Source of the DNA: a virus
DNA length: 36,121 nucleotides
IMG/VR virus record: IMGVR_UViG_3300045961_000188
Coordinates: 1 to 36,121 of that record
Reading direction: 5' to 3' (one strand)
Position 1 is the stretch's first letter; each line of letters opens with the position of its first letter. Below are positions 1 through 36,121 of this stretch, one piece after another. Below the pieces are notes generated by a model, which worked only from the letters and a program-made list of their open reading frames with translations, had not been told where the DNA came from and made no database searches. The translations under genes were made by a program, and so were the position numbers.

Positions 1-169
1 ACGCGATGGACGGGTCGTATTCCTGGAGGTGAAGACGGCCGAAGGCAGGCAGTCCGAGTACCAGGAGCGGTTCGAGGCGGACGTCACCGCGCATGGTGGC
101 GAGTACCGGATCACACGAGGCATCGAAGACATCTGGGACTTGAGGTGGTGCCATGGCACGTCTGCGTAA
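1..169 (+). CDS. VRR-NUC family nuclease, C-terminal fragment
   Basis: This is the last 55 codons of a gene whose start lies left of the window; the open frame runs from base 2 to the TAA at 167-169. The fragment has the signature of the VRR-NUC branch of PD-(D/E)XK nucleases: a hydrophobic strand ending in LEVK (the E-x-K catalytic pair), then a Gly-Arg-Gln turn, a conserved QERF helix, and a closing strand GGEYRITRGIEDI. Stand-alone phage VRR-NUC proteins are thought to act on branched or replicating DNA, as Holliday-junction-type or repair nucleases. It overlaps the replication initiator start by 17 bases, which fits a shared early replication operon. Family assignment rests on the C-terminal half only; the first catalytic acidic residue is outside the window. 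Confidence 0.75.
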   Translation, partial: RDGRVVFLEVKTAEGRQSEYQERFEADVTAHGGEYRITRGIEDIWDLRWCHGTSA

Positions 170-1184
170 CCGCATCGTCAAGGCCGACATCAACACGGAT
201 CCCGAGCTGCTGCGCTGGCATAGAGACAAGCGCTACACCTACCAGAAGATCTGGCAGATGGCCGAAGACTCAGGGTGTCTCGAGGATGACCCGTTCGGGT
301 GGAAACTTACCGCCTGGCCAAGCCCGCTGGACGCCGACATCACCGTGGAGGTCCTGACTCGGTGGCGAGATGAACTGGTCGAGGCGAAGAAGCTCATCCC
401 CTACAAGGCGGAGGGCAAAGACTACCTCTACATCAAGACCTTCCATCAGCACGAGCACCCACGCAATCCACAGCCCAATGATCTGCCGCTGCCTCCTTGG
501 GTGACGTTCGTCTACATCGAGGTCCCACGCTCCGACGGCCGGAAGAACAAGGTCTATAGGTATGACGTCAACGAGGCCCTACTGCCGGCACTCTATAGAT
601 GCTCTGTTGTAGACGAGGCTTTAGAAAGCCAAAAGCTCGGTACGGAGTCGGTACCGACTCGGTACCGACTCCGTACCGAGTCCCCTGTCCGGTCCAGTCC
701 GGTCCGGTCCAGAACTAATCTCTCCGAGGGGAGCGCCGCAAGCGGCGACTCACCTGTGGATAACTTTTCAGAGGAGGACGAGCCGGACGCCTTTGCCGAC
801 ATCGACTTTGGGGAGGAGGAAGACGAGCCGGAGGTGAAGGCCAAAGACCTGGTGGCGTTCTACGTTGCTGAGACCAAGCGCGTCTGTCGCAGCGTACCTA
901 AGCAAAAGGACATTGACGCTGTGGCCGGCATCGTGGCCGATCGGCTGAAAGCCGGCAGAGATCCCGACATGATCAAAGCCGCCATCCGCAAGCTCATCGT
1001 CGACGGCAAACCTCCAGGTATCCTCAAGACCCTCATCGAGGAAGCGTTCCAGACAGCACCTCGAGACACGAGCGCCAAGGCCCCGCCCTTGAGCGAGGAG
1101 GAGCGAGAGGCTGGGCTCGCGGTAGCGCGCGAAGGACTGGAGCGCCTCAGATCGCTGGGTGCGCAGAGGGCGGCAGCGCCATGA
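153..1184 (+). CDS. Phage replication initiator / replisome-organiser-like protein
   Basis: The protein has 343 residues. Residues 1-125 have the pattern of the winged-helix domain that opens many phage replisome organisers: MARLRNR start, a short helix with YTYQKIWQMAEDSG, then LIPYKAEGKDYLYIKTFHQHEHP. Residues 155-225 form a low-complexity Ser/Arg then Asp/Glu linker. Residues 228-343 form a second helical domain (KDLVAFYVAETKRV and onward) that could bind a helicase loader or helicase; this is inferred from position. The linker is encoded by unusual palindromic and repeated DNA with a DnaA box, as expected for an origin inside the initiator gene. The ATG at 153 lies in a 17-base overlap with the nuclease gene. 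The 3' end overlaps the next gene as ATGA. No Walker motif is seen, so it is not the helicase itself. Confidence 0.65.
   Translation: MARLRNRIVKADINTDPELLRWHRDKRYTYQKIWQMAEDSGCLEDDPFGWKLTAWPSPLDADITVEVLTRWRDELVEAKKLIPYKAEGKDYLYIKTFHQHEHPRNPQPNDLPLPPWVTFVYIEVPRSDGRKNKVYRYDVNEALLPALYRCSVVDEALESQKLGTESVPTRYRLRTESPVRSSPVRSRTNLSEGSAASGDSPVDNFSEEDEPDAFADIDFGEEEDEPEVKAKDLVAFYVAETKRVCRSVPKQKDIDAVAGIVADRLKAGRDPDMIKAAIRKLIVDGKPPGILKTLIEEAFQTAPRDTSAKAPPLSEEEREAGLAVAREGLERLRSLGAQRAAAP
636..680. repeat. 45-bp near-perfect palindrome (22-bp arms, 1-base centre)
   Basis: Bases 636-657 and 659-680 are exact reverse complements, separated only by C658. The arms are built from the shorter unit CGGTACCGACTC and its complement. 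It lies in the linker-coding part of the replication initiator gene and is followed by direct repeats of a GGTCC-based unit at 687-711. Such symmetry is unlikely by chance in coding DNA. Confidence 0.9.
636..763. other. Candidate phage replication origin inside the initiator gene
   Basis: Three elements lie within 130 bases: the 45-bp palindrome at 636-680, short direct repeats of GTCCGGTCC-type units at 687-711, and a consensus DnaA box at 755-763 (TGTGGATAA, reading TTATCCACA on the minus strand). A second small palindrome, CGCCGCAAGCGGCG, sits at 734-747. Phage initiators often bind iterons within their own gene, as lambda O does. The elements are visible directly; origin function is inferred. 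No long AT-rich unwinding stretch is obvious. Confidence 0.6.
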
Positions 1185-1396
1185 CCCCCCGCATCCCCTC
1201 CTGGGAGCGTCCCGACATCGACGCAGATCTCCAGGCCGCCTTCCTGGAGACCGAAGAGAAGGCCGATCGGCTCACCGACGGCATCGTGGTCCTGGTGGTC
1301 GAGAAGGTCCGGGGCCACGTCCGAGCCTTCACCTGCCGCACACGAGACGGCGCATCGATAGCATCCGTCATGACCGAACCGCCAAGGAGGCGCTGA
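1181..1396 (+). CDS. Small protein of unknown function, replication operon
   Basis: The protein has 71 residues and no family is recognised. It begins at an ATG whose first bases overlap the stop of the replication initiator (ATGA at 1181-1184), so translation is probably coupled. Its own TGA shares one base with the ATG of the next gene. The N-terminal half is acidic with a predicted helix (residues 14-30), followed by a strand-rich basic segment (VVLVVEKVRGHVRAF) and an Arg-rich tail. The tight coupling on both sides supports it being real. A role beside replication is inferred from position only. Confidence 0.6.
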   Translation: MTPRIPSWERPDIDADLQAAFLETEEKADRLTDGIVVLVVEKVRGHVRAFTCRTRDGASIASVMTEPPRRR

Positions 1397-1947
1397 TGCA
1401 ACCTGTAGCTACGCAGCAGCAGCAAGACAGCGAGCACTTCTGGGAGTTCGAGGATATCGACGATCTCAAGCGCGCCCTGGGGGAGTACCAAGCACTCCTG
1501 GACGGCATGCTCCTACGCAAGTACGGCAAGGAAGAGGTCGGTGGGGCAGCAGAGCGTCCGACACCCCAGCAGGTCGAGGAGTTCGAGGCGGCCGTCATGA
1601 GGCAGCGCTCGACCATCGACATCGCCATGGAACACATCGAGGACCGTTACAAGACCTGGTGGCGGGTGATCGACCTGTACTACCGCCAGGGCCTATCGAC
1701 CGAGGCCCAGGGCTGGCTGGTGCTCATGAGCCGGCTGGGTATGAGGCACAAGAGCTGCCCCCCGCTCGTGCGCTGCACCCTGCCCCGCGGTGACGAGTTT
1801 GTCGACAAGCGGCTTGAGATATCCAAGTGCAAAGAGGCTGCGAGCCTCGACTGTGCATGCGACTTCTACATCTTCCGGCGCATGCTCGACTACGCCACAG
1901 AGACGCTTTGGCGGGCGATCCAAAGACGCCACGAGTGGAAACCTTGA
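1396..1947 (+). CDS. Putative late-gene regulator (sigma-like / antiterminator-like), function uncertain
   Basis: The protein has 183 residues. The ATG at 1396 is chosen because AAGGAGG at 1384-1390 lies just upstream and the start overlaps the previous stop by one base. Residues 70-115 (helix, then RYKTWWRVIDLYYRQGLS) resemble the compact helical module of phage sigma-like or ArpU/RinA-type late regulators, where a segment of this kind precedes the DNA-contacting helix. The C-terminal half contains five cysteines (C121, C127, C145, C153, C155) that might bind metal. Position is the best clue: it is the last gene before the small terminase, and a promoter-plus-terminator pair starts at its stop codon, as with lambda Q and its target. 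Family similarity is weak and the function is inference. Confidence 0.4.
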   Translation: MQPVATQQQQDSEHFWEFEDIDDLKRALGEYQALLDGMLLRKYGKEEVGGAAERPTPQQVEEFEAAVMRQRSTIDIAMEHIEDRYKTWWRVIDLYYRQGLSTEAQGWLVLMSRLGMRHKSCPPLVRCTLPRGDEFVDKRLEISKCKEAASLDCACDFYIFRRMLDYATETLWRAIQRRHEWKP

Positions 1948-1972
1948 CAAGTCGTACGCCCATGGTGTACCT
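1944..1972 (+). promoter_or_regulatory. Candidate late promoter
   Basis: A perfect TTGACA (-35) lies at 1944-1949 and overlaps the stop codon of the preceding gene. The -10 region is poor; the best candidates are TGTACC at 1966-1971 (spacing 16) and TACCTT at 1968-1973 or nearby. A weak -10 would suit an activated or antiterminated late promoter. The short leader then runs into the terminator at 2009-2036. Confidence 0.4.
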
Positions 1973-2008
1973 TGGCGTCGGTAGTGCGGGAGAACTGCGC
2001 GCTAAATG

Positions 2009-2036
2009 GGTCGCCGGCGAGGCGGCCTTTTTCTTT
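2009..2036 (+). terminator. Intrinsic terminator upstream of the late operon
   Basis: The stem GGTCGCC (2009-2015) pairs with GGCGGCC (2021-2027) with one G-U wobble and a 5-base loop GGCGA, followed by TTTTTCTTT at 2028-2036. It sits between the possible late regulator and the small terminase gene, 60-90 bases after a candidate promoter. It may block late transcription until antitermination. Confidence 0.7.
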
Positions 2037-2055
2037 GCCCGAAGGAGGTCGAGAT

Positions 2056-2628
2056 GTGACCGCTCGCAGACCGCCGCGCAAGGACCAGCCCACCTACACG
2101 GAAGAGCAGAAGGCCCAGGCGCGCAAGCTCTACGTCTCGGACGGCTCACGCGCCGCCTCCCGGGTCATAGGCTGTTCGGAGCCGGCGGTGCGGCGCTGGG
2201 TCAGGGAGTGGGAAGCCAAGACCGGCGAAAAGCTGAGCCCGCCGACCGCCAACATCACCGCGGGCGTCCAAGCGCAGAACGCGCGCATCGCCGCCAAGAG
2301 GGCCAAGATCAAGGAGCGCTTGTTGGACGAGGCGCTCTACTGCATGGATGCCATCCACAACAAGCACATCGACTTCAAGGGCGTGAACGTCCAAGAGGTG
2401 GCGTACCCCGTGGCGCCAGCTGCTGCCGTGCAGAACTACGCGACCTCCGTCGGGATCCTGATCGACAAGTTCCGTCTCGAGAACGGCGAGTCCACGTCGC
2501 GCGACGAGGTGATCACCGTTGACAAGTTGGACGCAGAGATCGCGAGACTCGCGGCCGAGGTCGGACGTCGTGAACTTGCCGACACCGGAACTACTCAGCC
2601 GACTGGAGGCGCTGAAGGCCCGGCGTGA
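2056..2628 (+). CDS. terS: Terminase small subunit
   Basis: The protein has 190 residues from a GTG at 2056, placed 7 bases after GAAGGAGG (2041-2048); an earlier in-frame start would run through the terminator hairpin. Residues 15-50 form a helix-turn-helix (EEQKAQARKLYVSDGSRAAS then VIGCSEPAVRRWVREW), the DNA-recognition module of small terminases. The middle is helical, with a basic stretch (IAAKRAKIKERLLDEAL), and the C-terminus has a helix suited to oligomerisation (LDAEIARLAAEVGRRE). The 3' end overlaps the large subunit by 59 bases, the usual arrangement for the pair. It would recognise phage DNA and deliver it to the packaging motor at the portal. Confidence 0.8.
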   Translation: MTARRPPRKDQPTYTEEQKAQARKLYVSDGSRAASRVIGCSEPAVRRWVREWEAKTGEKLSPPTANITAGVQAQNARIAAKRAKIKERLLDEALYCMDAIHNKHIDFKGVNVQEVAYPVAPAAAVQNYATSVGILIDKFRLENGESTSRDEVITVDKLDAEIARLAAEVGRRELADTGTTQPTGGAEGPA

Positions 2629-4123
2629 CAAACTGGCGGAGCTGGAAGCGCTCAAGGAGCAGCAGCGCCAGGCCGAGGCGGAGCAGGAAGCTGGGGCCCG
2701 GCGTGACAAACTGAGGCCCTACTGGGACGATCCGGTCGGCTTTGTGCGTGACTGCTTCGCCTGGCCAGAGGGCAAAGGTCCGGCGGCCTATCAGAACAGG
2801 GCGCTCGCGGCGCTGCCCAAGAAGAAGCGCGTCGCGGTCCGCGGGCCTCACGGTCTGGGCAAGACAGCGATGAACGCCTGGACGGTCCTGTGGTTCGGCA
2901 TCACCCGTGACGGTCTTGACTGGAAGGTCATCACCACAGCGAGCGCGTGGCGGCAACTCGAGGTGTACCTCTGGCCCGAAGTGCACAAGTGGGCCCGGAT
3001 GCTACGTTGGGACGTGCTGGGGCGCGAGCCCTTCGGCATCAACGAGCTCCTGATCCTGAACCTGAAGCTGGCGACCGGCGCCGCTAGCGCCGTAGCCTCC
3101 GACCGGCCGGAGCTCATCGAGGGCGCCCACGCCGACCACATCCTGTACATCTTCGACGAATCCAAGACCATACCCGAGGGCACGTTCGACGCAGCTGAGG
3201 GTGCGTTCTCCGGCGCCGGCGAGGGCAGCGAGCTCGAAGCCCTGGCGCTGGCCTGCTCTACCCCGGGTGAGCCGATCGGGCGCTTCTACGACATCCACAA
3301 ACGCAAGCCCGGCTTCGAGGACTGGGACGTTCATCACGTCACCGTGGATGAGGCGATCGCTGCGGGCCGCGTGAGCGAGCAGTGGGTGGAGCAGCGCGCC
3401 AAGCAGTGGGGCCGCAAGTCCGCCGTGTTCATCAACCGCGTGCTGGGTGATTTCGCGAGCTCCGACGAGGACTCGGTCATCCCGCTTGCTTGGGTAGAAG
3501 CGGCCAACGCGCGCTGGGAGATGGGGGAGACAGCTGGACCGTTCACCGCCGTGGGCGTCGACGTGGCCCGCAGCGGCTCCGACCTGTCGGTCCTAGCCAA
3601 GCGCTACGGCTGGCGCGTCGACTCGCTGGAAGGCTTCAGCATCGCAGACACCATGGAGACCACCGGCCGCGTGGCTGGAGTACTCAAGCGCGGCGGCTAC
3701 GCTGTCGTCGACGTCATCGGCATCGGCGCCGGCGTTGTGGACCGACTTCGGGAGCAGGGCTTCCAGGTGATCGCCTTCAACGCAGGGGCGGGCACGGTCC
3801 GCCTGGACTCATCTGGCGAACTCGGTTTCCTCAACTGCCGCTCTGCCGCCTGGTGGTACATGCGCGAAGTACTCGACCCGACCAGTGGTTGCCCGGTGGC
3901 CCTGCCGCCCGATGACATGCTGACCGGTGACCTCACCGCTCCCAAGTGGCGGGTGACCTCCGGCGGGCGCATCCAAGTCGAGAGCAAAGACGAGATCCGC
4001 AAGCGTCTGGGGCGATCGACCGACCACGGCGACGCGGTCATCCAGTCCTTCTGGGTGCCAGACGTGGAAGATACGGACGAGTACATCGTCTACGACGAAC
4101 CTGTGATCATCAGCCGCTATTAG
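2570..4123 (+). CDS. terL: Terminase large subunit (packaging ATPase and nuclease)
   Basis: The protein has 517 residues from the GTG at 2570, chosen for the GAGGTCGG upstream; a TTG at 2519 is possible but has no Shine-Dalgarno. After an N-terminal coiled coil (8-48) comes the ATPase domain: Walker A GPHGLGKT at 92-99 and Walker B ILYIFDE ending in D196-E197. The C-terminal RNase H-like nuclease shows D331 (GVDVARSGSD), D381 (VVDVIGIGAG) and D486/D489 (STDHGDAV), the acidic triad that cuts the concatemer. It drives DNA into the prohead through the portal. The length is typical. The motifs make this the best-supported gene in the window. Confidence 0.96.
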   Translation: MNLPTPELLSRLEALKARRDKLAELEALKEQQRQAEAEQEAGARRDKLRPYWDDPVGFVRDCFAWPEGKGPAAYQNRALAALPKKKRVAVRGPHGLGKTAMNAWTVLWFGITRDGLDWKVITTASAWRQLEVYLWPEVHKWARMLRWDVLGREPFGINELLILNLKLATGAASAVASDRPELIEGAHADHILYIFDESKTIPEGTFDAAEGAFSGAGEGSELEALALACSTPGEPIGRFYDIHKRKPGFEDWDVHHVTVDEAIAAGRVSEQWVEQRAKQWGRKSAVFINRVLGDFASSDEDSVIPLAWVEAANARWEMGETAGPFTAVGVDVARSGSDLSVLAKRYGWRVDSLEGFSIADTMETTGRVAGVLKRGGYAVVDVIGIGAGVVDRLREQGFQVIAFNAGAGTVRLDSSGELGFLNCRSAAWWYMREVLDPTSGCPVALPPDDMLTGDLTAPKWRVTSGGRIQVESKDEIRKRLGRSTDHGDAVIQSFWVPDVEDTDEYIVYDEPVIISRY

Positions 4124-4134
4124 GGGAGGCAGCC

Positions 4135-5025
4135 ATGGGCGTGTTGTTCCCTACGGAGATAGGGGCAGGCCCGCTATTCCCGGTGGCACTGGCTCCCGAG
4201 AGTATGGAAGCGTTGGCCGCGCAGTCAGGCGGGCAAGGGTCTCAAGGGTCAACTGAGAGGGGCGCCGATGGGGCGCCTGGCTACACGCCCATCAAGGGCG
4301 TCGACTACTTCGATGGCCTGCCCGGACCGCAGGGCGCGAAAGGCGACCAGGGCGAAGCAGGCGCCAAAGGCGACACCGGAGAGCGGGGCCTGCAGGGAGA
4401 GCCCGGAACGCCGGGGGCGCAGGGCGGCACCGGGCCTGCCGGACCGACCGGTCCCGCGGGCCCGCAGGGCCCCAAGGGTGACACAGGGGACACGGGCCCA
4501 CAGGGACTTCAGGGTCCACAAGGGAGCACCGGTGCAGCTGGTGTCGCTGGCCCGCAAGGACCGAAGGGAGACACTGGCGATACCGGCGCGGCAGGGCCGC
4601 AGGGACCGCAAGGCGCCCCAGGCGCAGCCGGTCTCGGCTACACCATCGCAGTCCAGGCGCTCACCTCCAGTCCCACGGATGGACAGACCATCTACTTCGG
4701 GATGCTGCCCAAGGCCCCGACGACCACGGCCAACATCAGCAAGATCTACATCCGCAAGGCCGGGACCATCAAGATCGCGGAGATCTACGTCTACTCGGGT
4801 ACCGCTGGCACCAACGAGAACTGGTCGCTATATATCCGCAAGAACAACAGCGCCGACACGCTGATAGCGACGGTGGGCGCGGCGACCAACGAGAGGGTGT
4901 TCTCGAACGCCAACCTGAGTATCGCGGTGGCGGCGGGCGACTACATCGAGATCAAGGGCGTCCAGCCGACCTGGGCGACCAACCCGGCGACCACCATCTA
5001 CGGTGGCCACATCTACATCGAATGA
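4135..5025 (+). CDS. Collagen-like virion protein
   Basis: The protein has 296 residues. The ATG at 4135 follows GGGGAGG. Residues 1-30 form a short head region, then about 130 residues are nearly uninterrupted Gly-X-Y triplets (GPQG, GDTG, GAAG repeats), interrupted early by [12 protein letters not shown], a motif seen before collagen stretches in phage tail proteins. The last 125 residues form a beta-rich globular domain ([17 protein letters not shown] to GGHIYIE) that could trimerise or act as an adhesin. Triplets of this kind form triple helices in other phage fibres. Its place between large terminase and portal is unusual; it may be a head fibre, but a tail-fibre role cannot be excluded. 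Confidence 0.85.
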
Positions 5026-5032
5026 GGTGACA

Positions 5033-6637
5033 GTGAGCCTGCTAGAGCGCATTAGGCCTTCCAAGCCCGACACCTTGCTGCAGGAGAACCGTGCCCTGGG
5101 CTACTCGTTGGAGTTCCTGCAGGAGCGCATAGCCGAGTTGGAGCTGGGACTGGAGGACGCGGGCTGGATCCGCATGAACTTCGAATCCGAGATGGAGTTC
5201 AGCCGGGCAGGCCTGCAGCGCATCACGGCTCTGTCGCGCCTCTTCTTCCTGAAGAACCCGCTCATCAACCGGGCCGTCACGCTGCAGTCGATGTACGTGT
5301 GGGGCCAGGGCGTCAGCATCAAGGCCGCCCATCCCGAGGTCGACGCCATCGTGCAGAAGTTCCTGGACGACCCCAAGAACAAGGTGGAGCTCACCGGGCA
5401 CCAGGCCCGATCCATGAAGGAGCAGGACCTGCAGGTTGAAGGGAACCTCTTCTTCGTGCTCTTCCCGCACACTGCCACGGGCCGCGTGCGTGTGCGCACC
5501 ATCCCGGTCGATGAGATCCAGGAGATCATCACCAATCCCGAGGACGGCAAGGAGCCCTGGTACTACAAGCGCACGTGGGCGGAGAGCAAGATGGACGCCC
5601 AGGGTGTGGCCACCACGGCGGCCCAGGAGACGGCCTACTATCCCGACTGGCGCTACCAGCCGCTAAACAAGCCTCTCACGATCGGCGGCGACCGCGTCGA
5701 GTGGACCAGCCCCGTCTACCACGTGCGCGTCGGTGGCCTGTCGAACATGCGCTTCGGCTTGCCTGAGACCTACAGCGGCCTGGATTGGGCGCGGGCGTAT
5801 AAGGAGTTCCTGGAAGACTGGGCGACCATCGTCCGGGCGTACGCGAAGTTCGCCTTCAAGGCGACCTCCAGCAAGGGCGGCAAGAAGGGCATCGCCGCTA
5901 TGAAGGCCAAGCTGGGTACCACCATGGGCGCGAGCAGTTCTGAGACCAACCCGCCCCCCGGGGTAGGCTCTATCGCCGTCATGGCTGAGGGCAACGACCT
6001 GACGCCCATCCGCACCGCCGGTGCCACCACCAAGGCGGACGATGGACGGCGCATGCTGCTCATGGTCGCTGCCGCTACGGGCCTACCCGAGACCTTCTTC
6101 GGCGATGTATCCGTGGGGACGCTCGCCACGGCCAACTCCCTGGACCGCCCGACAGAGCTCAAGTTCCGCGATCGCCAGGAGCTGTGGAAGAACGTCCTGT
6201 CTGACATCCTGCAGTTCACCATCGACAAGCGCGCAACGGCTATCCTCTACCCCAAGCTACGCGGCGCCCTGGTCTGGAACGACGAGCGCGACGAGCGCGA
6301 GGTCGTGCTGATGAACGACCCAGAGACCGGGGAGCCCATCGACCGCCATATCGACATCGACTTCCCGAGCATCCTCGAGCATGACAAAGACGCGGACATC
6401 AAGGCCATCATCTCCGCGGCTACGCTGGACGGTAAGACCTTGAGCGGCACTATGGACCTCAAACTGACCTCGCGCCTCTTGCTCACCGCCTTGGGGCAAG
6501 ACGATATCGACGATCTCCTCGACACCATCTTCCCCGAGGACGAAGAGGGCAAGGTCTCGACCCAGGCGGAGGAGTCGTTCATGGAGGCCGTGAGGTCGCT
6601 CCGCGAAGCGGTGAAGAATCTTGAGCCAGCTGCTTGA
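5033..6637 (+). CDS. Portal protein
   Basis: The protein has 534 residues. The GTG at 5033 follows GAGGTGA, 8 bases after the previous stop; an upstream start would overlap the collagen-like gene. It has the length and order of a siphovirus portal: helical N-terminus (18-45), then LITALSRLFFLKNPLINRAV-type helix, YVWGQGVSI wing, and a central RVRTIPVDEIQEI segment. The segment ATGLPETFFGDVSVGTLATANSLDRPTELKF (in part) is a typical portal helix-and-loop, where a non-covalent coat contact precedes the tunnel helix. It would form the dodecameric ring at one capsid vertex. The assignment rests on these features and on its place between terL and the gpF-like gene. Confidence 0.85.
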   Translation: MSLLERIRPSKPDTLLQENRALGYSLEFLQERIAELELGLEDAGWIRMNFESEMEFSRAGLQRITALSRLFFLKNPLINRAVTLQSMYVWGQGVSIKAAHPEVDAIVQKFLDDPKNKVELTGHQARSMKEQDLQVEGNLFFVLFPHTATGRVRVRTIPVDEIQEIITNPEDGKEPWYYKRTWAESKMDAQGVATTAAQETAYYPDWRYQPLNKPLTIGGDRVEWTSPVYHVRVGGLSNMRFGLPETYSGLDWARAYKEFLEDWATIVRAYAKFAFKATSSKGGKKGIAAMKAKLGTTMGASSSETNPPPGVGSIAVMAEGNDLTPIRTAGATTKADDGRRMLLMVAAATGLPETFFGDVSVGTLATANSLDRPTELKFRDRQELWKNVLSDILQFTIDKRATAILYPKLRGALVWNDERDEREVVLMNDPETGEPIDRHIDIDFPSILEHDKDADIKAIISAATLDGKTLSGTMDLKLTSRLLLTALGQDDIDDLLDTIFPEDEEGKVSTQAEESFMEAVRSLREAVKNLEPAA

Positions 6638-7454
6638 GGCCTTGGGCCGCCTGGCGGAGGCCGCCACGGTCCTGCGTAGAGAGCGCGCTCTGGCGCCCAT
6701 CGTGAAGAAGGCGGAGCGCCAAATAGGCATAGCGTTCAGCCGCCAAGGGCGTGAGTTCGTGGGGCGCCTCGGAAAGATCAAAGGCGCGTTCGTAGAATCC
6801 GCGCTCCTAGAGAAGACGGCCAAGACACCGACGTGGGAGAAGCTCTTCACGGCCGCCGAACTTGCGACGCTCGCAGCCTTCGAGGACCCCATCAGCATGC
6901 TCATGCGGGCCGCCATCGCGGCCGGGGCCAGAGTGGCCATGGCGGACTTCGCGGTAGAGGGGAGCTTCGATCTGGCGGCGCCGGAAGCCGTCGCTTTCCT
7001 CAAAGGGCGCGCGGCTGAGCGAGTGACCATGATCAACGCCACCACGCGCGAAGAAATGCGGACCCTTGTCACTGAAGCCATGGACAAGGGCTGGGGCTAC
7101 GATAAGACCGCCCGGGCCATCAGGGAGAAGTTCGAGGGCTTCGCCGGCAAGCGGCCCCAGGCTCATATCCAAAGCCGCGCCCACATGGTGGCGGTTACCG
7201 AGGCCGGGGAAGCCTACGAAGAAGGCAGCCTGCAGGTGATCAAGGGAGCTACAGGCACAGGCCTGGATTTCGAGAAGTCATGGCTGACAGTCGGGGACTC
7301 GAAGGTGAGCGCGCTCTGCGCGACCAATCAGGGCGCCGGCTGGATCCCTGTCGCCGACGCTTTCCCTTCCGGGCACGACAGACCGCTAGGCCATCCGGCC
7401 TGTAGATGCACCGCCCTTTACCAGCGCAAGCGGACGGACAAGGAGGTCCGATGA
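6621..7454 (+). CDS. Mu gpF-like / SPP1 gp7-like head morphogenesis protein
   Basis: The protein has 277 residues, starting at a TTG at 6621 within a 17-base overlap with portal. The diagnostic part is C-terminal: after VAVTEAGEAYEEGSL comes a Cys motif (SALCATNQGAGW), then FPSGHDRPLGHPACRC, the HPxCRC end seen in minor head proteins of the Mu gpF / SPP1 gp7 type. A few copies of such proteins are found inside the head near the portal and may protect or guide the DNA end. The N-terminal half is helical. The gene overlaps the next start as ATGA. The TTG start has only a weak Shine-Dalgarno, consistent with coupling to portal translation. Confidence 0.82.
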   Translation: MSQLLEALGRLAEAATVLRRERALAPIVKKAERQIGIAFSRQGREFVGRLGKIKGAFVESALLEKTAKTPTWEKLFTAAELATLAAFEDPISMLMRAAIAAGARVAMADFAVEGSFDLAAPEAVAFLKGRAAERVTMINATTREEMRTLVTEAMDKGWGYDKTARAIREKFEGFAGKRPQAHIQSRAHMVAVTEAGEAYEEGSLQVIKGATGTGLDFEKSWLTVGDSKVSALCATNQGAGWIPVADAFPSGHDRPLGHPACRCTALYQRKRTDKEVR

Positions 7455-8842
7455 ACCCGACCCAGCAACGTGCGCTCCGTCTGCTCATGGAGGCGGAACT
7501 CTCGCACAATGAGATCCACGACGCGCTGCGCAAAGCGCTGCGGGCCCTGCACTCCCGCGCTTGGTGCTGGCTGCAGGAGATCTACGACAACCATGTGGTC
7601 TACGAGGTGAACCCGAAGCCGGACCCGGCCATGCCGGACGAGGCGAACGTGCAGGCCGAAGGCCCGCGCCTTTTCGACGTGGACTATTCCGTGGACGAGG
7701 CGGGCTCAGTCACCCTTGGCGTCCCTCGCGAGGTACGCAAGGTCGTGACCTATGAGCCTGTGGTGCAAGTGGCAGCTGCTACTGAGGCGGCGGGAGACGA
7801 TCTGGAGCTGGACTTCGTCCCCCTGGTCGAGAAGGCAGTGCGCAAGGACGGCACCATGCCCGTCAAGATCATCCAGCCAGGCTGGGGAAGTTCCGGGTAC
7901 TACAGCCAAGAGGTCCTCATGCGTGACGGACCGAAGGTGTTCACCAAGGGCCTGAAGATGTTCGCCGACCACCCCACCCCGACCGAAGAGGCCGAGAGGC
8001 CCGAGCGGTCGATCAAGGACCTGGTGGCGACGCTGTCCTCTGACGCTCGCTGGGATCCAGTGGGCCCATCCATCCCGACCGCTGAAGGTCGCAAGCCTGC
8101 GGGCCCCGGCCTCTATGCGGACGCGCTAGTGGTGGACTCCTGGAAGCCTGTGGTCGAAGAGTTGGCGCCGCAGATCGGCGTGTCCATCAGGGCTTTCGGC
8201 AAGGCCGTGCGCGGCGAAGCCGAAGGCAAGCAGGGGGCCATCATCGAAGGCATCACAGCCGCAAGAAGTGTCGACCTTGTGACGGCTCCCGGTGCCGGCG
8301 GCAAGATCCTGAGTCTGTTCGAATCGGCGCGGTCACGCGCTCAAGAGACCATCACCATGGGAGGTGAAGGCGACGTGGATGACAAAGAACTGCAAGAAGC
8401 AAAGGCGGCACGCGAGGCTGCCGAGGCCAAGTTGGCGGAGTCTGCGACTGAAAACGAGACTCTGAAGGCCGAGAACGCACGCCTGAAGGAGGCCGAGATC
8501 CTGCGGGAGGCTCGCGTCTTCGTAGGCAAAGAGCTGCCCGCGGACATGGCAGACATCACCAGGGCTCGCCTCCTGGAGACGCTCTCCAAGAATCCGCCCG
8601 TGGTGGACGGTGCCCTGGACGAGGCCGCGTACAAGACCGCGATCGAGTCCGCGGTGAAGGCAGAGGTCGAGTACCTAGCCGGCATCACCGAGAGTGGCGC
8701 GATCCGCGGCATGGGCTCCAGGCCCGCCCCGAGTGCGACCGACAAGGCCGCCCTGGCCGAGCAGTGGAAGGCCAAGTACTTGGCCGACGGCCACGACGAA
8801 GCGACCGCCACCAAGCTCGCGGAGATCGCAGCCGGCAGGTAG
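7451..8842 (+). CDS. Capsid maturation protease fused to scaffold-like coiled coil
   Basis: The protein has 463 residues, with the ATG at 7451 preceded by AAGGAGG. Residues 1-130 form an N-terminal extension. Residues 135-290 resemble a prohead protease: a strand with KIIQPGWGSSG, a likely catalytic His at H174 in FADHPTP, and a likely catalytic Ser at S245 in IGVSIRAFG, followed by ARSVDLVTAPGAGGKI, the usual close of this fold. Residues 310-357 are a Lys/Glu/Ala coiled coil (KELQEAKAAREAAEAKL), and the last 100 residues are helical, as in scaffolding domains. In other phages protease and scaffold are separate or fused; here they appear as one chain, likely lost during maturation. Catalytic residues are inferred from pattern. 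Confidence 0.78.
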   Translation: MNPTQQRALRLLMEAELSHNEIHDALRKALRALHSRAWCWLQEIYDNHVVYEVNPKPDPAMPDEANVQAEGPRLFDVDYSVDEAGSVTLGVPREVRKVVTYEPVVQVAAATEAAGDDLELDFVPLVEKAVRKDGTMPVKIIQPGWGSSGYYSQEVLMRDGPKVFTKGLKMFADHPTPTEEAERPERSIKDLVATLSSDARWDPVGPSIPTAEGRKPAGPGLYADALVVDSWKPVVEELAPQIGVSIRAFGKAVRGEAEGKQGAIIEGITAARSVDLVTAPGAGGKILSLFESARSRAQETITMGGEGDVDDKELQEAKAAREAAEAKLAESATENETLKAENARLKEAEILREARVFVGKELPADMADITRARLLETLSKNPPVVDGALDEAAYKTAIESAVKAEVEYLAGITESGAIRGMGSRPAPSATDKAALAEQWKAKYLADGHDEATATKLAEIAAGR

Positions 8843-8869
8843 GACGGACCCGACAACCCTCGATGTGCC

Positions 8870-8896
8870 AGGCCACCGGAGTAGGTGGCCTTTCTT
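8870..8896 (+). terminator. Intrinsic terminator between protease/scaffold and decoration genes
   Basis: AGGCCACC (8870-8877) pairs exactly with GGTGGCCT (8884-8891) around a 6-base loop and is followed by TTTCTT. A second small inverted repeat, ACTCGC / GCGAGT, lies at 8912-8929 just before the next ribosome binding site. The hairpin sits inside the head operon, so it must be read through or used to adjust mRNA levels. Confidence 0.7.
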
Positions 8897-8946
8897 GTGC
8901 CCGCAACAGGAACTCGCGCAGCTGCGAGTGAAAGGTAGGTAGCAAC

Positions 8947-9855
8947 ATGGCAACGAACGACCTGTATCCCGCGTGGGACGGCCGCATGAGTGTGGTCGTC
9001 ACCAACCCGGCGACCCCCGTATCCGGTGAGCCTGTCCGCTATGGCGCCCTCACGGGCGTCGCGGAGACCGACGAGGGCGGGGGCGGCAACATCGCCACCG
9101 AGACCACGGTCAACTTCGGCTTCGGGATCTGGGACCTGTACGTCTTCGACGAAGCCACCACCGGCGTCGCCGTGGGGGACTCCATCTTCTACGACGACAC
9201 GGCCGGCGGCGCCCCGTCGACCCATCTCACCAACCTCGCCACCGGCATGGAGGGCTACTTCGGCGTGGCTCTTGAGGTGGTCGGCGCCAACGCGACCACG
9301 CTCATCAAGGTCCTGCATGTGCCCTTCGGTGCTTCTGTCGCCATGGCGGCCGGCTCCGTATCGGCCGGCATGCTCGCCGCCGGCGCCGTCGATACCGAGA
9401 CCATCCTCGGCACCGCCCTCAAGGGCTCGGCCGACGGCCTCGGCAATCTCCGCTGTGCCCGCTTCACCTTCGATCCGTCCGCGACCGCTGGTATGCGCAC
9501 CGTGGCCGCCCACGGCCTGGGGGTGACCCTGCCAGACAACGCCGTCGTCTTGGGTGGTGGCGTAGAGATCCTCACGACCTTCCACAGCCCCTCCACTGGC
9601 GCAGGCGTCGACAAGGCCACCATCGCCCTGCATATCCAGGGCGCCAACGACCTGATCACCGCGACCGCCATCGAGTCCGGCACCTTCTGGGATGCCGTGG
9701 CCTGGAAGGTAGTCGTGCCTGATGCCATGGCCGCGGCTGGTGTCGCGACCGCCATCAAGCTGACGGCCGCTCGCGAAGTCACCGCCACCGTCGGAGTCGA
9801 CCCGCTCGACGCCGGCAAGCTGATCGGCTGGCTCTACTACGTGATCGGCGGCTAG
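8947..9855 (+). CDS. Head decoration-type protein with C-terminal extension
   Basis: The protein has 302 residues. The ATG at 8947 follows AAAGGTAGGT. Residues 20-115 have the pattern of the small beta-barrel found in phage capsid decoration proteins (DUF2190-like): SGEPVRYGALTGVAETD, then GFGIWDLYVFDEA, AVGDSIFYDD and EGYFGVALEVV. Residues 150-302 form a second, beta-rich domain (FTFDPSATAGMRTVAAHGLG and onward) that is not usual for such proteins and could be a surface-exposed domain. It lies directly before the major capsid gene, as decoration genes normally do, and is bracketed by two intrinsic terminators. The product probably sits at capsomer junctions and stabilises the expanded head. 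Confidence 0.7.
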   Translation: MATNDLYPAWDGRMSVVVTNPATPVSGEPVRYGALTGVAETDEGGGGNIATETTVNFGFGIWDLYVFDEATTGVAVGDSIFYDDTAGGAPSTHLTNLATGMEGYFGVALEVVGANATTLIKVLHVPFGASVAMAAGSVSAGMLAAGAVDTETILGTALKGSADGLGNLRCARFTFDPSATAGMRTVAAHGLGVTLPDNAVVLGGGVEILTTFHSPSTGAGVDKATIALHIQGANDLITATAIESGTFWDAVAWKVVVPDAMAAAGVATAIKLTAAREVTATVGVDPLDAGKLIGWLYYVIGG

Positions 9856-9879
9856 TACCCGCCCCGACCGCCACGCCCA

Positions 9880-9915
9880 GAGGGCCGCTCCTAACCCAGG
9901 CGGCCCTCTTTGTTT
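9880..9915 (+). terminator. Intrinsic terminator before the major capsid gene
   Basis: GAGGGCCGC (9880-9888) pairs exactly with GCGGCCCTC (9900-9908), 9 base pairs with an 11-base loop, followed by TTTGTTT. It lies 35 bases before the capsid start. No good promoter is visible between it and the capsid gene, so transcription probably has to pass it. Confidence 0.78.
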
Positions 9916-9949
9916 CCACCCCCACGCCCCGAATAAGGAGGCTAATCCG

Positions 9950-11071
9950 ATGGCCGAGTTCCTCACTCTGACGGAGGACTGGAAAGGGTACAGCCCTGTA
10001 GGCGCAGCGCGCGTCTCCGAGCAAGCCCTGACTGAAGCTCTCCGTCTCATCCGCAACGAGCAGGGCCTGAGCCGGTACGCTCACGAGTACCGGCTGAAGG
10101 AGGCGATCACGACCTCTGACTTCCCGCTGCTCTTCGGCGTCCTGGTGCAGAACGACATGCTCGCCAAGTATCAGATCAACGTCCCGGAATGGCGTGCTTA
10201 CTGCGCCACCGGCACCCTGCCCAACTTCAACATCGCGACCAAGCACAAGGTCTACGGCCAGGACAACATCCTGACCGCGGTCGCTGAGAAGGCTCCGTAC
10301 CCGTCCACCGTGTCGGGCACCGGGCACTATCACGGCCACCTGAACAAGTACGGCCGTGTGTTCGACATCTCCTGGGAGGCGATCATCAACGACGCGCTGG
10401 GCGCGTTCAACGACATCGCGTCTCGCTTCGCCAACGCTGTAGTGCGCACTGAGGCCTACAACGTGACCTCGCTGTACTGCTCGGCTGCTGGTCCCAACAC
10501 TGGTCTGTTCGGCGCGACCATCACCGACGTCGACGGCCAGGCCGTGACCAACCAGGGCGTGCTGGCGCTCACGATCGCTAACCTGCAGGCGACTCTCGCG
10601 CTCATGGCGCGGCAGACCGATCCCAACGGTGAGCCCATCAGCGTGCGCGGCGTGCACCTCGTAGTACCGACCAGCCTCGAGTTCACCGCCCGTGCCATCC
10701 TGACTAGCGCTCTGGCGCAGCAGACTGGCTCCGCGGTGCCGGTGCCGGTGACCAACATCACCCCGCAGCTCGGCATCCAGCTGCACGTCGACCCGTACCT
10801 CGAGGTCATCGACGCCACCGCCAACGACGTCGGCACCTGGTACGTGTTCGCGGATCCCAGCCAGGGCAAGGCCATCGAGCTCGACTACCTCTCCGGTGCT
10901 CAGCAGCCCGAGATCTGCATGAAGAGCTCGGACAAGCTGGCGCTGGGTGGCGGTGCCATCAGCCCGTTCGACGGCGACTTCGCCTCGGACGACGTTCTGT
11001 ACCGCGTGCGGTGCGTGAACGGCGGTTGGCAGCTCGACCCGCGCTACTGCTACGCCCAGGTGCACACCTAG
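9950..11071 (+). CDS. Major capsid protein
   Basis: The protein has 373 residues, with the ATG at 9950 after a strong AAGGAGG (9935-9941). It has the size, position and composition of a phage major capsid protein: an N-terminal helical arm (FLTLTEDWKGYSPVGAARVSEQ, in part), a long loop region with YGRVFDISWEAIINDALGAF, which is typical of Mu gpT-like and related HK97-fold capsid proteins, a helix RFANAVVRTEAYNVTSLY, and a final beta region (DDVLYRVRCVNGGWQLDPRYCY). No separate delta domain is apparent, which agrees with scaffold being supplied by the upstream fusion gene. The strong Shine-Dalgarno fits high expression. The family within the HK97 fold is less certain than the role. Confidence 0.88.
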   Translation: MAEFLTLTEDWKGYSPVGAARVSEQALTEALRLIRNEQGLSRYAHEYRLKEAITTSDFPLLFGVLVQNDMLAKYQINVPEWRAYCATGTLPNFNIATKHKVYGQDNILTAVAEKAPYPSTVSGTGHYHGHLNKYGRVFDISWEAIINDALGAFNDIASRFANAVVRTEAYNVTSLYCSAAGPNTGLFGATITDVDGQAVTNQGVLALTIANLQATLALMARQTDPNGEPISVRGVHLVVPTSLEFTARAILTSALAQQTGSAVPVPVTNITPQLGIQLHVDPYLEVIDATANDVGTWYVFADPSQGKAIELDYLSGAQQPEICMKSSDKLALGGGAISPFDGDFASDDVLYRVRCVNGGWQLDPRYCYAQVHT

Positions 11072-11073
11072 AC

Positions 11074-11391
11074 ATGGGTGAGTGCATCTGCAAAATCTGC
11101 GGGGCACGGATGGGGGCGGCTCACAGAGCCGCCCCTGCCGCCGCAGCCATACCTGACCCTGTAGTCGCGCAAGTGGCGGCTATCACGGTCCCGGCTCCGG
11201 ACGAAGCGCCGGAGCCCGAAGTCGAGGAGACGCTAGCTCCCGAGAAGGAGGAGACCGAGCCGGAGTCTGACGCGGTCGCCGAGGACGGCGAAGAGTCAGA
11301 CGAAGAAGCGGAGCTCGAGGAAGCGCCGGAGCCCGAAGTCGAGGAGACGGAGGACGCTGAAGTCCCCGATCCTCCCTCTGCCTTTTCGTAG
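11074..11391 (+). CDS. Small acidic protein with N-terminal Cys motif, unknown
   Basis: The protein has 105 residues. It begins at ATG 11074, three bases after the capsid stop. The N-terminus holds CICKIC, three cysteines that could bind a metal or anchor a disulphide. Residues 28-105 are low-complexity Pro/Glu/Ala with two exact copies of EAPEPEVEET, encoded by a 30-bp direct repeat. The tail is probably disordered and strongly acidic. Coupling to the capsid gene suggests a structural or head-associated role; the function is unknown. Repeats of this kind can expand or contract by recombination, so the length may differ between relatives. Confidence 0.65.
   Translation: MGECICKICGARMGAAHRAAPAAAAIPDPVVAQVAAITVPAPDEAPEPEVEETLAPEKEETEPESDAVAEDGEESDEEAELEEAPEPEVEETEDAEVPDPPSAFS
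11203..11349. repeat. 30-bp exact direct repeat in the acidic protein gene
   Basis: Bases 11203-11232 and 11320-11349 are identical and encode the repeated EAPEPEVEET segment. They are 117 bases apart start to start, a multiple of three, so recombination between them would delete or duplicate 39 codons in frame. Confidence 0.9.
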
Positions 11392-11418
11392 CTACCCGAC
11401 CAGCAAAGAAGGCGCTAC

Positions 11419-11802
11419 ATGACGTTCACGTATGACATCGCCACGACTCGAGGCCAGGTGCGTCTGCTCATCCCCGACACGTCAGTCACCGGCTACGTAT
11501 TCGAGGATGCAGAGATCGACGCCTTTCTCACTCTCGAGACTGATGTACGCCGTTCGGCTGCGCTCGCTCTTGAGACGATCGCAAGCTCGCAGGCTCTCTG
11601 CCTCAAGGTGATCAGGGTGCTGGACCTGCAGACCGACGGCGCGAAGGTGGCAGATGCTCTATTGAAGCGTGCGGCCGGACTCCGTGACCAGGCCGAAGAG
11701 GCCGAGGCCGCAGAGGATGGTGGTGCCTTCGACGTGATCGAGATGGTGCCGAACACCTTCGCTTACCGCGAGCGCCTCATCAGCGAGATGCTCCGCTCAT
11801 GA
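11419..11802 (+). CDS. Head-tail connector (adaptor) protein
   Basis: The protein has 127 residues; the ATG at 11419 follows AAGAAGG. It has the helical pattern of HK97 gp6-like adaptors: YDIATTRGQVRLLIPDT, then VFEDAEIDAFLTLE, then ALALETIASSQA, and a helix with LLKRAAGLRDQAEEAEAAE. Adaptors of this class form a ring below the portal and close the head. The next gene overlaps as ATGA, and the four genes from here to 13017 follow the standard order adaptor, stopper, tail completion, tail terminator. Confidence 0.8.
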   Translation: MTFTYDIATTRGQVRLLIPDTSVTGYVFEDAEIDAFLTLETDVRRSAALALETIASSQALCLKVIRVLDLQTDGAKVADALLKRAAGLRDQAEEAEAAEDGGAFDVIEMVPNTFAYRERLISEMLRS

Positions 11803-12182
11803 GGCAGGCGACCACCACCGACCCGGCGATGCTCGCTGAGCTTGCCGGCTTCTTCGACAGCACCTGCACCATCCGCAAGAAAGGGGCGGCGAGCAGCGAC
11901 ACCGTCGGACAGCCCACGACGGCCTTCGGCGACTACGCCGGGCACGTGGACCTCGCCTGCCGAGTGGCGCCCTTGTCGTCTCTTTCGAGCGGTGGTCGCA
12001 AGACCCTGCCGGAGATGGTCGTCTCGACCACCGCGGTCATCATCATGCTGGCGGGGAACTACCCGACCATCACCACCGCCATGCACGCCGTGGTCGGGAG
12101 CACGACCTACCAGGTAGTGAACGTCATCGGCGACTCAGAAGCGCTCTGCACCGAGCTCGTGGCCGAGGTGGTGACGACGTGA
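11799..12182 (+). CDS. Head closure / stopper protein
   Basis: The protein has 127 residues, overlapping the adaptor as ATGA and the next gene as GTGA. After a short helical N-terminus it is beta-rich: FFDSTCTIRKKG, GDYAGHVDLACRV, a central loop GGRKTLPEMVV, and TYQVVNVIGDSEALCTE. The TIRKKG... TYQVVNV pattern resembles SPP1 gp16-like / HK97 gp7-like stoppers that gate DNA exit at the head-tail interface. Length and position both fit. Family membership is inferred from pattern and gene order. Confidence 0.7.
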   Translation: MRQATTTDPAMLAELAGFFDSTCTIRKKGAASSDTVGQPTTAFGDYAGHVDLACRVAPLSSLSSGGRKTLPEMVVSTTAVIIMLAGNYPTITTAMHAVVGSTTYQVVNVIGDSEALCTELVAEVVTT

Positions 12183-12619
12183 GCAGTCCCGCGTTCAGCG
12201 GCAAGCTCATGGGGATGCCCGAGCTCGACAGGAAGTTCCGGGAGCTGGAGCAGTTGGCCCAAGAGAAGGTGCTCGAAGACGCTCTCGTGTCCGGCGCCTT
12301 GGTGGTGGCGAACGAATGGAAGAGAAGGGCCCCGTATAAGACGGGCAACTATAGGCGCTCCATCCATATCGGCGGCCACACCGACCAGACCCCGGACTTC
12401 GAAGGTAGCGACCTCGGCCGGCAAAGGTCTGGCGAGGGCAAGGCCAGAGTGATCGTCGGCACCAACATCACCGACCCGCCATACCCTGCCTATCTGGAGT
12501 ACGGCACCCGCCGCATGGCCGCCCGTCCGTCGGCTATTCCTGCGTTCCTGAGCAAGAGAGCGGACGCGGTGAAGGAGTTCGGTGAGGCGCTCAAAGAGAT
12601 CCTGAGGAGGCTGGTGTGA
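12179..12619 (+). CDS. HK97 gp10-like tail completion protein
   Basis: The protein has 146 residues and starts at a GTG that overlaps the previous stop (GTGA). It shows the hallmarks of the HK97 gp10 family: an N-terminal helix with LDRKFRELEQLAQEKV, then ALVVANEWKRRAPYKTGNYRRSI (in part), where the K-R-x-A-P-x-x-T-G-x-x-R-x-S motif is characteristic, and YPAYLEYGTRRMAARP near the C-terminus. Members link the neck to the tail. It overlaps the next gene by GTGA. Confidence 0.85.
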   Translation: MSSPAFSGKLMGMPELDRKFRELEQLAQEKVLEDALVSGALVVANEWKRRAPYKTGNYRRSIHIGGHTDQTPDFEGSDLGRQRSGEGKARVIVGTNITDPPYPAYLEYGTRRMAARPSAIPAFLSKRADAVKEFGEALKEILRRLV

Positions 12620-13017
12620 GCTACTTCGAGGAGGGCCTGAGCACCTACCTCAAGGCCCACGCTGGCCTTGTCGCCCTGGTCAGTACGCGCATCTACCCTG
12701 ACCTGATGCCGGAAGAGACGACCGGGGATTGCGTGACCTGGCAAGTCTTGCCCGGTCGCGAGCTGCACGTCGGCAACTACGTCGAGCCGACCCTCATCAT
12801 CAAGAGCTGGGCCCGCGCGACAGAGACGCGTCCCAGCGCCCGCCTGGCCACCATCGCCATCGACCACCAGGTGCGAGCCGCCCTTGAGGCCTTCCACGGC
12901 GCCATGGGCGACTTCCACGTGCGGGTCATGACCGAACCGCGCGGGGACGACTACGAGCCCGAGACGGGCTGGCACAGCCGCATCAGGCTGGCGAGCCCCC
13001 TTTATCGCGAATCCTAG
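12616..13017 (+). CDS. Tail terminator / completion protein (DUF3168-like)
   Basis: The protein has 133 residues from a GTG overlapping the previous stop. The pattern LSTYLKAHAGLVALVSTRIYPDLMPE followed by VTWQVLPGREL (each quoted in part) and a central ARLATIAIDHQVRAALEAFHG helix is that of small tail terminators, which cap the end of the tail tube and join it to the neck. The C-terminus is a set of strands (FHVRVMTEPRGDDYEPETGW). Size and place before the tail tube gene both fit. Confidence 0.75.
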   Translation: MSYFEEGLSTYLKAHAGLVALVSTRIYPDLMPEETTGDCVTWQVLPGRELHVGNYVEPTLIIKSWARATETRPSARLATIAIDHQVRAALEAFHGAMGDFHVRVMTEPRGDDYEPETGWHSRIRLASPLYRES

Positions 13018-13044
13018 ACCCTTTCGTCAAGAGCGAGGTGATCG

Positions 13045-13305
13045 ATGGCTACCTTCGACATCCCGGACGCTCCGCACCCCCTGACGGTGACGGTCTGCCG
13101 GGACAACCGGCCGCACGATTTCAGCCTGCCGGTGACCACCAGCGACCCGGCCGAGATGGAGATGCTGCGCAAGCATCCGGGCGTGGTCGAGGTCATGGGC
13201 GGCAGTAGGCCCGCAGCACCAGAGCCCGAGAGCCCACGCCTGGGTTTCGGACGCAACCAGGCAACTTCGCCGCAGGAGGTAGAGACCGATGATAGGGACG
13301 AGTAG
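13045..13305 (+). CDS. Small protein before tail tube, unknown
   Basis: The protein has 86 residues. The ATG at 13045 is preceded by GAGGTG at 13035-13040. The first 50 residues are beta-rich (FDIPDAPHPLTVTVCRDNRPHDF) and end in MLRKHPGVVEV, a pattern like small phage proteins that end in a hydrophobic helix after a strand; the rest is a disordered Pro/Glu tail. It overlaps the tail tube gene by 17 bases. The function is unknown; a tail-assembly role is inferred from position. Confidence 0.6.
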   Translation: MATFDIPDAPHPLTVTVCRDNRPHDFSLPVTTSDPAEMEMLRKHPGVVEVMGGSRPAAPEPESPRLGFGRNQATSPQEVETDDRDE

Positions 13306-14650
13306 CTTCAACCTCCAGGCGGCTGTTCAGACCGCCAAGGGGGTATACCCCGCAGCGCCCACCCACTTCTTCCAGGTGACGGAGGGCGGCCTGGGCGGCA
13401 AGCCCAACGTCGACGCGCTGAACGTCGCCGACGGCGGCATGTGGTCTCCGACCATCAAGCGCATCGGCTACGTCGAGACCGGGGGCCAGCCGACCCTGAC
13501 AGCGCAGCCCAGCGGCATCGGTCTGATCTTGTACGCGGCCTTCGGCGCCAAGTCGGTCTCCGGCGCCGGCGACCCCTACACGCATCTGTTCACCCCGGCG
13601 ACCGCCATGAGCGGTTTTCCGTATCTCACGTTCTGGCAGAAGTTCGACACCAAGTGGGTGCAGTTCCGCGACTGCCAGGTGGCGGGCCTAGAGATCGAGT
13701 GCTCTGTCGATAACAAGTTCATGCGCCTCAAGCCGACCATCATCGGCATGCAGCCCGAGAAGGTCATCGCAGCCCCCGGGGCCCCGGCGACTGAGGAGAC
13801 GGACGTCATCCACTGGGTGGACGCCGCTGGCTACTGGTGCATCGATGGTGACCCGACCAACGTCGAGCACACCGCCGTCCCGACCGACCTAGCCACTCTG
13901 AAGACCTGGCTGACCAACTTCAAGGCGTCATACAACGCCCACTGCGCAGTAGCGACTGGTGCCCACCACAAAGCTGCGGACGCCGTGAACACCCTTGGGT
14001 ACGCGGTAGCGCCAGCGGACGAGGCCGCCTGCATCGCGGCCATGACCGAGATCAAGACCGACTTCAACGCTCACTGCGCTCTCACGACCACCCACTACAA
14101 CGCGGATGTTCTCAACCCACTGGCCTACTCGACCCCGTGCGCAGACACGGCCGCCTGCATCGCGGCCGTGGAGGAGATACGGGGCTACACCAACACGCCG
14201 GGCAAGGTGCTCAAGCACATGGGCGTCGTGGCCTCCGCCAAGTCGTTCAAGCTGGTAGTGGCCATGGGCGCCAAGCCGCTCCAGGGCGAGTCGCTTGTGG
14301 CCTACACGCTGCAACGCGGCCGCGGCTCCATCACCTCGGCTGTCGAGTCGCTGATGGAAGACTTCGAACTGATGAACAAGGTCAAGTTCGGCGCGACGAA
14401 CCCGGCCGCTGGCACCGAGGCCACGAGCGAGATCCAGCGTGGGGCCATCTCGGTCAAGTTCACGGCCAGCACGAGCGGCGCGGAGCGCTCGGCCGCCTTC
14501 CTCATCCCACAGTTCGACTACGACCCGGAGCCGTTCAACATCTACGGCAACCCTGCCGGCGACGAGATCTACCAGACCGTCGGCGGCGAAGCCTCCGGGA
14601 CCGCCCCGATCTGCACGGCCACCGTCAAGAACTCAGTGGCGAGCTACTAG
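13289..14650 (+). CDS. Major tail tube protein with inserted helical repeat domain
   Basis: The protein has 453 residues, with the ATG at 13289 after CAGGAGG. Residues 1-190 and 300-453 look like a tail tube protein: SSFNLQAAVQTAKGVYPAAP, repeated beta strands, FRDCQVAGLEIECSVDN, then a second half with RGAISVKFTAST and FNIYGNPA. Between them (about 194-298) is an insert with two copies of a helical His-containing repeat: FKASYNAHCAVATGAHHKAA with an AVNTL-type end, and FNAHCALTTTHYNADVLN. Similar NAH...H..D..N repeats occur in other phage virion proteins. The insert probably projects from the tube surface. Length is well above a plain tube protein (about 200-350). Confidence 0.72.
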   Translation: MIGTSSFNLQAAVQTAKGVYPAAPTHFFQVTEGGLGGKPNVDALNVADGGMWSPTIKRIGYVETGGQPTLTAQPSGIGLILYAAFGAKSVSGAGDPYTHLFTPATAMSGFPYLTFWQKFDTKWVQFRDCQVAGLEIECSVDNKFMRLKPTIIGMQPEKVIAAPGAPATEETDVIHWVDAAGYWCIDGDPTNVEHTAVPTDLATLKTWLTNFKASYNAHCAVATGAHHKAADAVNTLGYAVAPADEAACIAAMTEIKTDFNAHCALTTTHYNADVLNPLAYSTPCADTAACIAAVEEIRGYTNTPGKVLKHMGVVASAKSFKLVVAMGAKPLQGESLVAYTLQRGRGSITSAVESLMEDFELMNKVKFGATNPAAGTEATSEIQRGAISVKFTASTSGAERSAAFLIPQFDYDPEPFNIYGNPAGDEIYQTVGGEASGTAPICTATVKNSVASY

Positions 14651-14670
14651 ACCGCCGCGCCTTTCATACC

Positions 14671-14707
14671 GTCCGGGGGCGCCTCCTTCTGGGGACGCCT
14701 CCCGGAC
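14671..14707 (+). terminator. Weak terminator-like hairpin after the tail tube gene
   Basis: GTCCGGGGGCG (14671-14681) can pair with CGCCTCCCGGAC (14696-14707) with a one-base bulge. There is only CTTCTAACT after it, not a clean T run. It may be a processing or stabilising hairpin rather than a true terminator. Confidence 0.4.
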
Positions 14708-14734
14708 CTTCTAACTCTAGGGGGAACGAGACCG

Positions 14735-15205
14735 ATGACAGACCGCATCAACGTAGCCGAATACCACGGTCGCCCACTCGTGGAACTCGAGTTCCCCGAC
14801 GGCGTCGTGTGGAAGCTCCGCCAACCTTTGGAGTCCGACTACTACCGCATCGCCGAAGAGGCCGAAGGCCACAACAAGCGCGTCAAGGCTTTCGCGGCAG
14901 ACCTGGCCGCCAAGGCAGAAGCCAAGGCCGCGGCTGTGAAGGCTGACGGCGGGGACGGCGACGCCGCGGCCGCCGGGCTCATAGTCGAAGAGGGAGACGA
15001 GGAGAGGCTGCCGCTGGAGGTCACCGAGCGCTATCAGCGCGCCGTGTTCATCTCGATCTTCATCCAGCCAGAGCAGAGCCCCGCTGCCGTCCTAGAGCGT
15101 CTGGGCCCGGACATCATGAACGAGCTCGCTTATCGGCTCACGGAGATCCTCGGTGGTGATGCTGCAAAAAAAAGAGTGGCGGCGTCGTCACCGGTGAGGA
15201 CCTAG
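14735..15205 (+). CDS. Tail assembly chaperone, short form (gpG-like)
   Basis: The protein has 156 residues, with the ATG at 14735 after AGGGGGAACG. It lies exactly where lambda-type phages place the G gene, between tail tube and tape measure. The N-terminal half is a small domain (YHGRPLVELEFPDGVVWKLR), the middle an Ala/Lys/Glu helix, and residues 90-140 a helix-rich part with FISIFIQPEQSP and MNELAYRLTEILGG. Near the 3' end is an 8-A run that permits a -1 shift into the next frame. Without the shift the protein ends in a short Ser/Arg tail. It should coat the tape measure protein during tail assembly. Confidence 0.82.
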   Translation: MTDRINVAEYHGRPLVELEFPDGVVWKLRQPLESDYYRIAEEAEGHNKRVKAFAADLAAKAEAKAAAVKADGGDGDAAAAGLIVEEGDEERLPLEVTERYQRAVFISIFIQPEQSPAAVLERLGPDIMNELAYRLTEILGGDAAKKRVAASSPVRT

Positions 15206-15507
15206 ACCGGGTCTACACCGAGCTTGCGTTCTGGTACCGCGTGCCGGTCTGGGACATCCTAGACGCCCCGGCCGGCTGGGTGGCCAAGATGATCCGCTAC
15301 CTGCCCTATCACCAGGACCGCTTCTTCACGCTGCTCACCTCCGCTGTCTGGGGCGAATACAAGCTCCAGTTCAAATCCGGGCAGACGGATGAGACCACCG
15401 TGAAGGCAGACGCCGCGCGAGATCTCGACCGTTTCGGTCGCGCGGCTGACGGCGCCATGAAGCAATACCAACTCAAGAAGGCCATGCGGGGTAATCGCAT
15501 CCACTAG
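14735..15507 (+). CDS. Tail assembly chaperone, frameshifted long form (gpG-T-like)
   Basis: This is the fusion made by the -1 shift at 15166-15172: codons 14735-15172 followed by 15172-15507, about 257 residues. The added 111 residues read KSGGVVTGEDLDRVYTELAF, then WYRVPVWDILDAPAGWVAKM, and end in a Lys/Arg-rich helix. The downstream frame has no good start of its own; the GTG at 15241 lacks a Shine-Dalgarno and would drop the WYR part, so frameshifting is the better explanation. In lambda the ratio of the two forms is critical and only a few per cent of ribosomes shift. The T domain is thought to recruit tail tube subunits. Confidence 0.8.
15166..15172 (+). promoter_or_regulatory. Programmed -1 ribosomal frameshift site
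   Basis: The heptamer A AAA AAA, in an 8-A run at 15166-15173, is in the right phase: zero-frame codons are GCA AAA AAA AGA. A -1 slip resumes at 15172 with AAG AGT GGC, and the -1 frame stays open to 15507. The zero frame stops at 15203-15205. The palindrome TCACCGGTGA lies about 15 bases downstream and could act as a stimulating hairpin. Confidence 0.85.
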
Positions 15508-15600
15508 TGAGCGCCCTTCTCTGAGAGGCCCGCTACGGTCTCCGAGGGCCGCACCCCTTCCCGGAGTACCACCAAGCCGTTTCGACGCGTTCTCGCTCGC

Positions 15601-15648
15601 AAAACTGGCGCTGACCCGGCGATTTCAAGAAGCTAGAGAGGGGGACCC
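15601..15648 (+). repeat. Start-associated 48-bp repeat, copy A
   Basis: This copy lies immediately before the tape measure start and is 39/48 identical, without gaps, to 32229-32276 before a small membrane gene. Shared blocks are AAAACTGGCGCT, GATTTCA and CTAGAGAGGGGG. The last block is the Shine-Dalgarno. The TTG start follows three bases later. Bases 15508-15600 between the chaperone stop and this repeat show nothing else clear. Confidence 0.75.
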
Positions 15649-15651
15649 GCT

Positions 15652-17325
15652 TTGCCAATAGGTGGAGAACTCACTCGCCTCTATATCCTCTTCGACACTG
15701 AGGGCAAGCCGTACGTCAAGGGCCTCCGGGAGCTCAACTCTGAGACCCACCGAGCAGGCTCTCAGATGGAGAAGACCTGGACGAAGTTCGGCAAGGTCGC
15801 CGGGGTCGCCCTGCTCTCCGTCGCGACTGCCGCTGCTGCAGCGTTGGCCAGTGTGGCCCGCGCCTCTGTGGCGGCCGCCTCCGACATGGCCGAGACCATC
15901 AACAAGTCGTCCGTGGTCTTCGGTAAGTCGGCGGCTCAGGTCGAAGCCTTCGGGAGTAAGACGGCCAAGAGCATAGGTGTCTCCAAGCGGGCTGCCATCG
16001 AGGCGGCCGCCACCTACGGGAACCTGTTTGTCGGCATGAAGATCGGGCAGAAGCCCGCCGCTGATATGTCCACACGGCTGGTCACCCTGGCCGCCGACCT
16101 TGCCTCACTTAACAACGTTCCCGTAGCTGACGCCCTGGATGCCATCCGCGCTGGTCTGGTGGGAGAGTCCGAACCTCTTCGGCGCTTCGCCATCGACCTG
16201 AACGACGCGGAGCTGCGGGCCAAGGCCTTCGCCCTGGGGATCTACGACGGTGAGGGTGTCCTCACTTCCAGCCAGAAGGCGCTCGCAGCCTACAACCTCA
16301 TGCTGGAGAAATCGACCACCGCGACGGGCGATGCCTCTGAAACCATCGGCGGTCTGGCCGGGCAGCAGAAGTCCCTCAGTGCCATGTGGGAAGACGCCAA
16401 GGCCCAACTTGGCGAGAAGCTGCTGCCGGTCATGAGTGAGTTCTTGAGTATGGCCATCGATGAGCTTCCGGTAGTGGTGGGGCTGATCGGGCAGGTGGCC
16501 GAGGCCGTGCACAAGGTCTCGGGCTGGTGGATAGATGCCCTCACGAACTACGAGAAATACTATGCCGCGTCTGCCACCCAAGAGGAAAAGGCAGAGAGGC
16601 GCGCCGCAGAGTTGGCCGCTCAGGGTGTGGACGTGTCGGCCATCCAGTCGGCCAAGAACAGCTTGGGGGACGACAAGAGCTTGGGTGGCCTGGAGTACCT
16701 CTGGACCGGCGGCAAGGGCGGCGGGCCTTCTGGAGAGGCCAACAAGTTCCGGCGCATTACTTTCCCGGTCGGCGTGGAGTTAGATGAGAAACAAATACAG
16801 TCGACCGCTTGGCAGATGGCCTTCGAGTACGTGCAGGAGACCGGGGACGAACTTACAGACACGGCCAACCGTGAGCAGATGGCCAGTTGGCTTGAGTACC
16901 TGTACAAGAGTGACCCCACCAAGGCCGCAGAGACTGCAGCGCAGCTCTACCTGGCCGCTGTCAGGCGGAATCTTGCCGGTGGTGTAGGGAGCATATTCAA
17001 CTGGGGCGGTGGGGGCACCCCGAGCGGATCTGGCACCAGCACCACACCCACTCATGATGCCGGCGGCTTCCTGCCTCCCGGCATGTCCATCGCCGTGAAT
17101 AAGACTGGCAAGCCCGAGCCGGTGCTGAACCCCGCACAGGCGGGCCAACTGCTGAACATGGGGCCCGTGCTTGACGCCCTGGAGCGGCAACTCGGCAGCC
17201 TGGGGCAGAACATCGGCCAGCTCGCCTCTGCTCAGGGCGGCGGCGGTCCGCAGATCATCCAAGTGTTGGACTCGTCCAGCATAGACAAGGCCCGCGAGCA
17301 TGGCGGCCGGTTCGCGAGGATATAG
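15652..17325 (+). CDS. Tail tape measure protein
   Basis: The protein has 557 residues from a TTG at 15652 after GAGAGGGGG. Residues 50-75 are a hydrophobic Ala-rich segment (VAGVALLSVATAAAAAL). Residues 80-250 are typical tape measure sequence: SDMAETINKSSVVFGKSAAQ, TYGNLFVGMKIGQKPAADM, NNVPVADALDAIRAGLVGES, and the GLAGQQKSLSAMWEDAKAQL segment. The C-terminus has HDAGGFLPPGMSIAVNKTGK and EPVLNPAQAGQLLN, a common closing motif. It sets tail length, which, at roughly 0.15 nm per residue, suggests a tail of about 80 nm; this is an estimate. It is short for a siphovirus. No peptidase or lysozyme domain is seen inside. Confidence 0.88.
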   Translation: MPIGGELTRLYILFDTEGKPYVKGLRELNSETHRAGSQMEKTWTKFGKVAGVALLSVATAAAAALASVARASVAAASDMAETINKSSVVFGKSAAQVEAFGSKTAKSIGVSKRAAIEAAATYGNLFVGMKIGQKPAADMSTRLVTLAADLASLNNVPVADALDAIRAGLVGESEPLRRFAIDLNDAELRAKAFALGIYDGEGVLTSSQKALAAYNLMLEKSTTATGDASETIGGLAGQQKSLSAMWEDAKAQLGEKLLPVMSEFLSMAIDELPVVVGLIGQVAEAVHKVSGWWIDALTNYEKYYAASATQEEKAERRAAELAAQGVDVSAIQSAKNSLGDDKSLGGLEYLWTGGKGGGPSGEANKFRRITFPVGVELDEKQIQSTAWQMAFEYVQETGDELTDTANREQMASWLEYLYKSDPTKAAETAAQLYLAAVRRNLAGGVGSIFNWGGGGTPSGSGTSTTPTHDAGGFLPPGMSIAVNKTGKPEPVLNPAQAGQLLNMGPVLDALERQLGSLGQNIGQLASAQGGGGPQIIQVLDSSSIDKAREHGGRFARI

Positions 17326-17766
17326 ATGACGCTCGCACGTGAAGCCATAAAGCTCGGGTCGACCACGTACGGGGACCACACCGCGACCCCCGTGAGCGGC
17401 CTGCAGCAGTCCGTGATGCCACCGATGAACCGGACCATCATCCAGCACGAGTGCCCCCTGGCGCTCAGCTGGCCGCAGAAGGATCTCGGGCCTATCCCTC
17501 CCACGATCACCGGGACGATCTTGCTCTATGAGACCGCGGTGCATGCCTTCCTCGCGGACGTGGCGGTAGGGACCGCTGAGCGCAAGCTCTACTGGGTGGA
17601 CTCCGGCGTGGAAGTCTATGCCTGGGTGCGCTCGGGCGTGGCTCAGCGCGTGCGCTGGGGCGAGGGCTTCAGCTCTCAGTGGCAGTGGGTCACCTTCACC
17701 TTCATCGCCACCAAGACGGCCGTCTACAAGGCGTCCGACGACAGCGTGCTCTGGGGTGGCTCGTGA
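17326..17766 (+). CDS. Minor tail protein, probably distal tail component
   Basis: The protein has 146 residues and starts directly after the tape measure stop, so translation is likely coupled. It is beta-rich (HECPLALSWPQKDLGPI, RKLYWVDSGVEVYAWVRSG, WQWVTFTFIATKTAVYKA). Position right after the tape measure fits a distal tail protein, but no family motif is definite and it is shorter than most. It overlaps the next gene as GTGA. The function is inferred from gene order. Confidence 0.6.
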   Translation: MTLAREAIKLGSTTYGDHTATPVSGLQQSVMPPMNRTIIQHECPLALSWPQKDLGPIPPTITGTILLYETAVHAFLADVAVGTAERKLYWVDSGVEVYAWVRSGVAQRVRWGEGFSSQWQWVTFTFIATKTAVYKASDDSVLWGGS

Positions 17767-20120
17767 GCGAGAGCCAGCTCACATTGCGCTCGCGATCCGC
17801 GGTCGGTAGCTGGAACACTAAACACCAGGGCTCCGACGACCCCGAATGCCCGGAACCGACCCTCCTGTCTCCCGGGGGGGATAGGCGCATCCGTGTCTCT
17901 CGCATGTCCACCCGCCGCATGGCCGACGGGGATTTCGCGGTCGATGTCATCTGCGCCTTCGAGAAACGGAAGGGCAAGAAGTGGCACGAGGTCGAGGGCG
18001 ACCCGCATCGGCACTACTTGTTCCTCGGCCCCCTCGGAGACATGGATGACGAGCTGTGGGAGATCTTCGGTGTAGCGACTTCCGATAGTCACCAGAAGCA
18101 GGTCAAGGCCGCGATCGCCCAGGGCGAGAAGGTCGAGTCCACGCTCACCGTCTATTGCGGAACGTACGACCGGTACTATCTGAACTCAGACCTAAACGCC
18201 GCAACGGCCTGGTCGATGGACGACCCGACGCTGTACTACACCGGGGACACCATCCGCATCGGTCAACGGCACGACGGCTCGACGTACTACTACCAGGCCA
18301 TGGAGGGCAATCTGGGGTTTGGCACCTCCGCCCTCGGCGCCGGTGTCACTGTCTCCGCGGCTACGCTCTCTCTCTGGGGCTACGACAATCAGATGAATGT
18401 CGGCTATCCCCAGCTTCAGGCTCGGGCCGCGTCCGGGTATGGGGTCATGACCCCCGCTCAGCTAACTGCGGCTACGTTGCTCGCGACCAGGAACTCGAGC
18501 GCCGGCTGGTCGACCTCCGGGTACAACGCCTTCACGTCCACCGCAAGCATGCCTGGAGCTATAAACCGCACCGGCGTCACCTACTTCATGCTCTGCACAG
18601 ACGACCTCGCCGCCGGTTCCTCCTACGGTACTGGCGGCTGGAACTCCTACGCGTCCTGCTACTCGGCCAACTATGGCGGTCGTTCGCCGAAGCTCGTGAT
18701 CACGTACGCGACGACGCCTCCACCGGAACCGCCCTCCACGATCGCTGTCGGCAACGCGGTCGACTATGACGACAAGACGTTCTGGCCCACGACGATCGTC
18801 AGTGATGCTTGGGCGACTCCTGGCAAGCTGCTGCTGGCCTGCGAAGAGGGCGTGTGCGCGGAGGACCGCGGCCTCTGCGCCACCGGTAAGACGCCGGCGG
18901 TCGGCGCCTACTACGACTATCAGATCCCGGTGCCGACGGGTGGACTGAGGGTCCCCGCCGGTCTGTACTCGCAGCAGGTCCCCTACCAACTCCCGACCGG
19001 CTCCACACTAAGCGTGAAGGTGAGTCTGGTCATCGACGGGGTGGAGGGCACCGAGTACACGCAGGCCCTGCCGGTCACGGCGGGCGCGGTCTCTACGTTC
19101 GGAGTCCAGGTCACCCAGGCGACGGCCGCGGTGGCGGCTACCAGCCTAGTAGTGAGGACCGAGGTCACCGTCTATTCAGCCGGCGGCGGGGCCGCGACTC
19201 TGTACCCGATCCCGGTAGACCTCGTGGGCACGGCTCCCTGCGGCCACTTCGGTCTGGCTACCGGTCAGTCGAGCATCACCGAGTGGGAGAGGGCGACGCC
19301 GGTCATCGTTCTGGAATCCCCTCCGGCCGGCAGCCATGCGGATCCGACTCTGCTGTCTGGGCCGCCCATCGTGAAACTCACCTGCGACAGTCTGTACCCG
19401 AACGATGTGGTGACGGTCAAGGCTTATGCGGACCCGGCCAGGGACAATGAGCACTCCCCAGTCTGGGAGCGTGTGCAGGTAGACTCGGCCGTCGTCCAGC
19501 TCTTCACCGCCAGCGTCATGCCCTTCGGTAGCATGAGGCGCTACGTCGAGATCGGAGATGCTCCCTATCAGCTGACGCCCCCCGACGTTGCCCTCGATAA
19601 TGCTCCCGGGGTGGTGGCCTGGATCGCTGGTCACAACTACCACGGGGCGGACAAAGTCGTCCCGACGCATCCGTGGCCGCGCTACTACCAGCAGCTCACC
19701 GGCGGGGTCAGCGGAAGCTCCGAACCGGTCTGGCCGTCGGACGGGAACTCGGTAGAGGATGGCACCTGCCTCTGGGAGGACTTGGGGGATAGGTACTCCT
19801 ACCACACGAACACCTACTACGTCCTGACGGTCACCAGCGCCATGGGCACTCTGTTCCAGACCATCGCCATGGAGGCCTTGCTGGACACCGGCAACCCCGT
19901 CGTGGCCGACCAGAACATCGCCCCACCCCAGATAATCTCGGTGCCGGACTGCGACACAGAGACTGAGGTCATCCTGAAGGTCAAGCGCGGGACGGCCTAT
20001 GAGAACGACCCCAACCCAATGGAGGTGGAGATAGAGCTGATCGGGCCGGACGGTACCACCCACGCTTTCAGGCCCGGCGTCGCCCTGGAGCAGTACATCG
20101 GAAGGCTGACGGCATCATGA
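17763..20120 (+). CDS. Large minor tail protein with DNRLRE-like domain
   Basis: The protein has 785 residues from the GTG at 17763, chosen because it overlaps the previous stop (GTGA); longer in-frame starts run through the previous gene. Residues 1-125 carry LSPGGDRRIRVSRMSTRRMA, a tail-attachment-like start. Residues 133-322 resemble a DNRLRE-type jelly-roll domain: YDRYYLNSDLN, then YYTGDTIRIGQRHDGSTYYY, ATLSLWGYDNQMNVG and GRSPKLVITYAT. The rest contains several Ig/Fn3-sized beta domains (for example TLSVKVSLVIDGVEGTEYT). It is probably part of the tail tip or fibre. It overlaps the next gene as ATGA. Confidence 0.7.
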   Translation: MSESQLTLRSRSAVGSWNTKHQGSDDPECPEPTLLSPGGDRRIRVSRMSTRRMADGDFAVDVICAFEKRKGKKWHEVEGDPHRHYLFLGPLGDMDDELWEIFGVATSDSHQKQVKAAIAQGEKVESTLTVYCGTYDRYYLNSDLNAATAWSMDDPTLYYTGDTIRIGQRHDGSTYYYQAMEGNLGFGTSALGAGVTVSAATLSLWGYDNQMNVGYPQLQARAASGYGVMTPAQLTAATLLATRNSSAGWSTSGYNAFTSTASMPGAINRTGVTYFMLCTDDLAAGSSYGTGGWNSYASCYSANYGGRSPKLVITYATTPPPEPPSTIAVGNAVDYDDKTFWPTTIVSDAWATPGKLLLACEEGVCAEDRGLCATGKTPAVGAYYDYQIPVPTGGLRVPAGLYSQQVPYQLPTGSTLSVKVSLVIDGVEGTEYTQALPVTAGAVSTFGVQVTQATAAVAATSLVVRTEVTVYSAGGGAATLYPIPVDLVGTAPCGHFGLATGQSSITEWERATPVIVLESPPAGSHADPTLLSGPPIVKLTCDSLYPNDVVTVKAYADPARDNEHSPVWERVQVDSAVVQLFTASVMPFGSMRRYVEIGDAPYQLTPPDVALDNAPGVVAWIAGHNYHGADKVVPTHPWPRYYQQLTGGVSGSSEPVWPSDGNSVEDGTCLWEDLGDRYSYHTNTYYVLTVTSAMGTLFQTIAMEALLDTGNPVVADQNIAPPQIISVPDCDTETEVILKVKRGTAYENDPNPMEVEIELIGPDGTTHAFRPGVALEQYIGRLTAS

Positions 20121-20857
20121 GCGTCTACTCTGACTTTGTGTTGGCCCTGGGCCCGCGTGGCTATTGGCGGCTCAACGATGCTTCGGGCAACCCGCAAGAC
20201 GCCTCTGGCAATGGCTACCACATGACGAGTGCGACCAACCTCTCATACAGCCAGACCGGGGCGCTCATCAACGACTCCGACAAGGCCGTCGCCTGGAACG
20301 GCAGCAGCAGCTACAGCCTCATCCCGTCGGCGTGTCTGAACCCGGACTACAACTCAGACTTCACCATCGTGTTCTGGGTCATGACCACCTCGAACACGCT
20401 GAACGACATCATCATGGAGAAGTGGGGCGCGGGGGATACGCGCGTTCCCTTCAACATCAAAGAGAACGGTGACGGCACCCTAAAATGCAGCCGCTGGGAC
20501 GGGACGTACTCTCCGGAGTGCTATACCGGTCAGATGGAAGATGGTGCCTGGCACTTCGTCGTCTACCGCAAGTCCGGCTCTGAACTTCGCGCCCTCACCG
20601 ACGCGACGCTAGGGGTCGCCGCTACAGACACCTGTGTGGCTGCCATGACCAACACGGCTACGGTCCGGGTCGGCATCAAGAGCGGTAGCACCAACCTCTG
20701 GGCGGGGACCATGGACGAAATCGCGTACTTCAACAAGGCGCTCACCTGGGACCAGTGCACCACGATGTACAGCCTCGGTAAGAGCCTCTGGATCCCTCGC
20801 AGGCCCAAGCTCGTGGTCTGCCCAAGCTCGTACCACATACCAAGACTCGCGCAATAG
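20117..20857 (+). CDS. LamG / concanavalin A-like tail protein
   Basis: The protein has 246 residues; its ATG overlaps the previous stop. The sequence is a clear LamG-like jelly roll: ALGPRGYWRLNDASGNPQDA and SGNGYH at the start, DFTIVFWVMTT in the centre, ENGDGTLKCSRWDG, GAWHFVVYRKSGSEL and WAGTMDEIAYFNKALTWDQ near the end. This fold binds carbohydrate in many fibres and cell-surface proteins. In this tail cluster it most likely helps attach to cell-wall sugars. The last 25 residues are Pro/Arg-rich and may join another tail part. Confidence 0.85.
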   Translation: MSVYSDFVLALGPRGYWRLNDASGNPQDASGNGYHMTSATNLSYSQTGALINDSDKAVAWNGSSSYSLIPSACLNPDYNSDFTIVFWVMTTSNTLNDIIMEKWGAGDTRVPFNIKENGDGTLKCSRWDGTYSPECYTGQMEDGAWHFVVYRKSGSELRALTDATLGVAATDTCVAAMTNTATVRVGIKSGSTNLWAGTMDEIAYFNKALTWDQCTTMYSLGKSLWIPRRPKLVVCPSSYHIPRLAQ

Positions 20858-20870
20858 GAAGGAGCAGGAG

Positions 20871-21326
20871 ATGGCAGGACGCATAGGTGTGGCCATGACC
20901 ACCGGGGAGGAAGCCCTGGGCGCGGCCGCGGCAGAAACGGTCCTTATGGTCCTGGCGGCCGCGAACCACGCCATCAAGATCCAGGCCTGGGGCGTCTTCT
21001 TTGACGGGGTGTCGCCGACGGCGGAGCCGGTCCTCGTGAAACTAGTCCGCCACAGCTCTGCTGGGACGTTCACGGACACGGTGACGATCGCGGCCTGGGA
21101 CGACAACACGGCGGAGACTTTCGACACGACCGCCAAGGAGACCTGCACGGCGGAGCCGACCAAGACTCCGGTCCTTGAGTGCAAGAACGTCCACCCGCAG
21201 ACGGGCTATGAGGCCTTCTATCCGATAGGTCAGGAGATCCACGTCAAGGCGGCCGGGCAGATAGGCATAGAGGTCACGGCTCCGGCGGCGGTCAACTGCA
21301 CGGCGTACATCCGTTTCGAGGAGTAG
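20871..21326 (+). CDS. Tail-cluster protein, unknown beta-rich
   Basis: The protein has 151 residues; the ATG at 20871 follows AAGGAGCAGGAG. It is beta-rich with a helical N-terminus. Motifs such as HAIKIQAWGVFFDGVSPTAE and VLVKLVRHSSAGTFTDTVTI, and the C-terminal GQIGIEVTAPAAVNCTAYIR, resemble small phage virion proteins that form beta-sandwiches. No enzyme motif is visible. It is probably an accessory tail protein, inferred from its neighbours. Confidence 0.65.
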   Translation: MAGRIGVAMTTGEEALGAAAAETVLMVLAAANHAIKIQAWGVFFDGVSPTAEPVLVKLVRHSSAGTFTDTVTIAAWDDNTAETFDTTAKETCTAEPTKTPVLECKNVHPQTGYEAFYPIGQEIHVKAAGQIGIEVTAPAAVNCTAYIRFEE

Positions 21327-21329
21327 GCC

Positions 21330-22562
21330 TTGCGGACCGCAACGTCCAGGCGCTATGGGCCAAAGCTCCAGGATAGACCGATAGATGTCACGGTCGGCGG
21401 AGCTTGGAGCTGGAGGGCGCGGTTCGTCGCCAAGTGGGGCGTGGCTTCGCCCTGGACGGAGTACGACACGTTCGGAGTGACGCAGGCCGGGTCGCTCCCG
21501 ACGTGCTCGCTTGTCCCTCTTCCGGTACTCATCTGGGACTCGCCACTCTCGCAGTGGACGTGGCGCGATGTGGACGACGGGCACGTACAGGACGCCTTCC
21601 GGGTGCAGATAGCGACCGACGCGGCCTTCACGAGTATCGTCGATGACTCCGGAGACGTGGTCTCGGCCGCGCTGTCCTACCAGCACGGAGCTCTGGCGGC
21701 CGGTACTTACTACCGGCGCGCCAAGGTGCGCACCAACGCCATCGACTGGTCGGCGTGGGACTACGACTCTTTCGTGCTGGCGGCCAAGACGTCGCAGTCT
21801 CAGCTGGTCCTATTGTCCCTTCGTCACCGAGACGGTATCGAGTCGAGGATCTATGCGCCCATCTCCAGCCCCCGAGCGGTGCGCCAGTACGGCGGCACCG
21901 GGGGTTTCGAGTTCGTCATCAACAACTACTACCCCTGGACAGAGCGAGCACTGGTCTCTTGTCATCACTTCCAGGAACTCTCTGGGGCAGTCGGGCATGA
22001 CTGGTTCGGAGAGAACCACCTGACGCTCGCCGGGAGCCCCGCCTGGACGGACGGGGTGCTGAACCTAGCCGGTGATGACTACGGTCAGAGCGCAGATCTC
22101 ACCTTCGTCCTTGATGCCGACTGGAGCGCGTACCTCGCGGTGCTGCCTTCGGGGGCCTCGGGGTGTCTGTGGTTCTTGGGTGGCTACGCAGACGACGCCA
22201 ACTACTACAGCGTGCAGTTCAACGGCGCGGGAAAGGTCCGGGTCGTCCATGCGGGCGGCGCGTCGGCCGATCTCACCGTGGCTGCCGCGTCTTGGGTGGT
22301 CCTACGCATCAAGAGGTCGGGCACGACCGTGACGCTCTCGCGGCTTGATACCGGTGCGAGTGTGACGGCCACGGTGACGGCCACAGGGACCGCGCGGCTC
22401 GCTATCGGACGATATGCAGGAGCGACACCAGGGAGCATCGCTGCCGGCGCCAAGGTGGCGGGGCACCTACTCTACTCGGATGACGTGACCGCGGCAGAAG
22501 ACACCATCAATCTCGCGGCCTACCGGAGCAACCTCGTGCACAGGAGCCTGCAAGTCCTATGA
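21330..22562 (+). CDS. Minor tail protein with Fn3-like and LamG-like domains
   Basis: The protein has 410 residues from a TTG at 21330, preceded by GAGGAG. Residues 20-165 look like two Fn3-type domains (VTVGGAWSWRARFVAKWGVA and FRVQIATDAAFTSIVDDSGD with YYRRAKVRTNAIDWSAW). Residues 200-400 look like a second LamG-type jelly roll (VSCHHFQELSGAVGHDWFGE, DADWSAYLAVLPSGASG, YYSVQFNGAGKVRVVHAGG). It probably adds to the tail tip and binds the cell surface. It overlaps the next gene as ATGA. The TTG start is supported by the Shine-Dalgarno and by spacing to the upstream stop. Confidence 0.7.
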   Translation: MRTATSRRYGPKLQDRPIDVTVGGAWSWRARFVAKWGVASPWTEYDTFGVTQAGSLPTCSLVPLPVLIWDSPLSQWTWRDVDDGHVQDAFRVQIATDAAFTSIVDDSGDVVSAALSYQHGALAAGTYYRRAKVRTNAIDWSAWDYDSFVLAAKTSQSQLVLLSLRHRDGIESRIYAPISSPRAVRQYGGTGGFEFVINNYYPWTERALVSCHHFQELSGAVGHDWFGENHLTLAGSPAWTDGVLNLAGDDYGQSADLTFVLDADWSAYLAVLPSGASGCLWFLGGYADDANYYSVQFNGAGKVRVVHAGGASADLTVAAASWVVLRIKRSGTTVTLSRLDTGASVTATVTATGTARLAIGRYAGATPGSIAAGAKVAGHLLYSDDVTAAEDTINLAAYRSNLVHRSLQVL

Positions 22563-24814
22563 CCATGCGCTATGGCGTCGAATACGAGAGCACCCCCGAT
22601 AGCTGGGCGACGTTCTTCGCCGCCCTCAAGGCTGCGGGGCGGGACTTCTGCGTGCGCGAGATCTCACGCGTGACGGCTGCAGAGCTCACGGCGGCCGCCA
22701 GCGCAGGCGTGGACCACGTGTTCGTCTGGAACACGAGCGCCACTCGGGCCCTGGCTGGCTCGGCTGCTGGTGCGGCGGACGCGACAGCAGCGCTCGCGGC
22801 CCTGACGGCGCTGTCGGTGACGACCACCTGTCCCGTCTACTACGCGTGCGAGAGTGACGTGCTGGGCTCAGCGGCGGACGACTACTATCAGGGTCTGGCT
22901 ACTGTTGTGCCGGTGGCGCAGATTGGCGCCTACGCACCCTGGCGAGTCCTCGACTATCTGGTCGCGCGATCGCGCATCACCTACGGGTGCCAGCTGCGTG
23001 CATGGCCGCACGGACATGGGTGGCATGCCTCAGCGGCCCTGAGGCAGACTCAAGCGGACTACCCGATCGGGGGCCTCGTCTGCGAGAAGCACGAGGCGGT
23101 GCTCGCGGCGTTCGGCCAGTATCGGTCTGGTGCTGGCGTCGAATCCGCCGCCCCGTCCACCGTGCCCATGGCGTTCCTCACCGCCGTCTCTCCGCACGGC
23201 CTAGTCATCCCGTGGGGCCGCAAGGACACCGACCTCATCATGAGGATCAAGGACGAGGACGGCAAGGAGATGGAGTACCGCGGCACTATCCGCCGCCGCG
23301 TGGGGGGGATCGCTCCGCATGTGACCTGCGAGGATCTATCGGCCACCTGGGACAAGATCGTCTGTGAATGGGTGCTCGACTACGCGAGCGTTGGGACCAT
23401 ACTGCAGCACGTCATCGAAGATCCCACGGGTGGGCGACCCACCGGTGTGGTCTGCCACATAGACGAGCCCCGGGGCGCTGACAATAAGCCCATCATGCTC
23501 AAAGACTGGAGCGGCAACGGCAAGACCGTGTCCACGATCCTGGGCGAGTTCTCGGAGATGACCGGCTGTCGCTGGGCGCTGGTAAGCATAGGGGGAGTCT
23601 GGCATTTCTACTTCGGCCACCCGGCCAACTGGCCCGAGTGGGACTCTCTGCGCGACGACGTAGCCGGGGACACGCCGGGGACCGAGCGCAGGGTCCTCAA
23701 CCCCTCCGGCGAACTGGGCTTCTCCCAGACCAACGAGGGCTTTGGCAACCGCGTGAACTTCACAAAGACCATCGAGCCCCCCAGCCTGCCCACGGGCATG
23801 TCTGACTGGGGGGAGGTCTGGTCAGAGGCGGCCGCCACCTGGAAGAACTACGGTAACGGGGTGGCCATCAGCGAGGCCCCGCCGGCGCCAGGGCACGGGA
23901 GCAGTTCCATCAAGTTCGTCTACTCCTACACGGCACCGGTGGAGGGGGCGGCCATCGTGCCCAGCTATGTGGACCTGGGGTACGTGGCCGTGCCGGGCCC
24001 GCTGTGCGACTTCTCGACCTGGTACTGGGGCTGGCTGTCAGCGCAGTGCAAGTGCTGGGTGACCACCGACCAGGGCATAACCGATCGCAAGAAGCCCAGG
24101 AGCATCGTCAACCTCGCAGTCTACCTGCACTCAGGGGCCTACCCGGGCACGACGAACGTCTCGGGCTCTCAGCTCCGGCTCGCTCCTAACCGGTCCGTCG
24201 GGTGGAAGTGGACCCTGAACAAGTGGCAGATCTATGGCAAAGCGGAGAGGACGGAGAACGAGAGCGGCGGCACACTCTTCGACCCGACCAACGTGAGGTG
24301 GCTGCAGTTCCGGGCGGAATGCGCGAACCCCAAGGGCTACACGGCGCTCACCGCCGGCCATACCTGGACGCTCGAAGTGCGCCTGGATGGGATCAAACCC
24401 ATCGGGGCCACGGCCGCCAAGGATGCCCCCACGACCTCGGAGTCGTTCGTAGAGGCCCAGGCTGTCACCGACGGCGACGAGCAGCCCATCCCCATGACCA
24501 TCCAGGACATGACGCTGCCCTACCAGGACGCGGAAGCCCTGGCTGCTCTCTGCCTCACCGAGCATTACCGGACCCGCAACATCGTGGGCCCTCTCAAGAT
24601 GGCCGGCATGGCGGACATACCCATACTGTCGAGGCTTCCACTCGAGCTCGCCTCGATAGGAGTGACCGACGTGAGCTACGCGCCGGTCTCCATCGCGCAC
24701 GAACCCTTCAAGGACACCACGGAGATCTCGCTGGGCGACGCTCCCTACGACGAAGCGTACGCCGATGCAGTGATCCGCCGCATGTTCGACCGTACAAGAG
24801 CCCAGAGCGCTTAG
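22559..24814 (+). CDS. Tail hub protein with N-terminal Rv2525c/GH25-like domain
   Basis: The protein has 751 residues. Residues 1-200 resemble the Rv2525c-like glycoside hydrolase-like fold (DUF1906): MTMRYGVEYESTPDSWATFF, TCPVYYACESDV, VVPVAQIGAYAPWRVLDYL and WHASAALRQTQADYPIGG. Residues 200-751 look like a baseplate hub / tail-associated protein: WGRKDTDLIMRIKDEDGKEM, THVTCEDLSATWDKIV-type segments, a middle jelly-roll-like domain (400-600) and TIQDMTLPYQDAEALAALCL at the end. A hub fused to a wall-acting domain would let the tail open peptidoglycan at infection. Catalysis is not proven; the acidic residues expected in GH25-type sites are present only in part. Confidence 0.68.
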   Translation: MTMRYGVEYESTPDSWATFFAALKAAGRDFCVREISRVTAAELTAAASAGVDHVFVWNTSATRALAGSAAGAADATAALAALTALSVTTTCPVYYACESDVLGSAADDYYQGLATVVPVAQIGAYAPWRVLDYLVARSRITYGCQLRAWPHGHGWHASAALRQTQADYPIGGLVCEKHEAVLAAFGQYRSGAGVESAAPSTVPMAFLTAVSPHGLVIPWGRKDTDLIMRIKDEDGKEMEYRGTIRRRVGGIAPHVTCEDLSATWDKIVCEWVLDYASVGTILQHVIEDPTGGRPTGVVCHIDEPRGADNKPIMLKDWSGNGKTVSTILGEFSEMTGCRWALVSIGGVWHFYFGHPANWPEWDSLRDDVAGDTPGTERRVLNPSGELGFSQTNEGFGNRVNFTKTIEPPSLPTGMSDWGEVWSEAAATWKNYGNGVAISEAPPAPGHGSSSIKFVYSYTAPVEGAAIVPSYVDLGYVAVPGPLCDFSTWYWGWLSAQCKCWVTTDQGITDRKKPRSIVNLAVYLHSGAYPGTTNVSGSQLRLAPNRSVGWKWTLNKWQIYGKAERTENESGGTLFDPTNVRWLQFRAECANPKGYTALTAGHTWTLEVRLDGIKPIGATAAKDAPTTSESFVEAQAVTDGDEQPIPMTIQDMTLPYQDAEALAALCLTEHYRTRNIVGPLKMAGMADIPILSRLPLELASIGVTDVSYAPVSIAHEPFKDTTEISLGDAPYDEAYADAVIRRMFDRTRAQSA

Positions 24815-24823
24815 AGGTGGCCG

Positions 24824-24973
24824 ATGAACCGACATAGACGATGGAGGCTGCGCAATATCTCCGCCTGGATCGGGGTCGCTCTTGCGGCCCTTTTCATTGG
24901 TTGGGCGGATGAACGTATCTGGCGCTGGTGTTCAAGCAGTTGGCGCTTCGAGCGGATAGGACGGCCCGCGTGA
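24824..24973 (+). CDS. Small single-span membrane protein, lysis region
   Basis: The peptide has 49 residues: MNRHRRWRLRN, then a hydrophobic helix (ISAWIGVALAALFIGWA) and a short Trp/Arg-rich tail. The ATG at 24824 follows GAGGTGG at a good distance, and the TGA overlaps the GTG of the next gene, so it is probably expressed. The basic N-terminus predicts an N-in orientation. Its place before the endolysin genes suggests a holin, antiholin or spanin-like part; this is inference. Confidence 0.6.
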   Translation: MNRHRRWRLRNISAWIGVALAALFIGWADERIWRWCSSSWRFERIGRPA

Positions 24974-25344
24974 ATGCGCCCGCTTGGGTGGGCCTAATCG
25001 GCGGCGTCTTGGGTATCGCTGGCATCTTGGGTGCGGCTCTTGCGGTGTTCCGGTCCAGCTATCGCAAGGGCATCCAGAAAGAGCGGGAGGAGTACATAGC
25101 GGCCCTCGAGGATCGCAACAAGCTCCTCGAGGCCACGGTCGAGCGCCAAACCAAAGAGTTGGACAGGGCGTCATCCAGGTTGGATGACGCGCAGGCCAAG
25201 TACCACGAGCTCAAAGGGAGTCTCAACACCGTGGCCGCTCTGGCCATGGGTCGGTGCCCCCATTTCGAGATCAACGAAGAGACCGGCGGCTGCCTCCACT
25301 GCACCCGCGGCCTCTTCTACGGCAAGGAGGGAAAGAAGGCATAA
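24970..25344 (+). CDS. Membrane-anchored coiled-coil protein with Cys motif
   Basis: The protein has 124 residues from the GTG at 24970 that overlaps the previous stop. Residues 5-27 form a hydrophobic span (VGLIGGVLGIAGILGAALAVF), 30-85 a charged coiled coil (KEREEYIAALEDRNKLLEAT, TVERQTKELDRASSRLDDAQ in part), and the C-terminus has cysteines (CPHF and CLHC) that could bind zinc. A membrane helix plus coiled coil resembles some lysis accessory or holin-like proteins, but no clear family is seen. It is in the lysis cluster. Confidence 0.6.
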   Translation: MNAPAWVGLIGGVLGIAGILGAALAVFRSSYRKGIQKEREEYIAALEDRNKLLEATVERQTKELDRASSRLDDAQAKYHELKGSLNTVAALAMGRCPHFEINEETGGCLHCTRGLFYGKEGKKA

Positions 25345-25387
25345 CGGCCCTGGACAAGCTCGGAATCTTCTCCTAGAAGGGGAACGC

Positions 25388-26224
25388 ATGCGACATCGTA
25401 TCTGCATAGCACTAGTCATCGTGGGCGTCATCGTAGGCGCCCTTTTTGTTGGGCGGACACCCGCGGTGGCAGCTGAGACCTTGGTCGGCGTCCAGACGGT
25501 CAACTGGGACTCCCCGCTCGCCATGGCCAAAGCCCTCAAGGCAGCCGGCTACAAGTTCGTCATCGGCTACATAACGCCCAACAGTCACAAGTACCCGCAC
25601 AAGCAGGTCAACAAGGCGGTGGTCGCGGCCTGCAACAAGGCGGGCCTACCCTTGATGCTGTTCTATGAGACGTATGCGACGCGGGCTTGGAGCGGGTATT
25701 CCGGGGGAGTGCGCGATGCCTGGGCATGCAAGCGCTACCTGTCCGCTGCTGGACTGCCGCGCAACTCCAAGGTCATCTTCACCGCTGACTGCTCGATCCC
25801 CGGCAAGTACGCCGCCCGCTATTGGGCAGGCATCAAGTCGGTCTTCGGTTTCGCCCAATGGGCCTATGGCGGTGGTTGCCTCACCTACTTGTTCGATCAC
25901 AAGTTGATAGCGGGCGCGGTCCAGACGGCACCGCTTTCCTTCCGCCTCCGAGGGGGCGGCATCTTCTGGGATCCCCGCTCGGTCATCCGCGAGGGCTACG
26001 CCTGCTGGGCGGGTTATCACCGCTGCACGATCGAGAGAGCGCTCACGACCGATTGGAGCAGGCTGCCGGTGGTCAATCCGTGGGTGCTCATACCACCGAC
26101 CACCACGACTACCACGCTCCCACCGACCACGCTTCTGGGCCCGACCACGACTGAATCGACTACCACTACAACCACTACTGAAGCCGTCCTCGAGACAAGC
26201 ACCACCCTAGAACTGCAACCGTAA
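25388..26224 (+). CDS. Secreted Rv2525c/GH25-like glycosidase-like protein
   Basis: The protein has 278 residues; the ATG at 25388 follows AAGGGGAACGC. It has a signal peptide (MRHRICIALVIVGVIVGALF, cleavage near AVAA at residue 29), then a domain of the Rv2525c-like (DUF1906) type: TLVGVQTVNWDSPLAMAKAL, LPLMLFYETYA with E94, KVIFTADCSIPGKYAARYW with D134, and VFGFAQWAYGGGC. The last 45 residues are a Thr-rich tail (PPTTTTTTLPPTT) typical of secreted actinobacterial proteins. It may act as an exported lysin or surface factor. It differs from the tail hub domain by having its own export signal. Enzyme activity is inferred. Confidence 0.7.
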   Translation: MRHRICIALVIVGVIVGALFVGRTPAVAAETLVGVQTVNWDSPLAMAKALKAAGYKFVIGYITPNSHKYPHKQVNKAVVAACNKAGLPLMLFYETYATRAWSGYSGGVRDAWACKRYLSAAGLPRNSKVIFTADCSIPGKYAARYWAGIKSVFGFAQWAYGGGCLTYLFDHKLIAGAVQTAPLSFRLRGGGIFWDPRSVIREGYACWAGYHRCTIERALTTDWSRLPVVNPWVLIPPTTTTTTLPPTTLLGPTTTESTTTTTTTEAVLETSTTLELQP

Positions 26225-26233
26225 GGGGGACCC

Positions 26234-27055
26234 ATGGGCACAAGTCAATCCGACAACTGGGCCGCGTTCAAGGCTCACTGCATTGCCAACGCCAAGAGCC
26301 AAGCCGACATGATCATCCTGGTCAGCAAGGGCATGGCGGGCGAAGACTACGAGTGGGGCGAAGAGGGCGGCTCTCTCAAGGTGGGCGGGCCGTATCCTCC
26401 AACGGCAGATCCACATGACCGCGACTGCAGCGGCCATATCTACACGGTCTACTACTGGGCCTCCGAGTGGTCGCACGAGGCCGGCTTCGGCTACATCAAG
26501 TCGCGCGGCGGATCCAATCATCTGGGCCGCTCGACCGCGGCCGGCTTCAAGTCTCTCGGTACGTACGTTGGCCGTGACGTGAACAAGGCCCGTGCTGGTG
26601 ACGTGGTGTGCTTCAAGACCTTGCTGGGTCGCTGGTATCACATCGCCTTGGTGGGCGGTATGGAGAACGGCGTGCGGATGTGCGACGAGGCTCGCGGTGA
26701 GAAGTGGGGCGTCATCCACTCCACGCTTGCGAGCGTCCTTGCCCGCTCAAGCCGGGCCTACATCTACCGCTTCGCCTGGCTGAACCTGGGCCCGGAGTAC
26801 GGGCTGGGTATCCCGGTCCCGACCGCGACGATCCCGCCACAGGTTCGCTACGGGTCCACCGGCCCCAACGTCTCTCTGCTGCAGAGGAGCATCAACAAGC
26901 TCGGCTATAAACCCGCTCTCGTGGTCGACGGGAAGTTCGGCCGCAAGACCCTAGCCGCCGTCTACTGGCTACAGGCCAAGTTCGGCATCTGGCGGTCCGG
27001 CGTGTGCGGGCCAAGGACCTGGGCCGCGCTCCTGGCGGCCGTCGCAAAGCTCTAG
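26234..27055 (+). CDS. Endolysin: NlpC/P60-like peptidase plus PG_binding_1 domain
   Basis: The protein has 273 residues; AAGGGGGACCC lies directly before the ATG at 26234. Residues 1-180 are a cysteine peptidase of the NlpC/P60/CHAP type: HDRDCSGHIYTVYYWA with C65, GDVVCFKTLLGRWYHIALVG with H136. Residues 205-270 are a peptidoglycan-binding domain (YGSTGPNVSLLQRSINKLGY and VDGKFGRKTLAAVYWLQAKF). The pair would cut stem peptides or cross-bridges in the wall during lysis. No signal peptide is present, so it depends on a holin. It is the best-supported lytic enzyme in the window. Confidence 0.88.
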   Translation: MGTSQSDNWAAFKAHCIANAKSQADMIILVSKGMAGEDYEWGEEGGSLKVGGPYPPTADPHDRDCSGHIYTVYYWASEWSHEAGFGYIKSRGGSNHLGRSTAAGFKSLGTYVGRDVNKARAGDVVCFKTLLGRWYHIALVGGMENGVRMCDEARGEKWGVIHSTLASVLARSSRAYIYRFAWLNLGPEYGLGIPVPTATIPPQVRYGSTGPNVSLLQRSINKLGYKPALVVDGKFGRKTLAAVYWLQAKFGIWRSGVCGPRTWAALLAAVAKL

Positions 27056-27109
27056 GTATCACCGGGCCGCAGTGCCCGTCACAAGGGGGAAACCCCGGAA
27101 AGAGGGAAG

Positions 27110-27523
27110 ATGTTGAAACGATGGACGAAGTGGGCTCTGTTTGTGTCTCTACTGGTGGTCTGTCTGCTCGTGGTGCTTGCACCCGTGGCGATGGCGGCCA
27201 CCGGAGACGACGCGGCCCTTCCAGCCCAGACGCAGCTCTGGGGTCTCCTGGTGGCGGCCGCTGTCCCGTTCGTAACCGGACTACTCGTGCGAAAGTCATA
27301 TAGGTGGTGGCTGAAAGCGCTCATTGCGGCCGGGCTAGCTGCCGCGGTCGGAGTGGTCTCGACTTACCTTGCTGGAGCATGGAGCGGAGACGTCTGGCAG
27401 TTCATCCTTGAATGCTACGGTGTCGCCATGGCTGTTTTCGTGACTGTGATCCAGAACGTGCCCGGACTGAAAGACAAGCTGTACGGGCTACTCAACAAGG
27501 ACCCCGTCGACACCTGGCAGTAG
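27110..27523 (+). CDS. Probable holin, multi-span membrane protein
   Basis: The protein has 137 residues; the ATG at 27110 follows AAAGAGGGAAG. Hydrophobic spans lie at about 9-29 (possibly a cleaved signal, with AMAA at its end), 43-60, 68-88 and 98-115. The C-terminus is polar (NKDPVDTWQ). Size, spans and place directly after the endolysin are as expected for a holin, but holins are too diverse for a firm family call. A transporter-like or immunity function cannot be excluded. Confidence 0.6.
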   Translation: MLKRWTKWALFVSLLVVCLLVVLAPVAMAATGDDAALPAQTQLWGLLVAAAVPFVTGLLVRKSYRWWLKALIAAGLAAAVGVVSTYLAGAWSGDVWQFILECYGVAMAVFVTVIQNVPGLKDKLYGLLNKDPVDTWQ

Positions 27524-27567
27524 CTTGCAAGAAGGGCTCCTGGCGCCACAAGCGCGAGCCCTGGGCG

Positions 27568-27610
27568 GCCGGTAGTCGAGTCGAGCCTTTGTGCTCGTCA
27601 GGCTACCGGC
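27568..27610. repeat. Inverted repeat between holin and tRNA
   Basis: GCCGGTAG (27568-27575) pairs exactly with CTACCGGC (27603-27610). Inside it CGAGC and GCTCG can form a second short stem. An earlier small repeat, GGGCTC / GAGCCC, lies at 27534-27539 and 27556-27561. No T run follows either, so they are not ordinary terminators. They could be processing stems for the tRNA or part of an attachment site. Confidence 0.6.
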
Positions 27611-27622
27611 GGCCCGAATTTA

Positions 27623-27694
27623 AGCGCCGTAGAGCAGTGGTAGCTCGCTAGGCTCATATCCTGGAGGTCGGAGGTTCGAACCCTCCCGGCGCCA
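27623..27694 (+). tRNA. tRNA with CAT anticodon, initiator-like (Met)
   Basis: The 72-base cloverleaf folds fully: acceptor 27623-27629 with 27687-27693, D stem GAGC/GCTC with loop AGTGGTA, anticodon stem CTAGG/CCTGG with loop CTCATAT (anticodon CAT at 27655-27657), variable AGGTC, and T arm GGAGG-TTCGAAC-CCTCC. The 1:72 pair is mismatched (A and C), and the 11:24 pair is A-U, both hallmarks of initiator tRNA; most elongators have the reverse at 11:24. Of the three G-C pairs of the initiator anticodon stem, two are present and position 29:41 is A-U. CCA is not encoded. Elongator Met or Ile (CAU) remains possible. Confidence 0.85.
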
Positions 27695-27697
27695 CTT

Positions 27698-27739
27698 GCC
27701 CCAGTCTCCGATTTCCCCCCGGAGACTGGGGCTCTTTTT
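27698..27739 (+). terminator. Strong intrinsic terminator after the tRNA
   Basis: GCCCCAGTCTCCG (27698-27710) pairs exactly over 13 bases with CGGAGACTGGGGC (27720-27732) around a 9-base loop, followed by TCTTTTT. It ends the rightward late transcript and lies three bases after the tRNA. On the minus strand no T run follows, so it is one-directional. Confidence 0.92.
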
Positions 27740-27744
27740 GCGTC

Positions 27745-28500
27745 CTAGAGGTAGTCGCGAATCAGGACGAACGTGTAGCCGCGCGCCTTCAGCCCTCGGA
27801 TGATTCCCGGCAGAGCCTTGGGGCAGATAGGGTTCTGCGTGTGCATCAGGACGATGTTGACCGCTCGCGCCCTCAGCTTGCCGCTTGGCCAGTAGAGTGT
27901 CGGATGCACTTTGTAGACAACCTGCTCGATGCAGCCCTGCACCGTCTGGCCGTAGGCGGCATCATTGGCGTTCAGTGACCAAAGGACGTTGACGTAGCCC
28001 GTGGCCCGCAAGACGCGCATCACTCTGGTCTTCGGCTGGATAGAGCCCCACGTCCCGCCCATCTTGCCACCGGGAGTCCGGTAGAGCGGCTTGGGCGTGA
28101 CCCCCTGGGCTTGCAGGGCCAGGCGGCAGTTGCGTATCTGCCACATAATCTGCCCATCGGTCTTGTAGGCAGTCAGGTACTTGTGCGTGTAGCCGTGGCT
28201 TCCGAAGTCGTGGCCTTCTGCGATGGCCCGTTGCACAAGCGCAGAAGTGTTAGCAAGGCCCTTGCCAGTCGGGAAGAAGGTCGCCTTGACACCTTCGGCC
28301 GCCAACACGTCGAGGATCTCGGTCATGTAGGCGTCGTCCCAGATGTCGTCGAAGGTGAGCGCCACGACCTTCTGAGTCGTGGGTATGCGGTAGTAGTTGG
28401 TGCCCACCGGCACATGCGCGAAGGCAGTAGTGCTGAGCACCACCGCGAGCACGAGCGCCAGGGCTACGATCAGGACTAGGTTTCTGCTGCGATGTTTCAT
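27745..28500 (-). CDS. Secreted polysaccharide deacetylase (NodB family)
   Basis: The protein has 251 residues. The ATG (28498-28500) is preceded by AAGGGGGACCG. A signal peptide occupies residues 1-28 (VLIVALALVLAVVLSTTAFA). All NodB motifs are visible: TFDD with D51-D52, SHGYTH with H102 and H106, YRTPGGK with R141, LWSLNANDA, and IVLMHTQN with H220. The enzyme removes N-acetyl groups from peptidoglycan GlcNAc or another sugar polymer outside the membrane. It is on the leftward strand after the integrase, with its own candidate promoter, so it may be expressed in lysogens and change the wall, for example making it lysozyme-resistant. Substrate is unknown. Confidence 0.9.
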   Translation of the reverse strand: MKHRSRNLVLIVALALVLAVVLSTTAFAHVPVGTNYYRIPTTQKVVALTFDDIWDDAYMTEILDVLAAEGVKATFFPTGKGLANTSALVQRAIAEGHDFGSHGYTHKYLTAYKTDGQIMWQIRNCRLALQAQGVTPKPLYRTPGGKMGGTWGSIQPKTRVMRVLRATGYVNVLWSLNANDAAYGQTVQGCIEQVVYKVHPTLYWPSGKLRARAVNIVLMHTQNPICPKALPGIIRGLKARGYTFVLIRDYL

Positions 28501-28573
28501 CGGTCCCCCTTATGACTAGGCCCATCTGGCCTATCCTTGGGGGATGATTTCCCGCCTTGGCGTCGGCCACTAT

Positions 28574-28586
28574 GGGTATTATACCC
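28574..28586 (-). promoter_or_regulatory. Candidate promoter of the deacetylase, within a palindrome
   Basis: On the minus strand a perfect TATAAT lies at 28583-28578, about 70 bases before the deacetylase start; no good -35 is seen. The same bases form a palindrome, GGGTAT-T-ATACCC (28574-28586). This could be a regulator site, or part of the phage attachment site next to the integrase. The 108-base gap 28501-28608 holds nothing else clear. Confidence 0.5.
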
Positions 28587-28608
28587 CCGGTCTGCCCCTT
28601 CTAACCTA

Positions 28609-30030
28609 TTATCGCCACCGGATCCGAATCCTTGAGCCTGCCGGGGCGCGGGTATTGTTGGGCGGCAAGGGGTCTACCACGATCTTCTCTATCACCAGCT
28701 CCACGATATCGCGACGGGCCTGTACTGGCAAGGCATCCCATGACGCCGACGTGAGCGCCGCAAGGTCCGTCCAGGTCTCCTCGAGGAGACGTTCCCGCGC
28801 GCTACCCTCAAGGCCGTCGGTCGCCTTCTTGACCTGGGCCTCCAGGCTGTCTTGCCTCTTGCGCTGCCTGAGCCTTGCCGCGGCGTACTCTTCTTCCCCG
28901 AGCTCCCCCTCTGAGCGCATGACCGCTAGTTTGGTGAGTGAGTCCCTGATCTTGTCTATCTCAGCAAGGAGTGGCGATACGTCCCCAGAGGGTGCGCGCC
29001 TTCTTGTGGCCCTCGCTCCCTGGAGATGGGCGAACAGGCGCTCAAGTACGTACCGCTCAAATGCGTCATACCGGACAGACACCCCGCGATCGCAAGTGCC
29101 CCGCTTGCGCTGGCCGCAGGAGTAGATGGCGTACGAGCGCCCCTTCTCGTTGTGGCTGTCGGCTGCGAGCGCTCCACCGCAGTTCCCGCAGCGCGCGAGT
29201 CTAGCCGGGATGGCGTGCGACCCTACCCGGCCGCGCCTCGTGTGGCGGGCCTCCATGAGAGCAAGGGTGCGCTCGTACGTCTCCTCGCTCAGCAGGGGCT
29301 CCACATTCCCGCCGCCCCTCAGTCCGTCCTCGGTCTGCCGAGCGCCCACCTGATAGGGGCTCCGCAGCATGTTCCAGACCAGGCCGTCACTCCAGGTGCC
29401 TCCCTTGCGCGTGGCGACCCCGCGGGCGTTCAGGTGCCTTGCTATCCGCAGACAGGACCACCCGGCGTGATACTGCTCGTGCATCCACCGGCGCCACTGG
29501 GCCTCTTCGGGCTCCAGTACCAGACGGGTGCCGTCCTCGCCCTTCACGCTTCGCCAGCCGTAGGGGACGATGCCACCAGCCCAGCGGCCTGTTGTCGCCA
29601 GGCGCCGGTGCATGTCTTTGAGCCTTGCCCCCAGCTTGAGCGATTCGTAGCGCGCAAGCACTGCCGAGAGATCCCACATCAGCTCACCCTCTGGTGATGC
29701 CTCCTTCGGCTGGGCCGCCGCGTCGATACCCACGCCCGCGTTCTGCAGTAGCGCTCGGATGGCGTAGTAGTCGGCGGGCTCTCGGGATAGGCGGTCGACC
29801 CGGTAGACCACTACCGTGTCACAGCCGCCGGCGGTGGCTCGTGAGAGTAGTTCCTGGAGGCCGGGTCGCTTTTCTGGCGGGAGCTTGCCGGACAGGTCTA
29901 TGTCTGTGAACGTCTCTAGGACGGTCCAGCCCCGCGTAGCGCAGTGCCGGTTTATCTCGTCAGCCTGGAGATCTGGACTCACCATGCCTTCGCGCTCTTT
30001 GGAGACGCGGACGTATCCGTAGACGCGCAC
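28609..30030 (-). CDS. int: Large serine recombinase (phage integrase)
   Basis: The protein has 473 residues, starting at a GTG (30028-30030). Residues 1-150 are the serine resolvase catalytic domain: RVYGYVRVSKE with nucleophile S10, DTVVVYRVDRLSREPADYYA, and LARYESLKLGARLKDMHRRL. Residues 150-260 are the recombinase domain (GRWAGGIVPYGWRS, RIARHLNARGVATR, WNMLRSPYQVGAR). A zinc ribbon follows (ARCGNCGGAL with CGQRKRGTC), and a coiled coil lies near 340-410. It should join attP and attB in a one-directional reaction. The attP site is normally next to the gene; flanks at 28501-28608 and around 30037 are the places to look. Confidence 0.94.
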   Translation of the reverse strand: MRVYGYVRVSKEREGMVSPDLQADEINRHCATRGWTVLETFTDIDLSGKLPPEKRPGLQELLSRATAGGCDTVVVYRVDRLSREPADYYAIRALLQNAGVGIDAAAQPKEASPEGELMWDLSAVLARYESLKLGARLKDMHRRLATTGRWAGGIVPYGWRSVKGEDGTRLVLEPEEAQWRRWMHEQYHAGWSCLRIARHLNARGVATRKGGTWSDGLVWNMLRSPYQVGARQTEDGLRGGGNVEPLLSEETYERTLALMEARHTRRGRVGSHAIPARLARCGNCGGALAADSHNEKGRSYAIYSCGQRKRGTCDRGVSVRYDAFERYVLERLFAHLQGARATRRRAPSGDVSPLLAEIDKIRDSLTKLAVMRSEGELGEEEYAAARLRQRKRQDSLEAQVKKATDGLEGSARERLLEETWTDLAALTSASWDALPVQARRDIVELVIEKIVVDPLPPNNTRAPAGSRIRIRWR

Positions 30031-30036
30031 GGCGGG

Positions 30037-30303
30037 CTAGCTACCCAAGACGGCGAGACAACCTCCGCAGGTAACAGCCCACAAGAGCAAGGGCACAATG
30101 AGGAGCAGTATGAGGATGACCAGAAGGAGGTTCTTGAGGTTCGCCGACGCAGGCCCGCCGCTACTCCCACTCCCTCCGATCGGCCGCGTAAGTATCGACT
30201 CCTTCTTCGGGGTGTGGCCTTCGGCAGGCTTGAAGCTCGCCCCACACTTCATACAGAACTGCGCTTCATCTGGGTTCTCGTGCCCGCAGCTAGGACAATA
30301 CAT
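30037..30303 (-). CDS. Zinc-ribbon single-span membrane protein
   Basis: The protein has 88 residues. The ATG (30301-30303) is chosen because GGGAGGGG lies just upstream; a TTG 24 bases earlier has none. The N-terminus is a zinc ribbon (MYCPSCGHENPDEAQFCMKC), followed by a Lys/Gly/Ser linker and a C-terminal hydrophobic helix (NLLLVILILLLIVPLLLWAV) with two further Cys. It lies between repressor and integrase on the same strand, six bases before the integrase start. This lysogeny-operon position suggests expression in the prophage; superinfection exclusion is a possible but unproven role. Confidence 0.75.
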   Translation of the reverse strand: MYCPSCGHENPDEAQFCMKCGASFKPAEGHTPKKESILTRPIGGSGSSGGPASANLKNLLLVILILLLIVPLLLWAVTCGGCLAVLGS

Positions 30304-30460
30304 ATCCCCTCCCGTCCGCTCTCCCAACGTTTCTTTCGCTAGTTGCGGGCAACCTCAGCAGCCCGCCGGTGCGTCTCTGCAATATGCGACTTTCGTCTGA
30401 TTGTACCGTCCGTGAGACTCGGTAGGATAGACGGCTCAGAAACCCAAGCAAGGGGGGAAG

Positions 30461-30646
30461 GTGTCTCGACTCTTCATCCGTCTTGCCGTCTGGTCGCTTC
30501 AAGCGGCTGGGCGATTCGCGAAGGCCAATGACAAGGCCGCGCTTCGCGCTCACTTACCACTACTGCGCCGCCTGCTTTGGCGCTCGTCTTCTGCGGCGGC
30601 GTGGGCCACTAAGAGGTCATACACCTCGTCGACGAGGGCGGGGTGA
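30461..30646 (+). CDS. Possible small basic protein antisense to the repressor gene
   Basis: The candidate has 61 residues from a GTG at 30461, preceded by AAGGGGGGAAG, with a possible promoter upstream (TTGTAC at 30401-30406, 16 bases, TAGGAT at 30423-30428). The peptide starts with an amphipathic helix (MSRLFIRLAVWSLQAAGRFA) and is Arg-rich. Its 3' end overlaps the end of the repressor gene on the other strand. No homologue is recognised. The ribosome site favours it, but coding chance in GC-rich DNA is high. It is the only candidate content of the 246-base gap 30304-30549. Confidence 0.3.
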   Translation: MSRLFIRLAVWSLQAAGRFAKANDKAALRAHLPLLRRLLWRSSSAAAWATKRSYTSSTRAG

Positions 30647-30909
30647 ACCCGGGTGATCTCGCGCACCTTGTAGGCGCGGTACTCTATCCAATGGTCAGGC
30701 GGTATGTCTAGGGCGGCGGATATCTTCTCTAGGACTATGGCCGATTGGGAGTTGACGCCTCGGCCTCGGTCACCCTTCAAGTAGCGGTAGATGCCTGAGG
30801 GGCCGCCCAAGTCGGCGGCTACCCAGAGTTCCCCCACGGTCATCCCGCGTTGCGCCATGAGACGCGGCAGTTCTTTGGCTATCGGCTCCATGTTGCGTTC
30901 TTCGCCCAT
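30550..30909 (-). CDS. CI-like repressor (XRE helix-turn-helix)
   Basis: The protein has 119 residues. The first ATG (30907-30909) is used; an internal ATG at 30889-30891 is also possible. Residues 8-65 show a lambda-repressor-type domain: PRLMAQRGMTVGELWVAADL, GPSGIYRYLKGDRGRGV and AIVLEKISAALDIPPDHW. The rest is helical and polar, probably for dimerisation; no LexA-type peptidase part is present, so induction is not by ordinary RecA-driven self-cleavage. It faces the Cro-like gene across three operators. A minus-strand TAAAGT at 30924-30919 could place its transcript start only a few bases before the ATG. Confidence 0.8.
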   Translation of the reverse strand: MGEERNMEPIAKELPRLMAQRGMTVGELWVAADLGGPSGIYRYLKGDRGRGVNSQSAIVLEKISAALDIPPDHWIEYRAYKVREITRVHPALVDEVYDLLVAHAAAEDERQSRRRSSGK

Positions 30910-30921
30910 CCTACACCCACT

Positions 30922-30939
30922 TTAGCCAGCGCTAGCAAA
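30922..30939. promoter_or_regulatory. Operator O1 of the lysogeny switch
   Basis: TTAGCCAGCGCTAGCAAA is an imperfect dyad related to the two sites to its right. It overlaps the likely -10 region of the leftward repressor promoter. It is the most divergent of the three copies. Confidence 0.6.
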
Positions 30940-30945
30940 TAAAGT

Positions 30946-30963
30946 GTTGACAGCACTGGCGAA
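30946..30963. promoter_or_regulatory. Operator O2 of the lysogeny switch
   Basis: GTTGACAGCACTGGCGAA shares GACAG-x-ACTGGCGAA with O3 and contains the -35 hexamer of the rightward promoter. Occupation by repressor would block that promoter. Confidence 0.7.
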
Positions 30964-30975
30964 CGGGTGTAGGGT
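30947..30975 (+). promoter_or_regulatory. Rightward early promoter (PR-like)
   Basis: TTGACA at 30947-30952 and TAGGGT at 30970-30975 are separated by exactly 17 bases. Transcription would start near 30982, inside O3, and run into the Cro-like gene and the early operon. The -35 is perfect and the -10 matches 3 of 6. Confidence 0.7.
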
Positions 30976-30979
30976 GTGA

Positions 30980-30997
30980 TTCGACAGTACTGGCGAA
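30980..30997. promoter_or_regulatory. Operator O3 of the lysogeny switch
   Basis: TTCGACAGTACTGGCGAA is a dyad matching at 16 of 18 bases. It covers the predicted start of the rightward transcript. Spacing from O2 is 34 bases centre to centre. Confidence 0.7.
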
Positions 30998-31011
30998 ACA
31001 CAGAGGTAACC

Positions 31012-31203
31012 GTGACCACTCTGGAACGTCTGATAGAGGAGAAGCGGACGAACATCCCGCAACTCGCCAAGGCTTCGGGCGTACCCGAGCGGACCGTATA
31101 CCGCCACGCGCGCGGCGAGTCGACCATGAAAGCTCCCCACGTGGCGGCATACGCCAGGGCACTTCGCGTCTCGGCTGCCAAGTTGATAGAGGACGCCGCC
31201 TGA
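31012..31203 (+). CDS. Cro-like helix-turn-helix protein
   Basis: The protein has 63 residues from the GTG at 31012, preceded by AGAGGT; an earlier in-frame GTG at 30976 would lie upstream of the predicted transcript start and is rejected. The helix-turn-helix is clear: IPQLAKASGVPERTVYRHAR, followed by HVAAYARALRVSAAKLIED. It is the first gene of the rightward operon, opposite the repressor, and likely binds the same operators to switch off the repressor. Its stop overlaps the next ATG. Confidence 0.8.
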   Translation: MTTLERLIEEKRTNIPQLAKASGVPERTVYRHARGESTMKAPHVAAYARALRVSAAKLIEDAA

Positions 31204-31412
31204 TGATTCCCACCGCCACAGCCGATGCCATCACGCGCATCCTCGTGGACGCCTACGACACGGACCCCGGATATCGGGAGTTCGTAGACACTCACCTTAG
31301 CTTCCCCGTCTCCGGACGTGGTTGCAGTGCTTCTCCTTTCTCGTGCCGGCCCCTGGTGACCCCTGGCTCCGCACCTACCCCCCGTGGAGCCAGGGCGAGG
31401 GGGTCCCTATGA
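31203..31412 (+). CDS. Small early protein, unknown
   Basis: The protein has 69 residues; its ATG shares one base with the stop of the Cro-like gene, and its TGA overlaps the next start as ATGA. The first 35 residues form an ordinary helical segment (DAITRILVDAYDTDPGYREF). The rest (from SGRGCSASP) is low-complexity Pro/Arg/Ser and does not look like a folded domain; it spans a strong hairpin in the DNA. The coding part may once have ended earlier, or the segment may be mainly a leader for the hairpin. Both-end coupling favours translation. Confidence 0.5.
   Translation: MIPTATADAITRILVDAYDTDPGYREFVDTHLSFPVSGRGCSASPFSCRPLVTPGSAPTPRGARARGSL
31361..31395 (+). promoter_or_regulatory. Stable hairpin just before a ribosome binding site
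   Basis: CCCTGGCTCC (31361-31370) pairs exactly with GGAGCCAGGG (31386-31395), 10 base pairs with a 15-base loop. The Shine-Dalgarno GAGGGGG of the next gene begins two bases later. There is no T run, so it is more likely an RNA switch, protein-binding site or block to translation than a terminator. Confidence 0.6.
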
Positions 31413-31567
31413 AACTCATCCGCCTGCCAAGGCGCGTAGGCGTCCGGCTGGAAGCCGTGCCGGATGAGCGCCGCCCCATCGTCACGCTTGTCTACATGAC
31501 CCCGGTCTACGTGGACTCCGCTGAGTACGAGTGGATGGTGGGCATGTGGGAGTGGAGCCTTTCCTGA
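31409..31567 (+). CDS. Small early protein, unknown
   Basis: The protein has 52 residues. The ATG at 31409 follows GAGGGGG and overlaps the previous stop; the stop overlaps the next ATG. The sequence has a basic start (MKLIRLPRRVGVRLEAVPDE), a strand (PIVTLVYMTPVYVDS) and an acidic/aromatic end (EYEWMVGMWEWS). No family is recognised. It sits just behind the hairpin at 31361-31395, so its translation is probably regulated. Confidence 0.6.
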   Translation: MKLIRLPRRVGVRLEAVPDERRPIVTLVYMTPVYVDSAEYEWMVGMWEWSLS

Positions 31568-31899
31568 TGGACGCGGCAACGCTCGACATCCTGCAGCGCC
31601 ATGTCCCCTATGGACTCGCGCGGGCCACGTCGGTACCGGCCCTGATGCTTGCCGTGAACGCCTCCGACCGCAAGATTCGTGACGGCCTGGAGCAGCTAAT
31701 CAGCGAGCGCGGTCTCCCGATCGTGACACTCGCCAAGAACCCCGGCATCTTCATAGCCACGACCCCCGAAGAGCTGGACCTCGGTGACGAGGACTTGCGC
31801 AAGCGGGCCATGGCTATCCTCGTGCGCCGTCGCAACCTTCGCCGGCAGCGTCCGCGCCTTCAGTACTCCGAGACGCTCTTCGGGAGGGAAGTCGCATGA
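31567..31899 (+). CDS. Winged-helix-like early protein
   Basis: The protein has 110 residues from the ATG at 31567. It resembles a small DNA-binding winged helix: LDILQRHVPYGLARATSVPA, LMLAVNASDRKIRDGLEQLI, then a wing SERGLPIVTLAKNPGIFIAT and a long helix LRKRAMAILVRRRNLRRQRP. Proteins of this shape occur in phage early operons as replication or transcription accessory factors. Its stop overlaps the next ATG. Function beyond DNA binding is inferred. Confidence 0.65.
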   Translation: MDAATLDILQRHVPYGLARATSVPALMLAVNASDRKIRDGLEQLISERGLPIVTLAKNPGIFIATTPEELDLGDEDLRKRAMAILVRRRNLRRQRPRLQYSETLFGREVA

Positions 31900-31994
31900 C
31901 CTACTTCCTGGCCTTCCTCTCTGGTGCCCTCGCCCTCTTCCTCGTCCAGTGCTTCGCGGCCTGGCGACGCATGCAGCGGCGGAGGGTGAGGTAA
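31896..31994 (+). CDS. Tiny membrane peptide (32 residues)
   Basis: The peptide is one hydrophobic span (MTYFLAFLSGALALFLVQCF) followed by an Arg-rich tail (AAWRRMQRRRVR). Its ATG overlaps the previous stop as ATGA, and the previous gene contains GGGAGGGAAG at a good distance. The basic C-terminus predicts N-out or a hairpin-free insertion with C-in. The function is unknown. It is the first of three such peptides within 700 bases. Confidence 0.6.
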   Translation: MTYFLAFLSGALALFLVQCFAAWRRMQRRRVR

Positions 31995-31997
31995 GCC

Positions 31998-32264
31998 ATG
32001 GCCACCCGTCCACGCCTTAACCGCGCCCACGCCATCCGCGAGTTCTGCCTGGAGTGCATGGGCGGTCAACGCCAGCAGATCAACGAGTGCAATGACCGGG
32101 CTTGTGCCCTCTGGGAGTGGCGCAAAGGTGACGGTGGACCCGAGTGGACCATGACGCTTCTCAGACGCCAAATCCAGACACGGGGGTGCAATTCCCCATC
32201 CGACGCCTGCGAACGCGAAATCGGCGCGAAAACTGGCGCTCACCGCCCGATTTCAGACAACTAG
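31998..32264 (+). CDS. Cys-rich zinc-binding-type phage protein
   Basis: The protein has 88 residues from the ATG at 31998. It belongs to a recurring phage type with the motif R-E-F-C-L-E-C-x-G followed by I-x-x-C-x-x-x-x-C-x-L: here AIREFCLECMGGQRQ then INECNDRACALWEWR. The four cysteines probably bind zinc. The function of these proteins is not established. The C-terminal 40 residues are less conserved-looking, and the last part is encoded by the start of the 48-bp repeat and an inverted repeat (32217-32224 with 32247-32254). Confidence 0.72.
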   Translation: MATRPRLNRAHAIREFCLECMGGQRQQINECNDRACALWEWRKGDGGPEWTMTLLRRQIQTRGCNSPSDACEREIGAKTGAHRPISDN

Positions 32265-32276
32265 AGAGGGGGGCCC
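32229..32276 (+). repeat. Start-associated 48-bp repeat, copy B
   Basis: This copy directly abuts the ATG at 32277 and is 39/48 identical to 15601-15648. It spans the end of the Cys-rich gene and the ribosome site of the next gene. An exact 8-bp inverted repeat, GAAATCGG / CCGATTTC (32217-32224, 32247-32254), overlaps it; copy A lacks the left arm. Confidence 0.75.
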
Positions 32277-32450
32277 ATGGTAGTCGCAGACAAGCAACTG
32301 ACCCACGAGATCATCGAGGCCAACCGGGAGGCCCGTCGCCTCGATCACCAGCGCGCCGTGCGTATCGAGCGCGCGGCCTCCGCGGACCTCTTGGTGTTCG
32401 TGGCAATCGTGACGTTCATCGCCCTCGTCGCCTGGATGGTGGCTCGATGA
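32277..32450 (+). CDS. Small single-span membrane protein (57 residues)
   Basis: The ATG at 32277 follows GAGAGGGGGG. The first 36 residues are charged and helical (KQLTHEIIEANREARRLDHQ), the last 20 a hydrophobic span (LLVFVAIVTFIALVAWMV) ending in AR. This is a tail-anchored arrangement with a cytoplasmic helix. It overlaps the next gene as ATGA. The function is unknown; it could target a host membrane process. Confidence 0.65.
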   Translation: MVVADKQLTHEIIEANREARRLDHQRAVRIERAASADLLVFVAIVTFIALVAWMVAR

Positions 32451-32551
32451 ACTGGGAGCTCCTAGCCCTGGACTTTAAAGCCTACGGAGTCATCGCGCTC
32501 TGTGTATTTGCCCTCGTCGCCTTTGTCGTCTACCTGTGGAAGGAAGCCTAG
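32447..32551 (+). CDS. Tiny membrane peptide (34 residues)
   Basis: The ATG overlaps the previous stop (ATGA), and the peptide is MNWELLALDFKAYG followed by one hydrophobic helix (VIALCVFALVAFVVYLW) and KEA. With the previous gene it forms a coupled pair of small membrane proteins. No family is recognised. Confidence 0.6.
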   Translation: MNWELLALDFKAYGVIALCVFALVAFVVYLWKEA

Positions 32552-32553
32552 CC

Positions 32554-33249
32554 ATGACCACCTGCGACTGCTGCTTGAAGGCCATCCCCGACGGACAGGT
32601 CAAGAGCCCTTATGGCCTGTGCTGCGACTGCAACGAGGTCTGGATAACGCTCCACGACAAGGCGGAGCGGGGCCGGGACTATGTAGCCCACCTGCTCGCC
32701 TCGGTGCTCTGCCATTCGGTCAAGGATATCTGCGCTCGCAAGGGCTGCACGCCTTCCGAGCACCGCTCTGGGCTCACGAACGCGGGCCGCGCCACCGGCG
32801 CTACTCGGCCGGTCAATGTGCGCGTGGCCCGCTGGGCTCTCAAGACTGGGCGCCTGGACAAGCCCGCCGGGTTCGAAGACTGCAACATCAACGGCTGGAT
32901 GCCCGAGACAGTCTCGCGCGAGGTCACGGTCACGAAGATTCATCCCAAGGCTTCCCCGGCGACCCCAACCGCCGTAGAAGCAGCTTTCCCACAGCCGGGG
33001 GCTTCCGGGCCCATCCCCCCCTCCGTGGCAACGGAGCCCCCGGCACCTATCGGAATCGACCTGGACAAGTGGTCGCCCGGAGCGCCTGACGGGATACACG
33101 ACCCGGTGGTCCTTGACTTCGAGACTGCCATGGCGGCCGTCCGTAGCGCCAAGTCCCAAGTAGATGACGCCTTCGCCCGTCTGGTCGCCGCCCAGGACGC
33201 CTACAAGGTGGCCGGCGAAGCGCTGCTGAGGGCCGGACGGGTGGCGTAG
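32554..33249 (+). CDS. Cys-rich early protein, unknown
   Basis: The protein has 231 residues from the ATG at 32554. The N-terminus has two Cys pairs (TTCDCCLKAIPDG and YGLCCDCNEVW) like a treble-clef or zinc-ribbon knuckle. Residues 30-70 are helical, the middle (residues 128-175) is a Pro/Ala linker, and residues 185-231 form a final helix (ETAMAAVRSAKSQVDDAFAR). This could be a DNA- or protein-binding adaptor. It shares one base with the next start. The function is unknown. Confidence 0.65.
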   Translation: MTTCDCCLKAIPDGQVKSPYGLCCDCNEVWITLHDKAERGRDYVAHLLASVLCHSVKDICARKGCTPSEHRSGLTNAGRATGATRPVNVRVARWALKTGRLDKPAGFEDCNINGWMPETVSREVTVTKIHPKASPATPTAVEAAFPQPGASGPIPPSVATEPPAPIGIDLDKWSPGAPDGIHDPVVLDFETAMAAVRSAKSQVDDAFARLVAAQDAYKVAGEALLRAGRVA

Positions 33250-33560
33250 TGGGCGCCTGCGGACCCATACCTCACGCGATCGCGCTCCTGGATGACGGGG
33301 TGTTCGACGCTCAGTGCCTGGCTGACTGCACCAATGACGTGGTGGAGCACATCGAAGAAGACCTGGCGCTCGCCTGGGCGGACTGCGTTATCGACCTGGG
33401 GGAAGCCCGACACCTGGCAAAGGAACTCGCGCGGCTGCATGCGTTCACGACCGAGCAGTGCGCGCTACTTCGCACCATCCGCGACCACTGCAACAAGGTA
33501 ACCGAGCTGGTCCGCAGTCTGCGGGCACGGCTGCAACACAGCAAGGGGGAAGCAAGATGA
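33249..33560 (+). CDS. Small helical early protein, unknown
   Basis: The protein has 103 residues from a GTG that shares one base with the previous stop. It is almost all helix (DVVEHIEEDLALAWADCVID, ARHLAKELARLHAFTTEQCA, CNKVTELVRSLRARLQHSKG), likely forming a helical bundle or coiled coil. It overlaps the next gene by ATGA. Its place directly before the putative recombination protein suggests a role there, but this is only context. Confidence 0.65.
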   Translation: MGACGPIPHAIALLDDGVFDAQCLADCTNDVVEHIEEDLALAWADCVIDLGEARHLAKELARLHAFTTEQCALLRTIRDHCNKVTELVRSLRARLQHSKGEAR

Positions 33561-34660
33561 CACCGAGCCAAGCACTAGAGAAAGCAAGCCCGCAGGAACA
33601 GGCGCTCATGGCGGTCGCCGGGCAACTGCCGCAGGGAGTCGTGCAGTACTCAGCCTCAGGCGTGCTCATGGTGGACCTCACGAGCGACGAACTGCAGAAG
33701 CGGTACAACGTGCTCGCGCCGGCGGCCACCCTGGCCAAAGCCGATCGCAACTTCACACCGAGCCTGTCTCTCGTGAAGCTGAACCCGGACCCCATCAACG
33801 GCGGGGACTTCTACCCTATCGAGACCGAGGGCTCCGGAGACAACAAGAAGGTCAAGATGGTCGCGCTCACCAAGCGCGCTCTTGACCAGATCGCCCAGAA
33901 GGCCGGCATCCAAGACACAGGGCCCGAGATCGTCTACTTCGGCAACCGCAAGGAGAACGTGCGCATCACCTGGCACGCCAAGGTGCGCAACCCGGACGGC
34001 TGGACGTACCGCGAGATCGCCGGAAGCCAGGAGTGGGTAGAGGAAGCCGAGATGGCGCTGCTCAAGAGTGCCCCTCCGGCGTGGGCTCAGAAGAGCGACA
34101 GCGCCTACAACGAGTGGTGGGCCAAGAACTGGTGGGGACGGGTGCACAAGTTCCGCATCCGCATGACCGAGACCAAGGCCCGCCTGGCAGCCTATCGGCA
34201 GGAGCTCACGGTCAAGCAGAAATACACCCCGGAGGAGGCCCACAAGCCCTTCCTGGTGATGAGCCTCAGCTACACCCCGGACACGTCAGACCCGGCGGTG
34301 CTGGGCGCCCTCATGGGCCAAGGCCAGCAGGCACAGCAGGCACTCTTCGGTGCGGTCGTGCAGGCCGAGCAACGCGCCATCGAGGCAGCCGACGCGGCGT
34401 CAGAGACGGTAGACACGGAGACCGGCGAGATCATCGACGTGGGGCCCGAGACCAACGGACCGCGCCCCACTTCTGACATCCAGATCCCGCGCGGCCCCAT
34501 GGCCGGCATGCTCCTCTCTGAGGTCTGCCAGCAGCACCCCGACTACGCGAGGCAGAAATTGCTCCACACCCCGCAGCTGGGCCCCGACACGGAATCCTGG
34601 CTGCGCTACTTCCATGGGGAGGAGGCGGTGAGCGATGACCTCAGCGATATCACCTTCTAG
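33557..34660 (+). CDS. Putative recombination-associated protein
   Basis: The protein has 367 residues from the ATG at 33557, preceded by AAGGGGGA and overlapping the previous stop. Residues 40-180 contain LQKRYNVLAPAATLAKADRN, DFYPIETEG, and KVKMVALTKRALDQIAQKAG; residues 120-160 have NVRITWHAKVRNPDGWTYRE. The combination, plus TETGEIIDVGPE near the C-terminus, is similar to phage proteins often found beside recombination nucleases and partly like RecT-type annealing proteins. It overlaps the SbcD-like gene, which supports a joint function as nuclease plus annealing or loading partner. Family is not certain. Confidence 0.5.
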   Translation: MTPSQALEKASPQEQALMAVAGQLPQGVVQYSASGVLMVDLTSDELQKRYNVLAPAATLAKADRNFTPSLSLVKLNPDPINGGDFYPIETEGSGDNKKVKMVALTKRALDQIAQKAGIQDTGPEIVYFGNRKENVRITWHAKVRNPDGWTYREIAGSQEWVEEAEMALLKSAPPAWAQKSDSAYNEWWAKNWWGRVHKFRIRMTETKARLAAYRQELTVKQKYTPEEAHKPFLVMSLSYTPDTSDPAVLGALMGQGQQAQQALFGAVVQAEQRAIEAADAASETVDTETGEIIDVGPETNGPRPTSDIQIPRGPMAGMLLSEVCQQHPDYARQKLLHTPQLGPDTESWLRYFHGEEAVSDDLSDITF

Positions 34661-35870
34661 CCTGCGCATCGCCCACTGCGGAGATCTACATCTAGGCGCG
34701 AGCTACCACCTGGGCGACGAAGACAAGGGGGGCGTGAACGGCCGCCTCTACGACTATCGCCGCGCCTGGGTGACCTCCTGCGAGCGGATGGTCCGTGAGA
34801 AGGTGGACCTGGTGCTCATGGCTGGGGACGCTTTCGACAGCGCCAAGCCGACGCCCACCGAGCAGGCCGTGTTCCGCGTGGGCCTGGACCTGTTGGACGA
34901 CGCCGGTATCCCCGTGGTGATGATCACCGGAAACCACGACGTTCCGCGCCAGATAGGCCGCGCTCACGCCCTGGCCATCTTCGATGAGTACAAGCTCGTT
35001 ACCATCGTCGATAGGCCGCAGGTGGTCTATGCGGGACCTATGAGCCTGCCGGTCGCTTGCTTCCCCTATCCCAACCGCGCCTACATAGCCGCGCAGGATC
35101 CCGAGTTCGAGAAGTTGACCATCGATGAGCAGAACGCCAAGATCGTGGACCTGTCACTGGCCACCCTTAGAGGTTTGGCGGCAGAGGCGGAGCAGGATTT
35201 CGGCGCCTTCGGCGCCTTCGGCGCTGTCCTCTTGGGCCATGCTTCCATCAGCGGCTCCAAGGTAGGGGCTGAAGGGTCCACCGCGTTCTTCCGTGAGGCC
35301 GTGCTGCCGCTGTCAGAGCTGAGGGGTTTGCCGTTTGTCGCTCAGTGCTGGGGCCATCTTCATAGGGCGCAGGTGTTGAGAGACGTTCCCCTTATAGCCT
35401 ACTGCGGCTCTATCGAGCGCACGGACTTCTCAGAGGCAGACGAGGACAAGGGCTGGTGGCTGCTGGACCTGCGAGACGACGGTACCGTCGTCATTAGTGA
35501 ATGGCACAGCTCACAGCCCCGTCAGTTCGTAGACATCGATATCAGCCTCGACGCCATCGAGCAGTACACCTTTCCAGACTACAAGGGCGCCATCGTGCGC
35601 GCCAGGTACACCGCCACCCCCGAGCAGGCCAAGACGGTAGACCATGCCGCCATCCGTCGCGCTCTGTACGCCGCTGGCGCGGTCAAGGTCCATGGCCCGA
35701 TCGCCAACATAACCCACGGCGTCACGGAGGCATCCGACCTCGTGACCGAAGAGACAGACATGCTGACCGGCTGGCACCAGTACGCAACGCTTCAGGGCCT
35801 CAGCGGCTCGCAGCGTGAGCGCCTGGACCGGAAGGCCGGAGAATCACTGGAGGCAACATGCCAAGCCTAG
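34635..35870 (+). CDS. sbcD: SbcD/Mre11-like DNA exonuclease subunit
   Basis: The protein has 411 residues from the ATG at 34635, with GGGAGGAGG just upstream; it overlaps the previous gene by 26 bases. The metallophosphoesterase motifs are in order: GDLHLG with D17 and H19, MAGDAFDS with D65, TGNHDVPR with N100-H101-D102, LLGHAS with H202, and WGHLHRAQ with H240 and H242, then the typical PLIAYCGSIERTDFSE. Residues 285-411 fit the capping domain. With an SbcC-type ATPase, expected beyond the right edge, it would process DNA ends and hairpins, probably for phage recombination. Confidence 0.92.
   Translation: MTSAISPSSLRIAHCGDLHLGASYHLGDEDKGGVNGRLYDYRRAWVTSCERMVREKVDLVLMAGDAFDSAKPTPTEQAVFRVGLDLLDDAGIPVVMITGNHDVPRQIGRAHALAIFDEYKLVTIVDRPQVVYAGPMSLPVACFPYPNRAYIAAQDPEFEKLTIDEQNAKIVDLSLATLRGLAAEAEQDFGAFGAFGAVLLGHASISGSKVGAEGSTAFFREAVLPLSELRGLPFVAQCWGHLHRAQVLRDVPLIAYCGSIERTDFSEADEDKGWWLLDLRDDGTVVISEWHSSQPRQFVDIDISLDAIEQYTFPDYKGAIVRARYTATPEQAKTVDHAAIRRALYAAGAVKVHGPIANITHGVTEASDLVTEETDMLTGWHQYATLQGLSGSQRERLDRKAGESLEATCQA
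35199..35225 (+). repeat. Three tandem 9-bp units within the SbcD-like gene
   Basis: TTCGGCGCC occurs twice, then TTCGGCGCT, encoding FGAFGAFGA just before the LLGH motif. The unit length is a multiple of three, so copy-number changes would keep the frame. Confidence 0.85.
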
Positions 35871-36118
35871 CCGACACCATCATCCGCAACGGTATGACCG
35901 AGCGGGAGCAGCGCATAGCAGACACCGAAAGGCTGCACCCGCAAGCCGCCGCGGTCCTGCTTGTGTTGGCCCACGAGCTGGACGCGATGGAAGCCGTGTA
36001 CCGCGACCACGTCGACGCGGGAGACTCAGTCGCCCCGCTGCTCAAGATCACGCTGGACCACCTGGTCGTTTCGTTCGACCATGCCTTCGCGGCCCTGGAA
36101 GAAGAGGGCCTGCTATGA
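35858..36118 (+). CDS. Small helical early protein, unknown
   Basis: The protein has 86 residues; the ATG at 35858 follows GGAGGCAAC and overlaps the end of the SbcD-like gene by 13 bases. It is helical and acidic (ADTIIRNGMTEREQRIADTE, ALAVLLVLAHELDAMEAVYR-like, FDHAFAALEEEGLL). No family is recognised. It separates the SbcD-like gene from whatever follows right of the window, where an SbcC partner is expected. It ends with TGA at 36116-36118. Confidence 0.65.
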   Translation: MPSLADTIIRNGMTEREQRIADTERLHPQAAAVLLVLAHELDAMEAVYRDHVDAGDSVAPLLKITLDHLVVSFDHAFAALEEEGLL

Positions 36119-36121
36119 GGC

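Follow-up and report, generated by a model that had tools for sequence, protein, structure and literature searches.

In lambda and the Stx phages the origin of replication lies in the middle of gene O, where the initiator binds iterons, four of them in lambda, with a second tier of sequence beside them (PMC7466680). An earlier reading of the present locus from its sequence alone was therefore correct in placing the repeats that lambda-type initiators bind within the genes of those initiators (PMC7466680). In phage SPP1, oriL is located in gene 38, and direct repeats inside this initiator gene are bound by its product, gp38 (PMC6316719). For the mycobacteriophage RepA prophages Miko and Jeeves, the initiator gene is sufficient for replication and the origin is presumed to lie within or next to repA (PMC7157519). 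Origins are unmapped for most temperate phages.

Here we analyse a viral contig over its whole length of 36,121 bases (the window). As in lambda and Stx O, its iterons occupy a central part of the initiator gene and a second tier adjoins them. Unlike the window, with its palindromic cores spaced 11 bp apart and its short tandem repeats, lambda O has longer iterons and an AT-rich tract. The window initiator also has no match to the O families in PHROG or Pfam, O-like C-terminal matches being confined to two relatives (L008 and L341). The SPP1 gp38 replisome organizer resembles the window in layout, with direct repeats within the initiator gene, yet neither a counterpart of its second, distant origin (oriR) nor an AT-rich DUE like that of SPP1 was found in the window. 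The RepA proteins of Miko and Jeeves, likened to the window by layout, have been described as related to the RepA proteins of plasmids. The RepA-like initiators of actinobacteriophages such as Fishburne, ODay and OneUp (phrog_2149) share with the window a homologous N-terminal domain and intragenic 11-bp iterons joined by a tier of short repeats, which in their case are the 8-bp GGAACAGG. These differ in having the core TCGCGA or others rather than GGTACC; they are without a long palindrome, and the TCGCGA class has an extra array in domain-coding DNA. We found no description of 11-bp intragenic iterons for this initiator family in the literature searched, which covered few subscription journals.

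The initiator gene and its repeats

An actinobacterial host is likely, since the window terminase is similar to its counterparts in Streptomyces phage TurkishDelight (58%) and Actinoplanes phage phiAsp2 (54%). The N-terminal domain encoded by the open reading frame at 153-1184 matches three PHROG profiles, phrog_2149 (E=1e-12), phrog_16167 (E=1e-8) and phrog_1408 (E=1e-7), all annotated as 'replication initiation protein'. AlphaFold2 predicts an N-terminal winged-helix domain with confidence, and also a C-terminal helical domain, with a disordered linker between them. The profile matches and the predicted disorder of residues 152-227 bear out the initial description of this region as the linker of a replication initiator. 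The features discussed below are as follows.

153-1184, plus strand: replication initiator gene, 343 aa, with N-terminal winged-helix domain, disordered linker and C-terminal helical domain (PHROG profiles and AlphaFold2 model)
450-470, plus strand: candidate specificity segment H100-E-H-P-R104-N-P, aligned to HQ[RK][IV]X[KR]P of relatives
606-833, plus strand: linker-coding DNA hosting the array, residues 152-227, pLDDT < 50 (AlphaFold2)
636-680, no strand assigned: 45-bp perfect palindrome (22+1+22), arms 636-657 and 659-680 with 1 nt between
637-647, plus strand: iteron 1, TCGGTACGGAG, core GGTACG with one symmetric mismatch, codon phase 1
648-658, plus strand: iteron 2, TCGGTACCGAC, core GGTACC, codon phase 0
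659-669, plus strand: iteron 3, TCGGTACCGAC, core GGTACC, codon phase 2
670-680, plus strand: iteron 4, TCCGTACCGAG, core CGTACC, codon phase 1
684-712, plus strand: second tier, CCTGTCCGGTCCAG / CCGGTCCGGTCCAG, 5-bp GGTCC units from the lag-5 test, placed where relatives have 8-bp or 7/15-bp repeats
755-763, minus strand: single DnaA-box-like TTATCCACA, without conservation in relatives

The two 22-nt arms that the sequence-only reading reported are indeed exact reverse complements around one base. The longest palindrome arm elsewhere in the window is 10, and the maxima are 11 in 60 Markov-1 simulated windows and 12 in 2000 synonymous-codon shuffles of the initiator gene. The same bases also form a perfect-register tandem array of four 11-bp units (637-680), which the first reading missed. 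A two-tier intragenic origin of this family, as we define it, calls for three or more such units with a palindromic core in linker-coding DNA and for short tandem repeats on their 3' side. In the register of the relatives, each iteron consists of the 6-bp palindromic core GGTACC and a 5-bp spacer GA[CG]TC (GAGTC or GACTC), which fits the spacer of the TCGCGA class. Iterons 1 and 4 each carry one deviation in the core, and these are symmetric in placement. The 45-bp palindrome makes more sense as a tandem series of four 11-bp iterons, most of its symmetry arising from tandem palindromic cores with symmetric spacers.

The iterons occupy all three codon phases (1, 0, 2, 1), and a period of 11, which three does not divide, cannot arise as the by-product of a repeated peptide. 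The lag-11 score is 27.2, against a maximum of 15.8 in 600 codon shuffles across all tested lags not divisible by 3. Tolerating at most one mismatch, we find TCGGTACCGA at four places in the array and at two others in the window. The exact array pattern was not found in viral contigs, and an Rfam search of window positions 1-3000 gave no match.

Short tandem repeats lie directly 3' of the array. The GGTCC-type direct repeats reported there are real, with GGTCC at 691, 701 and 706, and the lag-5 score exceeds that of 600/600 synonymous-codon shuffles. An AT-rich unwinding region was not found beside the array, AT content being 28-44% in the 25-bp bins that follow it; the relatives are likewise flat in AT content beside theirs. 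No helicase loader was recognised adjoining the initiator gene. The interval from the GGTCC repeats to the DnaA-like box contains a GC-rich inverted repeat, CGCCGCAAGCGGCG (735-750), that folds as a small hairpin.

Arrays in divergent relatives

Close relatives of the window initiator were found neither in viral contigs, genome contigs and plasmids nor among phages at E 1e-5, and a portal scan gave none. A synteny route through terminase relatives (80 loci) led to an initiator of this family in only 1/47 records (L091). Subgroup-alignment scans and named phages together yielded about 190 loci, from which we analysed 92 representatives at 70% identity and 21 further genes. These relatives are remote, with 23-33% identity in the domain, and the window array is accordingly set against divergent genes throughout, none of them close.

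In most relatives the array lies at the end of the domain-coding DNA, with 11-bp-spaced units first and short repeats after. The cores of about 110 divergent relatives include TCGCGA, TCASTGA, GCAC..TGC and AACnGTT, and also CTACGTAG-like sequences, where the window has GGTACC. The second tier is the 8-bp GGAACAGG in the actinophages and a 7/15-bp CTGATTC repeat in proteobacterial phages; the latter units (L173-L252) are pyrimidine-rich and the former purine-rich.

The relatives' arrays are conserved as DNA beyond the protein. Among the 92 representative genes, lag 11 exceeds the synonymous-codon null by more than three standard deviations in 60% and lag 8 in 59%, while the neighbouring lags 9, 10, 12 and 13 do so in just 0-3%. 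In 38 disjoint pairs, conserved residues have identical codons in 78% of cases in the linker, compared with 59% in the domain and 61% in the C-terminus. The sequence-only reading had proposed asking whether the palindrome is conserved more at the DNA than at the protein level. The answer is positive for 11-bp arrays in divergent relatives and negative for the overall palindrome, which is confined to the window: it is absent from about 130 related genes, whose longest arms are 12, 10 and 9.

Two relatives have further features. In the linker of L091 a second 11-bp array precedes a near-perfect inverted repeat, CTCCTACTCCTGTAG-GTA-CTACAGGAGTAGGAG (locus about 2050-2120), and GGAGAT repeats follow. 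In L120 (IMGVR_UViG_3300046507_000181) the initiator gene is apparently split over the contig ends, with pieces of the array at 90-275 and 39737, which suggests a circular and complete genome.

Covariation of one residue with the iteron core

The fifth residue, X, of an H-Q-x-x-X segment that follows the wing predicts the core in relatives. In 69 genes where X is D or N and the core is assignable, D goes with TCG..CGA (56/56) and N with TCA.TGA (13/13), with zero crossover (Fisher p 3e-14, kinship ignored). The X column, alone of all domain columns, reaches maximal mutual information with the core class, and leave-one-out accuracy is 100%. A chemical rationale may lie in protein-DNA contacts, with Asp directed towards C and Asn towards A.

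Outside the set from which the rule was found, 13/13 assignable genes agree with it, a figure that rests on a later regular expression demanding 11/22-bp spacing. With the expression fixed beforehand and applied to H-Q-x-[IV]-D/N genes, the prediction is right in L268, L311, L315 and L341 and wrong in L337, where two stray TCGCG-like matches lie off the array; L319 and L339 are left undecided. Marinomonas phage P12026 is a strong case for covariation, as it combines N with TCACTGA/TCACGGA units despite its proteobacterial host. Switches between D and N number eight on the best tree, which is built from few columns, and one independent pair on well-supported (starred) branches; their phylogenetic independence is modest.

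The rule has exceptions. Genes with HQKFD[KR]R (OneUp, Norvs and Lilas) have TGCGCC-like cores despite their D, and other D or N genes with different cores are L146, L157/L319 and L343. The code is therefore not one residue alone, and neighbouring residues matter. In proteobacterial relatives, where X is H, the next two residues fully separate AACnGTT from GCAC cores, and one more column, about ten positions on, separates them equally.

In the window the H-Q-x-x-X-x-P segment follows the wing with Q replaced by E, and X is an arginine (R104, codon 462-464) that accompanies GGTACC, a pairing seen in this single case. The domain model places the segment as a strand (101-104) beside the N-terminal arm, after the wing. 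A PDB fold search with the domain returned generic winged helices only, with nothing at E below 0.001, and since it gave no DNA-bound homologue the covarying residue is left unplaced on the DNA.

In TCGCGA-class genes, two or three extra iterons lie within the winged-helix coding DNA (protein ARDPRE..., DNA GCGCGAGACCCTCGCGAG); at the corresponding place Asn-class genes have TCAGTGAGTCCTCATGAC, encoding SVSPHD. The core of this second array changes with the class, and therefore a core switch rewrites the protein there. In L006, L009 and L093-L155 the loop at gene nucleotides about 165-205 follows the iteron core, reading DPRETLARV or SPHDTLNRV. No second array was found in the domain-coding DNA of the window initiator.

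Arrays of the 11-bp kind appear restricted to the initiator gene. TCGCGAN5TCGCGA occurs in 37/38 D-class phage records (26-78 kb) and TCASTGAN4TCASTGA in 10/11 N-class records, once or twice in each, and among the matches listed all are in the initiator locus; reversed-pattern controls gave 0 matches for either.

Origin function and its alternatives

We consider it likely that the window phage has its replication origin within the sequence that codes for the initiator, in the style of lambda O and SPP1. That an origin lies inside the initiator gene, as the sequence-only reading suggested, is well supported by the comparison with relatives. The arrays, their constraint at the DNA level, their restriction to one gene, the covariation and the examples of lambda O and SPP1 gp38 together suggest that the initiator most likely binds iterons in its own coding sequence. 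We infer from the sequences and these analogies that it would bind the cores as a dimer and that replication would start at the array. The winged-helix N-terminal domain, probably dimeric, would bind each palindromic core (GGTACC in the window). With cores 11 bp apart, about one helical turn, four bound units would lie on one face of the DNA and could multimerise into a complex of initiator and DNA. Strand opening or helicase loading would then probably take place at the short repeats that adjoin the array on its 3' side. Because the linker is disordered, it is free to host the array.

The array could instead be an operator, through which the initiator represses or blocks transcription of its own gene while replication starts elsewhere. 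Palindromic cores bound by winged-helix proteins are typical of operators, and covariation speaks for cognate binding, not for origin function. Against this stand the position of the array, about 480 bp inside the gene and away from any promoter position, the second tier of tandem repeats that follows it in most relatives, and the annotation of the family as replication initiators. Where phage initiators are known to have repeats in the gene that encodes them, moreover, the repeats serve as origins, and we regard autoregulation as unlikely. A further proposal was combined initiation, in which the phage initiator would bind at the palindrome and host DnaA would be recruited by the TTATCCACA box. 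This box is real, at a distance of 75 bp from the array, and the 36 kb contain no other exact match (with one mismatch, 3 are found in the window and 2.26 expected). Nevertheless, of 113 genes only that of the window has such a box beyond the DNA-binding domain (1/113), against 0.86 expected from synonymous-codon shuffling, which is about the chance rate, and no conserved DnaA boxes were found near the array among these genes. The box is probably not part of the system, and joint initiation with the host protein appears very improbable.

It is just as doubtful that one long palindrome is the element, acting as a cruciform or hairpin, e.g. as a single-strand initiation site. Its 22-bp arms are perfect and a single strand of the region folds strongly (z = -5.6), but no other related gene has it, whereas 11-bp arrays recur in most, and its symmetry comes mostly from the tandem cores and their spacers. 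The remaining explanation, that the repeats stem from low complexity at the protein level or from slippage in an unconstrained linker, has hardly any likelihood in our view. The linker is disordered and slippage is a source of tandem repeats; the periods 11, 8, 7 and 5 are nonetheless not multiples of 3, the repeats exceed codon shuffles that keep the protein, codons in the linker are conserved, and the core covaries with a residue outside the linker.

Returning to the origin built into its initiator gene, we lean towards a wider interpretation, namely that these loci represent a very broad, undescribed class of phage origin whose address is written into the initiator gene itself. The iterons would lie in the linker-coding DNA and, in some phages, also in the codons of the DNA-binding domain, while the segment after the wing would set the core, with Asp for TCG..CGA, Asn for TCA.TGA, Lys with CTACGTAG and, probably, Arg for GGTACC. 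Specificity and target would thus co-evolve in one gene, and if this is true no core changes without altering part of the initiator protein. In many actinobacterial and proteobacterial phages, origins would become locatable from sequence through a simple signature in the initiator linker, namely palindromic iterons of 11 bp accompanied by short repeats. The covariation of residue and core amounts to a directly testable recognition code, which could predict phages that share or interfere with each other's origins. Intragenic origins could furthermore supply compact replicons for actinobacterial genetics.

Other genes of the window include a partial gene at the contig start, just upstream of the initiator (1-169, plus strand), whose C-terminal end is VRR-NUC nuclease-like by eye only. 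A polysaccharide deacetylase domain (PF01522, E=6e-26) is encoded on the minus strand at 27745-28500, adjoining a tRNA-Met gene (27623-27695). An SbcD-like calcineurin-type phosphoesterase (phrog_100, PF00149) is encoded at 34635-35870 on the plus strand; this family is a palindrome-specific nuclease subunit, and it occurs here in a phage with a 45-bp palindrome.
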